A stretch of DNA of 64,000 bases from Nocardia asteroides. GTDB lineage: Bacteria; Actinomycetota; Actinomycetes; Mycobacteriales; Mycobacteriaceae. Made by a program: the position numbers and the translations under genes. The stretch is taken from assembly GCF_900637185.1 (NCBI RefSeq), contig NZ_LR134352.1, positions 3,834,001 through 3,898,000 on the forward strand. Reading direction: 5' to 3'. Under the pieces are notes generated by a model. It saw only the letters and a list, made by a program, of their open reading frames with translations. It was not told where the DNA came from and did no database searches. This document shows positions 1-64,000 of this stretch, in pieces. The first letter of the stretch is position 1. Every line of letters begins with the position of its first letter.

Positions 1-404
1 GGTTGCTGCGCAATATCGACAAGGTCTCGAGCGTGGTGTCCGACAACCAGAACGCCGTACTCCTGCTGCTGACCCGTGGCCAGGCCATCGGCGACGCGGT
101 CGCCCGACGCCAATCGCTGGTCACCGAGCTGCTCGACAGCATCGCCGCGCTCTCGGCGGATCTGCAGGCGATGGGCGTCGAGAACGCCGGACAGCTCGCA
201 CCGTTGATCGCCGATCTCAACACCATGTCGGCGGGCTTGCAGAACAACAAGGCCAATCTGGACAACCTGTTCCAGATCATGCCGGTCACGCTCCGGCAGT
301 TCAACAACTCGCTCGGAAACGGCCCCTACGGGGAGATCTACCTGCCGTGGATGTTCCCCGACAACTGGCTGTGTGCCGTGCAGGCCGTGGAAGGTTGCCG
401 CTGA
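1..404 (+). CDS. MCE family protein, C-terminal part (likely MceC position)
   Basis: The window opens inside this gene; the reading frame is open from the first bases, so the start lies upstream. The visible 133 residues are an alpha-helical tail (repeated Leu/Asn-rich segments) ending in a short tail with two cysteines, typical of the helical domain that follows the MCE domain. Mce proteins form hexameric lipid-transport assemblies in the cell envelope, with YrbE permeases and an MceG ATPase. The stop codon overlaps the ATG of the next mce gene by one base, so they are co-transcribed. The C position is inferred from the three mce genes that follow (D, E, F). Confidence 0.85.
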   Translation, partial: LLRNIDKVSSVVSDNQNAVLLLLTRGQAIGDAVARRQSLVTELLDSIAALSADLQAMGVENAGQLAPLIADLNTMSAGLQNNKANLDNLFQIMPVTLRQFNNSLGNGPYGEIYLPWMFPDNWLCAVQAVEGCR

Positions 405-1498
405 TGCGCACGACATTCGTCCGCCTGGCCGTGCTGGCCGCTGTCGCCGTCCTGGCTGCGGGCTGCTCCGCGCTGCCGCACAGCCTGACCTCGTTGCCGG
501 ACCGGCTGCTCGGCAAGGAAGAGACCATCACGGCGGACTTCGAGAACGTCGCCGGCCTCTACGTCGGCAACGAAGTCTCCGTCCTCGGCATGCCGGTGGG
601 CCGGGTGACCGAGCTCGTGCCGCAAGGAAAGTACGTGCAGGTGCACATGGTCGTCGATGCCGAGGTCGACCTGCCCGCCGACGTGGTCGCGGCGCTGGTC
701 TCGCCCCAGATGATCACTAACCGCCACATCGAACTCACCCCCGCCTACACCGGCGGCCCCACCCTGCCCCGCGGCAGCCACATTCCGTTCGGCCGCACCA
801 GAACGCCCGTCGAGCTGGACCGTATCCTGCGCAATTTCGATGACATCGGAAAGGCGCTGGCGGGCAGCAACACCGACGGCCCGATGGCGAGCCGGGTGCT
901 GTTTCCGCTGCTCGACGGCAACGGTGACCGCATCCGCGAGACCTTGGCCGCGCTCTCCGGGGCCTTCGAGGTGACCTTGGCCAACAAGGATCAGATCTCC
1001 AACGCGATCGTCCGGCTCAACGACGTCACCCAGATCCTCGCCGAGAACGACGCGACGGTCCGCGACTTCAGCGCCCGGCTGACCCAGCTGGTCACCCTGA
1101 TGCGGGAGCAAGCTCCGGGACTCCAGGCGGTCCTCGCCCAGCTCAACGACTTCGTCGCCAACACCAGCGCCGTCGTCGGGGAGAACGAGCAGCCGCTGAC
1201 GGACGCGCTGCTGCGATTGATCACGATCACCGCGCAGATGCGCGACCACGCACGAGGACTCACCGAGGTCGTCGACATCGCCCCGCTGTTCCTCGGCAAC
1301 CTGGGCAACGCGGTGAGCCCCGAAGCCAAGGCCGTTCGCCTGCATCTGCTCACGGACAAGAGCCTGCTCGACAACGAACTGCTCTCGCTGTTCTGCCAGC
1401 GGGTCGAGCTCCGGGCAGACGGCTGCCGAACCGGCAGGCTCGAGGACTTCGGCCCCGACTTCGGGCTGTTCGCCGCGCTGCTGGGGCTGACCCGATGA
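404..1498 (+). CDS. MCE family lipoprotein (MceD-like position)
   Basis: A 364-residue Mce protein. It starts at ATG 404, which shares a base with the upstream stop. A longer frame opens at 347, but only the 404 start begins with a signal peptide. That peptide ends in a lipobox with Cys21 (LAAGC), so this copy is predicted to be lipid-anchored. The MCE domain spans about residues 40-115 and is followed by a long helical domain. In the usual mce order it sits at D; in M. tuberculosis only MceE is the canonical lipoprotein, so two consecutive lipoproteins here are notable. It should take part in lipid or steroid import across the envelope. Confidence 0.88.
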   Translation: MRTTFVRLAVLAAVAVLAAGCSALPHSLTSLPDRLLGKEETITADFENVAGLYVGNEVSVLGMPVGRVTELVPQGKYVQVHMVVDAEVDLPADVVAALVSPQMITNRHIELTPAYTGGPTLPRGSHIPFGRTRTPVELDRILRNFDDIGKALAGSNTDGPMASRVLFPLLDGNGDRIRETLAALSGAFEVTLANKDQISNAIVRLNDVTQILAENDATVRDFSARLTQLVTLMREQAPGLQAVLAQLNDFVANTSAVVGENEQPLTDALLRLITITAQMRDHARGLTEVVDIAPLFLGNLGNAVSPEAKAVRLHLLTDKSLLDNELLSLFCQRVELRADGCRTGRLEDFGPDFGLFAALLGLTR

Positions 1499-2577
1499 GC
1501 CACAGCCTCTCCCGTGCGGCGGTGCTGGCGCTGACGATCTGCTCGGTGGCCGGCTGCACGATGACCGTCGACTCCATGCCCCTGCCCAAACCCGGCCTCG
1601 ACGGCCCCACCTACACGGTCCGGGCGATGTTCGACAACGCGTTGAACCTGCCCGATCGCGCGCACGTGAAGGCAGGCGGCACCGACATCGGCATCGTCAC
1701 CGGCCTCGACACCACCGATTTCGTGGCGACGGTCGAGCTGGAGATCCGCGCGGACGTTCGCCTGCCGCGCGGATCTCGGGCCGAACTTCGCCAGCCGACA
1801 CCGCTGGGCGACATCTATGTCGCGGTCGTGCTGCCCGAACTCCGCCCCGGCACACCGATGCTGGCCGACGGCGACGTCATCGACCAGGACCACACCTCGG
1901 CGGGCGCCTCGGTGGAGGAGCTGATGATGTCGCTGTCGATGTTGCTCAACGGCGGTGCGCTGAGTCAGGTGGCCCGGATCACCAGCGAGTCGAACTCGAT
2001 ATTCGAGGGACGCGGGCCCCAGCTCTCGCATCTGCTCACCGAACTGACCGCGACGCTCACCGCGCTCAACGAACGAACCGGCCAGATCGACGCCGTCCTG
2101 CACGGTCTCGACTCGCTCAGCGTCACACTCAACCAGCGCAGAGCCGAGCTCGGCCAGGCCGCGGACACCTTCCCGCCGCTGATCTCGGTGCTCACCGAGA
2201 ACAACCGTGCCATCACCGAACTCACGACCGAGGTCTCGACCACCCTCGGTGCGCTCGGCGAGTTCACCTCCACCAGCAGCGCGGACTTCGTCGGCCTCTT
2301 CGAGAGTGTGCAGGCCCTGATGTCGGGCTTCACCCAGATGGGCGACCACCTGGCCGGCGCGCTCGACGAGCTGCACGCGTTGCACCCGGCGTTGCTGGCC
2401 ACCACCCAGGGCACGAGCCTCGCGGTCGCGGCGACGGTGTCCTACCTGAGTGTCGGCGCCCTGACCGACCCGCAGGGGAGCAGGCTGCCCGACGGCTCGG
2501 ACCCCGGCGCGTTCCTCGGCAGTCTCGCCGAAGTACTCGCGCGCGTCATCGGCCGGTTGCAGGGAGGCGGGCGATGA
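1495..2577 (+). CDS. MCE family lipoprotein (MceE/LprK-like)
   Basis: A 360-residue Mce protein whose ATG overlaps the upstream stop (ATGA). The N-terminus is a lipoprotein signal ending SVAGC, with Cys21 as the acylated residue. The MCE domain lies at about residues 35-115 and the helical domain follows. Position and lipobox match MceE/LprK of mycobacterial mce operons. It would assemble with the other Mce subunits into the periplasm-spanning lipid channel. The next mce gene overlaps its stop, so translation is probably coupled. Confidence 0.88.
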   Translation: MSHSLSRAAVLALTICSVAGCTMTVDSMPLPKPGLDGPTYTVRAMFDNALNLPDRAHVKAGGTDIGIVTGLDTTDFVATVELEIRADVRLPRGSRAELRQPTPLGDIYVAVVLPELRPGTPMLADGDVIDQDHTSAGASVEELMMSLSMLLNGGALSQVARITSESNSIFEGRGPQLSHLLTELTATLTALNERTGQIDAVLHGLDSLSVTLNQRRAELGQAADTFPPLISVLTENNRAITELTTEVSTTLGALGEFTSTSSADFVGLFESVQALMSGFTQMGDHLAGALDELHALHPALLATTQGTSLAVAATVSYLSVGALTDPQGSRLPDGSDPGAFLGSLAEVLARVIGRLQGGGR

Positions 2578-3848
2578 CCGGATACCGCCGTGGCAGTGTC
2601 CGCTACACGGTAGCCCTCGTCTTCACCTTCGGTGTCTGGTTTCTCGGCCTGGCGCTCGAGGTCGCCGCCGTCTACCTGCTCCGAGCTGCGAGCTGGGCCA
2701 AAGGCCATGTCAACGGCATCGCGGCAGCGGGACTGGTGGCGACACTGATGGTCAGCGGCGGCTATCTGCTCGTCGATGTCGTCCGGGTCGATCCGCTGGG
2801 TGACACCTTCACGGTCCGGGTGGAGCTGGCCGGCTCGGGCGGGCTGCTCGAGCACTCCGATGTCACGTTCCGTGGTGTGCGCGTCGGCACGGTGCGGTCC
2901 TTGGAGCTCTCCGAGACCGGAGTCACCGCGGTGGCCGACATCGATGCCGCCTATCGCGTCCCCATGGGCGGTGTGGTCGTCGTCGCTCGATTGTCGGCCG
3001 CGGGGGAGCAGTACCTCGATATCCGCCCCGATTCCGACGACGGCCCCTATCTGACCGACGGTGCGGTCGTCGAGCGCGACCGGACGTCGACCCCGGTCAC
3101 CATCGACGAATTCCTCACCGATACAGCTGATTTCATCGGCGGCTTGAACCCGCAGCGGTTGAACGTGATCGTCGCCGAACTCGACAAGGCGCTGGCGGGC
3201 GGGCCGGACCAGCTGCGCACGGTGATCAGTGGGATCAGTCAGGCCATGGTGGGAATGACCGAATTGCTTCCGCAGACCCGCAACCTCGTCGAGAAGCTGG
3301 CCGTCATCGCCGAGACGACGTCGCACGCCCAGCCGGACCTGCGCGCCCTCGTCGAGGGGTCGGGAGTGCTGTTCGGGCAGTTCGCCGCCGCGGACCAGGA
3401 GTTGCGGCGGATCCTGGATCTCGGCCCCGGCCAGTTGGCGACGCTGGGCGGCGTGATCGCCGAAACCACCGACCCGGTCACGAATCTGGTGACGAACCTG
3501 CGCGCCATCACCAGGGCCGCCCGCCTGCGCACACCGGCGTTGACCGCGCTGTTCCCGGCATTGCGAACGGGTACCGCCTTGCTCGGAGTTCCCGCGCACG
3601 ACAACGCCTTCCACACGATGGTCGACATCTGGCCGCGACCGTTCTGCGAATACGACACGATCCCGGTCTCGCCCGCGACCCTGTCCGACGGCACTGTCCG
3701 GCTCTACAACTACTGCGTCACCAGCGATCCCGCGCAGCAGATCCGCGGGTCGGCGAACGCGCCACGGCCCGACGCGCCCGACAACACCGCCGGACCACCG
3801 CCGGGTAGCACCGGCGACGAGCGGTCCGTGCCGCTGCCCGGACGTTGA
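2574..3848 (+). CDS. MCE family protein (MceF-like position)
   Basis: A 424-residue Mce protein starting at ATG 2574 in an ATGA overlap. The N-terminus has two hydrophobic stretches (about residues 12-36 and 47-67) rather than one, then an MCE domain at about 75-160 and a helical domain. The C-terminal 40 residues are Pro/Asp/Gly-rich and probably disordered. It is the last core mce gene of the operon. The double hydrophobic N-terminus could be two membrane segments or one re-entrant anchor; sequence alone does not decide. Confidence 0.87.
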   Translation: MTGYRRGSVRYTVALVFTFGVWFLGLALEVAAVYLLRAASWAKGHVNGIAAAGLVATLMVSGGYLLVDVVRVDPLGDTFTVRVELAGSGGLLEHSDVTFRGVRVGTVRSLELSETGVTAVADIDAAYRVPMGGVVVVARLSAAGEQYLDIRPDSDDGPYLTDGAVVERDRTSTPVTIDEFLTDTADFIGGLNPQRLNVIVAELDKALAGGPDQLRTVISGISQAMVGMTELLPQTRNLVEKLAVIAETTSHAQPDLRALVEGSGVLFGQFAAADQELRRILDLGPGQLATLGGVIAETTDPVTNLVTNLRAITRAARLRTPALTALFPALRTGTALLGVPAHDNAFHTMVDIWPRPFCEYDTIPVSPATLSDGTVRLYNYCVTSDPAQQIRGSANAPRPDAPDNTAGPPPGSTGDERSVPLPGR

Positions 3849-3874
3849 AACCACCGCTTTCGAAAGGAACCCCC

Positions 3875-4462
3875 ATGACAGAGACCGAGGAATCGGCGAA
3901 CATCGTGTCAGCGCCATCCGGCGAGTCCACGCCCACCCCATCCACCGGCCGATCACCGCGCCCACGGACCGCCGCGATCGTCGTCGCCCTGGCCGTGGCA
4001 CTGGGCGTCGCCGGGACGGCCGCCGGCGGTTACTTCGGTTGGCGGAACCACCGAGCCGGCGAACTCGAGCGATCGCGCACCGAGGCGCGGGCGGCGGCCT
4101 GTGCCTACGGCTCGGTGTTGTCGACCTACAACGCCGCCGATCTGGATTCCTATTTCGCCGCCGTGCTCGAGCGTGCGACCGGCGCGTGGAAGCAGGAGTT
4201 CGAGTCCACCAGTGCCGACCTGCGGGAGGTGCTGATCCAGGGCCAGGTGCAGTCGACGGCGGGCACCGTGGAGTGCGCGATCGCCACCAGCGGGACCGAC
4301 ACCGCCGAGGCCATCGTCGTCGTCGACCAGTCCATCGCCAGCGTCGGAACCCAGCAGCAGCCCCGCCGTGGTCAGCTGTCGATCACGTTGTCGCTGGCCA
4401 AGTCCGGCGATCGATGGCTGACGAGCAAGGTGTCCTCGCCCCTGCTGCGCACCAACCCGTGA
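3875..4462 (+). CDS. Mce-associated membrane protein (Mas-type)
   Basis: A 195-residue protein with a Pro/Ser/Thr-rich cytoplasmic N-terminus, one membrane helix (about residues 33-56) and an extracytoplasmic domain rich in Ala, Ser and Thr. This is the layout of Mce-associated proteins encoded after mceF, which stabilise Mce complexes. I chose ATG 3875 because GAAAGGAAC precedes it at good spacing; the in-frame TTG at 3845 inside the mceF stop is unlikely. It is the last gene of the mce operon, 26 bases after mceF. Confidence 0.85.
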   Translation: MTETEESANIVSAPSGESTPTPSTGRSPRPRTAAIVVALAVALGVAGTAAGGYFGWRNHRAGELERSRTEARAAACAYGSVLSTYNAADLDSYFAAVLERATGAWKQEFESTSADLREVLIQGQVQSTAGTVECAIATSGTDTAEAIVVVDQSIASVGTQQQPRRGQLSITLSLAKSGDRWLTSKVSSPLLRTNP

Positions 4463-4505
4463 AATCTCCCACTGATCTGTTCCTGCGACAAGGACTGCGC
4501 TGCAC

Positions 4506-5099
4506 ATGGTTTGGCTCGTTCTGCTCGGTTCCGCGCTCGGCGCCCTCCTCGTCGCCGTGGTCGGTGGTCTCGTCGTTCTCATCGTGCTGCAGCGCCGCGC
4601 CGCACGTCTGCTCGGCGCCGCGACCCCGCCGGCCGACGACCGGACGATCCGTCTGCTCGAGTCTCGGCGGCAAACCTTCCAGATGTCGGGAGAGCAGTAC
4701 TTCGCAGCGATGCCCTGGCAAGTGTGGTCCGCCCTCGAAGAGGGTGCGTTCACCTGGATTCCGATGATCGGTGGGGTCACCTACCGTGATCACGATCGTG
4801 GTCCGGGAACGGTGCGCACGCTCGACGCCATCGTCTTCGCGGCCGCCGAACAGGTGACCCGCCGCGATTCGTGCACCCGGCTGAGCGTGGTCGGCATCGA
4901 GACCTCGATCCCGCTGCTGGTCAAGTCCTACATCATGGACTTCCGGCTCACCGAAACCTCCGCGGGCGCCACCGTGCTGCGGTGGACGATCGCCGGCCGA
5001 CCGGCCGTCTTCGCCTTCGTCCCGCTGAGCTGGACCGCGGTCTTCATTCGCCCGTTCGTCCAGGTCGTGCTCAGGAGATGGGCCGGCGACTTCACCTGA
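4506..5099 (+). CDS. SRPBCC family protein with N-terminal membrane anchor
   Basis: A 197-residue protein with one strongly hydrophobic helix at residues 2-30. A domain of about 150 residues follows, with the alternating strands and the 'PWQVWSALEEG' opening common in SRPBCC (START/Bet v1-like) lipid- or polyketide-binding proteins. It follows the mce operon by 43 bases on the same strand and may be read with it, which would suit handling of a hydrophobic ligand near the membrane. No catalytic motif is visible. Ligand unknown. Confidence 0.7.
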   Translation: MVWLVLLGSALGALLVAVVGGLVVLIVLQRRAARLLGAATPPADDRTIRLLESRRQTFQMSGEQYFAAMPWQVWSALEEGAFTWIPMIGGVTYRDHDRGPGTVRTLDAIVFAAAEQVTRRDSCTRLSVVGIETSIPLLVKSYIMDFRLTETSAGATVLRWTIAGRPAVFAFVPLSWTAVFIRPFVQVVLRRWAGDFT

Positions 5100-5190
5100 A
5101 GGTCCCTACGGCGGGCTCGCTCCCGACCCTGACCCGAACGCGACGCACTCGGTCTCGGAACCCGCCCCACCGGTTCCGGTGCCGCTGTAC

Positions 5191-6303
5191 TCATACCGGG
5201 TAGGTGTCGTGGAACGCGTCCCGCACGGTGGCCGCGCCGTGTGCGTCTCGCTTCTCGATACCGGTGAGGATTTCCGACACTCGCCAGTAGTGCGACGGGA
5301 CCAATCGGCCGCCCGTGACCACGCCCAGCGTCACGTTCGCTGCCTCATCGGGTTTGTCGGCGGCCACCAGCGCCAGACCCAGGTCCAGGTTCGCCATGGC
5401 GAGACGGCGTGGACGGACATACGTGGTCCGCTTCAAGTCGGCCACGACGTTGCGCGCGTACACCTCAGCCGCCGGGTCACCCAGCCAGGACAGTGTGGTG
5501 GCGACGTAGGTATCGGCCTTCGACGGGTCATAGCGAAAGTGATGCTCCGGCCGGTCCGGGGTGCGCAGGCCGGACACCAGGCGCGCGACACTGCGCAGCG
5601 CTCCGTAGGTGCCCGCGCTGTCCCCGATACGTGCCAGCGCGCGGCCCTGCTGCGCGGTCGCCTGGATGTAGACCGAACTGTCGGCCGGGGCGATGTCGCG
5701 CGCCGCCTGTGACAACTCGGCCGCTTCGCCGAACTCGCGATGGATGAGGTGCTGCCAGGCGCGTGTTTCCAGGGTCCAGGCCGCGATCTCGGGGTGCTCG
5801 GACTCTTCGGCGATATCGCGCGCGGCGCGCAGCCGGGATGCGGCGGCGGGTAGTTCGTCCAGGTCTATGTGGCACGTTCCGGCCAGCAGTGAGAGCCACC
5901 CGGCGGTCACCAGCAAACGACGGTGCTGCACGAGGGTCATCTGTCCGTTCAGCAGACGGGCGGTGTAGCCCAGGTGCCGGCGTATGCCGACCAGCAGTTC
6001 GGCGGGCGGGGTGGTCGAGTAGGCCGACGCCAGATCGTCCACGGCCATTTCCAGCCGCTCCAGTGTGTCTCCGCCGACGTCGGAGGCCGCGATTCGCTGT
6101 ATCCATTCCTGCCCGGCCCGTTCCCCATCGGCCGGTTCGCCCAGAGTGGCGTGATATGCGGCGGACACCTCGGCAGGTACCGGCCGCTTGCCGGACTCGA
6201 TGAGCGACAGATAGGCGGGTGAGTAGTGCGTCAGCCGGGCGATCTCGCGCAGCCCGACCCCGGCCGCCTCCCGTGCGGCTCTGAGCTGTGCACCCGGTTC
6301 CAT
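5191..6303 (-). CDS. XRE-family helix-turn-helix regulator with helical repeat domain
   Basis: A 370-residue protein. Residues about 5-60 form an XRE/Cro-type helix-turn-helix (REIARLTHYSPAYLSLIESG). The remainder is Ala/Leu/Arg-rich helical repeats like TPR domains, a build common in actinomycete regulators that sense a peptide or partner protein. The ATG at 6303 is the only good start. It is divergent from a set of tiny genes beginning at 6482, a frequent regulator/small-protein arrangement in actinomycetes. An 11-bp-spaced direct repeat lies just upstream and may be its operator. Effector unknown. Confidence 0.85.
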   Translation of the reverse strand: MEPGAQLRAAREAAGVGLREIARLTHYSPAYLSLIESGKRPVPAEVSAAYHATLGEPADGERAGQEWIQRIAASDVGGDTLERLEMAVDDLASAYSTTPPAELLVGIRRHLGYTARLLNGQMTLVQHRRLLVTAGWLSLLAGTCHIDLDELPAAASRLRAARDIAEESEHPEIAAWTLETRAWQHLIHREFGEAAELSQAARDIAPADSSVYIQATAQQGRALARIGDSAGTYGALRSVARLVSGLRTPDRPEHHFRYDPSKADTYVATTLSWLGDPAAEVYARNVVADLKRTTYVRPRRLAMANLDLGLALVAADKPDEAANVTLGVVTGGRLVPSHYWRVSEILTGIEKRDAHGAATVRDAFHDTYPV

Positions 6304-6326
6304 CGTTGCCCTTCGGCTCGGTCAGC

Positions 6327-6346
6327 TGTGAACACTCTGTCAACAC
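6327..6346. promoter_or_regulatory. Direct repeat upstream of the XRE gene, candidate operator
   Basis: TGTGAACAC at 6327-6335 and TGTCAACAC at 6338-6346 repeat with a period of 11 bp, one helical turn, so both half-sites face the same side of the helix. They lie 24-43 bases upstream of the XRE start. Site spacing and position suit autoregulation, but this is inference. Confidence 0.4.
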
Positions 6347-6393
6347 CGTAAGCCTGTGACCACCGATAACGCACGCCTAGCGTTGCATTCAGC

Positions 6394-6442
6394 CCCACCG
6401 CCGGGTATCGAACCGGCCTGGTGCCGGTTCCTCGGCGGTGGG
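6394..6442 (+). ncRNA. Two-tier RNA hairpin in the leader of the small-protein operon
   Basis: An outer 10-bp stem (CCCACCGCCG at 6394-6403 with its complement at 6433-6442), extendable by a G-U and a G-C pair, encloses a 4-nt bulge (TATC). An inner perfect 8-bp stem follows (GAACCGGC 6410-6417 with GCCGGTTC 6423-6430) with a 5-nt loop. No T-run follows, so a terminator is unlikely. It ends 39 bases before the GTG at 6482 and would sit at or near the 5' end of that mRNA. It could be a protein-binding leader, a translational control element or a DNA-level cruciform. Confidence 0.45.
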
Positions 6443-6481
6443 CGCATCCACCCAGAGGCCCAGCAGCACCAGGAGGGGACC

Positions 6482-6628
6482 GTGACGTCGTCCGAGAGAA
6501 CCCGCCCGCTACCCGAACGCACCCCGAAGCCGCTTCAACCGCAACCGCTCGAGGTCGCACCGCCCGAGATCATCCGTCGCCTGCTCGTCGCGCTGGAAGT
6601 TTGGGAACCGCAGTGGAGGGCGTCGTGA
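6482..6628 (+). CDS. Small protein of 48 residues, first of a micro-operon
   Basis: GTG at 6482 is preceded by a very strong ribosome binding site, AGGAGGGGACC. The product starts with Ser/Thr/Arg/Pro-rich sequence, then a short amphipathic helix (EIIRRLLVALEVWEPQW). No family recognised. The overlap of its stop with a GTG (16-codon frame 6625-6675) and then the ATG at 6672 suggests a translationally coupled chain of tiny genes. It is divergent from the XRE regulator at 6303. Confidence 0.55.
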   Translation: MTSSERTRPLPERTPKPLQPQPLEVAPPEIIRRLLVALEVWEPQWRAS

Positions 6629-6671
6629 ACAGCCGGCTTCTATCCCTGACCACACGGCCGCGAAACGCTCC

Positions 6672-6833
6672 ATGACGGTCCGGCCGTCGTCTGATGGATT
6701 GGCGCTGGCCTCGCCGTTCCGGGTGGTCTGCCACGGCTCGCTGGACAACCTCGAAGCATGGCTCGACGCTGCCGAGCAGCGCGACCGCGACCGGCCGCCC
6801 CCGCGCTCGGTCGGTGGGAAGGCAGACGCGTGA
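6672..6833 (+). CDS. Small protein of 53 residues
   Basis: The ATG at 6672 overlaps the stop of a 16-codon frame (6625-6675), and its TGA overlaps the GTG of the next gene, so it sits in a chain of coupled short genes. The product has a compact middle (FRVVCHGSLDNLEAWLDAAEQ) that reads like a small folded domain and an Arg/Pro-rich tail. No family recognised. It is encoded beside an XRE regulator and may be a ligand or antagonist of it; that is inference. Confidence 0.5.
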   Translation: MTVRPSSDGLALASPFRVVCHGSLDNLEAWLDAAEQRDRDRPPPRSVGGKADA

Positions 6834-7021
6834 CCAGCCTGATGTGGATTCTTGTATTCGGCATCCCGACCGCTGTCCTGGTCGCGGCGATCGTCTGGCC
6901 GGAGCGCATCCCGCCGGACCGGACGGTCGATGGCATCCAGCAGCGCCTCGAGTGCGAGGCAGGCGCCACACCGGCTGTCGAATCGGTGCGCGAAGGGTCG
7001 GCGGGGCGGGACAGGCTGTGA
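6830..7021 (+). CDS. Small single-pass membrane protein
   Basis: GTG at 6830 overlaps the preceding stop (GTGA). The 63-residue product starts with a clear membrane helix (residues 4-22, WILVFGIPTAVLVAAIVW), followed by a short hydrophilic tail with one cysteine. It is the last gene of the micro-operon opposite the XRE regulator. Function unknown. Confidence 0.5.
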   Translation: MTSLMWILVFGIPTAVLVAAIVWPERIPPDRTVDGIQQRLECEAGATPAVESVREGSAGRDRL

Positions 7022-7639
7022 GCTCGCACGGAGTGACCTAGCGATATTGCCTCGCCCCACCGACTCTCGCAGGCACCGGCGTGAGCCGGGCACATACCCA
7101 GGTCCGAGATCTGCCGATGACGGTAGAGATCGGCAGACGACATGCAGCACCCAGGACCTGGCGAGCCGGATCTCGGCCGAAATACCAGCTCAGCCAGTAT
7201 TCGGCACGTGGACACCGAAAGACTGCCTCGATCACGGAGCGACCCAGCGCCATTGTCGTCGAATGCCACCGGGGCAAGGAGAGGGATCGGTGACCGAATC
7301 CGATCCGGCACACGCGGGTCACGAAGACGAGCGGTTCGCCCGCGCCGACCGGAGACGCGCACCGCGTTCGACCACGTGTTGTCGACCAGCTACGAACGCA
7401 TCACCCACGATCGCGACGCCTGAACGTCCAAGACCGGCCGACGATTGGTACCTCTCACAGCTGGGGTGTGAGTCGTTCGGTCCACCGTCAGATTTCCGGA
7501 GAATTCTCGTTCGGTCGCGGGCGGGTGGGTGACCATGGCTTCTGGTGCAGTGCCTGACGAAGGGCGCCGTCGCGGCACGGGGCCGGGACGCGTGGGCACT
7601 TCCCGGCAGAGTGGCCGGGCCGAGAGAGGCGCAGTAGAG
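7022..7639. other. Long gap with an inverted repeat and one doubtful ORF
   Basis: About 620 bases with no secure gene. TCTGCCGAT at 7110-7118 pairs with ATCGGCAGA at 7129-7137 (9-bp arms, 10-base spacer); there is no T-run, so it may be an operator or a weak end for the micro-operon. A GTG at 7290 has AAGGAGAGGG upstream and opens an 80-codon frame to 7532, but the protein is Arg/Ser-rich and unconvincing; it may be a decayed gene. The rest should carry the promoter of the acyl-CoA synthetase. Confidence 0.4.
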
Positions 7640-9700
7640 ATGTCGAGTGATGTCGTGGATGTGACCGCGGAATTCGCAGTCGCGAGGCAAGCGCTGTGGG
7701 AGGTTCTGCTGGATCCGCAGAGCTATCCGCGGCTGTGGACGGGCATCGGGGGATGCGAACGGGTGAGCGGTCCCGAGGGCGACACCATATGGCAGGTCCG
7801 CATCGGCGACGCGGCGGCCGGAGTGCGCAGGGTCGCGCTGTCTGTGCGGATCGGCCGCTGGTACGAGAGTTTCGAGCTGAACAACGCGGAGTCGGGCAGC
7901 TTCGCGCTGATCCGGCTCGCGGGTGATCAGCAGCGAACCACCGTGAGTGTCACCGTCTTCGCCGCGCCCCGGCTGCATCCGGCGCTGGAGCGGGTACGCG
8001 CCGCCGAGACCGTCCGATGGATCAAGGCCGGGTTGCGGCGAGCCGTCGACGTGGTGCGTGGGGCGCGGACATCGGTGGTGGGCAACGGTGATCGGGCGCC
8101 GATCCGCCGAAAGTCCGAGCTGGTGCGCTGGATGGCGAGCTCCGGGCTGGTCGCGCCGCCGGTGACTACGGCGCGGCAACTGCGGTCGCTGTATCGGTGG
8201 GGTTTCAACCTGGCCGGTGGCTATGCGGCGGGCGCCGCGCACAGTCCCGACCAGCTCGCCCTGATCGACACCGTCAGTACGGCCACTTTCGCCGAGACCG
8301 ACAAGCGCACCACCGCGCTGGCCGGGGCGATGTACGAGGTCGGGTTGCGTGCGGGCGACGCGATCGGGCTGCTCGCCGCCAACCACTGCGGCATGGTCGA
8401 GACGATGGTCGCGGCGGGCAAGCTCGGCGTCGATGTCGCGCTGCTGAACGCCGGTCTGTCGGGCAGGCGGATCGAGGAGATCGTGCAGCGCCACCGGCTG
8501 TCGGCATTGTTCGTCGACACCGGGCTGAACCATCTCGTGCAGTATCTGCACGACGGCGTGCCGCGCTTCGTCACCGACGACCTGCCCGCGGACCCCGCCC
8601 GGATCACCATCGAGGATCTGATCGCCATGGGCCATAAGGAGTTTCCGGTCCCCACCCTGCCCGGGCGGCAGATCGTGCTCACCTCGGGAACCAGCGGTAC
8701 CCCGAAAGGTGCGAGGCGCCCGCATCCGAAGGGATTCGACACCCTGGTCGCGCTGTTGTCGCGGATCCCGATCGAAGTGGGCAGCACGATGATGATCCCG
8801 GCGCCGCTGTTCCACACCTGGGGGCTCTCGGCACTGCAGCTGAGCACCGCGGTGCGCGCCACCGTCGTGCTCGCGCAGGGCTTCGACGCCGAGGAATGCC
8901 TGCGTCAGGTCGCCGAACATCGGGTGCGCACCCTCATCGCGGTGCCCACCATGATCCAGCGCCTGGTCGACCTGCCCGACGCGGTGCGCACTCGCCACGA
9001 CCTGAGCAGTCTGCGGCACGTCATCAGCTGCGGCGCACCGCTGGTCGCGGCGACGGTGGATCGCTTCCTGCGGGACTACGGCGACGTGCTCTACAACCTC
9101 TACGGCTCCACCGAGGTCTCCTGGGCCAGTGTCGCGGCCCCCGAGGACCTCCGGGCCGCCCCGACCACCGCGGGCAGACCCCCGCTGGGCACCCGCATCG
9201 CGATCCTCGGCGCCGACAATCAGCCGGTGCCGAGAGGGGTGACCGGACGGATCTTCGTCGGCAATCACATGCTGTTCGACGGCTACGTCAACGACACCCC
9301 GCCCGAGGAAGCCGACGGCATGCTGAACACCGGCGATCTGGGCTACCTCGACGCGGAGGGCAGGCTGTTCGTGGCGGGACGCGACGACGAGATGATCATC
9401 TCCGGTGGCGAGAACGTCTTCCCCCGTCCGGTCGAAGAGGCATTGTCGTATCTGCCGCAAGTCAGCGATGTTGCGGTGGTCGGGGTATCGGATCGGGAGT
9501 TCGGTCAGCGGCTGGCCGCCTTCCTCGTCAAACACGAAGGCTCCAGCCTCGACTCGGACATGGTGCGCACCTACGTCCGCAACCGGCTCAGCCGCTTCTC
9601 GGTCCCGCGCGACGTCACCTTCCTCAACTCGCTGCCCCGCGGGGAAACCGGCAAGGTGCTCAAGCGGCTGCTCGTCGACCCCGCGGGGTTCGTCAACTGA
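7640..9700 (+). CDS. SRPBCC domain fused to AMP-dependent acyl-CoA synthetase
   Basis: A 686-residue two-domain protein. About residues 5-140 resemble an SRPBCC (polyketide cyclase/START-like) domain; the rest is an ANL-superfamily ligase that activates an acid as acyl-AMP and then acyl-CoA. Visible ligase motifs are TSGTSGTPKGA (ATP loop), NLYGSTEVSW, NTGDLGYLDAEGRLFVAGR, GGENVFPRPVE, and the catalytic Lys in GETGKVLKRLL. I chose ATG 7640 (GAGAGAGG upstream) over starts at 7529/7535, which add a low-complexity Arg/Gly stretch. The following PucR regulator is encoded convergently. Substrate unknown; probably a fatty or aromatic acid. Confidence 0.82.
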   Translation: MSSDVVDVTAEFAVARQALWEVLLDPQSYPRLWTGIGGCERVSGPEGDTIWQVRIGDAAAGVRRVALSVRIGRWYESFELNNAESGSFALIRLAGDQQRTTVSVTVFAAPRLHPALERVRAAETVRWIKAGLRRAVDVVRGARTSVVGNGDRAPIRRKSELVRWMASSGLVAPPVTTARQLRSLYRWGFNLAGGYAAGAAHSPDQLALIDTVSTATFAETDKRTTALAGAMYEVGLRAGDAIGLLAANHCGMVETMVAAGKLGVDVALLNAGLSGRRIEEIVQRHRLSALFVDTGLNHLVQYLHDGVPRFVTDDLPADPARITIEDLIAMGHKEFPVPTLPGRQIVLTSGTSGTPKGARRPHPKGFDTLVALLSRIPIEVGSTMMIPAPLFHTWGLSALQLSTAVRATVVLAQGFDAEECLRQVAEHRVRTLIAVPTMIQRLVDLPDAVRTRHDLSSLRHVISCGAPLVAATVDRFLRDYGDVLYNLYGSTEVSWASVAAPEDLRAAPTTAGRPPLGTRIAILGADNQPVPRGVTGRIFVGNHMLFDGYVNDTPPEEADGMLNTGDLGYLDAEGRLFVAGRDDEMIISGGENVFPRPVEEALSYLPQVSDVAVVGVSDREFGQRLAAFLVKHEGSSLDSDMVRTYVRNRLSRFSVPRDVTFLNSLPRGETGKVLKRLLVDPAGFVN

Positions 9701-9745
9701 ACGGTGGACCGAGCACGGCAGGCCGCCGAGAGCACCGGGCATCGG

Positions 9746-11008
9746 TCAGCAGGCTTGCGCGGCCACCGCGGTCTGGTCGCGGTGATGGTGCGGTGTCTCG
9801 TCGATGTCACCGGCCAGTCGGGCAACCGCGGCCGACCGCAATCGCCACAGGTCTCCGGCCTTGCGGGGATCCAGCCCCGTCGCTCGGGCGATCCGTTCGA
9901 GGCGGTAGTCGACGGTGTTGGGGTGCACGTGCAAGACCTTGGCCGTGCTCAGGCGGGTGGCTCGGGTGTCGAGGTGGGCCAGCAATGTCTCCAGCAGCAC
10001 GGGTTGTTCCTCGAGGGGATCCAGTACGGCCGCGAGCCGGTCGCGGGCGGCCCCTGGCCGGGTCAGCTGGTATTCCAGGGAAAGGCCCTCGAACGAGTGC
10101 AGGCCCATGCGGCGCAGCCGGCGCATGAGTTGGAGCATCGCGTCCACATGCTCGATCGCCGCGGGGATGTAGTCGATGGCCGCGGGAAGGAAGGTGGCGC
10201 GGATCGGGGCCTGCGCCGCGACGGTCATCGCCTCGACGAACCGTTCGGCGTCGGTGGTGCCCAGCCGGGGTGCGGGGACGAGCAGGGTTCCACCGCGCGC
10301 GGTCACCAGCGCCAGGGCGTTGTCGCCGCACCAGCGGGTGATCTCCGCCCTCACGCGGTGCACCTTGCGGTGGGCGACGATCTGGGGATCGAGACGCGGG
10401 TCCGACTCGTCGACGTGGGGAGCGATCTCGACGGCGAAGACCAGGTAGTTCGCGGCCAGCTGGATTCCGCACTCGCGGGCCATGGCAGGCGTCGCGGAAC
10501 CGACCATCACCGCCGAGACCAGGGTTTCGACCGATTCCCTTCGGCTACTGCGTGTTTCGTCGAGGTAGGCCTGTGAGATCGTCACGGCGAGCCGATCGGC
10601 GATCTCGACGAACACCCGGGCGACCGCCGCCACGGGCGGGTACTCCTCGTCGGGGCGCGCCCGCGTGACGACGTGCTCGAACGCCCAGATCAGCCCTTCG
10701 TGCACCGCGTGCTGCATCGCGTCGACCGCGACGCCCGCGTGGGCCCACTCCAGCGCGCAGGCGCGCACGTCGGTGAGTGGTTTCCGGTGGTCGAGGCCGT
10801 TCAGCAGGTCGGCGGCCACCTCCCGGCACGCGCTCACCATGGCGATGACATCGCGGCGCAACGTCGGCAACGGCACTGTCGCGCCCAGTCGGCTGGTACG
10901 GACGAAGCGATCCATGATCTGTCCGGCGATCGTGGATACGGCGGGTAGGCCATCAGCTATCCGACGAGACGTCGCCGTGGCGTCACGCGCGGTGGCCTTG
11001 TTCATCAT
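9746..11008 (-). CDS. PucR-family transcriptional regulator
   Basis: A 420-residue protein. It has an N-terminal helical sensor region (about 1-170), a central GGDEF-like region, and a C-terminal PucR-type helix-turn-helix (about 360-400: TRLSTAKVLHVHPNTVDYRLERIARATGLD). Of three clustered ATGs I chose 11008, because AGGGAG at 11015-11020 is then six bases away; the ATG at 11014 would touch it. It converges on the acyl-CoA synthetase and is divergent from the cyclase gene at 11454. Palindromes in that gap (11101-11152) are possible binding sites. Confidence 0.82.
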   Translation of the reverse strand: MMNKATARDATATSRRIADGLPAVSTIAGQIMDRFVRTSRLGATVPLPTLRRDVIAMVSACREVAADLLNGLDHRKPLTDVRACALEWAHAGVAVDAMQHAVHEGLIWAFEHVVTRARPDEEYPPVAAVARVFVEIADRLAVTISQAYLDETRSSRRESVETLVSAVMVGSATPAMARECGIQLAANYLVFAVEIAPHVDESDPRLDPQIVAHRKVHRVRAEITRWCGDNALALVTARGGTLLVPAPRLGTTDAERFVEAMTVAAQAPIRATFLPAAIDYIPAAIEHVDAMLQLMRRLRRMGLHSFEGLSLEYQLTRPGAARDRLAAVLDPLEEQPVLLETLLAHLDTRATRLSTAKVLHVHPNTVDYRLERIARATGLDPRKAGDLWRLRSAAVARLAGDIDETPHHHRDQTAVAAQAC

Positions 11009-11100
11009 GCACATCTCCCTGTAGCGGCCGGTGTTCGTTCATCCTCCTGTCCGGCGACCTGGCTCACCAAGGGCCGATCGCACCTGAAAACCGACCGGTA

Positions 11101-11152
11101 GGTGCAATATGCACCAGTGAGTAGCGGCTGGTAGCTGTCGGTGTGCACCGAC
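11101..11152. promoter_or_regulatory. Two GGTG/CACC palindromes between PucR gene and cyclase gene
   Basis: GGTGCA-ATA-TGCACC (11101-11115) and GTCGGTG-TG-CACCGAC (11137-11152) are near-perfect palindromes sharing GGTG/CACC half-sites. They lie in the 445-base gap between the PucR regulator (start 11008, leftward) and the cyclase (start 11454, rightward). No other gene is convincing there. They are candidate operators for the adjacent PucR protein; not proven. Confidence 0.4.
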
Positions 11153-11453
11153 ATCCGCTCAGCGGCGCCGCGGGGCGGGTGCTCGACACCGAAAGCCGGA
11201 GATTCATTCGCGCCGGGCGATGACAGTGCGGGATTCGGCATCAACCCCTGTCAACCGGTGATTGCGCGCCGGTGGAACCGGACCCGCCGACCCCTGAACG
11301 CCGCGTGGCCGACACCTATCAGGTGCGGTCGTGCCGGGAAGTCGCCGCTCCGATTTCTGGTGAACGGTTGTGTACCATTCTGCTCGTGAGAAGCGCAGAA
11401 ACCCGGGTCAGGCTCGGTTCGACCAGGGGTTTTCCTCGCCCGGACCGCTCGCG

Positions 11454-12245
11454 ATGAGCACGGTCGTCATCATCGTGCTCGCGATCCTCGCCGCGGGCGA
11501 AGCCGTCGGGTTGCTCATCCTGTCGATCCTGCTGATCCGCAGCAGACGTCGACAAGCGACTCAGCGGCTCACCACCACCCAGCGGCTGGTCGGGACCGGC
11601 CGCGAGGCCGTGCGGACCGTCTGGCAGACCGCTGACCTGGTGCGCGCCAAAGGTTTTCGCGCCGCCGTGCTCACTTCCGTGGAGGACCTCGCGGGCTGGG
11701 CGTGCGTCGAACGTCCGGATCTGGCGCGACTGGCGCCCGACGGCAATGTCGTGATCATGTTCTCCGACATCGAAGAGTCGACAGCGCTCAACGAACAACT
11801 CGGCGACCGGGCCTGGGTGAAACTGCTCGACCATCATCACCGTCTCGTCGAACGCTGCGTGCGCGAGCACAGCGGACACATCGTCAAGAATCAGGGCGAC
11901 GGCTACATGATCGCCTTCGCCGCGCCCGAGCAAGCGGTGCGATGCGGGCTGGATATGCAGGCCGCGCTGCGCGAGATGGCCGAATCCGGGCCCCAGCAGG
12001 CCGGATTCCGGGTGCGGATCGGCATTCACATGGGCACCTCGGTGCGCCGGGGCGACGACCTGTTCGGCCGCAATGTGGCCATGGCCGCCCGGGTCACCCA
12101 GCAGGCCGACGGCGGGGAACTGCTCGTCAGCGAACCGGTGCGCGCCGCCATCGCGACCAGTGCCGGCCTCGCGGTGGGGGAGGGCCGTGACGTCGCCCTC
12201 AAGGGCCTGCGCGGAACCCACCACCTGACCCCGGTCATGGGCTGA
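11454..12245 (+). CDS. Membrane-anchored class III nucleotidyl cyclase
   Basis: A 263-residue protein with an N-terminal membrane helix (residues 3-28) and a C-terminal class III cyclase domain (about 97-260). Metal-binding aspartates are visible at Asp105 (FSDIEES) and Asp149 (NQGDGY), and the adenine-selecting Lys145 is present, which favours cAMP. The usual transition-state motif V-N-x-A-A-R reads VAMAAR, so the expected Asn is Ala; activity may be altered. I chose ATG 11454 because the helix starts there; a GTG at 11370 is the alternative. It lies between two PucR genes, suggesting linked signalling. Confidence 0.8.
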
Positions 12246-12256
12246 CGGGCGGGCCG

Positions 12257-13510
12257 TCAACGCCCGCGCGGTGAACTCTGCCGCCACCGCAGGGCGTCGA
12301 GCGCGACCGCGACGTGCACACTGTTGCCCGCCAGCGGACGCGGCAGCAATTCCTCGGCCCGCGCGAGCCGCCGCATGATCGTGTTGCGGTGGGTGAACAG
12401 TCGCGCCGCCGCCCTGGTCGCGCTGCACTGCTCGGTGACATACGCGAGGACGGCCTCGTGGATGTCGCTGTCGGCGTATTCCAGATCGCCCAGGGTGTAT
12501 TTGACGAATCGGTCTGCCTGCGCGCCGTTCTCGGAGATCAACGAGGTCAGCTGAACTTCGGCGAAACTGGCGAGGCGACGAGTGGAATGCGGACGGGCCA
12601 GGATGCGATGCGTGGCCTGGGCGTCGAGGTGGCTGGTCCGGAACCCGGCGACACCCCGCCCGGTCGAACCGACCGCGATCCGTACCTCGGGAATATGGTC
12701 CACGGCGTCGGCCAGATCGGCGAGATCGGGTGGGGTGGGCCCCGGCACCCAGACCCACAGGGTGGCAGCGCTGGCCAACAGGCTCAGCGACGTCGCCGCA
12801 CCCGCGGACTGTGCCAGGGCGCGGGTCACCCGGTGCGGTTCCTCGAGTTCGGCGCCGGGTGTGTCGCTCCAGGCGATGGCGGCGGTGTGGGTCGTGTCGA
12901 GCCGATAGCCGAGCCGGCTCGCCGCGCGGTCGACATTGATCGGTTCGCCTTCGAGGATCAGCGAAATAACCTCGCGCCGTTCGGCATACGAGCCATGCGA
13001 CATCTCGTCGCGCTCGCGGCCGATGACCTCGATGATCGCCTCGATGGTTCCGTCCACGAAATCGGCGATCGACGCGGCGGAGACCTCGAAGACCTCTTTC
13101 AGCTCGAACGGGTCGGTCGTGAGGACGAAGATGATCGTCATCCACCGCTGCCAGGCCACGTCCTGACCGACCCGATAGGCCTGCAGCGCCGCCTCGTTCA
13201 CCCCGCGCCGCACCAGATCGCGCACGGTCCCGATCTGCTCCGCGCCGAGATTGATCGGCACCGGCATGCCCGGATCCGCCACATTGGCCGAGGCCCAGTG
13301 CAGCAGATTGGCGCGATTGACCCGCCGCACCGCCTCGGCCAGCAGCGGGTCCTCGGCGATCGTGCGCAGGCTCGTCTTGGACAGCGTGGCGGCGTACATC
13401 TCGTCGAGCCACTCGTCCGGCGCGTTCAGCGCGACCTCGGCACCCTGCCGGATCACCTCGCGAGCGCGGTCGGACAGGCGTCGATCGAACAGGCCCTCAC
13501 CCACGTGCAT
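12257..13510 (-). CDS. Second PucR-family transcriptional regulator
   Basis: A 417-residue protein with an N-terminal helical RsbRD-like sensor region, a central GGDEF-like region, and a C-terminal helix-turn-helix (about 355-390: CSATRAAARLFTHRNTIMRRLARAEEL). It ends 11 bases from the cyclase stop, so the two genes converge. It differs clearly in sequence from the PucR protein at 9746-11008, so this is not a recent duplication. Target genes unknown; the hypothetical gene at 13650 is divergent from it. Confidence 0.82.
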   Translation of the reverse strand: MHVGEGLFDRRLSDRAREVIRQGAEVALNAPDEWLDEMYAATLSKTSLRTIAEDPLLAEAVRRVNRANLLHWASANVADPGMPVPINLGAEQIGTVRDLVRRGVNEAALQAYRVGQDVAWQRWMTIIFVLTTDPFELKEVFEVSAASIADFVDGTIEAIIEVIGRERDEMSHGSYAERREVISLILEGEPINVDRAASRLGYRLDTTHTAAIAWSDTPGAELEEPHRVTRALAQSAGAATSLSLLASAATLWVWVPGPTPPDLADLADAVDHIPEVRIAVGSTGRGVAGFRTSHLDAQATHRILARPHSTRRLASFAEVQLTSLISENGAQADRFVKYTLGDLEYADSDIHEAVLAYVTEQCSATRAAARLFTHRNTIMRRLARAEELLPRPLAGNSVHVAVALDALRWRQSSPRGR

Positions 13511-13649
13511 CGCCTCATTATGCAGTCTTCACTCCTGCCGGCACCGCTACGTGCGGCTTTGGCGCTACTGGCTCACCCAGCCCCGTCACCCCCTCGCTCG
13601 CCGGCTCCCGGCGATATCGGTTTCCGGTTCGACAGGGCACGATGGCTGC

Positions 13650-14690
13650 ATGTCAGGAAATCGCCCGAGCCTGAAAGACGCGCTCGTCGCCGGTCTCACT
13701 GTTCCGATCACCGACGTCGAGCGTGATGCGGCACGCACTCCTCCCTATCCGATACCGGCTGCTGTCGTCCCCCTCCGTGACCGTGTCCTCGAGGAACTGG
13801 TCAGCCGCCTCCCGAGTGCGGGAGACGGGCCGCCGACGGTGACCCGCGTGCTGAGCTGGCCGCGGGACTACCGAATCGAGGTAGAGCTGCTCGGTCGCAG
13901 CGAGGGCCTGTTCGATTTCGCGGACGCGACTTGCGCGTTGATCGCGGTTGACGCGTTGACTTCGGATGAAGTCGACACCATTGCCCCGTTCCTGCCCGAG
14001 TCGTGCGGGTTTCGTCGGCAGCTGGTGTTGAACCGGATCTCCGCCGGAGATCTGGCCGGTGCTCGTGCGCTCGCCGCGCGAATAGACGACGGATACGGCT
14101 GGCGTGCATACCGCGACATCGGGTTCGCCCTTGCCGACCGAGGCGATGCCGAGGGCTTCTTCGCCGCGTGGAAGCGATACGCGGCCGGTCAGGACCGTGC
14201 GGGCATGGCCGTACTCAAAGAACACCTGGTCGCGGGTGTAGCTCGACACCAGGACTGGAACGCGGCGGTGGCGGTCGCAGCAGACAAACGGATCGGACCG
14301 ACCTTTGTCGGGCACGCGTTCACCGGATTTGTCGAGGCAGCCGACGTCGACGGACTGTGGCGGGTGCTGGCCGGTCCTGCCAAAGGACTCCTGCCGGAGC
14401 TCGGCGAGTCGGCCCTGCTGGCTGCCACCATCCGCAAAGCCACTCCACACAATCCGGAACGCAACCATCCCCGGCTGGACGCCGTCGTGGACCGCCTCAT
14501 CGCGATCGACCCCACCGCTGACAAGGCCGTCATGCGTGGTCGCGACAGCGAACTATTCGATCTGTGGTCGGCCATCGGCGAACAGCGCACGCTCGACCGG
14601 GTCCGAAAAGCAGTCCGAACGCCGGCATACAAGCGGGAACTCACCATCCTGCCGCGCGAGATCCGCACCAACCACGACCGACGAGGCTGA
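13650..14690 (+). CDS. Hypothetical alpha-solenoid-like protein
   Basis: A 346-residue protein I do not recognise. The start is ATG 13650; the open frame extends further upstream but that part lacks protein character and overlaps the divergent PucR gene. The first 130 residues contain a possible beta-rich segment (RDYRIEVELLGRSEGLFDF). Later sequence is Ala/Leu/Asp-rich helices resembling degenerate repeats (GDLAGARALAARI, GDAEGFFAAWKRYA). No signal peptide or membrane segment. It is the first of a group of uncharacterised genes (to 16594) that seem to use more A/T-ending codons than their neighbours. Confidence 0.65.
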   Translation: MSGNRPSLKDALVAGLTVPITDVERDAARTPPYPIPAAVVPLRDRVLEELVSRLPSAGDGPPTVTRVLSWPRDYRIEVELLGRSEGLFDFADATCALIAVDALTSDEVDTIAPFLPESCGFRRQLVLNRISAGDLAGARALAARIDDGYGWRAYRDIGFALADRGDAEGFFAAWKRYAAGQDRAGMAVLKEHLVAGVARHQDWNAAVAVAADKRIGPTFVGHAFTGFVEAADVDGLWRVLAGPAKGLLPELGESALLAATIRKATPHNPERNHPRLDAVVDRLIAIDPTADKAVMRGRDSELFDLWSAIGEQRTLDRVRKAVRTPAYKRELTILPREIRTNHDRRG

Positions 14691-14692
14691 CC

Positions 14693-15859
14693 TCATTTCT
14701 GTATGTCCGCCAACGCGACCGACGCCCACAGTCGCAGTGTTTTGGCCGGGTAATAGACTTCGTGCACTCCCCACCAGTATTCCGCCTGTCGTCGCCACCA
14801 GTGTCCGCGCTGTGGTCGGTCGAGTTCGATCAATGTCGCACCCAGCATCGCCATCGCGCCCACGCTCGCCCGCTGGGCGCCGATTTCCAGGAGGGCGAGC
14901 GCTTCATCGGTATCGTCGCGCTTCAACAGGATCGCCGCCAGCGCGGTGACGGCGTCGAAGTAGCCGGTCTCGATCGCCGCCCGGAGCAGATGTTCGGCCT
15001 GTTCGAGCTCGAAGCGCGACGACAACAGTTTCGCGAGGCAGTGCATCGCTTCCACCTGACCGGCATCCGCGGCGTGGCGCAGCTTGCGTTCCGCGGGGCC
15101 GAGGTTACCTTGCAGGAGGTCGATTGCTCCGGATCCGAAGTGGCCCAATGGTTCTCCGGCGTCGGCCGCGCGGTCGAACGCTTTCGACGCCGGTCCGAGG
15201 TCTCCGGCGGTCAACCACAGGCATCCCATCGCCGCGGTGGCACGTCGTGACCATGAAGGCGTCGGTGCCACGGTGGCTGGAAGCGGAGCGGCGAGCAGGC
15301 GCATCGCCAGGCTGCCGTCCCGGGCGGAACGGCGAAACCACCGCAAGGCCTCACCGGTGTGACCCGATTGATCGTGCATTACCCCGCACCGGTAGCGAGT
15401 GTCAGGATCGTGCTTGTTCACCTTCGCGAAGTGCGCGATACCTGCTGCGAGGTCGGTCTCGGTAGCCAATAGAACGGCCAGAGAGGCGATTTCGGCATGT
15501 TGGAGTTCGTAAGACCCGACGCGGACCGGTTTCCGCCCACCGTAGGCGATTTCGTAGATCACACCCGGCTCTCGGGCCCGGGCGAACATGGAGCGGGCCT
15601 GGTCGGCTATGTAGTCCTGTTGGCTGTCGTCGAGGGTGACTGTCACTGCGATGTCGCCACGGTGTGCGTGGCGTGAATCGGGGCGCTCGATACTGACGGC
15701 GGATCGGAACTGATCCGGAATCGAATAGTCATGCGGGCCATCGTCGGTCCCGGTCCACCAACGGGCCCACTTCGGCCTGGTCGTCGAAGTCGATCGTTTG
15801 TCGCGAAACTGCTCCGCGACCTCTCTCGCCGCAGTTCCGTACAAGCGTGTACGCAGCAT
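14693..15859 (-). CDS. Sel1/TPR-like repeat protein, hypothetical
   Basis: A 388-residue protein. After about 200 residues of unknown fold, the C-terminal half has tandem helical repeats of Sel1/TPR type (GDLGPASKAFDRAADAGEPLG, GNLGPAERKLRHAADAGQVEA and two or three more), usually protein-protein contacts. ATG 15859 overlaps the stop of the upstream small gene (TGATG), so the two are translationally coupled. The frame continues upstream but that part is read in another frame by the small gene. It converges on the solenoid gene at 13650. Function unknown. Confidence 0.7.
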   Translation of the reverse strand: MLRTRLYGTAAREVAEQFRDKRSTSTTRPKWARWWTGTDDGPHDYSIPDQFRSAVSIERPDSRHAHRGDIAVTVTLDDSQQDYIADQARSMFARAREPGVIYEIAYGGRKPVRVGSYELQHAEIASLAVLLATETDLAAGIAHFAKVNKHDPDTRYRCGVMHDQSGHTGEALRWFRRSARDGSLAMRLLAAPLPATVAPTPSWSRRATAAMGCLWLTAGDLGPASKAFDRAADAGEPLGHFGSGAIDLLQGNLGPAERKLRHAADAGQVEAMHCLAKLLSSRFELEQAEHLLRAAIETGYFDAVTALAAILLKRDDTDEALALLEIGAQRASVGAMAMLGATLIELDRPQRGHWWRRQAEYWWGVHEVYYPAKTLRLWASVALADIQK

Positions 15860-16131
15860 CAGTGATCCTCGGATCCATCCCTCGGTGCGAGTCGCATGGC
15901 CGCGCCGAGTTCCTCGATGTTCGCGAACCTCGTGCCCGGCAGATGTATTCGCCCGACCGGCATTCCGTCGACGACGTGGTGGCCTGACAGGTCTACCCGC
16001 CGTCGATCGGGCAACAGCACTGTTGTCGTGGTGGCTCGCGCCGGTGCCGCGCCTCGACCGGCCAGGATCTCCAGGGCTCGCTCGACTTCGGTGGGCCTGA
16101 GGTAGACCTCGTAGCTGACCGCTGTCCCCAC
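15859..16131 (-). CDS. Small hypothetical protein coupled to the Sel1-like gene
   Basis: A 90-residue protein from GTG 16131, which has GGGGAGG at good spacing; an in-frame ATG at 16164 would add 11 residues. The product has an alternating strand/helix pattern (SYEVYLRPTEVERALEILAG, TTTTVLLPDRRRVDLSGHHVV) with no known motif. Its stop overlaps the start of the Sel1-like gene, so the two probably work together. A small folded protein plus a repeat protein could be a binding pair. No family recognised. Confidence 0.55.
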   Translation of the reverse strand: MGTAVSYEVYLRPTEVERALEILAGRGAAPARATTTTVLLPDRRRVDLSGHHVVDGMPVGRIHLPGTRFANIEELGAAMRLAPRDGSEDH

Positions 16132-16225
16132 CGTGCCTCCCCATCGAACCTCCGTGCCCACCATAATGGAACAGGTCCTACTGCTGTCATCCGAAATTCC
16201 CACCACGGCGAGGAGAGGAATCGCA

Positions 16226-16594
16226 GTGCCGCGCCACGATTCCGGCGACGTTCTCGCCGAGTTTCTCGCGGGCATCGGTGCCGCCTGGTACGCGATCGCC
16301 TTGCAGGACATCGTGGGATGGGCGACGGCGATCGGGGGCTTTCTTCCCGGCAGCGCTGACGGCGAAGGCTACCTGGTGCGTGGGGAGGAGCTGGGGCCGG
16401 AGTTCGGCGACTGGATCCGGCGGTGTGTGGCTTGCCCGGACACGCGGGACACCCTGACCATTATCGTGTCCGACGTCTCCCCGCATGTCGTAGCACGTAT
16501 CCAGATTCTCGGTGCGCGCGCGATCACCAAGGCCTCGCCGCAGCAGGGTCGAGTGGTCGTCGCCTACGACGAGGTGATCGTCGAAACGGCGTGA
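16226..16594 (+). CDS. Hypothetical protein, 122 residues
   Basis: Divergent from the coupled pair ending at 16131. GTG 16226 has GAGGAGAGGAA just upstream, a much better start than the ATG at 16166, which lies inside the promoter gap. The product has a hydrophobic first half (FLAGIGAAWYAIALQDIVGWATAIGGFL) and a hydrophilic second half with a CVACPDTRD segment. It may associate with a membrane. Not recognised; it is the last gene of the uncharacterised group. Confidence 0.55.
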   Translation: MPRHDSGDVLAEFLAGIGAAWYAIALQDIVGWATAIGGFLPGSADGEGYLVRGEELGPEFGDWIRRCVACPDTRDTLTIIVSDVSPHVVARIQILGARAITKASPQQGRVVVAYDEVIVETA

Positions 16595-16695
16595 ACTCCG
16601 GACCCCGGCAGGCCCGCATGCCACGACAAGCCGTTGAGGCCGGTGCGGGATGGGCTCGGGCCGCTGGCCTGCGCTGCCGACACGGCCCAGGTCGG

Positions 16696-17472
16696 TCAGC
16701 GCGGCCGCAGGACGGTTCGGTACACCTCTGTTCTCAACGGAAGATCGAACTCGCCCGAGGCGGTTTCCGGGGTGGCGGCGAGGTAGTCGCGGATGCGGTC
16801 CAGCAGGGCGGCGCGCCGATCCGGCGGAATCACCACGGTATGAGAGTGGGTCCCGATGGTGCGTACCAGCGAGTCCGCGGTTCGCCGGTGGACGTGCGGG
16901 AACTCGGCCTGCTCGAACGGCGCGAACAGGGGGTGCGCGGGCAGCGGTTCGTCCTTCGCCGGTGGCGGGAACGACGCCTCCGAGTGGGAGACGCGCTCCA
17001 GCCCGGCGACCCACTCGACCGTGTCGTCGTCGACGTTCCAGAAGGCGGCGAACACGCCACCGGGCCGCAGTACCCGGGCGATCTCGGGAAACGCCAGGTC
17101 CTGGTCGAACCAGTGGAACGCCTGACCGGCCACCACGGCGTCCACCGATCCGTCCGGCAGCGGGATCGCCTCCGCCGTACCGGCGGACGCGCGTGCCGCC
17201 GGATAGCGGCGCACCAGTTCGGCCAGCATCGCCGCGTCCGGTTCGACGGCGATCACCTCGGCACCCGCCGCCAGCAGCCCGTCGGTGAGCTTGCCGGTGC
17301 CCGCACCCAGATCCAGCACGACCGGCGCGTCCACCGCGCCGAGCGGTGCGAGCGCCCACCGGATACCGGCGGCCGCGTAGTCGGGCCGATGCTCGGCGTA
17401 GATCGCCGCTTGCGAACCGAACGAACCCGCTCGTCGCGCCGTCAGATCCTTCGAAATCCCTGTTCCCCACAC
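16696..17472 (-). CDS. Class I SAM-dependent methyltransferase
   Basis: A 258-residue protein with the Rossmann methyltransferase core: motif I VLDLGAGTGKLT at about 50-61, the acidic strand end VIAVEPDAAML, and the post-motif segment GTAEAIPLPDGSVDAVVAGQAFHWFD. The FHWFD and RVLRPGGVFAAFWN elements match the UbiE/Methyltransf_11 group acting on small molecules. GTG 17472 is the longest start; a start a few codons later is possible. It is followed upstream by the MFS gene on the same strand, 40 bases away. Substrate unknown. Confidence 0.85.
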   Translation of the reverse strand: MWGTGISKDLTARRAGSFGSQAAIYAEHRPDYAAAGIRWALAPLGAVDAPVVLDLGAGTGKLTDGLLAAGAEVIAVEPDAAMLAELVRRYPAARASAGTAEAIPLPDGSVDAVVAGQAFHWFDQDLAFPEIARVLRPGGVFAAFWNVDDDTVEWVAGLERVSHSEASFPPPAKDEPLPAHPLFAPFEQAEFPHVHRRTADSLVRTIGTHSHTVVIPPDRRAALLDRIRDYLAATPETASGEFDLPLRTEVYRTVLRPR

Positions 17473-17512
17473 GATCTCGACGATACCCGGGCGTCGCGCG
17501 ACCTCCGAGCGG

Positions 17513-18946
17513 TCAGTCCGGAGGTTCGGTCGATGCGCGGGTGGCCGATGTTCCCGGCATCGTCGCCGCGGCGGCGAACAGTGCGACCGACGACACCAGC
17601 AGGGTGACGAACACCAGATGGATCGCTCCGGCGAGTTCGCCGGGATCCGGCCGGTCGACGGCGCCGACCCGCGCGTTGACGAGCGCGCCGAACACCGCGA
17701 CGCCCACCGCGCTGCCGATCGAGCGGGCGAACATGGTCGCCGAGGTCACCACTCCGCGTTCGGACCACGCCGCCTCGGTCTGCGCGGCGATGAGGGTGGG
17801 ATTGGCGACCAGACCCATGCCCGCGCCGATCACGAAACAGGTGCCCGCGAGCAGCAGTGGGCTCGCGTGCGGGCCGATCGGCAGCAGGGCGGCGCAGCCC
17901 AGAATCGCGATCGCGCTGCCGATCAGGGCTGTGGTGCGGAAGCCGAGGAGCAGGTAGAACCGGCCCGCCTGGGAGGCGGTGATGGGCCAGCCGATGGTCA
18001 GCGCGCCCACGGCCAGGCCGGCGATCGTGGCACTGGTGCCGAGGACGCCCTGCGCGAAGGTCGGCACATAGGAGGTGAGGCCTAGCACGATCGCGCCGAT
18101 CAGCATCGACACCGCGCTGGCCGCGACCACCACCCGCCGGGTGAAGATCCACAGCGGCAGAATCGGATTCGCGGCCCGGCGCTCGGCGAACCCGAAGACC
18201 ACCAGCACCGCCACGCTGCCGCCGAACAGCCCGAGGCTGACGGGGGAGTACCAGGCCCATGACCGGCCGCCCTCGAGCAAGGCCAGGATCAGCGCGCCCG
18301 CGCCCACGGTGAGCAGGGCCGCGCCGCTGTAGTCGACCCGTCCGCGCGCACCGCGCGACGCCGACTCGGTGAAGTTGCGCATCAGCATGACCGCGGCCAG
18401 TGCCGCGAGGGGGAGGTTGACCAGGAAGATCCAGCGCCAGCTGGCGAAATCGGCGAAGGCGCCGCCGATCAGCGGGCCCAGCACCGCCGAACCGGCCCAC
18501 ACGCCCGCCAGATAGCCCTGCACCTTGGCGCGTTCGGGCAGCGTGTACAGGTCGCTCGCGATGACCATGGTCATCGGCTGGACCGCGCCCGCGCCGATGC
18601 CCTGGATCGCGCGGAACACGATGAGCGCCACCATGTTCGACGCCAGGCCGCACAGCAGCGAGCCCAGCGCGAACACCGCGATCCCGAACAGGAGCACCGG
18701 TTTGCGCCCGACGGTGTCGGCGATCTTGCCGTAGATCGGCACCGTCACCGCCTGGGCCAGCAGGTAGATCGAGAACAGCCAGGGGAACAGCGCGAACCCG
18801 CCGAGGTCGGCGGTGATGGTGAGGACGCCGGTCGCGATGATCGTCGAGTCCAGCGCCACCAGGCTGGTCGACATCATCAGCGCGGCCAGCACGGCCCCGC
18901 GGTCGGAGCGCAGCCCGACGGACGGGCGCGCGGTTTCGGTCGCCAC
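17513..18946 (-). CDS. MFS drug/metabolite exporter (DHA2-like)
   Basis: A 477-residue multi-pass protein with about 14 hydrophobic segments. It carries the MFS loop motif GKIADTVGRKPVLL after helix 2 and the motif C region VWAGSAVLGPLIGGAFAD, as in EmrB/QacA-type proton antiporters. GTG 18946 is nine bases after the IclR stop, so it is the second gene of an iclR-mfs unit divergent from the organosulfur operon. It could export a toxic intermediate or product of that pathway, or be unrelated; the substrate cannot be read from sequence. Confidence 0.83.
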   Translation of the reverse strand: MATETARPSVGLRSDRGAVLAALMMSTSLVALDSTIIATGVLTITADLGGFALFPWLFSIYLLAQAVTVPIYGKIADTVGRKPVLLFGIAVFALGSLLCGLASNMVALIVFRAIQGIGAGAVQPMTMVIASDLYTLPERAKVQGYLAGVWAGSAVLGPLIGGAFADFASWRWIFLVNLPLAALAAVMLMRNFTESASRGARGRVDYSGAALLTVGAGALILALLEGGRSWAWYSPVSLGLFGGSVAVLVVFGFAERRAANPILPLWIFTRRVVVAASAVSMLIGAIVLGLTSYVPTFAQGVLGTSATIAGLAVGALTIGWPITASQAGRFYLLLGFRTTALIGSAIAILGCAALLPIGPHASPLLLAGTCFVIGAGMGLVANPTLIAAQTEAAWSERGVVTSATMFARSIGSAVGVAVFGALVNARVGAVDRPDPGELAGAIHLVFVTLLVSSVALFAAAATMPGTSATRASTEPPD

Positions 18947-18954
18947 GAACGGTG

Positions 18955-19704
18955 CTAGGCCGCGGCGGCGAAGGTCGCGGCGATCTCGGCGGCGGTCACC
19001 TTGGCGAGTTCGACGAAGAACGGCACCCGCTCGTCGATCATCAAGGTGACCGGGCCGCGCACGCCGAGCGCGAAGCGGCACCGCCCCTGGGGGTCGAGCA
19101 CGGGCAGGCCGATGGTGCGGAAGCCCGGGTCGAGTTCGCGGTCGTTGAAGGCGTAGCCGCGGGCGCGGGTGGCGGTGAGTTCGGCGCGCAGCTCGGCGGC
19201 GTTGGAGACCGAGCGCTCGGTGCCCTCTTCGTAAGGGAGGGAGCGCAATTCGTCGTCGTCGACCTCGGACCAGGCGAGCAGTGCCTTGCCCAGCGCGCTG
19301 GCGTGCAGCGGCAGCCGCACACCTTGGAGTTCGTGTCCGTCGGACTCGCGCCAGCGGCTGGTGCCCAGCAGCACGGCGTGGATGCCGTGGCGGGTGGCGA
19401 CCGAGCAGTTGGCGCCGGTGGTGGCGGCGAGCTGCTCGAGGGCGGGCTCGGCGAGATAGATCTTGTGCTGGCGGTAGGCGATCTGCCCGTATTCGGCCAG
19501 GGCGCCGCCCATCCGGTAGCGGCTCGAGGTGGCGTCCTTCTCCAAAAAGCCCGCCTGGACGAGGGCGGCGAGCAGGCGGTGGGTGGTGCTGACCGCCAAG
19601 CCCTGGGCGCGCGCGACCTCGGAGACCCCGCGCTCCTCGCCGCCGCGGAAGCAATCGAGTGCCGACAGGGCCCGGGTCACGGTCTGCACGCTGGAGGTCT
19701 CCAC
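18955..19704 (-). CDS. IclR-family regulator of the organosulfur island
   Basis: A 249-residue protein with an N-terminal winged helix-turn-helix (about 10-65: RGVSEVARAQGLAVSTTHRLLAALVQAGFL) and a C-terminal IclR effector-binding domain with LGKALLAW and FNDRELDPGFRTIGLPV. I chose GTG 19704; the frame continues upstream through palindrome sequence that should be non-coding. It is divergent from the substrate-binding protein at 19918, and two copies of a TTTCC-N7-GGAAA palindrome lie between them, so it probably controls both directions. Confidence 0.85.
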   Translation of the reverse strand: METSSVQTVTRALSALDCFRGGEERGVSEVARAQGLAVSTTHRLLAALVQAGFLEKDATSSRYRMGGALAEYGQIAYRQHKIYLAEPALEQLAATTGANCSVATRHGIHAVLLGTSRWRESDGHELQGVRLPLHASALGKALLAWSEVDDDELRSLPYEEGTERSVSNAAELRAELTATRARGYAFNDRELDPGFRTIGLPVLDPQGRCRFALGVRGPVTLMIDERVPFFVELAKVTAAEIAATFAAAA

Positions 19705-19748
19705 ACCGCCGACGGTAACACAGCCCCGCACCCGGAAATCGGCCGCTC

Positions 19749-19765
19749 TTTCCGATATTCGGAAA
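19749..19765. promoter_or_regulatory. Palindrome, candidate IclR operator 1
   Basis: TTTCCGATATTCGGAAA is an almost perfect 17-bp palindrome, 45 bases upstream of the iclR start. Form TTTCC-N7-GGAAA resembles sites bound by IclR-type dimers. A second copy lies 76 bp away (centre to centre) at 19825-19841. Confidence 0.6.
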
Positions 19766-19824
19766 CTTGCAGCGCCGATTCCTGCGAAAGCACCCATAGA
19801 TCGCCGCCGGAAGGCCTGTCAAGC

Positions 19825-19841
19825 TTTCCGATCCCTGGAAA
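19825..19841. promoter_or_regulatory. Palindrome, candidate IclR operator 2
   Basis: TTTCCGATCCCTGGAAA repeats the TTTCC-N7-GGAAA form of site 1 and shares its first eight bases. It lies 77 bases upstream of the substrate-binding-protein start. Two sites in one divergent gap suggest cooperative binding or looping. Confidence 0.6.
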
Positions 19842-19917
19842 GACATACCTCGTTCGAGGTCCTGCTCACTCCTACGCTGCGAAAGCACCTCCCGCCCTTC
19901 CCCGAACAGGAGCCCCG

Positions 19918-20955
19918 ATGTCCCGCAGGCTGCCGGCCTTCACGCGGATCGTTCTCGCGATCGCCCCCGTCGTCGCCCTCGTCGCGGCCTGTGGCTCCGG
20001 CTCCACGCCCGAGAACAGTGCCGAGGCCTCGTTCGTGCTCAAGGTGACCGACCCGGGCAACACCGGCCCGCTGGCGGTCGGCAAGCGCGACGGCACCTTC
20101 GACGCCGCCCTGGCCCCGCTGGGCGCGAAGATCCAGTGGGTCAACACCACACCCGGTTTCAGCTCGAACCTGAAACTGTTCAACACCAAGGAACTCGACG
20201 TCTCCGGCGCCGCGTTCAGCCCGGTGGTCGGCGCGCTGTCCAAGGACGTCGGCGTGAAGATCGTCGCCGTGGCCGATCCGGCAGGCCAGGACCAGAGCGG
20301 GATCATCGTCAGCCCCGAATCCGGGGTGACCTCGGTGGCCGGGCTGGTCGGCAAGCGGATCGCGGTCAACCCGGCGGGCAAGGGCGAGTACATCACCCTG
20401 AAAGCCCTGGCGCAGGCCGGGATCCCGGCCGACAAGGTCACCCGGGTACCGCTGCAGCAGAAGGACGCGGCCTCGGCGTTCGCCACCGGCAAGGTCGACG
20501 CGTGGGCCTCGTTCCTGGTGCCCTACCAGGAGGCCAAGGCCGCGGGTGGGCGCGAGATCGCCACCGAGAAGTCGATCGGCTCCAACGACAACACCGTCGT
20601 GGTGTTCCGCACCGAGGTGCTCGAGCAGCGGCCCGACGTCGCCGCCAAGTACCTGGAAGTGCTGCAGGGACTCACCGCGAAGCAGAAGGCCGCACCCGCC
20701 GAGTTCGAGAACGTCTTCGAGAAGACCGGCCCGCGCGCCCTCACCGGTGACCGCCTCGCCGACGCCGTCCGGGTGGGCAGCGAGGTGACCGTGCCGCGCC
20801 TGCCCGCCGAGTCCGACGCCGCCGACCTGGCCGACGTGGTGAACACCTTCGCCGACAACGGCGTGATCACCCGCCGGATCACCGCCGCCGACATCTTCTA
20901 CGACCTGCGCTCCAAGCTCACCCCCGAACAGCTCGCCGCGCTGAAGGAAAACTGA
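19918..20955 (+). CDS. Sulfonate/nitrate-type ABC substrate-binding lipoprotein
   Basis: A 345-residue lipoprotein: signal peptide with Cys25 (LVAAC), then an SsuA/TauA/NMT1-type two-lobe binding domain (PSGITS-like loop: VTSVAGLVGKRIAVNPAGKGEYITLKAL). ATG 19918 has AGGAG at ideal spacing. It is the first gene of a run of eight closely spaced genes to 27492 and would deliver substrate to the permease and ATPase that follow. Neighbouring monooxygenases and a desulfinase point to an organosulfur ligand such as a sulfonate or sulfone. Confidence 0.85.
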   Translation: MSRRLPAFTRIVLAIAPVVALVAACGSGSTPENSAEASFVLKVTDPGNTGPLAVGKRDGTFDAALAPLGAKIQWVNTTPGFSSNLKLFNTKELDVSGAAFSPVVGALSKDVGVKIVAVADPAGQDQSGIIVSPESGVTSVAGLVGKRIAVNPAGKGEYITLKALAQAGIPADKVTRVPLQQKDAASAFATGKVDAWASFLVPYQEAKAAGGREIATEKSIGSNDNTVVVFRTEVLEQRPDVAAKYLEVLQGLTAKQKAAPAEFENVFEKTGPRALTGDRLADAVRVGSEVTVPRLPAESDAADLADVVNTFADNGVITRRITAADIFYDLRSKLTPEQLAALKEN

Positions 20956-20956
20956 C

Positions 20957-21772
20957 ATGACCACCCTCGCACTGGCGCCACCCCGCGCGCGGGTCACCCG
21001 GCAGCGGCCGCGGTGGCTCTCGCTGGGCCTGCGCGCCGCCCTGCCCGTCGCCGTCGTGCTGGCGTGGTGGGCGGGATCGGCGAGCGGGGCCATCTCCCCG
21101 CGCGTCATCGCCGGGCCGGGCGCGGTCTGGTCGGCGTTCCTGGAACTGCTCGACAGCGGGCAGCTGGTCGACTTCGCCCTCGCCTCGTTCGGCCGCGCCG
21201 CCGCCGGTGTGGCGCTGGGAGTCTCGGTGGGACTGATCCTCGGACTGCTGTCGGGGCTGTCCGCGCTCGGTGAGGAACTCGTCGACTCGACCATGCAGAT
21301 CGTGCGCGCCGTGCCCTTCCTCGCCCTGGTGCCGCTGTTCATCTCCTGGTTCGGCATCGACGAGCTGTACAAGGTGCTGCTCATCGCGGTGGCCACCACC
21401 GCGCCGATGTACGCCTACACCTATCTCGGGGTGCGCAATGTCGACCGCAAGATGGTCGAGGCGGCCCGCAGTTTCGGGCTCGGCGGGACCCGGCTGGTCG
21501 TCGAGGTGATCGTGCCCGCCGCGCTGCCCGGCATCCTGATGGCGCTGCGGGTGTGCCTGTCGATCAGCATCACCGGCCTGATCGCCGCCGAGCAGGTGGG
21601 CACCCAGCAGGGCGTCGGCTACCTGGTGACGCTGGCCCAGGAATACAACCGCACCGACTACATGGTGCTGTGCGTGGTCCTCTACGCGTTGCTCGGTCTG
21701 GTGTTCGACGCACTCGTGCGGCTCGCGGAACGCTACGCGATGCCCTGGCGCAAGCAGGTGGCGATCCGATGA
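20957..21772 (+). CDS. ABC transporter permease, SsuC/TauC type
   Basis: A 271-residue inner-membrane protein with six predicted helices and the EAA loop contacting the ATPase (MVEAARSFGLGGTRLVVEVIVPAALPGILMAL). The sequence is of the sulfonate/nitrate/taurine permease family. It starts one base after the binding-protein stop region (ATG 20957) and overlaps the ATPase gene by four bases. It should form a homodimeric channel for the imported organosulfur compound. Confidence 0.88.
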   Translation: MTTLALAPPRARVTRQRPRWLSLGLRAALPVAVVLAWWAGSASGAISPRVIAGPGAVWSAFLELLDSGQLVDFALASFGRAAAGVALGVSVGLILGLLSGLSALGEELVDSTMQIVRAVPFLALVPLFISWFGIDELYKVLLIAVATTAPMYAYTYLGVRNVDRKMVEAARSFGLGGTRLVVEVIVPAALPGILMALRVCLSISITGLIAAEQVGTQQGVGYLVTLAQEYNRTDYMVLCVVLYALLGLVFDALVRLAERYAMPWRKQVAIR

Positions 21773-22530
21773 CGACGACAACGGCAGCGCCCGCCCGGCC
21801 CGCCGAACAGCAGGCGCCGGTGGCGGTCTCGATCACCGGGTTGCGCAAGGCCTTCGGCGACAAGACGGTGCTCGACGGCGTTGACCTGAGCATCCGCCGC
21901 GGCGAGTTCGTGGTGCTGCTCGGGCCCAGCGGCACTGGCAAAACCACCCTGCTGCGCCTGCTCACCGGCCTCGAGGTCCCCGACGCGGGCGAGGTGCTGG
22001 TGCCGGCCCGGCGCACCACCGTCTACCAGGAGCCGCGGCTGATCCCGTCCAAGCGGGTGCTGGCCAATGTGACCATCGGGCTGCGCCGCGGCAAGACCCA
22101 GCGCGAGGCCGGGCTGCGGGCACTGCGTGAAGTCCACCTCGACGGCAAGGCCGGGCAGTGGCCCGCGACCCTGTCCGGCGGCGAGGCCCAGCGCGCCGCC
22201 CTGGCCAGGGCGCTGGTCCGGGAACCGGAACTGCTGCTGCTCGACGAGCCGTTCGCCGCCCTCGACGCGCTGACCCGGCTCCAGATGCAGGACCTGGTGG
22301 GCGATCTCGTCGCCCGGCACCGGCCCGCCGTCCTCATGGTCACCCACGACGTCGACGAGGCGATCCGGCTCGCCGACCGGGTGATCATCCTCGATCGCGG
22401 CCGGTTCGCCGTGGACGAGGCGATCGACCTGCCCCATCCGCGCGACCACGCGGCCACCGAAACCCTCCGCTACCGCACGCAATTCCTCGCCCAGCTCGGC
22501 GTCGGAGCACACCCAAGGAGTACGTCATGA
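21769..22530 (+). CDS. ABC transporter ATP-binding protein, SsuB type
   Basis: A 253-residue ATPase. Walker A is GPSGTGKTT (about residue 50), the signature LSGGEAQRAALARAL, Walker B LLLLDEPFAALD, and the H-loop VTHD. The Q-loop is YQEPRL, as in SsuB/TauB. The start is ATG 21769 in an ATGA overlap with the permease, and its own stop overlaps the start of the desulfinase. It powers uptake by the preceding permease. Confidence 0.9.
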   Translation: MTTTTAAPARPAEQQAPVAVSITGLRKAFGDKTVLDGVDLSIRRGEFVVLLGPSGTGKTTLLRLLTGLEVPDAGEVLVPARRTTVYQEPRLIPSKRVLANVTIGLRRGKTQREAGLRALREVHLDGKAGQWPATLSGGEAQRAALARALVREPELLLLDEPFAALDALTRLQMQDLVGDLVARHRPAVLMVTHDVDEAIRLADRVIILDRGRFAVDEAIDLPHPRDHAATETLRYRTQFLAQLGVGAHPRSTS

Positions 22531-23552
22531 CCGAAACCCTGTGGTACACCCGCTGCCCCGTGCCGACCGCCAGCGGTCTGGCGCACAGCCTCGGCTGGCT
22601 CGGTGCGACCGCGGCGAGCGCCGGCCTCGAATTCGGTGTCCTGCAGGACGCGGGTCCCGAACTCGCGGGCCACCACTTCCTGCACGACCTGCCCGGCCTC
22701 GTCCGTGAGGGCGGCAACGTTCCCGCGCTGGCCGCCCGTGCGCAGGGTTCGCCGACGCGGCTGATCGGGCTGACCTGGATCGACGAATCCCAGGCCGTGC
22801 TGGTCGGGCCCGACTCGCCGGTCACCGAGGCCGCGCAGCTGGCGGGCCTGCGGGTCGGGGTGCCCGCGTGGGCCCAGGACCAGGCCCGCAGCTTCCCCCG
22901 GGCGATGGCTCTGCACGGCTTCGCCAACGCGCTGCGCCCGGCGGGGCTGACCCTGGCCGACGTCCGGGTCACCGAACTCGAGGTCGAGCGGGATCCGCAG
23001 GTGCGCACCGAGATCCAGTCCGCTCGCCGGTCCACCACCTGGGGCGTCGCCGAACTGCTCGACGGCAAGGTCGACGCGATCTACGTCAAGGGTGCCCGCG
23101 CCCAGGAGGTGGCCAGGGAACACGGCCTGCGCGTCGCGGTCGACCTGGACGCCTCGGCCACCAAGCACCTGCGCGTGAACAACGGCACGCCGCGCCCGAT
23201 CACCGTGCACGCCGACCTGCTCGACGCCCGCCCGGACGTGGTGATCGGCTTCCTGACGCAGAGTCTGCGCGCCGCCGACTGGGCCGCGGGCGACCTCGAC
23301 GGCGTTCGCGCGGTGCTGCAGCGCGAAACCCTGTCCGGCCCCGAGGGTGTCGTCGCCGCTTACGGCGCCGACTTCCATCGCGGCCTGCACCCGTCGCTGA
23401 CCGACGAACGTGTCGAGCTGCTCGGCGTGCAGAAGCAGTTCCTCTACACCCACGGTTTCCTGGCCGCCGACTTCGACCTCGAATCCTGGGTAGCCCTTGA
23501 GCCGTTGGAGCGTGCCCAGGAGATCGTCGCCGCCGAGAAGGTGCCCGCATGA
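22527..23552 (+). CDS. DszB-like sulfinate desulfinase
   Basis: A 341-residue cytoplasmic protein with the binding-protein fold of DszB, the desulfinase that removes sulfite from 2'-hydroxybiphenyl-2-sulfinate. The catalytic residues fit: Cys10 in YTRCPVPTA (DszB Cys27), His50 in HHF (His60) and Arg60 before GG (Arg70), with the same ten-residue His-Arg spacing. There is no signal peptide. ATG 22527 has AAGGAG upstream and overlaps the ATPase stop. Two flavin monooxygenase genes follow, so it probably acts on their sulfinate product and releases sulfite. Overall similarity to DszB looks modest, so the substrate is probably different. Confidence 0.78.
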   Translation: MTETLWYTRCPVPTASGLAHSLGWLGATAASAGLEFGVLQDAGPELAGHHFLHDLPGLVREGGNVPALAARAQGSPTRLIGLTWIDESQAVLVGPDSPVTEAAQLAGLRVGVPAWAQDQARSFPRAMALHGFANALRPAGLTLADVRVTELEVERDPQVRTEIQSARRSTTWGVAELLDGKVDAIYVKGARAQEVAREHGLRVAVDLDASATKHLRVNNGTPRPITVHADLLDARPDVVIGFLTQSLRAADWAAGDLDGVRAVLQRETLSGPEGVVAAYGADFHRGLHPSLTDERVELLGVQKQFLYTHGFLAADFDLESWVALEPLERAQEIVAAEKVPA

Positions 23553-24649
23553 GCGAGTTCGTCTGGAAGCTGCCCAGCCGTGGCGACGGCCGCCGCGCCC
23601 GGCCGGACCTGCGCGGGCGCGGCGGGTTCGGCCCGGACCGGCCCGCGACGGCGACCACCGATGTGCGGCCCGGCCGGTTCGGTCCGTTCGACGACCTGGC
23701 CCAGATCGTCGACGCGGCGGAACTGAGCGGATTCGACGGAGTGCTCGCCCCCTACGACCCGCTCGGTGAGGAATCCTGGATCGTGGCGGGCGCGGCCCTG
23801 CGCGCCACCCGCTACGCGCGGGTCACCGTCGAATTCCAGCCCGGCTTCGGCACTCCGGTGTACGCGGCCAAACTGTCCTCGACCCTGCAACGGCACTCGG
23901 CCGGACGGCTGAACTGGCAGCTCGCCGTGGACACCGACGCCGAGGACGCGTACGCCAGGGGCGACCGCGTCGACGGCGACGACCGCTACGCGCGTGCCGC
24001 GGAGTTCCTCACCGTCGCGCGCGGCGTGTGGAACGAGAACGAGGTCGGTGCCGCCGGATTCGCCGGCACCGGCTTCGACTACGCCGGACAGTACTTCGAC
24101 GTCATCGACGGCGGGTTCCGCGGCATCCTGTCCGGCCTGCCCTTCCCGACGGTGCACCTGAGCGGTACCTCGCCCGCCGCGCTGGCGCTCGCGGCCGCGC
24201 ACGGTGACGTGCACGTGTTCGGTGAGGAACCCGACGGAATCTCGCGCGCCGCCGCCGAACTCGGCGAGCGTGCCGCGGCGGCCGGCAGGCAGGTCCGTGT
24301 CGCACTGGACCTGCCGATCATCGCCAGGGAGACCGAGGACGAAGCCTGGGCGCGGGTGCACCGGCAGTGGGACGAGCTGGGCCGCCCCGACTCCGCGGAC
24401 CGCCACGCCCTCGGCGACGGGCGCTGGGCCGGCTTCGACGCGCTCGGCTACGACCGGCGCATCGGCCTGGTCGGCAGTTACGAGCAGGTGGCCCGGCAGC
24501 TGGCGGTCTACGAGGTCGCCGGCATCGACACCTTCGTGCTGTCCGGTCATCCCCACATCGAGGAGATCCACCGGGCCGGGGAACACCTGCTGTTCCTGGC
24601 CGACCCGGCCGGCCGCACCCTCACCACCGCGCAGGAGCTCACCGCATGA
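23549..24649 (+). CDS. LLM-class flavin-dependent monooxygenase (SsuD-like), first copy
   Basis: A 366-residue bacterial-luciferase-like TIM-barrel protein of the alkanesulfonate monooxygenase group. It uses FMNH2 from a separate reductase (none is visible in the window) and O2 to cleave a C-S bond or oxidise a sulfone. Family segments include VEFQPGFGTPVYAAKL, RLNWQLAV, the GDDRYARAAEFLTV helix and RIGLVGSYEQVARQL. It overlaps the desulfinase stop and the next monooxygenase start by four bases each. It differs from the second copy throughout, so the two may act on successive steps. Confidence 0.83.
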   Translation: MSEFVWKLPSRGDGRRARPDLRGRGGFGPDRPATATTDVRPGRFGPFDDLAQIVDAAELSGFDGVLAPYDPLGEESWIVAGAALRATRYARVTVEFQPGFGTPVYAAKLSSTLQRHSAGRLNWQLAVDTDAEDAYARGDRVDGDDRYARAAEFLTVARGVWNENEVGAAGFAGTGFDYAGQYFDVIDGGFRGILSGLPFPTVHLSGTSPAALALAAAHGDVHVFGEEPDGISRAAAELGERAAAAGRQVRVALDLPIIARETEDEAWARVHRQWDELGRPDSADRHALGDGRWAGFDALGYDRRIGLVGSYEQVARQLAVYEVAGIDTFVLSGHPHIEEIHRAGEHLLFLADPAGRTLTTAQELTA

Positions 24650-25815
24650 CCATCGACGTCTACTGGCGCATCGGCATGGAAGGCGACCACGCCTCGATGC
24701 GCACCCCGCGCCGCTACAACCGCGGCAACGCCGGCGGTTACGGGCCGGGCAATATCGCGCCCGCCATCCGCGGCGGCGCGCTGGACGCCTACAGCTATCT
24801 CGACCACGTCGCCGCCGTCGCCAAGGCCTCCGAATCGGCGGGGTTCCTCGGCGGGCTGCTGCCCTCGTTCCCTGTGACCGACGACCCGTGGGCGGTTGCC
24901 GCCGCCCTGGCCGCCGAGACCACCACCTACCGGTTCATGGTCGCCTTCCAGCCCGGCTTCCTGCACCCGGTGCAGGCGGCCCGGATGTCGGCGAGCCTGC
25001 AGCGCGCGACCGGCGGCAGGCTGGTCTACAACATCATCAGCGGCGGCGGGGGACCGGCGCAGCTGTGGTGGGGCGACAAGGTCGCCCACGACGACCGCTA
25101 CGCCCGCACCAGCGAATTCCTCGACGTCCTGCGCGGGGTATGGGACGGCGAACCCTACGACCACGACGGCCGCTTCTTCCGCACCGAGGGCGCCGCGCTC
25201 CCACCCGGCCTGGCCGGGCAGCCGTTCCCGGAGGTGTACTTCTCCGGCTCCTCGGGTGCCGCCGTGTCCGCGGCGGGCCGCCACGCCGACTACTACCTGT
25301 CCTGGCTCGAGCCGTTCGCCGACCTGCGCGCCAAGTTCGACGGCGTCCGCCGCAATGCCGAAAAACTGGGTCGCACACCGAAGTTCGCGGTGCGGATCGA
25401 CATCGTCGCCCGGCACACCGAGGAGGCGGCCTGGGCCGAGATCGAGAAGGGCTGGGCCTTCGTCGACCGCGATGCCGCCAACCGCGCCGCCCAGGGCGAC
25501 TCGGTGGGCGCGGCCAGGATCACGGGCTGGGTGCCCGAAACCATCACCGGCTACCGCGATCTGGAAGTCCAGCCCAACGTCTGGTGCGGCTTCAGCCTGA
25601 TCCGCGGCGGACCGGCTTTCGGCCTGGTCGGCAGCTACGAACAGGTCGCCCAGCGCCTCGACGAGCTCATCGAACTCGGCGTCGACGCCTTCATCCTCGC
25701 GGGCAACCCGCACCTGGAGGAGGCCTACCGGGTCGGTGAGGAAGTACTGCCGCTGCTCGGCCGCTCCCGGCTCACCACCCCCGCCACCGACACCGTCCTC
25801 GCGACGGCCCGATAA
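24646..25815 (+). CDS. LLM-class flavin-dependent monooxygenase (SsuD-like), second copy
   Basis: A 389-residue alkanesulfonate-monooxygenase-type protein. It keeps MVAFQPGFLHPVQAARM, GRLVYNIISGGG, WWGDKVAHDDRYARTSEFLDVLRGVW and FGLVGSYEQVAQRLDELIELGVDAFILAGNPHLEE, all typical of SsuD. It resembles true SsuD more closely than the first copy does. ATG 24646 overlaps the preceding stop. Two paralogues beside a desulfinase suggest a route that oxidises a sulfonate or sulfone stepwise and finally releases sulfite. Confidence 0.85.
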   Translation: MTIDVYWRIGMEGDHASMRTPRRYNRGNAGGYGPGNIAPAIRGGALDAYSYLDHVAAVAKASESAGFLGGLLPSFPVTDDPWAVAAALAAETTTYRFMVAFQPGFLHPVQAARMSASLQRATGGRLVYNIISGGGGPAQLWWGDKVAHDDRYARTSEFLDVLRGVWDGEPYDHDGRFFRTEGAALPPGLAGQPFPEVYFSGSSGAAVSAAGRHADYYLSWLEPFADLRAKFDGVRRNAEKLGRTPKFAVRIDIVARHTEEAAWAEIEKGWAFVDRDAANRAAQGDSVGAARITGWVPETITGYRDLEVQPNVWCGFSLIRGGPAFGLVGSYEQVAQRLDELIELGVDAFILAGNPHLEEAYRVGEEVLPLLGRSRLTTPATDTVLATAR

Positions 25816-25831
25816 CCGCAGGAGAATCACG

Positions 25832-26551
25832 ATGACCACCACCGAAACCCGGCTGCCGGAGGCCGTCGCGGCCTTCGCCGAAGCGGCCACCCGCGACGCC
25901 GAGACCGCCTTCCGGGTCTTCCGCGAGACCGGCACCGTCACCGGCAACGGCACCGTCAACTTCGTCGAGCGCGTCCCCGGCGAGGAGATCGCCGTCGCTC
26001 TCAACGAACCGGGCCCCTGGGCGAGCGATCGCACCATCGCGCCGGTGATCGCCACCTTCGACGGAGAGGTGCTCTCCGGCACGGGATCCGCCGGATTCGT
26101 CACCGGCTACGCCAAGGTGTTCCGCGCGCACCCGGAGATCACCTCCGTCGTGCACATCCACACCCCGTGGCTGGGCGGGTGGGCCCAGACCCACCGCACC
26201 CTGCCCATCCGCTACGCCGCCTCCCAGCGCCTGACCCTGTCCCGGGAGATCCCGCCACACATCGACCGCAGCATCGGCGCGGGCGACTTCATCCTGGACA
26301 AGCTCACCACCGACCCGCACCTGGTCGCCATCTTCGAGGCCAACGGCGGCGCCAATGTGATCGGCCGCGCCGGACTGCTGGAGCTGGCCAAGTTCGTCGT
26401 CCTGCTGGAGGAAGGCGCCCAGTACCAGGCGATCGCCGAAACCCTGGGCGGCTCGGTCGAATTCGATCCGTCCAACCTGGCGGTGCAGTGGAGCCGCAGC
26501 GGCCTGGCCGACGAGGCCCGTCGCCTCGGCCTGATCGGAGACGCCCGATGA
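25832..26551 (+). CDS. Class II aldolase/adducin-like protein
   Basis: A 239-residue protein of the class II aldolase fold. The metal-binding HIH is present (His108, His110 in VVHIHTPW), but the position that usually supplies a third His in an N-H-G motif reads ANGGANVIGRAG, so the metal site may be altered. ATG 25832 has AGGAG upstream. Its stop overlaps the next start, keeping it in the organosulfur operon. It could cleave a carbon fragment left after desulfonation or act as an epimerase; the substrate is unknown. Confidence 0.7.
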   Translation: MTTTETRLPEAVAAFAEAATRDAETAFRVFRETGTVTGNGTVNFVERVPGEEIAVALNEPGPWASDRTIAPVIATFDGEVLSGTGSAGFVTGYAKVFRAHPEITSVVHIHTPWLGGWAQTHRTLPIRYAASQRLTLSREIPPHIDRSIGAGDFILDKLTTDPHLVAIFEANGGANVIGRAGLLELAKFVVLLEEGAQYQAIAETLGGSVEFDPSNLAVQWSRSGLADEARRLGLIGDAR

Positions 26552-27492
26552 GCCTGCGCGTCGGCTACTTCCCGCACAACAACTCGCTGTTCGTGCTGCG
26601 GCACCGCGGCATCCTCGAACGCGCGATCCCCGACGTCGAGTGGGTCGACCTGCGCGCGCTGCCGCAGGCAGAACGCGTCGACCCGAAGACCGCGCTGCCC
26701 GGCGAACACTCCGACTGGCTGTTCACCGACGGCGGCTACGACATCATCGGCACCGGCTTCACCCCGCCGCTGACCGCGCTGGCCAACCAGCGCGACATCG
26801 TCTATCTCGGCATCTCCGGGCCGCGCGTGGAGAACGGACGGCTGGTCGCCACCGCGGCGAGCGGCATCACCTCCGCCGCCGACCTGAAGGGCAAGCGAGT
26901 CGGCATCGCGCACGGCTCCTGGCAGACCACGCTGTTGCTGTTCGCCCTCGATCGGGTCGGTCTGACCTGGGCCGACGTCGAGCCGGTCGACGTCGACGTG
27001 CGGGGCGGCGGCTCGGCGCTGCTGTCCGGCGACCTGGACGCCTGGGTCGGCACCTACCCGGGTCTGCGGGAGGTCGAAGCGGCGACCGAACTCACCACCC
27101 TGGTCGACACCGCCTCGGTGTTCAGCCACCCGTCGCTGTGGTTCACCCGCCGCGACCTCGCCGACACCGACCCGGCCGCCGTGCGGGCCGTGCTCGCGGC
27201 GCTGCAGGAATCCGACGCCTGGATCACCGCGAATCCGCGTGCGGCGGCGCGGTATTTCGTCGACGACGCGCACGCGCGTGGCCTGCCCGCCGACCTGGAC
27301 GCCTGGGATGCGGCCCTGCGCGGCCGCCCGTTCGGCGTGCGTCCGGTGAGCGAGGAATTCCTCGACGAACAGCAGCGTGCCGCCGACCTGCTCGCCGCCA
27401 ACGGCCTGCTGCCCCGCACGATCGACGTGCGCTCGGCGGTGCTGCCCTGGGTGGGCGCGGCGGTCAACGAGGCGGAGTCCGCCGCCGTCTGA
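26548..27492 (+). CDS. Binding-protein-fold protein without signal peptide
   Basis: A 314-residue protein that aligns by eye with NMT1/SsuA-type binding proteins (SAADLKGKRVGIAHGSWQTTLLLFALDRVGL) but starts MSLRVGYFPHNN with no signal peptide or lipobox. It therefore probably stays in the cytoplasm, like DszB. There is no cysteine at the DszB position. It may be a cytosolic carrier, a sensor, or an enzyme built on the same fold. It is the last gene of the operon, and a strong hairpin follows. Confidence 0.7.
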   Translation: MSLRVGYFPHNNSLFVLRHRGILERAIPDVEWVDLRALPQAERVDPKTALPGEHSDWLFTDGGYDIIGTGFTPPLTALANQRDIVYLGISGPRVENGRLVATAASGITSAADLKGKRVGIAHGSWQTTLLLFALDRVGLTWADVEPVDVDVRGGGSALLSGDLDAWVGTYPGLREVEAATELTTLVDTASVFSHPSLWFTRRDLADTDPAAVRAVLAALQESDAWITANPRAAARYFVDDAHARGLPADLDAWDAALRGRPFGVRPVSEEFLDEQQRAADLLAANGLLPRTIDVRSAVLPWVGAAVNEAESAAV

Positions 27493-27506
27493 GGTCCATG
27501 GATCAA

Positions 27507-27538
27507 CGATGCCCCGGTACCTGGGTACCGGGGCATCG
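27507..27538. terminator. Hairpin ending the organosulfur operon
   Basis: A perfect 15-bp inverted repeat (27507-27521 with 27524-27538, core GCCCCGGTACC) begins 15 bases after the last stop. No T-run follows, which is common for actinomycete terminators. It probably also ends the leftward small gene at 27556. Confidence 0.75.
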
Positions 27539-27555
27539 TCGTGGCGGGGCGGAGA

Positions 27556-27702
27556 TCAGCCTGCCGGGTGTGGGTTGATCGGATCCCGGCTGATACGGCG
27601 TGATTCAAACCAATAGGTCAGGGAAACGGTGGCGTAGGACGCCGCCACGACTGCTGCGGTCACCAGAAGAAGCGCGACGATCAAGGGAATCAGGAAAGCC
27701 AT
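27556..27702 (-). CDS. Small membrane protein, 48 residues
   Basis: ATG 27702 is preceded by a strong GAGGAGGG site, which makes this short gene credible. The product is one long hydrophobic helix (residues 3-25) and a short hydrophilic C-terminus (WFESRRISRDPINPHPAG). No family recognised. It is divergent from the two-helix small protein at 27993. Confidence 0.55.
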   Translation of the reverse strand: MAFLIPLIVALLLVTAAVVAASYATVSLTYWFESRRISRDPINPHPAG

Positions 27703-27992
27703 GTGCCCTCCTCGCGGTACGGTAGGTGCGGCACGCGGTGCGTGCCGAGCGATGAAGGTGGTGGTCAGCGCTTCGTCGCGCCGATTCTGGACATGCCCCG
27801 CGTCTTCGATCGTAGGGGCAGGGCGCGACACAGGCACGGCCCGGCGAGTGTGACGGCGGTCATGTTCGCCGCGGAGTGTCTGCTGCGCCATCGGGGTTGC
27901 CTGAGGTTGAATGTTCAATAGATCTGGGTTCTAGCGCGTCACGAGTTCTCGACATCGGCTTCACCACGAACATCCGACGAAGGAGCACGATC
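27703..27992. other. Divergent gap between two small membrane-protein genes
   Basis: About 290 bases with no convincing gene. TTGAA-TG-TTCAA at 27907-27918 is a 12-bp palindrome and could be an operator or part of a promoter for the rightward gene. The right end carries AAGGAG at 27980-27985, the ribosome binding site of the gene at 27993. Nothing else is evident. Confidence 0.4.
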
Positions 27993-28280
27993 GTGAGCAT
28001 GATCCTGGCTGTGTTGGACGGCGCCGTTCTCGCGCAGGTCGGCAATCCCACGCCGGAAGCGCCGCCGATGGCGGAGAAGATCCTGCAGTTGGGCCGGTAT
28101 TTCACCTGGATGATTCTGCTCTCGGGCGTCACCGCCATCACCTACGGTGGTGGCCGTTTCGCCTGGGAGAAGTGGAGCGGCGGCGGTCTGCAGTCGCCGA
28201 AGATGATCGCCAGCGCCATGGCGGGCGGCGCGGTGGCGACCAGTGCGGGCACGATCATGAACGCGGTGATCGGAACCTAG
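27993..28280 (+). CDS. Small two-helix membrane protein (VirB2/TrbC-like layout)
   Basis: GTG 27993 with AAGGAG seven bases upstream. The 95-residue product has a short hydrophobic N-terminus, a Pro-rich loop, and two membrane helices (about 33-52 and 70-93) joined by a basic WEKWSGGG-type loop. That layout resembles VirB2/TrbC pilin-like proteins found with conjugation genes in actinomycete mobile elements. No other conjugation gene is in the window, so it may be a relic or simply an unrelated small membrane protein. Confidence 0.55.
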   Translation: MSMILAVLDGAVLAQVGNPTPEAPPMAEKILQLGRYFTWMILLSGVTAITYGGGRFAWEKWSGGGLQSPKMIASAMAGGAVATSAGTIMNAVIGT

Positions 28281-28320
28281 CTCCGAACCCGTGGCGCGCG
28301 GTCCCGGCTAGGGTCGGGAC

Positions 28321-28905
28321 GTGCGTATCTTTCTCGCCGGCGCCACGGGCGTCATCGGAACGCGATTGCTGCCGCTGCTGATCGGCGCGGGCCACGAGGT
28401 GGCCGGTACCACGCGCTCGCCCGGCAACGCGGCAGCTCTCCGCGCGGCGGGCGCCGTGCCCGTCGTCCTCGACGTCTACGACGCGCCCGCGCTCGCCGCG
28501 GCGGTCACCGAGTTCGCGCCCGAACTCGTCATGCACCAGCTCACCGACCTCCCCGACGACGCCGCCGAGCTGGCCGCGCGCGGGGCGGCGAACGCGCGTA
28601 TCCGCACCGAGGGCACCGCGAATCTGCTCGCGGCGGCGGCCGCGGCCGGTGTGCGGCGGTTTCTCGCGCAGAGCATCGCCTGGGAGCCCGCGGGTGGTCG
28701 GGGTGCGGTGATCGCGTCGCACGAGTCGGCGGTGCTCGACGCCGGCGGCGTGGTGGTGCGCTACGGCCAGTTCTACGGTCCCGGAACGTATTACGAGACG
28801 ACGCCACCGGCTCACCCCCGCATCCACGTCGATGCGGCCGCCGTCCGCACGATGGAGCTGCTCGACGCGCCGTCCGGCACGGTCGTCGTCGCCGAACCCG
28901 ACTAG
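28321..28905 (+). CDS. NAD(P)-binding epimerase-like SDR protein, short
   Basis: A 194-residue Rossmann protein with the nucleotide loop GATGVIGTRLL at residues 7-17 and VVRYGQFYGPGTYYE near the end, as in NAD-dependent epimerase/dehydratase family members. It is shorter than the usual 280-330 residues: the typical YxxxK segment reads SIAWEPAGG, and the substrate-binding half seems trimmed. It starts at GTG 28321. It may be a reduced member of the extended SDR group. Function unknown; independent of the cyanate genes that follow. Confidence 0.7.
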   Translation: MRIFLAGATGVIGTRLLPLLIGAGHEVAGTTRSPGNAAALRAAGAVPVVLDVYDAPALAAAVTEFAPELVMHQLTDLPDDAAELAARGAANARIRTEGTANLLAAAAAAGVRRFLAQSIAWEPAGGRGAVIASHESAVLDAGGVVVRYGQFYGPGTYYETTPPAHPRIHVDAAAVRTMELLDAPSGTVVVAEPD

Positions 28906-28940
28906 GCGATAGCGGCGGGGCGGCGGTTCCGGCTGATTCG

Positions 28941-28958
28941 ATAGTCGATGTCTATTAT
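28941..28958 (+). promoter_or_regulatory. LysR-type box overlapping a -10 element
   Basis: ATAG-N7-CTAT (28941-28955) is an inverted repeat of the T-N11-A type bound by LysR regulators. It overlaps TATTAT (28953-28958), a good -10 six bases before the ATG at 28965. Transcription would start at or beside the ATG, so the mRNA may be leaderless and autoregulated. Confidence 0.45.
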
Positions 28959-28964
28959 CGGCTC

Positions 28965-29849
28965 ATGGAGCTGCGTCACGTCCGGTACCTGCTCGCCGTC
29001 GCCGATCACGGGAACTTCACCCGCGCCGCCGAGGCGCTGCACATTTCGCAACCGACGCTGTCGCAGCAGATCAAACAGCTCGAGCGGCTCCTCGGCGTGC
29101 AACTGCTCGATCGGTCCGGTCGCACCGTGCGGCTCACCGACGCCGGTCAGGTGTACGCCGAGCACGCGCGCAACGCGCTGCGGGATCTGGAGGCGGGTGA
29201 ACGCGCCGTGCACGACGTGCAGGACCTGAGCCGGGGTCATCTGCGCGTCGCGATGACGCCGACGATCACCGCCTACCTGATCGGCCCGCTGATGGACCGG
29301 TTCCACCGGGCGCACCCGGATGTCACCGTCGCGGTCACCGAGACGACCCAGGATCGCCTGGAAGAAGACCTGCTCGCCGACGCGATCGACCTCGGCATCG
29401 CCTTCGAGGGCGACCACGCGGCGGGCATCGACGGCACCGCCCTCTACACCGAGGATCTGAGCCTGGTCGTCGGTGCGGGTCACCCGCTCGCCGGTCGATC
29501 GGACCCGCTGCCGATTCAGGACCTCGCGGTGGCGCCGCTGGCCCTGCTGAGCCGGGACTTCGCGACCCGCGTGTACATCGACCGGCACCTGGCCGAATCC
29601 GGTGTCACCCCGCGCATCACGATCGAGGCGAACTCGATCAGCGCGCTCGTGGAATTCACCCGCCGCGGTGTGCTCGGCACCGTCCTGCCCGACGCGATCG
29701 CGCACGCCCATCCTGAGCTGCGCCCGGTGCCCCTCGCGCCGGCGCTGCCGAGCCGCACGGTCGAACTGCTGCGCCGTGGCACGGCCTATCACTCGGCGGC
29801 CGCCCGCGCCTTCACCATGATCGCCCTCGCGCACTCGGCTGAACTATAG
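28965..29849 (+). CDS. LysR-family regulator, CynR-like
   Basis: A 294-residue LysR protein: N-terminal winged helix-turn-helix (residues about 3-60: NFTRAAEALHISQPTLSQQIKQLERLLGVQLL) and a periplasmic-binding-protein-like effector domain. The carbonic anhydrase and cyanase genes lie directly downstream on the same strand, as in cynR-cynT-cynS clusters, so cyanate is the likely inducer. Unlike E. coli, the regulator is in line with the operon, not divergent. Confidence 0.85.
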   Translation: MELRHVRYLLAVADHGNFTRAAEALHISQPTLSQQIKQLERLLGVQLLDRSGRTVRLTDAGQVYAEHARNALRDLEAGERAVHDVQDLSRGHLRVAMTPTITAYLIGPLMDRFHRAHPDVTVAVTETTQDRLEEDLLADAIDLGIAFEGDHAAGIDGTALYTEDLSLVVGAGHPLAGRSDPLPIQDLAVAPLALLSRDFATRVYIDRHLAESGVTPRITIEANSISALVEFTRRGVLGTVLPDAIAHAHPELRPVPLAPALPSRTVELLRRGTAYHSAAARAFTMIALAHSAEL

Positions 29850-29960
29850 ATATCAGCAATCGGTCTCGTTAGAACTGCATATTGGACGCTATAGCCCCTG
29901 GCGGGCAGGCTGGAACTCGATCAGCACCACCGAGCCGGCATCCGCCGAAGGGAGCGACCC

Positions 29961-30560
29961 ATGACCGACCTCGCGCACGGCGTCACACGGTTCCAGCACG
30001 ACGTCTTTCCCGGCAAGGCGGCGCTGTTCGCCGACCTGGCGACCACGCACACCCCGCACACGCTGTTCATCGGCTGCTCCGACGCGCGCGTCGTGCCGGA
30101 GCTGATCACCAGCAGTGAACCGGGGGAGCTGTTCGTGATCCGGACCGCCGGAAACCTGGTTCCGGCCTACGCGCCCGGCGGTGACGGCATCGCCGCCAGC
30201 ATCGAATACGCGGTCGCGGTGCTCGGCGTCGCGCGGATCATCGTCTGCGGCCACTCCGGCTGCGGCGCGATGACCGCGGTCGCCGAGCGGCACGACCTGA
30301 GTGCGATGCCCACGATCGCCCAGTGGCTGCGGCACAGCGATGCCGCCGCGGCCCGGGCGGGAGCGCTCGGCGCCGTAGATCCGGTCGCGGGTCTGGTGCG
30401 CGCCAATGTCGTGGCGCAGCTGTCCCACCTGGCCACGCATCCCGCGGTGGCCCGCGCCCTCGCCACGGGCGCGCTCGACCTCGAGGGCTGGGTGTTCGAC
30501 ATCGCCTCCGGCGCCGTCACGGTGCTCCGGGACGGCGCTGAACACAGCCCCGCCGCCTGA
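29961..30560 (+). CDS. cynT: Beta-class carbonic anhydrase
   Basis: A 199-residue enzyme with the zinc ligands and partners of beta-carbonic anhydrases: Cys39-Ser-Asp41-Ala-Arg43 and His98-Ser-Gly-Cys101-Gly. It interconverts CO2 and bicarbonate. Next to cyanase its role is to recycle the CO2 released from cyanate breakdown back to bicarbonate, which cyanase needs as co-substrate. ATG 29961 has AAGGGAGCG upstream. The cyanase gene follows 27 bases later. Confidence 0.92.
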   Translation: MTDLAHGVTRFQHDVFPGKAALFADLATTHTPHTLFIGCSDARVVPELITSSEPGELFVIRTAGNLVPAYAPGGDGIAASIEYAVAVLGVARIIVCGHSGCGAMTAVAERHDLSAMPTIAQWLRHSDAAAARAGALGAVDPVAGLVRANVVAQLSHLATHPAVARALATGALDLEGWVFDIASGAVTVLRDGAEHSPAA

Positions 30561-30587
30561 AACCCCTCCCCGAAAGGAACGCACATC

Positions 30588-31055
30588 ATGCACGCACAGT
30601 TCGATCCCACCGCCCGCCAGAACCTGGCCGCCACCGCCGTGGCCGCCAAGACGGCGAAAGACCTGACCTGGCAGGAGATCGCCGACGCGGCAGGCCTGTC
30701 CGTCGCCTTCGTCACCGCCGCGGTCCTGGGCCAGCACGCGCTGCCCGCCGCGTCGGCGGTGGCCGTAACCGAGCTGCTCGGACTCGACGCCGACGCCGCG
30801 ACCCTGCTGCAGACCATTCCCACCCGCGGCTCGATCCCCGGCGGCATCCCGACCGATCCCACCATCTACCGCTTCTACGAGATGCTGCAGGTGTACGGCA
30901 CCACCCTCAAAGCGCTGGTGCACGAGCAGTTCGGCGACGGCATCATCAGCGCCATCAATTTCAAGCTCGACGTGCGCAAGGTCGCCGATCCCGAGGGCGG
31001 CGAGCGCGCCGTGATCACCCTCGACGGCAAGTACCTGCCCACCAAGCCGTTCTGA
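30588..31055 (+). CDS. cynS: Cyanate hydratase (cyanase)
   Basis: A 155-residue protein of normal cyanase length. It has an N-terminal helical DNA-binding-like domain (about 1-80) and a C-terminal catalytic domain. The active-site residues are visible: Arg95 and Glu98 in YRFYEML and Ser121 in GIISAINF (E. coli Arg96, Glu99, Ser122). It converts cyanate and bicarbonate to ammonia and CO2 as a decamer. GAAAGGAA precedes ATG 30588. It detoxifies cyanate and supplies nitrogen. Confidence 0.95.
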
Positions 31056-31062
31056 GGTGATC

Positions 31063-31563
31063 ATGGATTTCGCACAGCACACCATCGACCTGGCCCTTCG
31101 CAATGTCGCCGAGGGCGGGCGTCCTTTCGCGACCGTCATCGTCCGCGACGGGCAGATCCTGGCCGAGAGCCCGAACCTGGTCGCCCAGACCGCCGACCCG
31201 ACCGCGCACGCGGAGATCCTCGCCATCCGGGCGGCCTGCACCGCGCTGGGCACCGAACACCTGGTGGGCGCCATCGTCTACATCCTGGCGCTGCCGTGCC
31301 CGATGTGCCTGGGCGCGCTCTACTACTGCTCGCCCGACGAGGTCGTCTTCCTCACCACGCGCGAGGCCTACGCGCCGCACTACGTCGACGATCGCAAGTA
31401 CTTCGAGCTCGACACCTTCTACGACGAGATCGCCACCCCGTGGGCCCGGCGCAGGCTGCCCATGCGGCACGAGCCGCGTGCCGACGCGGTCGACGTCTAC
31501 CGCCTGTGGCAGGAACGCAACGGTGGCGAGCGACGGGTCGCCGGCGCGCCGACCGCGGGCTGA
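31063..31563 (+). CDS. Nucleoside/guanine deaminase family protein
   Basis: A 166-residue zinc deaminase of the cytidine/guanine-deaminase fold. It has the zinc and catalytic residues His49-Ala-Glu51 (TAHAEI) and Cys79-Pro-Met-Cys82 (LPCPMCLGAL). The start is ATG 31063; a GTG at 31057 is possible but overlaps the ribosome site. It lies seven bases after the cyanase stop, so it is probably in the cyn transcript, perhaps linking nitrogen salvage of nucleobases to cyanate use. Exact substrate (guanine or other) uncertain. Confidence 0.8.
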   Translation: MDFAQHTIDLALRNVAEGGRPFATVIVRDGQILAESPNLVAQTADPTAHAEILAIRAACTALGTEHLVGAIVYILALPCPMCLGALYYCSPDEVVFLTTREAYAPHYVDDRKYFELDTFYDEIATPWARRRLPMRHEPRADAVDVYRLWQERNGGERRVAGAPTAG

Positions 31564-32109
31564 TCAGCGCCCGGCGCGGACCTCGCGGATCGCGCGGCGC
31601 TTGACCTGCATCGATCGCAGCAGGAACACCGGGGAGGGCGGCAGCCAGCCGAGCTGCCTGGCCATCCCGAGGTCGTCGCGATTGGCCCAGTGTTCGGCGA
31701 TCTTGCCCTCGCGCATCCGGAACCAGTGCGATTCGGTCATCGCGAAGGTCTTGCCGGTGGGGGCGAAGGCGTTGTCGACCGTGCCGGCCTCGGTGTAGAA
31801 GACCATCGGCCCGATCTGGCGGCCGTGCATCGTCGCGTACACGGTCACCAGATCGTCCTGGACGGCCGCGGTGTGGATGTCGTAGGACATGTCGGTGAAC
31901 GCCTCGCGCAGCCACTCGGCCAGCGCGTACAGCGCCTCCGGGCCCTGTCCGCGCGCCCAGGGCGGCGCGGCTTTGCGTTCGTGGGTGAAACCCGCCGGAT
32001 GGGTGACTTCGGCGAGGTCGGCGACGCTGCCGTCCACCATGAGGTGGATGCCGCGGATCGCCACCGACCGCAGGTCGCCGGACACGGCGCTGGGGCTGAT
32101 GGTGTTCAT
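31564..32109 (-). CDS. Ester cyclase / NTF2-like (SnoaL) protein
   Basis: A 181-residue protein of the SnoaL/ester-cyclase NTF2-like fold, with LREAFTDMSYDIHTAAVQDDLVTVYATMHGRQIGPM and PTGKTFAMTESHWFRMREGKIAEHWANRDDLGMARQLG, the usual C-terminal family signature. ATG 32109 has GGAGCG upstream; a longer frame opens at 32139. It is divergent from a TetR regulator at 32181 that probably controls it. It ends directly against the deaminase stop. Confidence 0.8.
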   Translation of the reverse strand: MNTISPSAVSGDLRSVAIRGIHLMVDGSVADLAEVTHPAGFTHERKAAPPWARGQGPEALYALAEWLREAFTDMSYDIHTAAVQDDLVTVYATMHGRQIGPMVFYTEAGTVDNAFAPTGKTFAMTESHWFRMREGKIAEHWANRDDLGMARQLGWLPPSPVFLLRSMQVKRRAIREVRAGR

Positions 32110-32180
32110 GATGACGCTCCGTCTGTGATAGAACTCCATTTGAGTAAAGTGGGACTGTATCTAAAAGTATTGGACCGGTG

Positions 32181-32816
32181 ATGGCCGAAGTCAAGCGGCG
32201 ATACGACACCTCGGGACGCCAGGCCAAGGCGCGGGCGCGGCGCCTCGCCATGGTGATCGCGGCACGGGAACTGTTCGAGCGCGACGGGTTCCGCGCGACC
32301 ACCATCGCGGCGGTCGCCGAGCGGGCCGGGGTGTCCGCCGAGAGCGTCTACAAGGCGTTCGGGACGAAGGCGGCGCTGGCCAAAGCCGTGTTCGACCTCG
32401 TGATCGCCGGCGATGACGAGGAGGTCCCGGTGGCCCAGCGGCCCGAGCAGCTGGCGATGCTCGCCGAGCCCGACGTGCGCCGCAAGATCACGATGTTCGT
32501 GCACGGCCTGGCCCGGCGGCAGGCCCGCTCGGCGGCGGTGCAGTTCCTCATCCGCGACGGCAGGCACGTCGACGCCTCGCTCGCCCCGGTGTGGGACAAG
32601 CTGGCCGAAGAAGGCCTGGTGGGGATGACCATGCTCGGCATCCATCTGCTCGGTACCGGGCAGCTGCGTCCCGGGCTCGAGCTCGACGAGGTCCGCGACG
32701 TGCTGTGGAACTACCTCGCCATCGACACCTACGAGCGGCTGGTCCTGGCTCGGGGCTGGTCGCTGGACCGCTACGCGGACTGGGTGTCTCGCGCGCTGAT
32801 CGCCGCCTTCACCTGA
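32181..32816 (+). CDS. TetR-family regulator
   Basis: A 211-residue TetR protein with helix-turn-helix at about 20-65 (ARELFERDGFRATTIAAVAERAGVSAESVYKAFGTKAALAKAVF) and a helical ligand-binding domain. The intervening 71 bases hold an imperfect palindrome (CCATTTGAGTAAAGTGG, 32137-32153) that could be its operator, so it likely regulates the divergent NTF2-like gene. GTG 32178 directly before ATG 32181 is an alternative start. It overlaps the following convergent hydrolase gene by eight bases. Confidence 0.82.
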   Translation: MAEVKRRYDTSGRQAKARARRLAMVIAARELFERDGFRATTIAAVAERAGVSAESVYKAFGTKAALAKAVFDLVIAGDDEEVPVAQRPEQLAMLAEPDVRRKITMFVHGLARRQARSAAVQFLIRDGRHVDASLAPVWDKLAEEGLVGMTMLGIHLLGTGQLRPGLELDEVRDVLWNYLAIDTYERLVLARGWSLDRYADWVSRALIAAFT

Positions 32817-34056
32817 GCCAGTCGGGAGTGTGATCCAGCCTCGGCAAGGCGGCGGAAATCTGCGCGACCAGCTGCACCGGCCGTTTGGTGTCGGTGCTGG
32901 CCTTGCCGCTGGTCAGGATCGCGCCCGCCAGCCCGCGCTCGGGATCGGCCCAGCCGTACTGGGTGGTCAATCCGCTGCGCCCGAAATGGAAACGGGTGTC
33001 GCGCCCGAACTTCGAGCGCCGTCCACCCAGCTCGAATCCGGCGCGACTGACCCGGCCCGCCGCGCCCGGCATACGGTCGGCGGGTTCGATGGCGTGCCGG
33101 AGTGTGCCGGGTTCGATGATCCGGATCCCGTCGAGTTCGCCGCCGTGGGTGAGGATCTCGTAGAACCGAGACAGCTCGTAGGCCGTGGTCACGAGATTGC
33201 CGGACGGGAGTTCGGCGGTGAGGAAGGCCGCGTTGTCGGCCTTGGACGCCTTGTCCATCCGGCCGCCGAGTGCCTTGCGGGCCAAAAAGATCGCCAGGCG
33301 CGACGGGGGCGGCCCGGTCTTCACGCTCGGCACCACCGCGTCCAGATCGGCGGGATCGACACTGAAGTTGTTCCAGCGGAACCCGAACGGCACCAGCACC
33401 TGCTCGGCCAGGTGCTCACGCATCCGCTTGCCGGTGGCCCGCTGCACCAGCAGCCGCTGGATCAATCCGCCGGTGAGCGCGTGATACACCCGGAACCGGT
33501 TGGGCGGCCAGCTCGGCACCAGATCGGCCAGCGCCGCGACGGCCAGTTCCTCGTCGGGCACCACCTCGGTGCCGCGATAGGGCGGGGTCATGAACGGAAT
33601 ACCGGCCGAGTGCGACAGCACCTCGCCGATGGTGATCCGGTCCTTACCGTGGCTCGCGAACTCCGGAATGTACCGGCACACCGGATCGTCCAGTGCGAAC
33701 GCGCCCTGTTCGACGAGCATCGACATCACCGTCGACGCCACTCCCTTGGCGGTGGAGAACCCACAGAACGGGGTGTCCGGGGTAGCCGGAATCCGCTCGG
33801 CATCGGGCGGATCGCTCGGCGCATTGCCCCAGCCGTGCCCGATGGCCCGATTCAGCACGATCCTGCCGTTGCGCCGCAGGCACACCTGAATCGCCGGCGT
33901 ACTCCCCAGCCGATACCAGTCGCGAACCGACTCCCACACCGCAGCGACCACCTCCGGGGTGGTCCCAGCCGCGGCGGGGGAGTCCTCGGGTCCGACGGTG
34001 GTCACCGAATCCAGGTCCTCGGCGATGATCACCGATGTGCCGGGTAGCGCGCTCAT
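32809..34056 (-). CDS. Serine hydrolase, beta-lactamase/EstB family
   Basis: A 415-residue class C beta-lactamase-fold protein. The nucleophile motif S-x-x-K is present in CGFSTAKGV and the second-motif Tyr in FRVYHALTGG. The family includes esterases and D-amino-acid peptidases (EstB and LACTB-type). ATG 34056 is chosen; the frame runs further upstream to 34113 but that part is not protein-like. No signal peptide, so a cytoplasmic esterase or amidase is likely. Similar proteins are common in mycobacteria and Nocardia. Confidence 0.85.
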   Translation of the reverse strand: MSALPGTSVIIAEDLDSVTTVGPEDSPAAAGTTPEVVAAVWESVRDWYRLGSTPAIQVCLRRNGRIVLNRAIGHGWGNAPSDPPDAERIPATPDTPFCGFSTAKGVASTVMSMLVEQGAFALDDPVCRYIPEFASHGKDRITIGEVLSHSAGIPFMTPPYRGTEVVPDEELAVAALADLVPSWPPNRFRVYHALTGGLIQRLLVQRATGKRMREHLAEQVLVPFGFRWNNFSVDPADLDAVVPSVKTGPPPSRLAIFLARKALGGRMDKASKADNAAFLTAELPSGNLVTTAYELSRFYEILTHGGELDGIRIIEPGTLRHAIEPADRMPGAAGRVSRAGFELGGRRSKFGRDTRFHFGRSGLTTQYGWADPERGLAGAILTSGKASTDTKRPVQLVAQISAALPRLDHTPDWLR

Positions 34057-34312
34057 GGACCCCACCTTAGCGACGGCGCCGATTACCCACCCTGACCTGC
34101 GAACACTCCACAAGGGCCGGACGAAAGAGCCCCGCAGCCGCAGGACCGACGCTCGCCCATGGTGTCACCGGACGCGTACCCGCCCCCGAATTTGCGGCAC
34201 TCACGGCTGCGGGGTCACCGCCCGTCCCGGGGCCCGGACGGTGCCGCTGGTCACCGGCTGGGAGTACCGGCCCACCGGCGTGCCGCCGAGAGGACCGGGC
34301 CGCCCCCGCGTT

Positions 34313-34335
34313 GCGGCACAGTCTCGCTGTGCCGC
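34313..34335. terminator. Hairpin directly after the flavoprotein gene
   Basis: GCGGCACAG (34313-34321) pairs with CTGTGCCGC (34327-34335), a 9-bp stem with a TCTCG loop. It begins at the base after the flavoprotein stop, so it would end the leftward gntR-to-flavoprotein operon. The remaining 34057-34312 holds nothing I can identify. Confidence 0.6.
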
Positions 34336-37068
34336 TCATGCGTGCGCGTCGGTCAGGGCGGCGGTGCGCGTGGCGTCGACCGGTGTCCGGCCCGCCGCGA
34401 CCACAGCGCGCCGGGCATAGGCGCGGACATCGGCGTCCGGGTCTCCGACGGCCGTCTCCAGCGCGTCGACGGCGGCGGTGTCGCTCGGCCAGGTCGACAG
34501 GGCGAGGACGGCCGCCTTGCGTACGTCCAGATGACGGTCGGCCAGCGCGGCCGCCAGGGGCGGTACCGCCGCGTCCGGTGCGGCGCCTGCGAGTCCGCGG
34601 GCCGCGCCCACGCGCACCTGCCACGCCGAATGCTTCAACGCGGCAGCCAGTTCGGTGACATCCTCGGCGGCCGTTCCCAGGGCGGCAAAGGCGGTCAGTG
34701 CCGCCGCGCGTACCAGCGGATCGGGATCGGTGATCAGTGTCCGGATCACCTCCACCCCACCCGCGCCGATGGAGGCGAGGCCGTGGGCCACGGCGATCCG
34801 CACCTCGCGGTTGGCGTCGCCGGCGATCGTGGCGACCGCCGCCGCGTCGTCGAGCGAGACCAGCGCACGCACCGCCTCGATCCTGGCGCGGTGGTCCGGA
34901 TCATGCAGCGCCGCATGGAATTCCGTGGCCGACCCCGCGCGCAGCGCACGCAGCAGATCGATGACGGTGGCGCGCACCAGCGGGTCGGAGGAGCCGAGAT
35001 GATCGGACAGGGCGCCGGCGTCCGGCAGCACCTCCACCAGTTCGCGCAGGCTCTCGGTGGCGGCCCGGCGCACCGAGGCCGCCTCGTCGCCGAGCGCGCG
35101 CACCAGTTCGGGTGCGAACCCGTCGGGCGTGTTCTCGGTGAGCACCGACAGCGCCGCCACCCGCACGACCGGATCGGGGTCGGTCAGATAGGTCGAAACC
35201 TCCTCGACGCCAGGCGAATCCAGGGCGAGCAGGGTCACCAGGCGGGGGGAGGACGGTGAGGCCGCGACCGGCCGTTCGCGCACCGGCGCTTCCTGCGGCG
35301 CGCGCGTGCCGACCAGGTCGGGCTGGGCGATCACCTCGACGATCGGCTCGGCCGAGGGCACATCGTCGAGTCCGGGCACCGGCACCAGGTACGGCGCCAC
35401 CGAACGCTTCACGAACTCCATCGCCCCATCGGCGGTCTTGCGCAGGTTCAGGTGGAAGTTCCACGACTCGTCGTCGCGCTGGGGCAGATCGGCACGGTCG
35501 TGGTAGAGGCCCCAGCGGGATTCGGTACGGGTCAGCGAACTGCGGGCCGCCATCTCCGCGCAGTCTCGGATGAACGACACCTCCGCGGCCCGCATCAGCT
35601 CGTGCGGTGTGTGCGCGCCGATCCCGGCGACCTCACCGCGCATCCGCTCGAAGGTCTCCACCGCGATCGACAGCTTGGCCGCGGTCTTCGGCGGCGCCAC
35701 ATAGTCGTTGACGAACCGGCGCAGCTTGTACTCGACCTGCGGTTGCGGCGGGCCCTCGGGCTGGCGCAGCGGCCGGTAGATCAGCTCGTGGGCGTCGGCC
35801 AGCTGATCCTCGGGCAGCTCGCCCGGCGCCGCGACCCCGGCCAGCGTGGACGCGGCATGGGCACCGGCCAGATCGCCGTAGACGAACGCGCCGATCATGT
35901 AGTTGTGCGGCACGCACGCCAGATCACCCGCGGCGTACAGGCCGGGCACGGTGGTGCGGGCGTTCTCGTCCACCCACACCCCCGACGCGGAATGCCCGCT
36001 GCACAAACCGATCTCGGAGATGTGCATCTCGATGTCGTGGGTGCGGTAGTCGTGGCCGCGGTTGGCGTGGAAGGTGCCGCGAGTGGGGCGCTCGGTGGTG
36101 TGCAGGATCGACTCGAGGGTGGACAGCGTCTCGTCGGGCAGGTGCGAGACCTTCAGGTAGATCGGGCCGCGCGCGGATTCGATCTCCTGTTTCACCTCGG
36201 CCATCATCTGCCCGGACCAGTAGTCGGAGTCGACGAACCGCTCACCCTCGGCATTGACCTGATAGCCGCCGAACGGATTCGCGACATACGCGCACGCGGG
36301 ACCGTTGTAGTCCTTGATGAGCGGATTGATCTGGAAGCACTCGATCCCGGACAGCTCGGCCCCGGCGTGATACGCCATGGCGTAGCCGTCCCCGGCATTG
36401 GTGGGGTTCTCGTAGGTGCCGTACAGGTACCCCGACGCGGGCAGGCCCAGCCTGCCGCACGGACCCGTCGCCAGGATCACCGCCTTGGCGCCCACGGCGA
36501 CGAATTCGCCGGTGCGCGTGTTCAATGCGGCCGCGCCGACCGCCCGGCCGTTCTCGGTGAGCACCCGCACCGGCATCAGCCGGTTCTCGATCCGGATCCG
36601 CTCGCGCATGCTGCGCTGACGCAACACCCGGTACAGCGCCTTCTTCACATCCTTGCCCTCGGGCATGGGCAGCACATAGGAGCCCGACCGGTGCACGCGG
36701 CGCACCGCGTACTCGCCGTACTCGTCCTTCTCGAACTTCACGCCGTAGCGCTCGAGCCGCTGCACCATGGCGAAACCGCGAGTGGCGGTCTGGTACACGG
36801 TGCGCTGGTCGACGATGCCGTCGTTGGCGCGGGTGATCTCGGCGACGTAGTCCTCCGGCTCGGCCTTGCCCGGGATGACGGCGTTGTTCACCCCGTCCAT
36901 GCCCATGGCGAGCGCCCCGGAATGCCGCACGTGCGCCTTCTCCAGCAGCAGCACGTTCGCGCCGGCCTCGGCGGCGGTGAGCGCGGCCATCGTGCCCGCG
37001 GTGCCACCGCCGATCACGAGTACGTCGCAGTCGAGGCGTAGCCGGTCGGCCAGGTCGGGAATGTTCAC
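34336..37068 (-). CDS. AprA/fumarate-reductase-type flavoprotein fused to HEAT repeats
   Basis: A 910-residue protein. Residues 1-about 560 form a flavoprotein of the SdhA/FrdA/AprA family: FAD loop VIGGGTAG at 18-25, GYAMAYHAGAELSGIECFQINP, and VPGLYAAGDLACVPHNYMIGAFVYGDLAGAHAA. From about residue 610 to the end there are about nine HEAT repeats (DPDPVVRVAAL, DPLVRATVI, HLDVRKAAV and others). Standard family members lack these; they suggest a large binding surface. GTG 37068 overlaps the ATPase stop. With the ferredoxin at 40131 it resembles an AprBA-type pair, so it could reduce or oxidise a sulfur compound; the true substrate is unknown. Confidence 0.85.
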   Translation of the reverse strand: MNIPDLADRLRLDCDVLVIGGGTAGTMAALTAAEAGANVLLLEKAHVRHSGALAMGMDGVNNAVIPGKAEPEDYVAEITRANDGIVDQRTVYQTATRGFAMVQRLERYGVKFEKDEYGEYAVRRVHRSGSYVLPMPEGKDVKKALYRVLRQRSMRERIRIENRLMPVRVLTENGRAVGAAALNTRTGEFVAVGAKAVILATGPCGRLGLPASGYLYGTYENPTNAGDGYAMAYHAGAELSGIECFQINPLIKDYNGPACAYVANPFGGYQVNAEGERFVDSDYWSGQMMAEVKQEIESARGPIYLKVSHLPDETLSTLESILHTTERPTRGTFHANRGHDYRTHDIEMHISEIGLCSGHSASGVWVDENARTTVPGLYAAGDLACVPHNYMIGAFVYGDLAGAHAASTLAGVAAPGELPEDQLADAHELIYRPLRQPEGPPQPQVEYKLRRFVNDYVAPPKTAAKLSIAVETFERMRGEVAGIGAHTPHELMRAAEVSFIRDCAEMAARSSLTRTESRWGLYHDRADLPQRDDESWNFHLNLRKTADGAMEFVKRSVAPYLVPVPGLDDVPSAEPIVEVIAQPDLVGTRAPQEAPVRERPVAASPSSPRLVTLLALDSPGVEEVSTYLTDPDPVVRVAALSVLTENTPDGFAPELVRALGDEAASVRRAATESLRELVEVLPDAGALSDHLGSSDPLVRATVIDLLRALRAGSATEFHAALHDPDHRARIEAVRALVSLDDAAAVATIAGDANREVRIAVAHGLASIGAGGVEVIRTLITDPDPLVRAAALTAFAALGTAAEDVTELAAALKHSAWQVRVGAARGLAGAAPDAAVPPLAAALADRHLDVRKAAVLALSTWPSDTAAVDALETAVGDPDADVRAYARRAVVAAGRTPVDATRTAALTDAHA

Positions 37069-37808
37069 AGTGACTCCAGGATTCGGTCCCGAAGCGCCTG
37101 CCGGTCCACCGGCTCACGCGGGTCGGGCACCTCGACGAGCGCGCGCAGCGCACCGTCGCCGAGCACGGCGATCCGGTCGCCGAGCAGCAGCGCCTCGTCG
37201 AGGTCGTGGGTGACGAAAACGATCGTGGTGGGATGCGCGCGCCAGGTGTCGACGAGCAGGCGCTGCATCTCCGCGCGGGTCTGGCTGTCGAGCGCGCCGA
37301 ACGGCTCGTCCATCAGGACCGCGCGCGGGGCGCCGGCCAGGCTGCGGGCCAGCTGCACCCGCTGGCGCATCCCGCCGGACAGATCACGCGGCAGGTAGTC
37401 GGCGTAGCCGGTGAGCCCGACCTCGTCGAGCCAGCGGCGCGACCGGTCGGCGCGTTCGGCGCGCGGAACGCCCCGCAGCCGCAGCGCCAGTTCGACATTG
37501 GCGCGGGCGGTGCGCCAGGGCAGCAGCGCGTCGTCCTGGAATACCAGGGCGCGGTCGGCCGACGGCCCGGTGACGGTGTCGCCGTCGGCGCGGATGACGC
37601 CGCCGCTGGGACTGCGCAGCCCGGCGACCGCGCGCAGCAGCGTCGACTTGCCGCAGCCGGACTTGCCGACCAGTACCAGGATCTCCCCGGCCGCGATCTC
37701 CAGATCGATGCCGTGCACGACGGCCTTGGCGCCGTAGCTGATCCGCACCGATTCCAGGCTCAGCCGCATGCCCGCCGAGACGGCGGGCGCGACGGTGGTC
37801 GTGGTCAT
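37065..37808 (-). CDS. ABC transporter ATP-binding protein, SsuB/TauB type
   Basis: A 247-residue ATPase: Walker A GKSGCGKST, Q-loop VFQDDALLPW, signature DLSGGMRQRVQLARSL, Walker B VLMDEPFGALD, H-loop VTHDLDEA. ATG 37808 overlaps the permease stop (ATGA), and its stop overlaps the flavoprotein start. It powers the permease at 37805-38686. The sequence belongs to the nitrate/sulfonate/taurine importer group. Confidence 0.9.
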   Translation of the reverse strand: MTTTTVAPAVSAGMRLSLESVRISYGAKAVVHGIDLEIAAGEILVLVGKSGCGKSTLLRAVAGLRSPSGGVIRADGDTVTGPSADRALVFQDDALLPWRTARANVELALRLRGVPRAERADRSRRWLDEVGLTGYADYLPRDLSGGMRQRVQLARSLAGAPRAVLMDEPFGALDSQTRAEMQRLLVDTWRAHPTTIVFVTHDLDEALLLGDRIAVLGDGALRALVEVPDPREPVDRQALRDRILESL

Positions 37809-38686
37809 GACGCAACCTCTCTGGGCAGCCACCGGGTGACCCGGCGCCCCGCCAGTTCGACGATTCCGGAGGTGAGGAAGCCGAGTACGCCGATGGTGAT
37901 CATGCCGACGAACACGGCGGGGTAGTCGACGATGGTGTAGGACTGCCAGGTGCGGTAGCCGATGCCGAGCCGGCCCGAGATCATCTCCGCGGAGATGAGG
38001 CAGATCCAGGCCACGCCCATGCCGACCGACAGGCCGCTGAACACCCCGGGCAGGATGCCGGGCACCACCACCCGGGTCAGCACCTCCCGGCGGGAGGCGC
38101 CGAGCGTGCGCACGGCGTCCTCCCAGATGGTCGGCAGCGCGCGGGTGGCGTGCCGGGTGCTGACCAGCACCGGGAACAGCGACGCGGTGAAGGTGATGAA
38201 CACGATGCCCGACTCGTCGCTGGGGAACAGCAGGATCGCCACCGGCACCAGCGCGATCGCCGGGATGGGCCGGACCAGCTCGGCCAGCGGACCGAACACA
38301 TCCGCCAGCAGCCGCGAGCGGCCCAGCCCGATGCCTGCCAGGACACCGACCACCGCGGCCAGCCCGAACCCGGTGACGATCCGGATCAGCGACTGCGCCA
38401 CATCCAGGTAGTACTGCCCGGTGCCGAGGTGTTCACCGAACTCGGCGACGATCTCGGTGACGGTCGGCAACGTGTCGAACCGGAGCCCGGCGCGTACGTC
38501 GTTGGCGGTGAGCAGCTGCCACAGCCCCACGGCGGCGGCCACCGAGGCGACCCGGATGGTCCGGGACACCCAGACCGAAGCGCTTGGAGCGCTGGGGGTT
38601 TCGCTGCGGACCTGCGGCGCGGCGGCCGCCGGTACCGTGTCCGCCCCGGCGATCGCCGGGCCGTCCGCGGCGGTCGGCGCGCTCAT
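37805..38686 (-). CDS. ABC transporter permease, SsuC/TauC type
   Basis: A 293-residue membrane protein with a Pro/Ala-rich cytoplasmic N-terminus of about 40 residues and six predicted helices. The EAA loop reads EDAVRTLGASRREVLTRVVVPGILPGVFSGLSVGM, as in sulfonate/taurine permeases. It overlaps both the binding-protein stop and the ATPase start by four bases. It forms the channel of the second importer in this window. Confidence 0.88.
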   Translation of the reverse strand: MSAPTAADGPAIAGADTVPAAAAPQVRSETPSAPSASVWVSRTIRVASVAAAVGLWQLLTANDVRAGLRFDTLPTVTEIVAEFGEHLGTGQYYLDVAQSLIRIVTGFGLAAVVGVLAGIGLGRSRLLADVFGPLAELVRPIPAIALVPVAILLFPSDESGIVFITFTASLFPVLVSTRHATRALPTIWEDAVRTLGASRREVLTRVVVPGILPGVFSGLSVGMGVAWICLISAEMISGRLGIGYRTWQSYTIVDYPAVFVGMITIGVLGFLTSGIVELAGRRVTRWLPREVAS

Positions 38687-40113
38687 CCGCGGACTTCCGT
38701 CACGGCCTGGTCGTAGGAGACCGGCGCGGCGGCGGGATGGGCGGCCCGGTAGCGCTCGGCCGCGGCCTGGGTGGTGAAGGGCAGGTACTGTGTGCCGTCG
38801 CGCAGCCAGATCGCCTTGTCGGCGAACCAGCGGGTGCCCAGCTCGGCATCGGGCAGGTAGACGGCCCGGATGGTCTTGCCCTGCGCCTTCGCCGCTTGCA
38901 CGGCCCGCAGCAGGCAGCCGGGGTTCGCGGCGGGCTGCGGCTTGTCGGCGCCGTCGATCCAGACCTCACCGGCCAGCGCCGGATCGGTCACCGGTACCGC
39001 GCAGATCGGATCGGTGCCGGTCACCTTGCTCGGATTCACCCGCGAGGCGAGCGCGGTGTCGTAGTCGCCGCGCCCGGTCTCGGCGTAAGCCTGGCGCAGC
39101 GGCCCGTCCTGGACGAAAGCGTCGATGTCGAGGTCGGCGAAGTCACCGATCGACTTCAGGTAGGCCACATCGTCTTTGAACGCCGCGATCAGGTTCGGCT
39201 TGAGAGTGGTGTCGAAGCTGGTGCCGCCCGGCCCGTTGTAGAGGTAGACGACCTCCTGCGGCAACCCCGAGCCCTTGGCGACGAGATCGGCCGCCTCGAA
39301 CGGCTTCTCGTTGAGGAACGCCGTCGCGTCCAGCTGGGCGGCCAGGAAGGCCTGCAGCACCTCGGGGTGATCGGCGGCGTAGGCGCGCCGGGCGACCACG
39401 CCGTGGAAGGTCGGCACGTTCAGCTCGGCGCCGTCGTAGAGCAGTTTGGCCTTGTTCTGCTGCACCAGCAGACCCGGCCACGCCACGAACTGCGAGAGCG
39501 CCCCCACCTGATGCGATTCCAGTGCCGTCGCACCGACCTGGGGCTGCTGGTTGAGTACCTCCACACCCTTGACCGGGTCGATGCCGGCGCGGGTCAGCGC
39601 CTGCACGAGCGTGCCGTGTCCCGCCGACCCCACGCTGGCCGAGATCTTCTGCCCGGCCAGGTCACGCAGCGAGCGCGCGGGTGAATCATTGGCCACCACC
39701 ACCATGTTCAGCGCGCCCTTGGGGTTGTAGCCGGTGATCGACACCAGCTCGGTCCGCGCGCGTTCGTTGGCCTGCGTGCGGGATCCGTTGATCAGCAACG
39801 GGTAGTCGCCCATCGAGCCGATGTCGATCTTCTCCGCCACCATCTGCGCGGTGATCGGCGCGCCGGTGTCGTAGTCCTGCCACTCCACCTGGTACTTCGC
39901 GCCGCCGGCGTCGGTGATCTGCTGCAGCCGCTGCTCCAGGTAGCCCTGCGCCTTGAGCAGGGTGCCCGCGGTGACGGTGTTGATGGTCTTGGACTGATAG
40001 CCGACGACGACCTTGACGGTCCCGGCCGGTGCGGCGTCGGTGGTGTCGAGCGAGCAGCCCGCGGCGGTGAGCGCCAGCGCCAGCACGGCGGGGACGAGAC
40101 GAGTGATCTTCAT
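38683..40113 (-). CDS. ABC substrate-binding lipoprotein with NosL-like C-terminal segment
   Basis: A 476-residue lipoprotein with a signal peptide and lipobox LTAAGC (Cys20), then a two-lobe SsuA/TauA-type binding domain to about residue 350. The last 120 residues are extra: a conserved-looking block with Cys residues (AVPVTDPAL, NPGCLLRAV) ending LPFTTQAAAERYRAAH, which resembles the C-terminal part of NosL-type accessory lipoproteins. The frame extends beyond ATG 40113, but that start gives a correct signal peptide. It is encoded 17 bases after the ferredoxin. Confidence 0.8.
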   Translation of the reverse strand: MKITRLVPAVLALALTAAGCSLDTTDAAPAGTVKVVVGYQSKTINTVTAGTLLKAQGYLEQRLQQITDAGGAKYQVEWQDYDTGAPITAQMVAEKIDIGSMGDYPLLINGSRTQANERARTELVSITGYNPKGALNMVVVANDSPARSLRDLAGQKISASVGSAGHGTLVQALTRAGIDPVKGVEVLNQQPQVGATALESHQVGALSQFVAWPGLLVQQNKAKLLYDGAELNVPTFHGVVARRAYAADHPEVLQAFLAAQLDATAFLNEKPFEAADLVAKGSGLPQEVVYLYNGPGGTSFDTTLKPNLIAAFKDDVAYLKSIGDFADLDIDAFVQDGPLRQAYAETGRGDYDTALASRVNPSKVTGTDPICAVPVTDPALAGEVWIDGADKPQPAANPGCLLRAVQAAKAQGKTIRAVYLPDAELGTRWFADKAIWLRDGTQYLPFTTQAAAERYRAAHPAAAPVSYDQAVTEVRG

Positions 40114-40130
40114 GCGTGGAATTCCCGGGT

Positions 40131-40358
40131 TCAGCGGAGCAGATAGGGCATGTTGACGGTGACGGCGCCGGTGGGGCAGCGGGCCGCGCACGGCCCGCAG
40201 TACCAGCACTCGTCGACGTGCATGTAGGCCTTGCCCGAATCCTCGTGGATGGCAAGGGAATCGAGCGGACACATGTCGACGCACAGGGTGCAGCCGGTGA
40301 TGCACAGCGATTCGTCGATCGTCACGGGGACGTCGGCACGCTGGGGGACGAGTGCCAT
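40131..40358 (-). CDS. Ferredoxin with two [4Fe-4S] clusters (AprB-like)
   Basis: A 75-residue ferredoxin. The Cys sets are 19, 23, 26, 30 (C-x3-C-x2-C-x3-CP; the first spacing is one longer than usual) and 51, 54, 57, 61 (C-x2-C-x2-C-x3-CP), enough for two [4Fe-4S] clusters. Its ATG directly abuts the GntR stop. It presumably passes electrons to or from the flavoprotein at 34336-37068, like AprB with AprA. Soluble, no signal peptide. Confidence 0.88.
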   Translation of the reverse strand: MALVPQRADVPVTIDESLCITGCTLCVDMCPLDSLAIHEDSGKAYMHVDECWYCGPCAARCPTGAVTVNMPYLLR

Positions 40359-41123
40359 CTAGAGGACCTTCCATTCGGGTGCGCTGCGGGTGAGGCTGCC
40401 GCGCATGGTGATGCGGTCACCGCGCATGCGGATGTACTCGAGATCGACGGGACGGCCGTCGTCGAGGTGGGTGAGACGTTCGAGCATGAGCAGCGGGGCG
40501 CCCGCCGGGGTGTCGAGTGTGGTCGCGGTGTGCGGGTCGGCCGCGACCGCCTCCAGGGCGAGGTCGGCCTCGCCCAGCGACTGGCCGGTCACCTGCTCGA
40601 GCAGCACGAACACGTCGGTGGAGGCCAGATCGGCGGCCAGGACCGCGGCGCCGACATCGGGCGCGAGATAGGTCAGGTCCAGGCTCAGCGGCAGATCGGC
40701 CAGGAAGCGCAGCCGCTCGATGTAGACGACCTGGTCACCGGGCGCCAGCCCGAGCCTGCGCGCGACCGCCGGGGGAGCGGTGATGTGGGTGGCCGCGCGG
40801 ACCTCGTTGCGGACGGTGCCGTGCTGCTTGAGCGTCTCCTGCAGTCCCAGCAGCGCGTCGAGGCCGTGATCGTATTTGCGGGCCGCGACACGGGTACCGA
40901 CCTTGGGCGCGCGATCGATGAGCCCTTCGTCGCGCAACAGCGCCAGCGCCTCGCGGACGGTGTTGCGGGAGGTGCCGTGTTCGGCGGCGAGTTCCTGCTC
41001 GCCGGGCAACGCGCCCTCGACCGCGCCTGCCAGGATCTGGTGGCGCAGGATGTCTGCCACCCGTCGCGCCCGATCGGCGCGGTGGCCTCGGATCGGCGTT
41101 GCCGTTTTCTCGCTGACCTGCAT
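40359..41123 (-). CDS. GntR/UTRA-family regulator
   Basis: A 254-residue regulator with an N-terminal GntR winged helix (about 20-80: LPGEQELAAEHGTSRNTVREALALLRDEGLI) and a C-terminal UTRA effector domain (LSLDLTYLAP, LEQVTGQSLGEADLALEAV). It is the first gene of the minus-strand operon and abuts the ferredoxin start with no gap, so it probably represses its own operon until a substrate binds. Upstream DNA to 41320 has no gene. Confidence 0.85.
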   Translation of the reverse strand: MQVSEKTATPIRGHRADRARRVADILRHQILAGAVEGALPGEQELAAEHGTSRNTVREALALLRDEGLIDRAPKVGTRVAARKYDHGLDALLGLQETLKQHGTVRNEVRAATHITAPPAVARRLGLAPGDQVVYIERLRFLADLPLSLDLTYLAPDVGAAVLAADLASTDVFVLLEQVTGQSLGEADLALEAVAADPHTATTLDTPAGAPLLMLERLTHLDDGRPVDLEYIRMRGDRITMRGSLTRSAPEWKVL

Positions 41124-41268
41124 GAACAGCGACGATAGTGGCCGAAATGGGGCCGTCGGCCCGACGCGGATCGGGCCCGGATTCAGGGGATGTTTCTACG
41201 CCGGGTGGTCGTCGTCAGGACCTGCGGCGATCGGCCGGTGCGGCGGTATTGCGCCACCCCGGCCGGTG

Positions 41269-41307
41269 CGGGCGACATTCGGATCACGTCGATCGCAATG
41301 TCGCCCG
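41269..41307. terminator. Inverted repeat between thioesterase and gntR, candidate terminator
   Basis: CGGGCGACATT (41269-41279) pairs with AATGTCGCCCG (41297-41307), 11-bp arms around a 17-base loop. It begins 14 bases after the thioesterase stop in the direction of that gene, so a terminator is likely; an operator for gntR is possible. The rest of 41124-41268 shows only a short GGGCC-GTC-GGCCC palindrome at 41154-41166. Confidence 0.5.
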
Positions 41308-41320
41308 GCGACCGGTTCGC

Positions 41321-41995
41321 TCAGGGCTGGCCGGGCTTGAGGAGGATGAACAGTCCGTTGGCCTCCGCGCACAGGCGCTCGCCGTCGTGCATGGTGGCCC
41401 GCAGGTACACCTTGCGGCCGTCGACGCGCTCGACCCACGCGCGCACGGTCAGCTCCCGGTTGAGCGGGGTGATCGAGCGGTAGTCGATGGTCAGCGAGGC
41501 CGTGCGGGTGACGGCCGCGGTGTGCACCGCGGCGGTCATGCCCAGGATGTCGTCGAAGGCCACCCCGATCTGGCCGCCGTGCGCCGCGCTGTTGCCGCCC
41601 AGGTGGAAGGTCCGGAAGGTGAGCCGGGCGGTGACACCGTCCACGTCGGCGCTGTCGACGGTGTACGGCGGCAGCGTGATGTTGCCGCGCGAGGGCAGAT
41701 CGGTGCGGGTCCAGCTGGGCGCCGACCACTCGTCGACGACGGCGGCGTCGAGGCGGGCATTGAGCTGCTCGAGCGTCGCGATCGCGTCCTTGGCCAGCTC
41801 GTCGGACGGGTTGATCAGGCGCATCCGGTCCATCAGCTCGCGGGTCTGCTCGATCAGCTCGCCGTAGTGCGGGCCGCCGACCGTCTTGTCCAGCCCCGCC
41901 TCCTTGCGCTGCTGGATCAGCTCGGCGACCGGCCGGAAACCGCCTTCGTGGTGCTCTGCGTCCGGCAGCGAGTTGCCGACCTGTGTATCGTCCAT
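41321..41995 (-). CDS. PaaI-type hot-dog thioesterase
   Basis: A 224-residue protein whose C-terminal 120 residues form the PaaI/4HBT hot-dog domain (HLGGNSAAHGGQIGVAFDDILGMTAAVH, TASLTIDYRSITPLNRELTVRAWVERVDGRKVYLRA). The helical N-terminus of about 90 residues is longer than in standard PaaI. ATG 41995 is chosen; the frame allows a GTG at 42004 and no ribosome site is clear at either. It hydrolyses an acyl-CoA, substrate unknown. The HAD gene at 42187 is divergent from it. Confidence 0.85.
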   Translation of the reverse strand: MDDTQVGNSLPDAEHHEGGFRPVAELIQQRKEAGLDKTVGGPHYGELIEQTRELMDRMRLINPSDELAKDAIATLEQLNARLDAAVVDEWSAPSWTRTDLPSRGNITLPPYTVDSADVDGVTARLTFRTFHLGGNSAAHGGQIGVAFDDILGMTAAVHTAAVTRTASLTIDYRSITPLNRELTVRAWVERVDGRKVYLRATMHDGERLCAEANGLFILLKPGQP

Positions 41996-42186
41996 ATGCA
42001 ACACGTTATCGCTGTCGAGCTGGATGTTCGCGCTCGGTGTCCCACTCCGCGAGCCCCCGTGACACGACTCACCACCGCCGTCGCGGCTCTATTAGGCTTG
42101 GTGCCGATCACCGAACAGGTCTGTACGTACCGAAGCGCCGACGCGCCCGCGGGTGCCCGGCGGACGAACGGCGAAAGGCTGGGCGC

Positions 42187-42843
42187 ATGGGTATCGCGGC
42201 GGTTGTGTTCGACATGGACGGCGTGCTGATCGATTCCGAACCCATCTGGGAACAGGTCAGGCACGAGTATGTCGATCTCAAAGGTGGCCGGTGGCAACCG
42301 GATTCGCAACGCAAGATGATGGGCATGGCCACCCAGGAGTGGGCCGCGTACATGAGCGACGACCTCGGCGTCGCCATGCCGCTCGACGAACTCGCCACCA
42401 AGGTCATCGACCTGATGGCCGACCGCTACGCCCACCACGTCCCGCTGCTGCCGGGCGCGGTCGAGGCGGTGCAGCGGTGCGCCGGGCAGTGGAAGCTGGG
42501 CCTGGCCAGCTCCTCGCCGCGCAGTCTCATCGACCTGGTGCTGGCCAAGGCCGGGTTGCTCGAGTACTTCTCGGCGATCCTGTCCACCGAGGAGGTCGGC
42601 CGTGGCAAGCCCGCGCCCGATGTCTACCTGACCGTCGCGCAGCGGCTGAGCGTGGATCCGGCGCACTGTACCGCCGTGGAGGACTCCACCAATGGGCTGC
42701 TTTCCGCCCACGCGGCCGGGATGCGGGTGATCGCCGACCCACGCCCGGAGTTCCCGCCCGCACCGGACGCGCTGGCCCGGGCCGCCGTCGTCATCGGGTC
42801 GCTGGACGAACTCACCCCCGAGGTGGTCACCGGTACCGCCTGA
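42187..42843 (+). CDS. HAD-family sugar phosphatase / beta-phosphoglucomutase-like
   Basis: A 218-residue HAD hydrolase. Motif I is FDMDGVLIDSEP (nucleophile Asp9 and acid/base Asp11), motif II LASSSP, the motif III Lys is in GRGKPAPD, and motif IV VEDSTNG. It matches the GmhB/DOG/PGM-like subfamily (2-deoxyglucose-6-phosphatase or beta-phosphoglucomutase type). The Glu/Asp after DMDG does not distinguish phosphatase from mutase by itself. Start ATG 42187 with AAAGG upstream. It ends six bases before the convergent DinB gene. Confidence 0.87.
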   Translation: MGIAAVVFDMDGVLIDSEPIWEQVRHEYVDLKGGRWQPDSQRKMMGMATQEWAAYMSDDLGVAMPLDELATKVIDLMADRYAHHVPLLPGAVEAVQRCAGQWKLGLASSSPRSLIDLVLAKAGLLEYFSAILSTEEVGRGKPAPDVYLTVAQRLSVDPAHCTAVEDSTNGLLSAHAAGMRVIADPRPEFPPAPDALARAAVVIGSLDELTPEVVTGTA

Positions 42844-42849
42844 CCCCGG

Positions 42850-43374
42850 TCAGAAACTGCCGGTCACCCCGTCGATCCGCTCCCGCAGCAGGTCGGCGTG
42901 CCCGTTGTGCCGGGCGTACTCCTCGATCATGTGCACGTACACCCAGCGCAGGGTGTAGCCGTCGGAGCGCCACGGCACGTGGAAGACGTGGTCGAGCGGC
43001 AGGGCGGCGACAGCCGCGTCACAGGCGGCGACCTCGGCGTGGAACGCGGCGAACGCCGCCTCGGCGGGCACCGAGTCGAGATCGTCGAAATCGGCGTCCG
43101 GCTCCGCCTCGGACCCGTAGACCGGGTCCACGTCCAAGCCGGCGGCGGCCACCCGGAACCACCCGCGCTCGACTTCGGTGAGGTGGCGGACCAGTCCGAG
43201 CAGCGACAGCGTGGAGGGCGACACCGACCGGGTCGCCAGCTGCCCGGCGTCGAGCCCGCCACACTTGTTCAGCAGGCTCTGTCGGTGAAAGTCCAACCAG
43301 GACTGCAACATCGGGCGCTCGTCCGCTCCGACGAGGGTCCGTTCCGGCTGGACTTCGGGTGCTGTCCACGTCAT
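42850..43374 (-). CDS. DinB/DUF664-family metal-dependent protein
   Basis: A 174-residue four-helix DinB-type protein. Histidines at the usual metal positions are visible: LVRHLTEVERGWF near the first third and HMIEEYARHNGHADLLRERI at the end. Members act as mycothiol- or bacillithiol-dependent transferases or have unknown roles. ATG 43374 is chosen; the frame continues upstream but that region is the promoter of the divergent gene at 43475. Function not assignable in detail. Confidence 0.85.
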   Translation of the reverse strand: MTWTAPEVQPERTLVGADERPMLQSWLDFHRQSLLNKCGGLDAGQLATRSVSPSTLSLLGLVRHLTEVERGWFRVAAAGLDVDPVYGSEAEPDADFDDLDSVPAEAAFAAFHAEVAACDAAVAALPLDHVFHVPWRSDGYTLRWVYVHMIEEYARHNGHADLLRERIDGVTGSF

Positions 43375-43474
43375 CTGGGTGACGGTACCGCGCCACCAGG
43401 ACGGCCGCAGGCCTACCGCGATCGATTCCGCCCGAGAGCTGTGCCGCGAGCGCTCGATCCGGCACACTGGCCCG

Positions 43475-43954
43475 ATGGGTACGCAGCGGGACGATTCGCC
43501 GGAGGTCGTCGTCCACCTCGGCGACGGCTCCGATCTGCCGCGCGCGGTCGACCCGGCCGACCCCGGAACCGCGGCCACCGATCCCGCGCCCGATCACCCG
43601 TTCCTGCTGCTGACGCGCGCCGCGGACGAACGGCTTCAGGCTCGCCTTCTCGACGACGGCACCTACGAGATCGAGCACGCCGCCGACGGCGCCCGGCGCC
43701 AGGTGTTCACCACCGACGCGCTGCTCGTCCGCGACATCGTCTGGTCCTGGATCCAGCGGGACCGCTGGTGGCGCGACACCGTCGCGTGGACCACCGTCGA
43801 CCCGGACATCGCCGAACTCGACGCGCTGCGTGCCGAACTCACCGACATGCTCGACGGTCTGTCGGTGATGGATGCGGTCACGGACGAACTCGATCGCGCG
43901 CTGGCCAGGGCCGACGAACTGCTCGGCCTGGACCTCGACGGTCTGGACCCGTAG
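43475..43954 (+). CDS. Hypothetical protein, 159 residues
   Basis: An acidic protein with no recognised family. After an Asp/Pro-rich N-terminus it has LTRAADERLQARLLDDGTYEIEH, then WSWIQRDRWWRDTVAWTTVD and a C-terminal amphipathic helix rich in Asp and Leu. No signal or membrane segment. ATG 43475 was chosen because upstream frame sequence is in the divergent promoter of the DinB gene. It ends two bases from the convergent secreted-protein gene. Confidence 0.6.
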   Translation: MGTQRDDSPEVVVHLGDGSDLPRAVDPADPGTAATDPAPDHPFLLLTRAADERLQARLLDDGTYEIEHAADGARRQVFTTDALLVRDIVWSWIQRDRWWRDTVAWTTVDPDIAELDALRAELTDMLDGLSVMDAVTDELDRALARADELLGLDLDGLDP

Positions 43955-43956
43955 GG

Positions 43957-44220
43957 CTAGTCGGCGTCGCCCTCGCACCAGTCGTCGAAGGCGTCGAACT
44001 CCGGCTCCCACATCGGGGGAACGGAATCCTCGATCGCGTCCTCGATCGGATCCCAGATCTGGTTGCAGACCTGCGGCGCGGGCGGCCACGACTCGATGTA
44101 CTGCACGAGCGGCGAGGACGGCGGTTTCGGTTCCTCCGCCGCGGCCGCGAAGCCGGTTCCGGCGAGCGTCAAGGCCGCGGCGGTTCCCGCGGTGGCGACG
44201 ATCCGGTGAACGATGCGCAT
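43957..44220 (-). CDS. Small secreted protein
   Basis: An 87-residue protein with a clear Sec signal peptide (MRIVHRIVATAGTAAALTLAGTG, cleaved after FAAA) and a short mature part. That mature part is rich in Pro, Trp, Asp and Glu, with two cysteines (VCNQIWDP and WCEGD) that could form one disulfide. No family recognised. Actinomycetes encode many such small exported proteins. Confidence 0.65.
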   Translation of the reverse strand: MRIVHRIVATAGTAAALTLAGTGFAAAAEEPKPPSSPLVQYIESWPPAPQVCNQIWDPIEDAIEDSVPPMWEPEFDAFDDWCEGDAD

Positions 44221-44270
44221 GACAACCTCCTAGTCCGTGCCGACCAGTGCTGTCCAGCGATCGTAACGCG

Positions 44271-44290
44271 GCGCGGTGGGGTCACCGCGC
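44271..44290. terminator. Hairpin over the stop of the ABC ATPase gene
   Basis: GCGCGGTG (44271-44278) pairs with CACCGCGC (44283-44290) around a four-base loop and includes the ABC ATPase stop. It would terminate the leftward gntR-ATPase transcript. Confidence 0.5.
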
Positions 44291-45067
44291 CCGCGCACTC
44301 CAGCGGCCCTCGTCGAAACGCACGTCGATCGGGTGGTCGAAGGCGGTCGACACGTGCTCGGTGGTGATCACCTCGGCCGCCGGACCTGCGGCGACGGTGC
44401 GGCCACCGGCGATCAGCAGGGCGTGCGTGGTGGTGCTGGGCAGTTCCTCGAGATGGTGGGTCACCAGGATCGAGGCCACCTCGGGATGGGTGCGGTCCAG
44501 CGTGTCGATGGTGGTGAGCAACTGTTCACGAGCGGCCAGGTCCAGGCCGGTGGACGGTTCGTCCAGCAGCAGCACCCGCGGCCCGCTGACGAGCGCGCGG
44601 GCGATGAGCGTGCGGCCGCGTTCGCCCTGCGACAGGGTCGGCCAGATGTCGGCGGTCCTGCCCGCCAGACCGAGGGTGTCGATGATCGCGTCCACGCGGT
44701 TCAGCTCGTCCGCGGTGGGGGTCCAGCGCATCGGGGTGTCGATCGTGCCGGTGATGCCGGTGAGCACGACCTCGCGCACCGTCAGCGGGTAGCGCAGCGG
44801 ATGCCGCGGGTTCACGTGCCCGATCGAGCGCCGCAGCCGCGCCAGTTCCACCCGGCCGAACTGTTCGCCGAGCACCCGCACCGCGCCGGTGGTGGGGAAG
44901 GTGACCGCGCCGCAGAAGCCGAGCAGGGTGCTCTTGCCCGCGCCGTTGGGCCCGAGCAGCGCCCAGTGCTCGCCGGCCCGCACGGTCAGCGAGATGCCGT
45001 TGATGATCTTCTTGCCCTCGCGGCGGAAGGTCACCTCGTCGAGTTCGATCACCGGGACGGCGCTCAT
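44282..45067 (-). CDS. ABC ATPase, ModF/YlmA-like
   Basis: A 261-residue ATPase with Walker A GPNGAGKST, signature LSQGERGR, Walker B VLLLDEPSTGLD and H-loop VTHH. The LSQGERGR signature and the overall pattern fit the stand-alone ModF/YlmA group often tied to molybdenum or metal use. No permease or binding protein is nearby. It starts at ATG 45067, overlapping the stop of the upstream GntR gene by four bases, so they form a two-gene operon. Substrate unknown. Confidence 0.82.
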   Translation of the reverse strand: MSAVPVIELDEVTFRREGKKIINGISLTVRAGEHWALLGPNGAGKSTLLGFCGAVTFPTTGAVRVLGEQFGRVELARLRRSIGHVNPRHPLRYPLTVREVVLTGITGTIDTPMRWTPTADELNRVDAIIDTLGLAGRTADIWPTLSQGERGRTLIARALVSGPRVLLLDEPSTGLDLAAREQLLTTIDTLDRTHPEVASILVTHHLEELPSTTTHALLIAGGRTVAAGPAAEVITTEHVSTAFDHPIDVRFDEGRWSARAR

Positions 45068-45735
45068 GCGAAAGCCTCCTTCAAGGCGGTCAGGTGGGTG
45101 CGGCTGAGTTCGGCGGCGGCCGTGGGGTTCCGGTCGGCGACGGCGTCGGCGAGCCGTTCGTGCGCGGCGTGGTCGGCGTCCTCGGAAGCGACCGGGCGCA
45201 GCGCGAGCATGTCGATCATCGCCAGCCGTAGCCGGGGCAGGAAGCTGTCGAACAGCTGAGTCAGCACCGCGTTGTGCGCGGCGACGATCACCGCGCGGTG
45301 GAAGGCCATGTCGGCGTCGACGTGTTCGGCGATCGACTGCCCGTCGGCGCGCCTGCCCGCCAGCGCGCGGCGGATCGCGCGCAGGTCGGCGGGGGTGCGG
45401 CGGCGCGCGGCCAGTGCGGCGGCCTCGGCCTCGATCGCGATGCGCGCCTCGATGACGGCGGCGATGGTGGCGCCGCGCAGCACGACGTCCCAGTCCTCGG
45501 TGATGTCGAGCGCGGTGACGAACACGCCCGCGCCCTGTCTGCTGTCGAGCACGCCCTTGCCCGCGAGCTCGCGGATCGCCTCGCGCACCGTCGACCGGCC
45601 GACGCCGAGCTGGGCCGCCAGCAGCGTCTCACCGGGTAATCGGTGCCCCAGCGGCCACTCGCCGGCGCGGATCCTGGCGAGCAGAAGTTCGGCCGCCTGG
45701 GCGGCCAGCGGCTGGCGCCGTACCTGCGAAACCAC
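45064..45735 (-). CDS. FadR-type GntR regulator (FCD domain)
   Basis: A 223-residue regulator with winged helix (about 10-75: LPGETLLAAQLGVGRSTVREAIRELAGKGVL) and a C-terminal FCD domain with the metal-binding pattern (DADMAFHRAVIVAAHN, later HAAHERLADAVADRN). It is divergent from the leucine leader/leuA and in an operon with an ABC ATPase. FCD ligands are usually carboxylates. Whether it acts on leuA cannot be told from sequence. Confidence 0.85.
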   Translation of the reverse strand: MVSQVRRQPLAAQAAELLLARIRAGEWPLGHRLPGETLLAAQLGVGRSTVREAIRELAGKGVLDSRQGAGVFVTALDITEDWDVVLRGATIAAVIEARIAIEAEAAALAARRRTPADLRAIRRALAGRRADGQSIAEHVDADMAFHRAVIVAAHNAVLTQLFDSFLPRLRLAMIDMLALRPVASEDADHAAHERLADAVADRNPTAAAELSRTHLTALKEAFA

Positions 45736-45785
45736 CGGAAAACCTCTCTACTTGTCTGAGGAGTTGTGGTAGAAGTGTACCCATC

Positions 45786-45830
45786 ATGTACTGCACCGCG
45801 CTTCTCCTCGGCCGCCACGGCGGGGCCTGA
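45786..45830 (+). CDS. Leucine leader peptide for leuA
   Basis: ATG 45786 opens a 14-codon frame that reads [14 protein letters not shown] and stops at 45828-45830. Three consecutive Leu codons (CTT CTC CTC at 45801-45809) sit before the first hairpin arm. This is the expected build of a leucine attenuator peptide. No strong ribosome binding site is visible. Confidence 0.6.
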
Positions 45831-45880
45831 CCGATCGGCCGCCCCGCCGTGGGGCTGCGTCGTGGCCGGTCGACTTTTCT
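45815..45880 (+). promoter_or_regulatory. Leucine attenuator: competing hairpins before leuA
   Basis: Structure A: CCACGGCGGGGC (45815-45826) pairs perfectly with 45841-45852. Structure B: CGATCGGCC (45832-45840) pairs with GGCCGGTCG (45864-45872, one G-U), followed by a T-run (ACTTTTCT, 45873-45880), a textbook intrinsic terminator. The left arm of B lies in the loop of A, so they compete. A ribosome stalled at the Leu codons should favour A and allow reading into leuA. Confidence 0.6.
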
Positions 45881-45915
45881 CCGATGGCCCCGCGTGGCCG
45901 GGAAGCAGTGCAGTC

Positions 45916-47634
45916 ATGACCTCGTTCCCCACAGTCTCGACCCCCGCCTGGAATCGGCAACGGCGTTCGTCGATGCCGTCGCATCGCTACCGCGATGTCT
46001 TCCGGCGCGTCGAAGTACCTCTCGCCCAGCGGAATTGGCCCGACGCACGGATCACCGCCGCCCCGCTGTGGGTGCCGGTGGACCTGCGCGACGGCAATCA
46101 GGCGCTGGCCGAACCGATGGATCCCGAACGCAAGCGCCGGTTCTTCGAACTGCTGGTCGCCATGGGATACAAGGAGATCGAGGTGGGGTATCCCTCCGCC
46201 TCGCAGACCGATTTCGACTTCGTCCGGCTGCTGGCGGCCACCGCGATCGCACCACCCGACGTGACGATCGTGGTCTTCACCCCCGCCCGGCGCGACCTGA
46301 TCGAGCGAACGGTGGAGTCGGTGCGCGGCCTCGCCAACGAGGTCGTCATCCACCTCTATACCGCCACCGCGCCGGTCTGGCGCGACGTGGTTCTCGGCAA
46401 GGACCGCGCGCAGGTGCGTGCCCTGATCCTGGACGGCGCCCGCGACGTCCTGCGCGCGGCGGCCGACCTGCCGAATGTGCGGTTCCAGTTCTCGCCCGAG
46501 GTGTTCAACCTGACCGAACCGGACTTCGCCCTGGAGATCTGCGACGCGGTGACCGAGCTCTGGCAGGCCTGCCCGCAGCGGCCGGTGACTCTGAATCTGC
46601 CCGCGACGGTGGAGGTCGCCACGCCGAACGTGTACGCCGACCAGATCGAGTACATGCACCGCAACCTGGCCCGCCGCGACGGGGTGATCCTGTCGGTGCA
46701 CCCGCACAACGACCGGGGCACCGGCGTCGCCTGCGCCGAACTGGCGGTGCTGGCAGGTGCGCAACGGGTGGAGGGGTGCGTCTTCGGCAACGGCGAACGC
46801 ACCGGCAATGTCGACCTGGCGACCCTGGCCCTGAATCTGCACGCGCAGGGCGTCGACCCGATGATCGACTTCTCCGACATCGACGGGATCCGCCGCACGG
46901 TGGAGTACTGCACCCGGCTGCCCGTCCCCGAACGTCATCCGTATGTGGGCGATCTCGTGCACACCGCCTTCTCCGGCACCCATCAGGACGCGATCCGCAA
47001 GGGCCTGGCCGAGCATCGCGCACAGGCCGCGCGGGCGGGCGTCGCCGAGGGGGAGTGGGCGTGGCAGGTGCCGTACCTGCCGATCGATCCCGCTGATATC
47101 GGCCGGTCGTATGACGCGGTGATCCGGGTGAACTCCCAGTCCGGCAAGGGCGGCATCGCGTACTTGCTGCAGACGGGATACGGGCTGGACCTGCCCCGGC
47201 GGCTGCAGATCGATCTGGCGCGGAGAGTGCAGGACCACACCGACGGCACCGGCGCCGAGATCACCGCGAAGGAACTGTTCACCCTGTTCGAGCAGGCCTA
47301 CACGGTCGCCGATCCGCGGGTCGTGCTGTCACAGTGGCGGATCGACGACGGGTCCACCGAGGTCGTGCTCACCGTCGGCGGCCGCACGGTGCACTCGGTG
47401 CATCGGGGCATCGGGCCGGTGGACGCGGTGGTGACCGCGCTCGCCGCGGCCGGGTATCCGATCGAGATCCTGGGCCTGACCCAGCATTCCGTGGACCAGG
47501 GCGCCGACAGCACGGCGGTGAGCTACCTCGAATACCGGGCGGGGGGTCGCACCGGGTGGGCCTTCGGCCGGAGCGACTCGGTCTCGGCAGCGGCACTCGA
47601 TGCCGTGTTGCACGCGGTGAATGCCACTGCCTAG
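45916..47634 (+). CDS. leuA: 2-isopropylmalate synthase
   Basis: A 572-residue enzyme of the actinobacterial LeuA type, which condenses acetyl-CoA with 2-ketoisovalerate, the first committed step to leucine. The catalytic TIM barrel carries [11 protein letters not shown] at the start, the metal ligands in [11 protein letters not shown], and [14 protein letters not shown]. The C-terminal LeuA regulatory domain, which binds leucine for feedback inhibition, is present with the [17 protein letters not shown] block. Start ATG 45916. It lies 36 bases after the T-run of the attenuator. Confidence 0.95.
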
Positions 47635-47643
47635 ACGCGGGAT

Positions 47644-47669
47644 CCGTAGGGCGGTGCGCCGCCCTACGG
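47644..47669. terminator. Bidirectional hairpin between leuA and the YeiH gene
   Basis: CCGTAGGGCGG (47644-47654) pairs with CCGCCCTACGG (47659-47669), an 11-bp stem with a TGCG loop. It lies between two convergent stops (47634 and 47671) and can serve both. Confidence 0.75.
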
Positions 47670-47670
47670 G

Positions 47671-48678
47671 TCAGCACCAGCCGGTCAGGAACATCAGGCC
47701 GAGACTGGCGACGCCCAGGATCAGGCCGAGCGCGCCACCGAGCACGAGCGGGCGCGCACCCGCGCTGCGCAGCCGCTCGACGCTGAGCGAGGTGCCGATC
47801 GCGGCCAGGACCACGGCGATCAACCAGCTGCTGGTGGTGGCCAGCGGCGCGGTGAGCGCGGCGGGCAGGATCCCGAGCCCGGCGACGATCGAGGCGATGA
47901 GGAACAGCACCACGAACACGGGGAATGCCTGGCGCAACGACCCGGCGGGCACACCGGTCTCCGTGACGAGCTTGCGCCGGCCGACATGCAGCCCCAGACA
48001 CAGCGGCACGATGGCCAGGCTGCGGACCAGTTTCACGATCACCGCGAAATGCGCCGCGCCCGCACCGAAGATGACACCGGCCGCCAGCACCGAGGAGGTG
48101 TCGTTGATCGCGGTGCCCACCCACAGCCCGAACGCCTGCTGTGACATCCCGAGCGCGCGCCCCAGCGGTGGATACACCAGCACCGCGGCGACATTGAACA
48201 CGAAGATGGTGCCCAGCGCGTACGCCACGCGCTGCTTGTCCGGCCGCAGCACCGCGGTGGCCGCCGCGATCGCGGACGCGCCACAGATCGTCGTCCCGAC
48301 CGCGACCAGGGTCGCCGACTCCCGGTCGACTGCCAGCATCCGGCCGACGACGAACGCCGCGATCGCGCCCACGACCAGGGTGCCGACCAGCACGACCGCG
48401 GTCTCGCGGCCCACGCTCAGCACCGAACCCAGCGGCAGGCCGAGTCCGAGCAACACGATCGCCAGTCCGAGCAGCCGCTGCCGGGCCACGTCGAGGCCGG
48501 GCGCGAAGCACGCGTCCGCCGCGTCACCGCGCCGCAGCACCATCCCGGTGACCGCGCCCGCGCCCAGCGCCAGCACCGGCGCGCCGATCATCGGCAGCGC
48601 CCTGCCGATCGGCAGAGCCACGGTGGCGAGGAGGGCTGCCAGGATCAGCCCGGGGGCGAAGGTGCGCGCGCGATTCAC
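47671..48678 (-). CDS. YeiH-family putative sulfate/sulfite exporter
   Basis: A 335-residue membrane protein with about ten helices and the YeiH (UPF0324) family features: GTTICGASAIAAATAVL and GTAINDTSSVLAAG. Members are annotated as sulfate or sulfite exporters and are often beside LysR regulators of the YeiE type. GTG 48678 is chosen; an ATG at 48738 adds residues and overlaps the palindrome at 48734. A LysR gene lies nearby at 49460. An exporter of sulfite would suit the desulfonation genes elsewhere in the window. Confidence 0.85.
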   Translation of the reverse strand: MNRARTFAPGLILAALLATVALPIGRALPMIGAPVLALGAGAVTGMVLRRGDAADACFAPGLDVARQRLLGLAIVLLGLGLPLGSVLSVGRETAVVLVGTLVVGAIAAFVVGRMLAVDRESATLVAVGTTICGASAIAAATAVLRPDKQRVAYALGTIFVFNVAAVLVYPPLGRALGMSQQAFGLWVGTAINDTSSVLAAGVIFGAGAAHFAVIVKLVRSLAIVPLCLGLHVGRRKLVTETGVPAGSLRQAFPVFVVLFLIASIVAGLGILPAALTAPLATTSSWLIAVVLAAIGTSLSVERLRSAGARPLVLGGALGLILGVASLGLMFLTGWC

Positions 48679-48733
48679 ACTCCCTACCTTCGCCGCACCG
48701 GGGATCCCCAGGTAGAGGCCGGATTCGCAGGTG

Positions 48734-48754
48734 CCCATAAGGTGCGCTTATGGG
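48734..48754. promoter_or_regulatory. Perfect palindrome in the yeiH/ydcF divergent promoter
   Basis: CCCATAAG (48734-48741), five bases, then CTTATGGG (48747-48754). The ATAAG/CTTAT core has the form of a LysR-type site. It sits between the leftward YeiH gene and the rightward YdcF-like gene; the nearby LysR protein at 49460 is the first candidate to bind it. Confidence 0.55.
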
Positions 48755-48787
48755 AAGGCTGTCGGCGCGGTGTGCTTTCCTGGAGAG

Positions 48788-49393
48788 GTGCGGACACGAA
48801 CCGGGCTCCTCACGGCCGCCGGCATCGGCCTGATGCTGTGGGGCGAATGGATGAACTGGCGGGCCTCCCGCCGGGGCATCGGACCGGTGCGGCCCGGATC
48901 CGAAGCGGTTCTGGTACTCGGCTACCGCGATCCGGGACCGCGCGCGAACGCGATGAACCGGTGGCGTGTGCGCGCGGGGCTGCGCTCGATCGACGCGGCC
49001 GCGCCGCGCACCCGGTTGGTGCTGTCCGGCGGAGCCTGTGCGGGGCCGGTGAGCGAGGCCGCGCTGATGGCCGACTACGCCCGTCTGGAACGCGGCTACC
49101 GCGGGGAGTTCGTCCTCGAGGAGTCGAGCCGATCCACCTGGGAGAACATCGCTTTCGCGATTCCGTACCTGAAGGATGTCGACCGGATCAAGATCGTCTC
49201 GCTACCCACCCACGCCGCGACCGCCCGCGACTATCTGGCCGAGCAGGCCCCCGAGCTGGCGGCCCGGCTCGAGCGCGGCCGCGACTACCGGTTCGGCGAA
49301 TGGCTGCCGCTGAAACCGGTCATCGCGCTGTACGGGGTGGCCAAGCGCCTGCGGCATCGGCTGGCCGAGGCGCGCGGGGACGACGATGCCTGA
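48788..49393 (+). CDS. YdcF-family (DUF218) membrane-associated protein
   Basis: A 201-residue protein with a short hydrophobic N-terminus (LLTAAGIGLMLWGEWM) and a DUF218/YdcF domain: SEAVLVLGYRDPGPRANAMNRWRVRAGL, RLVLSGGACAGPVSEAALMADYA and EESSRSTWENIAFAIPYLKD. The family is linked to cell-envelope and vancomycin-related metabolism (SanA/ElyC). GTG 48788 is likely; an earlier GTG lies within the palindrome. The C-terminus and stop are inside a 30-bp tandem duplication. Confidence 0.78.
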   Translation: MRTRTGLLTAAGIGLMLWGEWMNWRASRRGIGPVRPGSEAVLVLGYRDPGPRANAMNRWRVRAGLRSIDAAAPRTRLVLSGGACAGPVSEAALMADYARLERGYRGEFVLEESSRSTWENIAFAIPYLKDVDRIKIVSLPTHAATARDYLAEQAPELAARLERGRDYRFGEWLPLKPVIALYGVAKRLRHRLAEARGDDDA

Positions 49394-49438
49394 TGGCGGC
49401 CGCCCGGGGACGACGATGCCTGATGGCGGCCGCCCGGG
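49375..49438. repeat. Tandem duplication, 30-bp period
   Basis: Sequence 49375-49408 recurs at 49405-49438 with a period of 30 bp and no mismatch. The duplication covers the end of the YdcF-like gene (stop 49391-49393) and the 5' flank of the LysR gene. Each copy contains GGCGGCCGCCC, itself near-palindromic. It looks like a recent slippage or duplication event. Confidence 0.85.
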
Positions 49439-49459
49439 ACCGTCACCCATAATCGGCGC

Positions 49460-50419
49460 ATGACGCTGCCACCCGGAACACCCGACCTCGAGGTCCTCGA
49501 TCTCCTGGTCTCGGTGGCCGAGCTGGGCAGTCTCGGCGCCGCCGCCCGCAGGCACGGCATCAGCCAGCCCGCGGCGAGCATGCGGATCAGCGCGCTGGAA
49601 CGCCGGATGCGGGTGAAGCTGCTCGACCGCGGCCCCACCGGTTCGGAGCTCACCGACGCGGGCCGCGCGGTGGTCGAGCACGCGCGGCTGGTCCTGGCCG
49701 CCGTGCGCGACCTCGTCGACGACGTCGACCGGCTGCGCGCCGCCCAGGCCCCGCGCCTGCGCATCGCCGCCTCCAAAACCATTGCCGACCACCGTATTCC
49801 GCACTGGCTGGCGGCGCTGCGCGTCGACCATCCCGAGGTGCTGATCTCGCTGGAGGTGGAGAACTCCACCCAGGTCGCCGCGCTGGTCCGCGACGGCGGC
49901 GCCGACCTCGGCTTCGTGGAGGGCCCGCATCCGCCCGCCGGCCTCGGCAGCCGGGTCCTGGGCACCGACGATCTGGTCGTGGTGGTCGCCCCCGACCATC
50001 CGTGGGCGCGCCGGACCACACCGGTCGCGCTGACCGAACTCGCCGGCACCGCGCTGCTGTGGCGCGAACCCGGATCGGGCACCCGCGACACGGTCTGGGA
50101 TCTGCTCAGCACCGCCGCGCAGCCCGCCGGACCCGCGGCCGAACTCGGTTCGGCCGCGGCGATCGTGGCCGCCGCCCGCACCGGCATGGCGCCCGCCGTG
50201 CTGAGCAGGCTCATCGCCGCCCCCGATCTGGCCACCGGCGCCCTGGTGGCGGTGCCGTGCGCCGACGCCGACCGATTGACCCGCAAGTTCCGGGCCATCT
50301 GGCGCCGCGCCAGTCCGCCGTCGGGTCCCGGCGAGCTGCTCGTCGACCGGGCCGCCCGGCTCGAGGTGGCCCGTGCGGCCACACCGGGCGGCGCGGCCGC
50401 GTCGCCGAAACCGGCCTAG
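49460..50419 (+). CDS. LysR-family regulator
   Basis: A 319-residue LysR protein: winged helix-turn-helix at about 12-70 (SLGAAARRHGISQPAASMRISALERRMRVKLL) and a C-terminal effector domain. It lies 66 bases after the YdcF-like gene on the same strand and near the YeiH exporter, which is often next to YeiE/CbbR-type LysR proteins. It may bind the palindrome at 48734-48754. Ligand unknown. Confidence 0.85.
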   Translation: MTLPPGTPDLEVLDLLVSVAELGSLGAAARRHGISQPAASMRISALERRMRVKLLDRGPTGSELTDAGRAVVEHARLVLAAVRDLVDDVDRLRAAQAPRLRIAASKTIADHRIPHWLAALRVDHPEVLISLEVENSTQVAALVRDGGADLGFVEGPHPPAGLGSRVLGTDDLVVVVAPDHPWARRTTPVALTELAGTALLWREPGSGTRDTVWDLLSTAAQPAGPAAELGSAAAIVAAARTGMAPAVLSRLIAAPDLATGALVAVPCADADRLTRKFRAIWRRASPPSGPGELLVDRAARLEVARAATPGGAAASPKPA

Positions 50420-50556
50420 CCACCCGCAGATTGCCCTACCGACCGGTACGTTCGGGGCACACTGCCTGGTGACACCCCACGGTCCGGCGAAATGGTGCGT
50501 AAGCGGAGTCGGCGGCTCTAGTCTGTATCCGCTACACACTGTGGAGGTTGGGATCA

Positions 50557-51390
50557 ATGACGGTCGATATCGTGACCGAACCGGCGCCGGAGGACCTGTG
50601 GACCGGATCGGGCCGGGCCGCCGGGGCTCCGCCGACGTCGATGATCGAGCGGATGACGCTGATCCTGGACGCGTTCGACGCGACCACTCCCACCCTCACC
50701 CTGCTCGGGCTGGCCGAACGCACCGGCCTGCCCCGCTCGACGGTGCATCGCATCCTCGACCAGATGATCCGGCTGCGTTGGCTCGCGCACACCCCCGGCG
50801 GTTACCGGCTCGGCCTGCGCGTGCTCGAACTGGGCGGTCTCGCCGCCGAACACAATGAACTGCGTGAGGTCGTCGGGCCGCTGCTCTACGACCTGAGCCA
50901 GCGCACCGGTCTGATCGGCCACCTCGCCGTGCTCGACGGGCGCGAGGTGCTGTTCCTGGACCGGGCGGGTGGCCGCAGCCAGGTCGCCATCCCCACGCGC
51001 GTCGGCGGCAGGCTGCCCGCGCACTGCACCGCCGTGGGCAAGGCGCTGCTGGCGACGCTCGAGCCGGGGATCGCCGAGGCCTCGCTGCGCGGCAACACCG
51101 CACCCCGTACCGCCCGCACCATCGTCGACCGTGCCGAACTGCACCGGGAACTGGCGCGGATCCGCAATCGTCAGGGCGTGGCCGTCGACACCGAGGAGTC
51201 GCTGCCCGGGGTCGGCTGTGTGGCGGTGCCGATCCGCGGCCGAGGTGTCGCGGTGGCGGCGATCTCGCTCTCGGGCACCGTGCAGGGCGACCGCAGCGCA
51301 CTCGACACCGCCCGGCTGGCGCGTGCGCTGGCCGAGGTGGCCAAGGAAGCGGCGCGCGCCCTGACCCCCCGGCACGGCCGCCCCCACTAG
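50557..51390 (+). CDS. IclR-family regulator
   Basis: A 277-residue IclR protein with an N-terminal winged helix (about 30-90: LTLLGLAERTGLPRSTVHRILDQMIRLRWL) and an IclR effector domain (LPAHCTAVGKALLATLEP). ATG 50557 has TGGAGG at suitable distance. It converges on the FAD dehydrogenase gene that ends at 51398 and probably controls it, but no operator is obvious. The 137 bases upstream contain no other gene. Confidence 0.85.
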   Translation: MTVDIVTEPAPEDLWTGSGRAAGAPPTSMIERMTLILDAFDATTPTLTLLGLAERTGLPRSTVHRILDQMIRLRWLAHTPGGYRLGLRVLELGGLAAEHNELREVVGPLLYDLSQRTGLIGHLAVLDGREVLFLDRAGGRSQVAIPTRVGGRLPAHCTAVGKALLATLEPGIAEASLRGNTAPRTARTIVDRAELHRELARIRNRQGVAVDTEESLPGVGCVAVPIRGRGVAVAAISLSGTVQGDRSALDTARLARALAEVAKEAARALTPRHGRPH

Positions 51391-51397
51391 ACCGGCG

Positions 51398-53095
51398 TCA
51401 GCCCGCCGCGGTGGTGCGGGCCATCGCGCGTCCGGCGGCCCGGCCGGAGAAGATGCAGCCGCCCAGGAAGGTGCCCTCGAGCGCGTTGTATCCGTGGACG
51501 CCGCCCCCGCCGAATCCGGCGACCTCGCCCGCCGCGTACAGCCCCGGGAATACCGCGCCGTCGGTGCGCAGCACCCGCGAGTCGAGATCGGTCTGCAGGC
51601 CGCCCAGCGTCTTGCGGGTGAGGATGTTGAGCCGGACCGCGATGAGCGGGCCGTGCGCCGGATCGAGGATGCGATGCGGTTTCACCACACGGCCCACCTT
51701 GTCGCCGAAGTACTTGCGAGCGTTGGTGATTCCCGCGATCTGCGCGTCCTTGGTGTAGGGATTGCCGACTTCCCGGTCCCTGGCCACGATCTGGCGTTTC
51801 AGCTCGGCCGGATCGAGCTTCGGTCCGCGCGCGATCGCGTTCATCCCGTCGACGAGTTCGGACAGCGTGTCGGCGACCACGAAATCGACGCCGTGACGCT
51901 TGAACGCCTCCACCGGACCCGGCGCGCCCTTGGCGACGCGGCTGCGCAGCGTGAGCTTGAGGTCCTTGCCGGTGATGTCGGGATTCTGCTCGGAGCCCGA
52001 CAGCGCGAACTCCTTCTCGATGATCGTCTGGTCGAGCACGAACCAGGAGTAGTCGTACCCGGTCGACAGAATGCGGCGGATGGTCGCGTTGGTGTCGTAG
52101 CCGGGGAAACACGGCGCGGGCATCCGGATTCCGTTGGCGTCGAACCACAGTGACGACGGACCGGGCAGGATCCGGATGCCGTGATCGGGCCAGACCGGAT
52201 CCCAGTTGGTGATGCCCTCGGTGTAGTTCCACATGCGGTCCCGGTTCACCAGCGCGGCGCCCGCCTGCTCGGCGATACCGAGCATCCGGCCGTCCACATA
52301 GGCGGGGACACCGGAGATCATCGTCTCCGGGCACGGGCCGAGGCGCTCGGTCGGCCAGTTGCGCCGGATCAGGTCGTGCGCGTGCCCGATGCCGCCCGAA
52401 CTCACCAGCACCGAAGGCGCGCGCACGCTGAACGCGTCCACGACATCCCGGTTCGACGCGACGCCCCGGTCGGTCTCGCTCGGTGCGAGGACACTGCCGG
52501 TGACACCGGTGACCGTGCCGTCCTCGACGATCAGCTCGTCGACCCGGTGCCGGAAACCGAAGCGCACCAACCCCTTCGCCTCGCCGGCCAGCACCGGCTC
52601 CAGGAAGATTCGCAGCACCTCCGGCCCGGTACCCCAGCTGAGATGGAATCGCGGCACCGAATTGCCGTGCCCGTCGGCGAGGCTGCCGCCCCGCTCGGCC
52701 CAGGGCACCAGGGGAGTGAAGCGCAGACCCAGGGCGTGGACGTAGTCCCGCTTCTCGTCGGTGGCGAACCGCACGTAGGCTTCGGCCCACTGCCGGGCCA
52801 TCCGGTCCTCGTCGTCGCGATCGAAACCGGCCGAGCCCAGCCAATCCTGCAGTGCCAGTTCGTAGGAGTCCTTGATCCCCAGCCTGCGCTGCTCGGGACT
52901 GTCCACCAGGAACAGCCCGCCCAGCGACCAGAACGCCTGGCCGCCCAGATTGGCCCGATTCTCCTGGTCCAGGACCAGCACCCGGCGCCCGGCCAGCACC
53001 AGTTCGTGGGTGGCGACCAGGCCGGCCAGGCCCGCGCCGACGACGATGGCGTCGGGAGTGAAGTCGTCGATCGGTCCTGGCGCTGCGCTCGTCAT
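51398..53095 (-). CDS. FAD-binding dehydrogenase, KstD-like
   Basis: A 565-residue flavoprotein of the FAD_binding_2 family: FAD loop VVGAGLAGLVATHELVLAGRRVLVLD near residues 18-43, and the C-terminal GLYAAGEVAGFGGGGVHGYNALEGTFLGG. It resembles 3-ketosteroid dehydrogenase-like proteins and the family annotated as FAD-binding dehydrogenase. ATG 53095 is chosen; the frame runs further upstream without protein character. Nearby IclR at 50557 may regulate it. Substrate unknown; steroid or another cyclic compound is possible in this genus. Confidence 0.83.
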   Translation of the reverse strand: MTSAAPGPIDDFTPDAIVVGAGLAGLVATHELVLAGRRVLVLDQENRANLGGQAFWSLGGLFLVDSPEQRRLGIKDSYELALQDWLGSAGFDRDDEDRMARQWAEAYVRFATDEKRDYVHALGLRFTPLVPWAERGGSLADGHGNSVPRFHLSWGTGPEVLRIFLEPVLAGEAKGLVRFGFRHRVDELIVEDGTVTGVTGSVLAPSETDRGVASNRDVVDAFSVRAPSVLVSSGGIGHAHDLIRRNWPTERLGPCPETMISGVPAYVDGRMLGIAEQAGAALVNRDRMWNYTEGITNWDPVWPDHGIRILPGPSSLWFDANGIRMPAPCFPGYDTNATIRRILSTGYDYSWFVLDQTIIEKEFALSGSEQNPDITGKDLKLTLRSRVAKGAPGPVEAFKRHGVDFVVADTLSELVDGMNAIARGPKLDPAELKRQIVARDREVGNPYTKDAQIAGITNARKYFGDKVGRVVKPHRILDPAHGPLIAVRLNILTRKTLGGLQTDLDSRVLRTDGAVFPGLYAAGEVAGFGGGGVHGYNALEGTFLGGCIFSGRAAGRAMARTTAAG

Positions 53096-53188
53096 GGGTC
53101 GGAAAGTAGCATTGGTGCGTCGACGGCACGGGCATCTTCCGAAAAATGTCCTGACCAGCGACGTTTCGATCGAGAGGCTGGGGAATTC

Positions 53189-53404
53189 ATGACGATCCGA
53201 ACCCGCACCGGCGCCGGTGTGCTCGTGCTGGCGGTCCTGGCCGGTCTCGGCACGGCGGGCTGCTCGAAGTCGGAGCGGTGGTGCGAGCGCGATCAGGGCG
53301 ACGTGCTGGTGGAGAACTCCTACTGCGAACGCGGCGTCCCCGGCTACGAGTGGGAGCCCGACCACGACAAGCCGAAGAAGAAAAAGAAGCCCAAGAAGCA
53401 CTGA
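53189..53404 (+). CDS. Small lipoprotein with lysine-rich tail
   Basis: A 71-residue protein: lipoprotein signal with lipobox LGTAGC (Cys25), then a short acidic part with three cysteines (WCERDQ, YCERG) and a C-terminal run of Lys and Pro. A basic tail on an anchored peptide may bind cell-wall polymers. ATG 53189. It is divergent from the FAD dehydrogenase. No family recognised. The 180 bases to the next gene show nothing else. Confidence 0.7.
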   Translation: MTIRTRTGAGVLVLAVLAGLGTAGCSKSERWCERDQGDVLVENSYCERGVPGYEWEPDHDKPKKKKKPKKH

Positions 53405-53584
53405 GACGCTTGTGGCCTTGCGCCGCAGGCGATCCGAGACGCGACCGTGGCGCAAGTGATGCCGAGATCGCGCCGGGTCTATGCCCTCCGCCGGGTATCC
53501 CATCCCTGAGCATGCCGAAAGCCGTTGTGGCCGACGGAGACAGCTCATCGATCAATTCTCACAACGGCGTGAGGGGTGGGTATC

Positions 53585-54247
53585 ATGGCCTATCGGAAGG
53601 TAATTCGTAACGTCGCAGGACACACGGCGCGAGCGCTGTCGGTGTTGCTACTGGCCGCGGGGATCGGGACAGCGATGTCACCGGGACTGACGGCGCTGGC
53701 GCAGAGTTGCGCCACGCTCGAGGTCGTCGTCGCCCGCGGTACCCACGAACCCGGGTACCTGGGTTCGGTGGTCGGCGACCCGCTCTACGCGGTCCTGAGC
53801 GCGCAGCTACCGGTCGACACCTCCGCCTACCGGGTCGAGTACCCGGCGGATCTGCTGGTTCCGTCCTCGGTGTCGGACGGCACCAGGGACATGACCACCC
53901 ACCTGCTCGCGCAGGCCGCGGCCTGCCCGGATCAGCGGTTCGTCCTCGTCGGCTACTCGCAGGGCGCCGCGGTCACCCACGGGGTGCTCGGCTCGCCCGC
54001 CATGATGCTGCTCCCCGGCATGTGGGTGCTGCCGCCGGAACTGTCCTCGCGGGTCGTGAGTGTGCTGCTGTTCGGCGACCCGCTGCGGCTCGTCGGCGCC
54101 GGGGTCGCGCCGCTGTACGCCGATCGGACCGCGAACTATTGCACCGCGGGCGATCCGGTGTGCGCGGGCGGGGTGTTCCCCACCGCCCACGGCGCCTACA
54201 GCTGGGCGTTCGCGAACGCGGTCGGCCAGGTGGACTCGCGGTTGTGA
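53585..54247 (+). CDS. Cutinase family secreted hydrolase
   Basis: A 220-residue secreted serine hydrolase. It has a Sec signal peptide (cleaved after about residue 40, LTALAQSC) and a cutinase domain with Ser125 in GYSQG, Asp190 in DPVC and His202 in AHGAYSW, plus conserved cysteines. Mycobacterial relatives act on lipids or polyesters. ATG 53585 is chosen over a GTG three codons earlier; GAGGGGTGGG precedes it. It hydrolyses ester bonds outside the cell, supplying fatty acids. Confidence 0.9.
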   Translation: MAYRKVIRNVAGHTARALSVLLLAAGIGTAMSPGLTALAQSCATLEVVVARGTHEPGYLGSVVGDPLYAVLSAQLPVDTSAYRVEYPADLLVPSSVSDGTRDMTTHLLAQAAACPDQRFVLVGYSQGAAVTHGVLGSPAMMLLPGMWVLPPELSSRVVSVLLFGDPLRLVGAGVAPLYADRTANYCTAGDPVCAGGVFPTAHGAYSWAFANAVGQVDSRL

Positions 54248-54255
54248 GCCCACCG

Positions 54256-54285
54256 CCTGCCCGTCGTCCTCAGGCGACGGGCAGG
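54256..54285. terminator. Bidirectional hairpin between cutinase and TetR genes
   Basis: CCTGCCCGTCG (54256-54266) pairs with CGACGGGCAGG (54275-54285), 11 bp, with the TetR stop codon in the 8-base loop. It can end both convergent genes. Confidence 0.7.
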
Positions 54286-54887
54286 ACTCCGGTCAGCACC
54301 GCGCCGATCTGCGCGACGGCGCGGTCGACCGAGCCGCTGGGCTGGAACAGATGGCTCAGCGTGAGCCGGACCATCACCTCGACGAACGAGGTGAGCTCGT
54401 CGTCGGTGAGCGCGTCGAGCCGGTATCGGGCCCGCACCGTACCGGTGAGCGCGGCGACCGCGCGGCCGAGCACCGGCTCCGGATCGCTCATCAGGGCGGG
54501 CAGCAGCGCGGTGTCGCCGTCGTCGCGCGCGGAGAGCACGGCCTTGATCAGGGTGTTGTCGCCGGCGTTGCGCAGGGCGTAGTCCGCGGCGGCGGTCATC
54601 CCGGCGATCGCGTCGTCCGGATGCCGGTCCAGCGTGTCGGCGATCCCGGCGAGGTAGATCCCGAGCTCCCGCTCGATGAGCGCGTCCGCGAGCGCCTGTT
54701 TGGTGCCGATCTCCTTATAGAGGACGGGTCTGCTGACCCCGACCTCCTTGGCCACGCGCGACATGTTGACCGCGCCCCACCCCTCGGTGACGACCATCGT
54801 GCGGGCGGCATCGAGCATGCGGTCGCGCAACAGCTGACGCATCTCGGCGTGAAAGTTCGGCGATTCGGCCACTCGACCATCGTACAT
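54270..54887 (-). CDS. TetR-family regulator, probable regulator of alkB
   Basis: A 205-residue TetR protein with helix-turn-helix at about 30-75 (VTEGWGAVNMSRVAKEVGVSRPVLYKEIGTKQALADALI) and a helical ligand domain. It is divergent from alkB across 128 bases of unusually AT-rich DNA. In many actinomycetes a TetR gene (alkU/alkX type) is linked to the alkB operon, usually downstream; here it is divergent. It probably senses an alkane-derived acid or acyl-CoA and controls the operon. Confidence 0.82.
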   Translation of the reverse strand: MYDGRVAESPNFHAEMRQLLRDRMLDAARTMVVTEGWGAVNMSRVAKEVGVSRPVLYKEIGTKQALADALIERELGIYLAGIADTLDRHPDDAIAGMTAAADYALRNAGDNTLIKAVLSARDDGDTALLPALMSDPEPVLGRAVAALTGTVRARYRLDALTDDELTSFVEVMVRLTLSHLFQPSGSVDRAVAQIGAVLTGVLPVA

Positions 54888-55015
54888 GTGCTATCGATTC
54901 TGCTTCATCATTAACAACTGCGCTTCAAGTGTATCCATACGGAACACAATGGGCTATGTTGTAAACGAACGCGGCACTATCTGGGCCGATGTATCGGTTG
55001 ATCAGGAGAATGACA
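54888..55015. promoter_or_regulatory. Divergent tetR/alkB promoter region
   Basis: This 128-base gap is clearly richer in A and T than its surroundings. Its features are GTGTATCC ATAC GGAACAC (54930-54948, an imperfect inverted repeat) and a TATGTTGTAAAC stretch. The right end has AGGAGA, six bases before ATG 55016. It should hold the promoters and operator of both genes; exact elements are uncertain. Confidence 0.5.
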
Positions 55016-56242
55016 ATGACGACATCTCGCATCGACGACCACGAAGGGGCGGCCGCCACCGTGCAGTGGCGCGACCCCAAGCGCTACCTGTGGCTGTTCG
55101 GCCTGGTCGCGCCCAGTGCGGCGCTGCTGGCCACCGGCTTCGTCTGGGCGTTCAACGCGCTGGGCTGGGAAGCCGTGGCGCCGGTGTGGTGGTGGCTGGG
55201 CCCGATCCTGGTGTACGTGCTGCTGCCGATCCTGGATCGCTTCTTCGGCCCCGACGGCAAGAACCCGCCGGAGGAGGTGATGGAGATGCTCGAGCACGAT
55301 CGGTACTACCGGTATTGCACCTACGTCTACATCCCGTTGCAGCTGGTCAGCCTGGTGATCGCCTGCTACCTGTGGTCGGCCGACAACCTGTCCTGGCTCG
55401 GCATCGACGGCGGCCTCGGCCTGGTCTCCAAGATCGGCCTGGCCTTCACCATCGGCGCGATGGGCGGCATCGGCATCAACACCGCGCACGAACTCGGCCA
55501 CAAGAAGGACGAGCTGGAACGGTGGCTGTCCAAGATCACCCTGGCCCAGACCGGGTACGGGCACTTCTACATCGAGCACAACCGCGGCCACCACGTGCGC
55601 GTGTCCACCCCGGAGGATCCGGCCAGCGCCCGCTTCGGCGAGTCGTTCTGGACGTTCCTGCCGCGCAGCGTGTGGGGCAGCCTGCTCTCGGCGTGGGAGC
55701 TCGAGCGCACCCGGCTCGAGCGACTGGGCAAGGGCCCGTTCAGCATTCACAACGACGTGCTCAACGCGTGGCTGATGACGGTGGTGCTGTGGGCGGCGCT
55801 GGTGGCGGTGTTCGGCCCGGTGATCCTGCCGTTCCTGCTGATCCAGGCCGTGTACGGCTTCTCGCTGCTGGAGACGGTGAACTACCTCGAGCACTACGGT
55901 CTGCTCCGGCAGAAGACCGCGTCGGGCCGCTACGAGCGCTGCACCCCCGAGCACAGCTGGAACTCCGACCACATCGTCACCAATATCTTCCTGTACCACC
56001 TGCAGCGCCACAGCGACCACCACGCCAACCCCACCCGTCGCTACCAGACGCTGCGGCACATGGACGGCGCGCCCGAACTGCCCAGCGGCTACGCCAGCCT
56101 GATCGGCCTGGCCTACCTGACCCCGCTGTGGCGTCGGGTGATGGATCCGCGGGTGCTCGCCCACTACGACGGCGACATCACGCGGGTGAACATCCAGCCG
56201 GCCAAGCGCGACAAGGTCCTGGCGAAGTACGGAGTCCGCTGA
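55016..56242 (+). CDS. alkB: Alkane 1-monooxygenase
   Basis: A 408-residue integral membrane di-iron hydroxylase, oxidising medium or long n-alkanes to 1-alkanols. The histidine motifs are HELGH (158-162), EHNRGHH (187-193), NYLEHYG (289-295) and LQRHSDHH (329-336). There are six predicted helices. ATG 55016 is preferred over 55010 because the AGGAGA site is then well spaced. It overlaps the rubredoxin gene by one base. TetR control is likely from the divergent gene. Confidence 0.96.
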
Positions 56243-56418
56243 TGGCCGCCTACACCTGTCCGGTCTGCGACTACCGCTACGACGAGACCGCGGGCGCGCC
56301 CCGCGAGGGCTTCCCGCCCGGCACGGCCTGGTCGGCGGTTCCCGACGACTGGTGCTGCCCGGACTGCGGAGTCCGCGAGAAGCTCGACTTCGCGCCGAGC
56401 GAGGAGGTGTCGCGATGA
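56242..56418 (+). CDS. rubA1: Rubredoxin, first copy
   Basis: A 58-residue rubredoxin with iron ligands Cys6-Pro-Val-Cys9 and Cys39-Pro-Asp-Cys42 (CPVCDY, CPDCG). Its ATG overlaps the alkB stop (TGATG). In Rhodococcus-type alk operons the first rubredoxin is often the one less able to feed electrons to AlkB. It is coupled to the second copy by an ATGA overlap. Confidence 0.92.
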
Positions 56419-56597
56419 GCGACTACAAGCTGTTCCGTTGTGTGCAGTGCGGTTTCGAGTACGACGAGGCGCTGGGCTGGCCCGAGGACGGGATCGAACC
56501 CGGCACCCGCTGGGACGACATCCCCGACGACTGGTCGTGCCCGGACTGCGGCGCCGCCAAAGCCGACTTCGAGATGCTCGAGGTGAGTCGCGGATGA
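56415..56597 (+). CDS. rubA2: Rubredoxin, second copy (AlkG2-like)
   Basis: A 60-residue rubredoxin. The first iron site is [19 protein letters not shown] and the second [14 protein letters not shown], fitting AlkG2-type rubredoxins, which transfer electrons to AlkB. It overlaps both neighbours by four bases. Together with rubA1 and rubB it forms the electron chain from NADH to AlkB. Confidence 0.93.
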
Positions 56598-57772
56598 GCG
56601 GCCGGATCGTCGTCGTCGGCACCGGTGTCGCCGGTGCCACCGCGGCCCAGACCCTGCGGCGCGAGGGCTACCCCGGCGAGATCGTGCTCGTCGGCGCCGA
56701 ACCGGACCTGCCCTACCGGCGGCCCGCGGTGTCCAAGGAGCTGCTGGCGGGCACCGCGCCGTTCGACCGGGCGCTGCTGAAACCGGTGAAGTTCTGGGCC
56801 GACAACCGGATCGACCTGCGTCCCGCCTTCGGCGTGGAAGAAATCGACACCGACCGAGGCACCGTGCGTTCGGGCACCGGTGAGGTGATCGGCTACGACA
56901 GCCTGCTGCTGGCCACCGGCGCGCGGGCCCGGACCGTGCCGACGACGTCGGACCGGGTGTTCACCCTGCGTACCCGCGCCGACATCAGCGCCCTGCGCGC
57001 CGCCGTCACCGACGGCGGGTCGCTGCTGATCGTCGGCGGCGGGCTGATCGGCTGCGAGGTCGCCGCCACCGTGCGCGGCCTGGGCGCTCGGGTGACCTTG
57101 CTCGACGCGGGTACCGCCCTGCTCGAGCGGGTGCTGCCCGCCGCGGTGTCGGACCTGGTGCGCGATCTGCACCGCGAGCACGGCGTGGTGGTCGAGAACG
57201 GCGTCGCGACAAGCGAACTCGCCGACGGCGGCGACGGGGTCGTCGCCACGGCGGCCGACGGGCGCAGCTTCTCCGCGGCGGCCGCGCTGGTCGCGGTGGG
57301 CTCGGTGCCCGACACCGCGCTGGCCGAGGCCGCGGGGATCGCGGTGAACGACGGCATCGTCGTCGACCAGCACTACCGCACCTCGGTGGCCGGTGTGTTC
57401 GCGGCGGGGGACGTCACCACCGGATTCCACCCGCTGCGTGGCGAATTCGAGCGCGGGCAGCACTGGAATTCGGCGACGACCTCCGGTGCCGCGGCCGCGA
57501 TGTCGATCCTCGGTCACCCCGCCGCCGCGGCCGAGGTGCCGTGGGGCTGGACCGACCAGTACGGGGTGTCGATGCAGTTCGCCGGCTGGATCCATCCGCA
57601 CGACGAGCTCAGCGTCGACGGTGACCTCGCGGCCCGCGACTTCCTCGCGCTCGCCCTGCGCGACGGACGGCCGGTCGGCGCGGTCGCCATGGGCAGACCG
57701 CGTGAGCTGCGTGCGGCTCGCGGACTGATCGCCGCGGGTGAACCCTGGCAGTCCACGGTGGCCGCGAGCTGA
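56594..57772 (+). CDS. rubB: Rubredoxin reductase
   Basis: A 392-residue FAD/NAD-linked reductase with dinucleotide loops [13 protein letters not shown] (5-17) and [15 protein letters not shown], and the C-terminal [11 protein letters not shown] block. It passes electrons from NADH to rubredoxin and so to AlkB. ATG 56594 overlaps the rubA2 stop. It is the last gene of the alk operon; a strong hairpin follows at 57783. Confidence 0.93.
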
Positions 57773-57782
57773 CCCGCCGTGT

Positions 57783-57815
57783 CCCGATCGCGGCCGGGAA
57801 CTGGCCGCGATCGGG
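57783..57815. terminator. Hairpin after the alk operon
   Basis: A perfect 13-bp stem (CCCGATCGCGGCC, 57783-57795, with 57803-57815) and a 7-base loop, starting 10 bases after the rubB stop. No T-run follows. Confidence 0.75.
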
Positions 57816-57829
57816 CCTACGGTGCGGAT

Positions 57830-58713
57830 ATGGCATACGACACGCACGACACGACGATCGCCGTCACCACGCCGCTCGGGCACGTGGGCAGGCGGGTGGT
57901 GCAGCTGCTGGTGCAGGCCGGTGTCCGGCCCAGAGTGCTGATGCGCGACCCCGCCCGGCTCGACGCGGGGATGCGCGAGCTGGTGGAGGTGGTCGCCGTC
58001 GACCAGGGCGACGCGGACGCGGTGGCGCGGGCCACCCGGGGTGTGGACCGGCTGTTCTGGGTCGACCCACCGAACCTGCTCGACGGTGATCCGGTCGCCG
58101 GATACGCCCGGATGGGGGAGTCGGCCGCCCGCGCGGTGACCGAGAACAGCATCGGGGCCGTGGTCTTCCTCAGCAGCGTCGGCGCCGAGAAGCGCGGTGG
58201 CGCAGGCGAAATCGACGGACTGGCCCGGACCGAGGAACTGCTCGACGCGACCGGAACCGCGGTGACGCACCTGCGCTGCGGCTATTTCTTCACCAATCTG
58301 CTGACCCAGCGCGCGGAGATCAGGGCCGGGACGCTAGCACGCCGTGGCCGCTCGACCACGCCATGGCCTGGGTCGATCCGCGCGACATCGGTGAGGTCGC
58401 CGCGGTCCGGCTGCTCGCGGACGGCTGGACGGGCCGGACCGTGCGGGCCGTCCACGGACCCGAGGACCTCACCTTCCGGCGCGTCGCCGAGATCCTCAGC
58501 GCCGAACTCGGGCACCCGGTCACCCCGGTGCCGATCGGCGCGGACGACCTGCGTGCCCAGCTGCGGGAAGCGAGCCTGGGCGAAGTGCACATCGACGGCA
58601 TCGTCGGCATGTCCGCGGGCCTGAGCGCAGGATTCGTACCCGAGAACCCGCGGTCCCCGCTCACCACGACCCCGTCGACCCTGGCCGCCTGGGCGCGTGC
58701 CCACCTGCGGTGA
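57830..58713 (+). pseudogene. NmrA-like NAD(P)-binding protein, frameshifted
   Basis: From ATG 57830 the protein reads as an NmrA/NAD(P)-binding SDR (TTPLGHVGRRVVQLLVQAG, VVFLSSVGAEKRGG) in one frame. That frame loses the family near 58335. The continuation (DASTPWPLDHAMAWVDPRDIGEVAAVRLL to the stop at 58713) is in the next frame. No slippery site is clear. A small deletion between repeated GACGCT-like words near 58331 would explain it. Either an inactivating mutation or a sequencing error; otherwise it would be a 290-residue protein. Confidence 0.8.
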
Positions 58714-58817
58714 CCACCCGGCGGGCTTGTCCCGCTGTGCCCGGCACGGCGAACGCCGTGGCCCCGGCGGTCGGCAGACCGAGCCGGAAAAGGTTGCGGC
58801 AGAACGTAATACGTGGA

Positions 58818-58850
58818 CGGTCCGGTCGCGACGATGTCGCGACCGGACCG
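58818..58850. terminator. Hairpin between the NmrA pseudogene and the acyl-CoA reductase
   Basis: A perfect 15-bp stem (CGGTCCGGTCGCGAC, 58818-58832, with 58836-58850) and a GAT loop. It lies between two convergent genes and can serve both. Confidence 0.8.
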
Positions 58851-58869
58851 AACACCCGTGTGCGACGAC

Positions 58870-60894
58870 CTACCAGTGCACGCCGGGCAGCATCCGGCTC
58901 ACCCGCGCCGCCGGGCTCGGCATCACCATCAGCGGGGTGAGCACCGGGGCCAGCACGGTCAGCGCGTTGCGGCTCGGCTCGGCGGGCTCGGCGGGCACGG
59001 GCTCGGCCAGGACCGGGGCGGGCTTGCCCTGGGCCGCGGTCGATTCCCCGAACAGCCGGAACCCGGTGTGCATGATCGTGCGCTTGAGCGAGGGCAGGAA
59101 CATCTCGACCGCCTGCGCGAACGTCCCCACCGGGGTGTCGATCCGGTCCGGGCGTTCGAGCAGCGCCCGCACCACGATGTCGGCGGCCCGCTCGGGATCG
59201 GGCAGCGGCAGCGCGCGGTACAGATCGGTCGGCGCGATCATCGGGGTCCGCACCAGCGGCATCCGGATCGACGTGAACGTCACACCGGCGCCACGGTTCT
59301 CGACCGCGGCGATATCGCTGAAGTTGTCCAGCGCCGACTTGCTCGCCGCGTACGCCGCGAAGCGGGGCACCTTGGTCTGCACCGCGATCGAGGAGATGTT
59401 GACGATATGGCCGAAGTGCCGCTCCCGCATCGACGGCAGCAGCGCCAGGATCAGCCGGACCGCGCCGAAGTAGTTCACCGCCATGGTGCGCTCGAAGTCG
59501 TGCATGCGGTCCACCGAGTTCGCCACCGACCGGCGGATCGACCGGCCAGCGTTGTTGACCAGGTAGTCGACATGGCCGTGCTCGGACAGCAGCTGCCGCA
59601 CCAGGTCGTCCACGGCCGCAGCGTCGGTGATGTCGCACGGATAGGCGAACGCGGTGCCGCCCTCGGTGCGCACGGATTCCGCCGCGGCGGTGAGGTCTTC
59701 GACGCCGCGAGCCACCATCAGCACGGTCGCGCCGCGCCGGGCGACCGCGTGCGCGGTGGCCAGCCCGATCCCCGAGGAGGCCCCGGTGATCAGCACGATC
59801 CGGCCCGCGAGCCGGTCGGCGTCGGCGGGCGGACGGCGCCGGTGCGGGTCGAGGTTGGCGCGCCAGTAGTCCCACAGCCGCGCGGCATAGGTGTCGAAGG
59901 CGGGCACCGTCAGCCCGGGCAACTGGGCCTGGGTGGACTCGGCGACGAACTCGGCGGTGAAGCCGACGTGCGGCGCGACCTCGGCCGGAATCCCGGCCTG
60001 CTCGAACAGGAAGTCGCGCACCGCGTGCGCGCCGGGCACCAGGCCCAGGCCGGTGAGCGCGCGGGCGCTGCCGGGCACGGTGCCGATACCCGCGGGACCG
60101 CCCGCGGCCGTGGCCAGCGCGCGGTAGATCTCCCCGAACGGCTGCGGACGCGGGTTGACCAGGTGGAATGTGCGCCCGTCCAGGCCTTCGCGACGCACCA
60201 GCCGCACCATCGCCTCGGCGACGTAGTCCACCGGCACCACATTGGTCGCGCCCAGATCCGGCAGTGGCAGCGGCAGCTCGGTGGGCAGCGCCGCGAGTGC
60301 GCCGATGGCGGCGAAGAAGTAGTACGGGCCGTCGATCTTGTCCATCTCGCCGGTGCGCGAATCACCGACCACGATGGCCGGGCGGTACACCCGCGAGCGC
60401 ACATCGGTGGCCTCGCGGACCAGCTTCTCCGCGGCGAACTTGGTGCGGTGATACGGCGAGGTCAGGTTCTGCCCGAGGTCGAAGTCCTCCTCGAAGAACT
60501 TGCCGCGGTGGTCGCCGGCCACCGCCACCGAGGAGACGTGGTGCAGCGTGGCGTCGAGCCTGCGCGCCAGCTCGATCACCGAGCGGGTGCCCGCCACATT
60601 GGCCGCGTGCGCGGTCTCCTCGTCGGCGGTCATGTCGTAGACCGCACCCAGGTGCAGCACGTGGTCGGCGCGCGGCGGCTCGTCGCCCAGGCCCAGACCC
60701 TCGGCGGTCAGGTCGCCGACCAGCGCGAACACCCGGTCGCCGTCGGGATACTGCGCGGTGAGCGCGGTGAACTTGGCCAGCGACTCGGCGCGCACGAGCA
60801 CGTGCACGATCGCCGTGGGATCGGCCGCGAGCAACCCCCGCACGACGCGCCGACCCAGAAATCCGGTACCGCCTGTCACGATGTAGGAAACCAT
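58870..60894 (-). CDS. Two-domain fatty acyl-CoA reductase (AcrA1-like)
   Basis: A 674-residue protein of two SDR domains. Residues 1-350 resemble the NAD-binding_4/Male-sterility type acyl-CoA reductase (TGGTGFLG at 7-14, Tyr148 and Lys152 in PYHRTK). Residues 365-674 are a classical SDR (TGASSGIG 370-377, NNAG 447-450, Tyr515-Lys519). The layout matches mycobacterial AcrA1 (Rv3391) reductases, which make fatty aldehyde or alcohol from acyl-CoA. ATG 60894 has AGGAGG upstream; the frame upstream is not coding. Near alkB it may serve wax ester formation from alkanes. Confidence 0.88.
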   Translation of the reverse strand: MVSYIVTGGTGFLGRRVVRGLLAADPTAIVHVLVRAESLAKFTALTAQYPDGDRVFALVGDLTAEGLGLGDEPPRADHVLHLGAVYDMTADEETAHAANVAGTRSVIELARRLDATLHHVSSVAVAGDHRGKFFEEDFDLGQNLTSPYHRTKFAAEKLVREATDVRSRVYRPAIVVGDSRTGEMDKIDGPYYFFAAIGALAALPTELPLPLPDLGATNVVPVDYVAEAMVRLVRREGLDGRTFHLVNPRPQPFGEIYRALATAAGGPAGIGTVPGSARALTGLGLVPGAHAVRDFLFEQAGIPAEVAPHVGFTAEFVAESTQAQLPGLTVPAFDTYAARLWDYWRANLDPHRRRPPADADRLAGRIVLITGASSGIGLATAHAVARRGATVLMVARGVEDLTAAAESVRTEGGTAFAYPCDITDAAAVDDLVRQLLSEHGHVDYLVNNAGRSIRRSVANSVDRMHDFERTMAVNYFGAVRLILALLPSMRERHFGHIVNISSIAVQTKVPRFAAYAASKSALDNFSDIAAVENRGAGVTFTSIRMPLVRTPMIAPTDLYRALPLPDPERAADIVVRALLERPDRIDTPVGTFAQAVEMFLPSLKRTIMHTGFRLFGESTAAQGKPAPVLAEPVPAEPAEPSRNALTVLAPVLTPLMVMPSPAARVSRMLPGVHW

Positions 60895-61170
60895 CGCCCC
60901 TCCTGAAAATTCTCGAAACACGGTGTGGTGCAACAGTGATCCGGCATGCGGCGGTGGATGCGGTATCAACGTCGAAGTCCAGCGACTGAACAGCTGGCGA
61001 GAAACCGGGCACATCGTCGTCCCGGCTGGCACTGACGATACTCGTCGGTAACTTGACCGGGCAAGCTGATGGCGTCCCGGTACCGTGTGGGAATTGTCAC
61101 CTGTCCGCGCAGGTCAAAGGGTGTGTGTGACAGTCAATTTCAGTAACTGCGAGTTTCGGACAACTTTCCG
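60895..61170. other. Gap with no gene
   Basis: 276 bases between two leftward genes. It contains the ribosome site and presumably the promoter of the acyl-CoA reductase at its left end. No convincing ORF, repeat or hairpin was seen, apart from low-GC patches near 61120-61170. Confidence 0.5.
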
Positions 61171-62274
61171 CTACCGCCCGTCGAGGACGTCCTCGACGAT
61201 GCCCGCCATCCGCGCGCGGAACACCGCGGGCGCGAACGACAGCGCGTGCTCGCGGATCTTGGCCGGATCGTAGGCCGCCCAGTCGGTGTCGTTCATCGAC
61301 GCCGCCAGCGCGGCGACGACCGCGGCATCGGACCCGGCGGGCACATGGGCGCCGGTGACCCCGGGCCGCACCGTGTCGAGCGCGCCGCCCACCCCCACCG
61401 CGAGCACCGGCGCCCCACACGCCATGGCCTCGACCGGCACGATCCCGAAGTCCTCGATACCGGGCATCAGCAGTGCGCGGCAGCGCCGGTACATGTCCTG
61501 GAGCTGTTCGGCGGAGGTGGCGCCGAGGAAGGTCGTCTCCGGGCCCGCGATCGCCTCGAGCTGCGCGCGGAAGCGGCCCTCGCCGAGCACCACCAGCCGC
61601 GTGCCCGCGCGCTGGGCTGCGCGAATGGCGAGGTCGGCCCGCTTGTAGGGCACCAATCTGCCCGCGCAGAGGAAGAAGTCCTCCCGCGGCACCGCCGGAT
61701 CGGGGGTGAACCGGTCCACCTGCACCGGCGGGTTCACCACCGTGGCGGGCAGTCCCCACCAGTCGGTGACGCGCTGCGCCACGGCGTGCGAGTTGGCGAC
61801 GACCCGCGTCAGCCGCGGCGCGGCGCGCAGTTCCCCACGCCGGGCCAGTGCGCCGAGCGCGGCCAGGGCGAGCTGCCCGGCGCGGCCCCCGGCTTCCTGG
61901 GCGCGGAACTCGCGATCCCACGCCCAGCGGGCGGGGCTGTGCACATAGGCGACGACCGGGGCGTCGGTGGCCAGGGCCGCCTGGGTGGCGAAGGCGTGAT
62001 GGCTGATCACCACGACATCGGCCGCGCGCAGCGGCAGCCGCCGCAGCACCGGCGGTACCAGCGGCAGCAGCGGCGCGTGCCGGCCGCCCAGCGCCGCGTG
62101 CGCGCGGCTCAGCCAGCTGTCGGTGACCGCGCCGACCGGCGGACGGACCCCGCCCGGCGCGACGATCGGCGCGAAAACCTCCGCGCCGGGCCAGGTTTCG
62201 ACGAACTCGCCGACCACCGCCTCCGAGCCGCCGAATTCGGTGAAACGTTCGTGCACGAGGGCGATTCGGGTCAT
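61171..62274 (-). CDS. GT4-family glycosyltransferase
   Basis: A 367-residue GT-B fold glycosyltransferase of the GT4 group. The N-terminal domain starts with ALVHERFTEFGGSEAV (a G-G-S acceptor loop), and the C-terminal nucleotide-sugar domain has GRLVPYKRADLAIRAA and the E-x7-E motif in GIEDFGIVPVEAMACGAPVLA. ATG 62274 overlaps the aminotransferase stop by four bases. Probably adds a hexose to an envelope glycan. It is the last gene of an operon continuing past the right edge. Confidence 0.88.
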   Translation of the reverse strand: MTRIALVHERFTEFGGSEAVVGEFVETWPGAEVFAPIVAPGGVRPPVGAVTDSWLSRAHAALGGRHAPLLPLVPPVLRRLPLRAADVVVISHHAFATQAALATDAPVVAYVHSPARWAWDREFRAQEAGGRAGQLALAALGALARRGELRAAPRLTRVVANSHAVAQRVTDWWGLPATVVNPPVQVDRFTPDPAVPREDFFLCAGRLVPYKRADLAIRAAQRAGTRLVVLGEGRFRAQLEAIAGPETTFLGATSAEQLQDMYRRCRALLMPGIEDFGIVPVEAMACGAPVLAVGVGGALDTVRPGVTGAHVPAGSDAAVVAALAASMNDTDWAAYDPAKIREHALSFAPAVFRARMAGIVEDVLDGR

Positions 62275-63599
62275 CGGGTGCTCGCTTCGATCTGTCGGGG
62301 CGCGGCGGTGCGGCGCAGGGCGGGGGCGACGGGGCGGCCGCGGAGCAGTCCGTCGACGGAGCCACGGTCGATCGCCGCACGATAGACCTGGGCGGCCGCG
62401 GCGCAGGCGTCGACGGTGTCGCGCACCGCGACGGCGTCGTGGGCGGCCGAGACGACGAAGGACTGGCCGAGGACCCCACGGTCGAGCAGTTCCTGCAGGA
62501 ACAGGGTGCGAAACGCCTGGGACGCGACACCGTCGGCGTCGAGGGTGCGGAAGATCAGGCACGAGGGCCTGCCGCGCACCTGGAGATGATCGGTCAGCCC
62601 GAGCTCGGCGGCCACCGCGTTCACCCCGTCGGCGAGGTCGCGGCCCGCCTGTTCCATCCGGGCGATCGGGTCCTCAGTGCGGTAGGCGCGCACGACCGCG
62701 CGGAAGGCGGCCAGCGCCGCGGTCTCCGGGCCGTGCGTGGTGGACAGCAGGAACACCCGATCCCGGTCGCTACGCAATCCGCCGAGTTCCATGTACTCCC
62801 GCTTACCCGCCAGTGCCGAGATCGGGAAGCCGTTGCCCATGGCCTTGCCCCAGCACGACAGGTCGGGGGTCACGCCGTAGACGGCCTGCGCCCCGCCCGC
62901 CGACCAGCGGAACCCGGTGATCATCTCGTCGAACACCAGCAGGGTGCCGTGCCGGTCGCACAGGGCGCGAACGGCTTCGAGATAGCCCGGGTCCGGTTCG
63001 GCCAGGGCGGTGGCGGCCTCCAGGAACACCGCGGCGACCGTGTCGCCGGCCAGCACGGTCGCGAGCGCGTCGAGGTCGTTGTAGGGGAAGCTCACGGTGT
63101 CGACGGCGGGGATGCCCGCGGCCATCGGGGTGGTGCCGATGAACCAGTCGTCGACGGAGAAGAACGGCTGCTCGCACACCGCGATCCGGGTGCGGCCGGT
63201 GACCGCCCTGGCCAGCCGGACCGCGGCGGTGGTGGCGTCGGAGCCGTTCTTGGCGAACTTCACCATGTCGGCGCCGGGGACCAGGTCGAGGAAGTCTTCG
63301 GCGGCCGCCAGTTCGAGTTCGGTCGGACGGGAGAAGCTCATGCCGTCGGCGGCGGCGGCCAGCGCGGCCGCGACGACGGGCTCGTAGCCGTGCCCCAAGG
63401 TGACCGAGCGCAGCCCCATGCCGTACTCGACGTACTCGTTGCCGTCGGCGTCCCAGACCCGGGCGCCCTCGCCGCGCACCAGGACCGGCGCCATGTCCTC
63501 GGGGTATTGATCGGCGCCGCGGGCATAGGTGTGCGCGCCACCGGGGACGAGGTCGTGCAGGCGCGCCTGGATCGCCGTGCTGCGTTGGAAGGATCGCAT
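62271..63599 (-). CDS. Class III aminotransferase, glutamate-1-semialdehyde mutase-like
   Basis: A 442-residue PLP enzyme. PLP lysine Lys252 lies in CWGKAMGNGFPISALAGKREYM and Asp224 in LVFDEMITGFRW; substrate-side GGAHTYARGADQYPEDMAPVL and NGSDATTAAVRLARAVTGR are also present. The family includes glutamate-1-semialdehyde 2,1-aminomutase, but its neighbours (glycosyltransferase, acetyltransferase) suggest an amino-sugar or amino-acid step in glycan or natural-product synthesis. ATG 63599 overlaps the upstream stop. Confidence 0.87.
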   Translation of the reverse strand: MRSFQRSTAIQARLHDLVPGGAHTYARGADQYPEDMAPVLVRGEGARVWDADGNEYVEYGMGLRSVTLGHGYEPVVAAALAAAADGMSFSRPTELELAAAEDFLDLVPGADMVKFAKNGSDATTAAVRLARAVTGRTRIAVCEQPFFSVDDWFIGTTPMAAGIPAVDTVSFPYNDLDALATVLAGDTVAAVFLEAATALAEPDPGYLEAVRALCDRHGTLLVFDEMITGFRWSAGGAQAVYGVTPDLSCWGKAMGNGFPISALAGKREYMELGGLRSDRDRVFLLSTTHGPETAALAAFRAVVRAYRTEDPIARMEQAGRDLADGVNAVAAELGLTDHLQVRGRPSCLIFRTLDADGVASQAFRTLFLQELLDRGVLGQSFVVSAAHDAVAVRDTVDACAAAAQVYRAAIDRGSVDGLLRGRPVAPALRRTAAPRQIEASTR

Positions 63600-64000
63600 C
63601 AGGGGTGTCGCTCCTGTCCGGTGGTGGTCAGTGCCCACAGTTCGTGGTCGGTCCGGACGCCGGTGGGGCCGGGGTGGTCACGCAACACGCCCTCGCACAC
63701 GAAGCCCGCCGCGGCGAAGGTCGCGGCGGAAGTGGTGTCGCCGGTAGGGATTTCGGCCGCCAGGCGGCGTAGCCCGAGCGTGCCGAAGGCGTGACCGGTG
63801 ACCGCGGTGAGCGCGGCGACGTGCGCCGACGTTCGGGCGTGGGCGGGGTCGGCCCAGGAGACGAGGTGGGCGGCGTGCCCCGACATTCCCGGATCCGACA
63901 GCCGGAACTCCCCGGCGTAGCGGCCGTCCACCGTCCAGGCCAGCACGAGTCCGGCCGAGGTTCCCGGGCCCGACCTGCGCAGCCACCAGCCGGGCGTATC
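63599..64000 (-). CDS. GNAT-family N-acetyltransferase, C-terminal part
   Basis: The frame is open to the right edge, so the start lies outside. The visible 133 residues have GNAT features: WTVDGRYAGEFRLSDPG, VSWADPAHARTSAHVAALTAVTGHAFGTLGLRRLAAEIPTGDTTSAATFAAAGFVCEGVLRDH, ending like RimJ/RimL-type acetyltransferases. Its stop overlaps the aminotransferase start, so it is the upstream partner in the operon. It may acetylate the amino group made by the aminotransferase, as in N-acetylated sugar pathways. Confidence 0.75.
   Translation of the reverse strand, partial: DTPGWWLRRSGPGTSAGLVLAWTVDGRYAGEFRLSDPGMSGHAAHLVSWADPAHARTSAHVAALTAVTGHAFGTLGLRRLAAEIPTGDTTSAATFAAAGFVCEGVLRDHPGPTGVRTDHELWALTTTGQERHP

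Follow-up and report, generated by a model that had tools for sequence, protein, structure and literature searches.

In the window, i.e. the whole stretch of 64,000 nucleotides of Nocardia asteroides DNA that was analysed, we found ten genes of interest: a genuine operon of eight plus-strand genes at positions 19918-27492 and a divergent iclR-MFS pair on the minus strand. The operon begins with the gene of a lipoprotein solute-binding protein (SBP; 19918-20955; NMT1 match), followed by genes for a SsuC-like ABC permease (20957-21772; BPD_transp_1), a SsuB-like ABC ATPase (21769-22530; ABC_tran), a DszB-like desulfinase (22527-23552), the FMNH2-type luciferase-like monooxygenase LLM1 (23549-24649; Bac_luciferase), a second luciferase-like monooxygenase, LLM2 (24646-25815; Bac_luciferase), a class II aldolase/epimerase-fold protein (25832-26551) and a SsuA-fold protein without signal peptide (26548-27492). 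Five of the junctions are 4-nt ATGA overlaps, and at the other two the genes are 1 and 16 nt apart. A perfect 14-bp inverted repeat behind the operon (27508-27537, plus strand) probably forms a terminator hairpin; none of 200 shuffles was equally stable (z -3.81). A terminator scan 3' of the operon found no candidate because this hairpin lacks a T run, and a promoter scan of the region between iclR and the SBP gene was likewise negative.

The divergent regulator (18955-19731, minus strand) has both domains of the IclR family (HTH_IclR 52.2 bits, cut-off 22; IclR_C 87.2 bits, cut-off 24). It likely starts with GTG at 19731 or 19704, since a start at ATG 19797 would place a conserved operator inside the gene. 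Two copies of the palindrome TTTCC-N7-GGAAA, the operator candidates O1 (19749-19765) and O2 (19825-19841), lie between iclR and the operon, and only four such sites occur in the 6.98 Mb genome. In the named actinobacterial loci compared (1.63 Mb), all 51 sites of this pattern precede the DszB-like gene by 2.69-3.09 kb, while two rearranged control patterns yielded zero sites. In many loci, iclR is found beside or inside the operon. A local IclR control region, as assumed in the preliminary description, is supported by the two operator candidates, which make the regulator directly testable. IclR regulators often respond to carbon compounds, and we know of no sulfur effector of this one. The MFS transporter gene downstream of iclR (17513-18946, minus strand) has an open reading frame extending to 19888, with 18946 as the most likely protein start. 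The product is of the drug-efflux type (DHA2-like); the best 25 of its 62 NCBIfam matches are all transporters, mostly efflux MFS, and all under cut-off. Given that it is not depleted in cysteine and methionine (Cys+Met 2.94%) and adjoins iclR in just 11 of 80 named loci (L020-L030), we rejected it as a member of the sulfur unit, outside of which it probably stands.

Is this gene set more than a local arrangement? The DszB-like gene was present in 65 of 150 Nocardia genomes examined; LLM1 adjoins it in all 59 of these 150 genomes having LLM1, and in 53 of 54 cases the aldolase-like gene is no more than 5 kb away from it. Permease, ATPase, DszB-like, LLM1 and LLM2 genes are consecutive in 76 of the 80 named loci, and the same gene order was found in further families across Actinobacteria. 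Genera with loci carrying the operon include Rhodococcus, Gordonia, Tsukamurella, Williamsia, Amycolatopsis, Actinomadura and Streptosporangium. The DszB-like gene is seldom found outside its clades: 298 genomes of the order yielded it 7 times, counting the own genome and one weak match with E 2e-11. The SsuA-fold protein was detected at E ≤ 1e-45 in two of 296 genomes of the phylum, one of them the own genome. Genes standing apart without co-conservation, an outcome at odds with the island postulated in the preliminary description, were looked for in Nocardia and in the named loci, but the set stayed together; given its recurring order and co-conservation, we rejected a chance gathering.

The set does not always comprise eight genes, although all eight are present and almost overlapping here as described before. 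Of the 65 Nocardia genomes with the DszB-like gene, six gave no aldolase match at threshold but do carry LLM1 and the SBP-fold gene; in six others the DszB-like gene is diverged, and no aldolase or LLM1 was detected at the thresholds used (E ≤ 1e-50 for LLM1). Three of the latter were inspected: in all of them the cluster is rearranged, includes a weakly LLM1-like gene and gave no aldolase match. One genome (G319) retains only a remnant with two stops. The aldolase-like gene was found in 48 of the 80 named loci; on plasmid records it is close to the DszB-like gene in all three having it, and in three Microbispora loci (L092, L096, L099) the DszB-like gene is surrounded by a different gene set, whose aldolase matches reach only 26-28%. 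Judged by this distribution, the aldolase-like gene is an accessory, dispensable part of the set.

The three importer proteins fall below the NCBIfam cut-offs of SsuA (116.8 of 163.5 bits), SsuC (211.2 of 347 bits) and SsuB (229.8 of 395 bits). The lipobox of the SBP (...LVAAC) holds its sole cysteine, and the importer may work like SsuABC despite these scores. The DszB-like protein matches DszB (PDB 2de2) with E 1e-22, and its Cys10, His50 and Arg60 align with Cys27, His60 and Arg70 of DszB, which we take to be the catalytic residues. All three are invariant in 20 sequences as well as in 80 rows that include the window's own protein. An alignment of N-termini, judged by eye, revealed no signal peptide, consistent with a cytosolic location like that of DszB. 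The substrate of DszB itself is an aryl sulfinate (2'-hydroxybiphenyl-2-sulfinate), from which it releases sulfite. To our knowledge, no substrate or activity is known for any gene of the operon family studied here.

Both monooxygenases miss the cut-offs of SsuD (TIGR03565, 518.2 bits; LLM1 155.6, LLM2 272.4), SfnG (TIGR04021, 382.95 bits; LLM1 83.4, LLM2 142.5) and the DszA branch (TIGR03860, 279.7 bits; LLM1 47.3, LLM2 91.1), while the genome's own SfnG, encoded elsewhere, reaches 629.3 bits for TIGR04021. We take the SsuD site to consist of His11, Cys54, Arg226, His228, Arg297 and Tyr331 (E. coli numbering). In LLM2, Arg226 is found in 77 and Arg297 in 76 of 78 rows, but His228 is replaced by Asp in 76 and Cys54 by Thr in 77. 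In LLM1, Arg226 occurs in 17 of 77 rows and Arg297 in none (59 Gly, 18 gaps), with Pro for His228 in 66 and Gly for Cys54 in 75; both sets include the window's own protein and gaps were counted as such. Hence, the full SsuD site is kept by neither enzyme: LLM2 keeps both arginines and LLM1 nothing reliably. The earlier designation of the two as SsuD-like is appropriate for fold and branch, but not in the strict sense, with scores far under the SsuD cut-off and the site not kept. A separate SsuD-like enzyme of the genome, also below the SsuD cut-off (435.9 of 518.2 bits), keeps Cys54, Arg226, His228, Arg297 and Tyr331, and five flavin reductases are encoded elsewhere in the genome.

The aldolase-like protein is predicted to adopt the class II aldolase/epimerase fold (Aldolase_II; model pLDDT 93.3). 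For FucA, we presume that His92, His94 and His155 bind the metal and that Glu73 is the catalytic acid. In ten of 46 aldolase sequences taken for this comparison, the first two histidines are kept (HxH) and the third is always replaced by Gly, while E. coli FucA, AraD and a distant Nocardia relative (G313) retain it. The corresponding residues of the aldolase-like protein (His108, His110 and Gly172) are invariant in all 46 sequences. The position of Glu73, where the alignment is loose, is occupied by Phe, Gly or a gap in all ten rows (Asp in AraD, Ile in G313). The alignment suggests a changed metal site that has lost the third histidine and the catalytic glutamate. Its designation as a carbon-chain enzyme in the preliminary description is putative. 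The folding alignment comprised the window's protein and 45 of 120 listed homologs, leaving out P0231 with its garbled middle and the plasmid-derived L017 row; that of the SsuA-fold protein comprised the window's protein and 40 of 69 listed loci. Since it has no signal peptide, the SsuA-fold protein is probably cytosolic.

The eight operon proteins contain 0.72% Cys+Met compared to 2.17% in 273 background proteins, a value as low as which was found in none of 20,000 random sets of eight and in none of 136 contiguous runs; the divergent regulator, like the MFS protein, is not depleted. LLM1, the aldolase-like protein and the signal-less SsuA-fold protein have neither a cysteine nor a methionine, LLM2 is mildly poor in both (percentile 20) and the permease is not. 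The depletion is kept in orthologs (per operon gene, 48 to 80 rows remained after dropping matches below 75% of query length, with stops or N, or below set identity floors), and 73 of 74 orthologs of the signal-less SsuA-fold protein are Cys/Met-free. Eight luciferase-family places elsewhere in the genome range from 0.31% (SfnG) to 3.03% on the match strand; the family is thus not inherently Cys/Met-free, though low values do occur in other members. The E. coli SsuA protein has a low value, too (0.94%), so part of the depletion is common to related families. Such a count offers a simple indication, independent of annotation, that genes serve sulfur starvation, and puts the two odd genes, for the aldolase-like and the cytosolic SsuA-fold protein, within the sulfur function.

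The operon resembles several known systems in part. With the dsz 4S operon (DszABC) of Rhodococcus qingshengii IGTS8 it shares a DszB-type desulfinase with the same Cys/His/Arg and an FMNH2 monooxygenase ahead of the sulfinate step, with the reductase encoded elsewhere. In contrast, it comes with genes for an importer, an IclR regulator, an aldolase-like protein and a cytosolic SsuA-fold protein of its own, and its monooxygenases belong to the SsuD and not the DszA branch; family searches found no protein of the acyl-CoA-dehydrogenase type of DszC among the operon products. This absence and the missed TIGR03860 cut-off led us to reject a dsz operon. An ordinary ssu operon was rejected on the missed family cut-offs and the unkept SsuD site: ssuEADCB also combines a SsuABC-type importer with a luciferase-like monooxygenase, but the present operon is without ssuE and has a desulfinase and two monooxygenases. 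Stepwise luciferase-like monooxygenases are also found in the sfn/msu dimethylsulfone pathway (SfnG-MsuC-MsuD), and, like the SfnG of this genome, LLM1 is devoid of the SsuD site residues; however, the SfnG cut-off is missed, and the sulfinate, oxidised by MsuC in that pathway, would here be hydrolysed by a DszB-type enzyme. By its description, bdsABC of Gordonia terrae C-6, induced on benzothiophene, has a desulfinase gene adjoining monooxygenase genes, but comprises three genes, one of which is likened there to DszC (PMC3868597).

In R. qingshengii IGTS8, the five proteins IGTS8_peg4799, 4801, 4802, 4804 and 4806, tabled under alkanesulfonate transporter and sulfur acquisition, rise on dibenzothiophene compared to sulfate, a sulfur-source effect at equal glucose (PMC8557817). 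Their names (SsuA, SsuB, SsuA/DszB, SsuD, SsuA) fall on positions 1, 3, 4, 6 and 8, as here; positions 4800, 4803 and 4805, by order the permease, LLM1 and the aldolase, are absent from the published table. Another strain of the species has a matching gene order (locus L061), and IGTS8_peg4799-4806 is apparently the orthologous operon, matched by species, names and numbering, not sequences. The preliminary description knew of no described pathway with this gene set, and we found no functional description in one open-access literature library; yet the fitting Rhodococcus operon has already been listed as induced under sulfate starvation (PMC8557817).

Family matches, conserved order and Cys/Met depletion support the sulfur-scavenging reading and the family names given previously, and very probably the operon serves to draw sulfur from organic molecules when sulfate is short. 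As to the route, we lean towards import of an organosulfur anion, oxidative C-S cleavage to a sulfinate and subsequent release of sulfite. Upon sulfate shortage, the IclR-family protein, presumably a repressor, would leave its two TTTCC-N7-GGAAA sites, and the eight genes would be expressed as one message. The SsuABC-type importer would take up the organosulfur anion, whose C-S bond would be oxidised and cleaved by LLM2, plus LLM1 where present, with FMNH2 from a reductase encoded elsewhere. The organic sulfinate presumably left by this step could then be hydrolysed by the DszB-like enzyme (Cys10/His50/Arg60) to sulfite for cysteine synthesis. A purely sulfur-releasing scheme has no place for the aldolase-fold protein, which might process the carbon product of certain substrates and would therefore be optional; the cytosolic SsuA-fold protein might act on or sense the imported compound. 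One point against this route is that a bulky aromatic substrate of the DszB type would not obviously need a SsuABC-type importer.

The importer and LLM2 resemble Ssu families most closely, which would also fit a diverged alkanesulfonate operon, in which sulfonates would be converted by LLM2 straight to sulfite, with the DszB-like and signal-less proteins serving as surplus binding proteins. The two arginines kept by LLM2 correspond to residues that form part of the methanesulfonate site in MsuD (R225, R296; PMC8234197). Such an operon, however, leaves unexplained a signal-less DszB-like protein with invariant Cys/His/Arg, the missed SsuD and SsuA/B/C cut-offs and the His228 and Cys54 replacements in LLM2, and the genome already has a separate SsuD-like enzyme keeping site residues; we consider it unlikely. 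Far less credible still is that the operon serves carbon catabolism, controlled by an IclR repressor, and releases sulfur incidentally: this is suggested by the regulator family, the MFS neighbour and the aldolase-like gene, but is contradicted by the Cys/Met depletion, the dispensable aldolase and the response of the presumed Rhodococcus counterpart to the sulfur source at equal glucose (PMC8557817). Compatible with the favoured route, and a serious if minority possibility, is that the signal-less SsuA-fold protein regulates the importer as one of its subunits, binding imported substrate in the cytosol and shutting the ATPase. A regulatory domain acts in this way on the ATPase of NrtC and CmpC, the cyanobacterial nitrate and bicarbonate importers.

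Returning to the route via a sulfinate, we tentatively propose that Ssu, Tau, Sfn/Msu and Dsz could be joined by another way of desulfurising organosulfur compounds, represented by this operon: a sulfone or sulfonate route ending in a DszB-type desulfinase and employing two proteins so far unrecognised as enzymes. One would be a cytosolic SsuA-fold enzyme, which would give the operon, in addition to its DszB-type protein, a second example of an importer's binding protein turned catalyst; the other would be a metalloenzyme of the aldolase fold whose metal site has been rebuilt. These two, as well as LLM1, would have been selected free of sulfur amino acids. The operon would represent a widespread and overlooked means for soil actinobacteria to draw sulfur from organic matter, and the best studied fuel-desulfurising strain has a presumed member of the operon family.

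The preliminary description claimed ten genes as an organosulfur import and desulfonation island under one IclR regulator, and all ten are present: an eight-gene plus-strand operon (19918-27492, by gene reading of the window) and, divergent from it, iclR and an MFS transporter gene. The surrounding genome is a single contig of 6.98 Mb. The operon encodes a substrate-binding lipoprotein (lipoprotein SBP), permease, ATPase, DszB-like desulfinase, two luciferase-like monooxygenases (LLM1 and LLM2), a class II aldolase-like protein and a signal-less SsuA-fold protein (SBP-fold). Five of its junctions are 4-nt overlaps (ATGA), the other two gaps of 1 and 16 nt, and a perfect 14-bp inverted repeat lies 3' of it (27508-27537; z -3.81, none of 200 shuffles equally stable). 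We are highly confident that this is a conserved sulfur-starvation operon.

With the start residue left out, Cys and Met make up 0.72% of the eight operon proteins compared to 2.17% of 273 background proteins, which a simple script based on codon usage called in twenty stretches of 20 kb from this genome. No random eight-protein set (0/20,000) and no contiguous run (0/136; minimum 1.28%) was as low, and within the window the four lowest eight-protein runs all overlap the operon. LLM1, the aldolase-like and the SsuA-fold proteins of the window contain neither residue; the sole sulfur residue of the lipoprotein SBP is its lipobox Cys, and the DszB-like protein has one Cys, in the active site, and one Met. 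Undepleted are IclR (2.15%), the MFS transporter (2.94%) and the permease (2.96%). Among orthologs, 73/74 SsuA-fold, 46/48 aldolase and 51/74 LLM1 proteins are likewise free of Cys and Met. At eight other places of the genome with luciferase-family matches, the content spans 0.31% to 3.03%, so a lack of Cys and Met is not a general trait of this family; the lowest value belongs to another sulfur enzyme, SfnG, and E. coli SsuA reaches 0.94%. For Rhodococcus qingshengii IGTS8, proteins made under sulfate starvation were noted as low in Cys and Met (PMC8557817, accessible part).

A scan of named genome contigs gave 583 confirmed stretches, of which the best 80 were compared. Permease, ATPase, DszB-like, LLM1 and LLM2 genes are contiguous and in this order in 76 of these best 80; three exceptions (L092, L096, L099) hold a different gene set and one (L093) the same genes reordered. 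On the 3' side of the five-gene row, 48 of the 76 loci have aldolase and then SBP-fold genes, 21 the SBP-fold gene directly and six an iclR gene between row and SBP-fold gene, and in one, L045, the contig breaks off. Within the same best 80, the loci of Actinomadura, Streptosporangium, Nonomuraea, Actinokineospora and Saccharothrix yielded no aldolase gene, and neither did four Nocardia loci (L030, L031, L037, L048) or Pseudonocardia locus L060.

In a survey of 150 Nocardia genomes, using a separate E-value limit for each gene, the DszB-like gene was present in 65, the SBP-fold gene in 66, LLM1 in 59 and the aldolase-like gene in 54. LLM1 lies less than 3 kb from the DszB-like gene in 59/59 genomes, the aldolase-like gene less than 5 kb in 53/54 (the exception, genome G313, has a 32% relative) and the SBP-fold gene less than 5.5 kb in 61/66. 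All four occur together in 53 genomes; another six combine DszB-like, LLM1 and SBP-fold genes without the aldolase-like gene. One Nocardia genome retains an operon remnant only (G319:C7:123037-123918, L116), consisting of an LLM2 piece and an SsuA-fold gene that two TGA stops interrupt.

Among 72,556 plasmid records the aldolase matched three (two Burkholderia, one Sphingobium), all of which carry DszB-like genes, ~0.1 kb away in Sphingobium and, by match coordinates, ~7 kb away in both Burkholderia records. Of the Burkholderia regions, one was read through. The Sphingobium sp. TomTYG65 plasmid (L017, 925-14314) bears a proteobacterial version of the cluster: besides three DszB-like genes and one for an aldolase-like protein, it includes SsuD-like genes, a nitroreductase gene, SsuABC-type genes and an adjoining Fis-type regulator. 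On Burkholderia arboris plasmid pla_1 (L142, 9174-10814, minus strand), a 546-aa ORF named GroEL-like by eye lacks Cys and, apart from the start, Met. Aldolase-like, DszB-like and LLM2-like genes lie within a few kb of it, and the ORF may encode a sulfur-free chaperonin that serves under sulfur starvation.

In the iclR-SBP region, a pattern search located two candidate operators, TTTCC-N7-GGAAA (19749-19765 and 19825-19841). The whole genome has four exact sites, the other two at G000:C1:29508-29524 and 6793470-6793486, and none of the reversed pattern; 100 shuffles of the window gave none. Within the best 80 of the 583 stretches (1.63 Mb), 38 loci together contain 51 exact sites, with the DszB-like gene always 2.69-3.09 kb downstream; a search with two control patterns yielded no site. 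Forty-five sites fall inside extracted iclR-SBP stretches, one (L022) just past its stretch and five in loci without such a stretch. Divergent iclR-SBP stretches from these best 80 loci number 45: 33 of them carry the exact motif, and tolerating a single mismatch raises this to 44, of which 38 carry at least two copies. We infer that the IclR regulator binds this candidate operator, and likewise that it has an effector.

Regarding the chemistry, we lean modestly towards a route in which a compound is imported, its C-S bond is oxidatively cleaved to leave a sulfinate, and a DszB-type step frees sulfite. Among named sequences, Nocardia sp. GTS18 has the one nearest to the DszB-like protein (92%), which places the genome in Nocardia; positions matched in genomes of the genus are also the same as in contigs of named Nocardia, for example G390:C3:37322 and L020 (N. 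salmonicida). PDB sequence relatives of the DszB-like protein at E<=0.1 are DszB only (2de2, E 1e-22). Cys27, His60 and Arg70 of DszB, which we take to be the catalytic residues, align with its C10, H50 and R60. These three do not vary among 20 aligned homologs, nor among 80 rows comprising the window, 77 named loci and two plasmid loci. By eye, no signal peptide was seen at the N-termini of the 20 aligned homologs.

LLM1 and LLM2 fall into the SsuD branch, yet under both SsuD and SfnG cut-offs. They were compared with E. coli SsuD at what we take, from literature numbering, to be its site positions (H11, C54, R226, H228, R297, Y331). LLM2 keeps R226 in 77/78 and R297 in 76/78 rows, with Asp at H228 (76/78) and Thr at C54 (77/78); given this pattern, it probably binds an anion in a manner unlike SsuD. 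LLM1 keeps no site residue reliably (R226 in 17/77 rows, R297 in 0/77 with 59 Gly and 18 gaps, Pro at H228 in 66/77). Two enzymes of the same genome served as controls. The SsuD-like one at 4572999, which with 435.9 bits also misses the 518.2 cut-off, retains C54, R226, H228, R297 and Y331, with Tyr at H11; in the true SfnG, positions R226, H228, R297 and Y331 are occupied by Asn, Phe, Asn and Phe. Judged by these residues, LLM1 is like SfnG in being without the SsuD site. In MsuD, the methanesulfonate site includes R225 and R296 and the second shell H10 and H227 (PMC8234197, accessible part); in our reading, these numbers correspond to those of SsuD. The operon contains no reductase gene, and five Flavin_Reduct genes lie elsewhere in the genome. 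The true SfnG gene (629.3 bits), with a flavin reductase gene ~2 kb off (G000:C1:442548-445948), likely forms a separate dimethylsulfone system.

In the accessible parts of PMC7661421, PMC3868597, PMC11852219, PMC9426449 and PMC8234197 we found no description of the operon's function. Table 1 of PMC8557817, as far as accessible (log2 fold change >2, P <0.05), lists IGTS8_peg4799 (SsuA), 4801 (SsuB), 4802 (SsuA/DszB), 4804 (SsuD) and 4806 (SsuA) as higher on dibenzothiophene than on sulfate. Operon order in R. qingshengii IEGM 1359 (L061) would yield those names at positions 1, 3, 4, 6 and 8, and by names, numbering and this order IGTS8_peg4799-4806 is presumed to be the counterpart operon. Since dibenzothiophene means sulfate starvation for IGTS8, the table shows induction and not substrate. 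The operon turns out wider and better defined than first supposed, and was already partly visible in the published IGTS8 proteome, as far as that source was accessible (PMC8557817).
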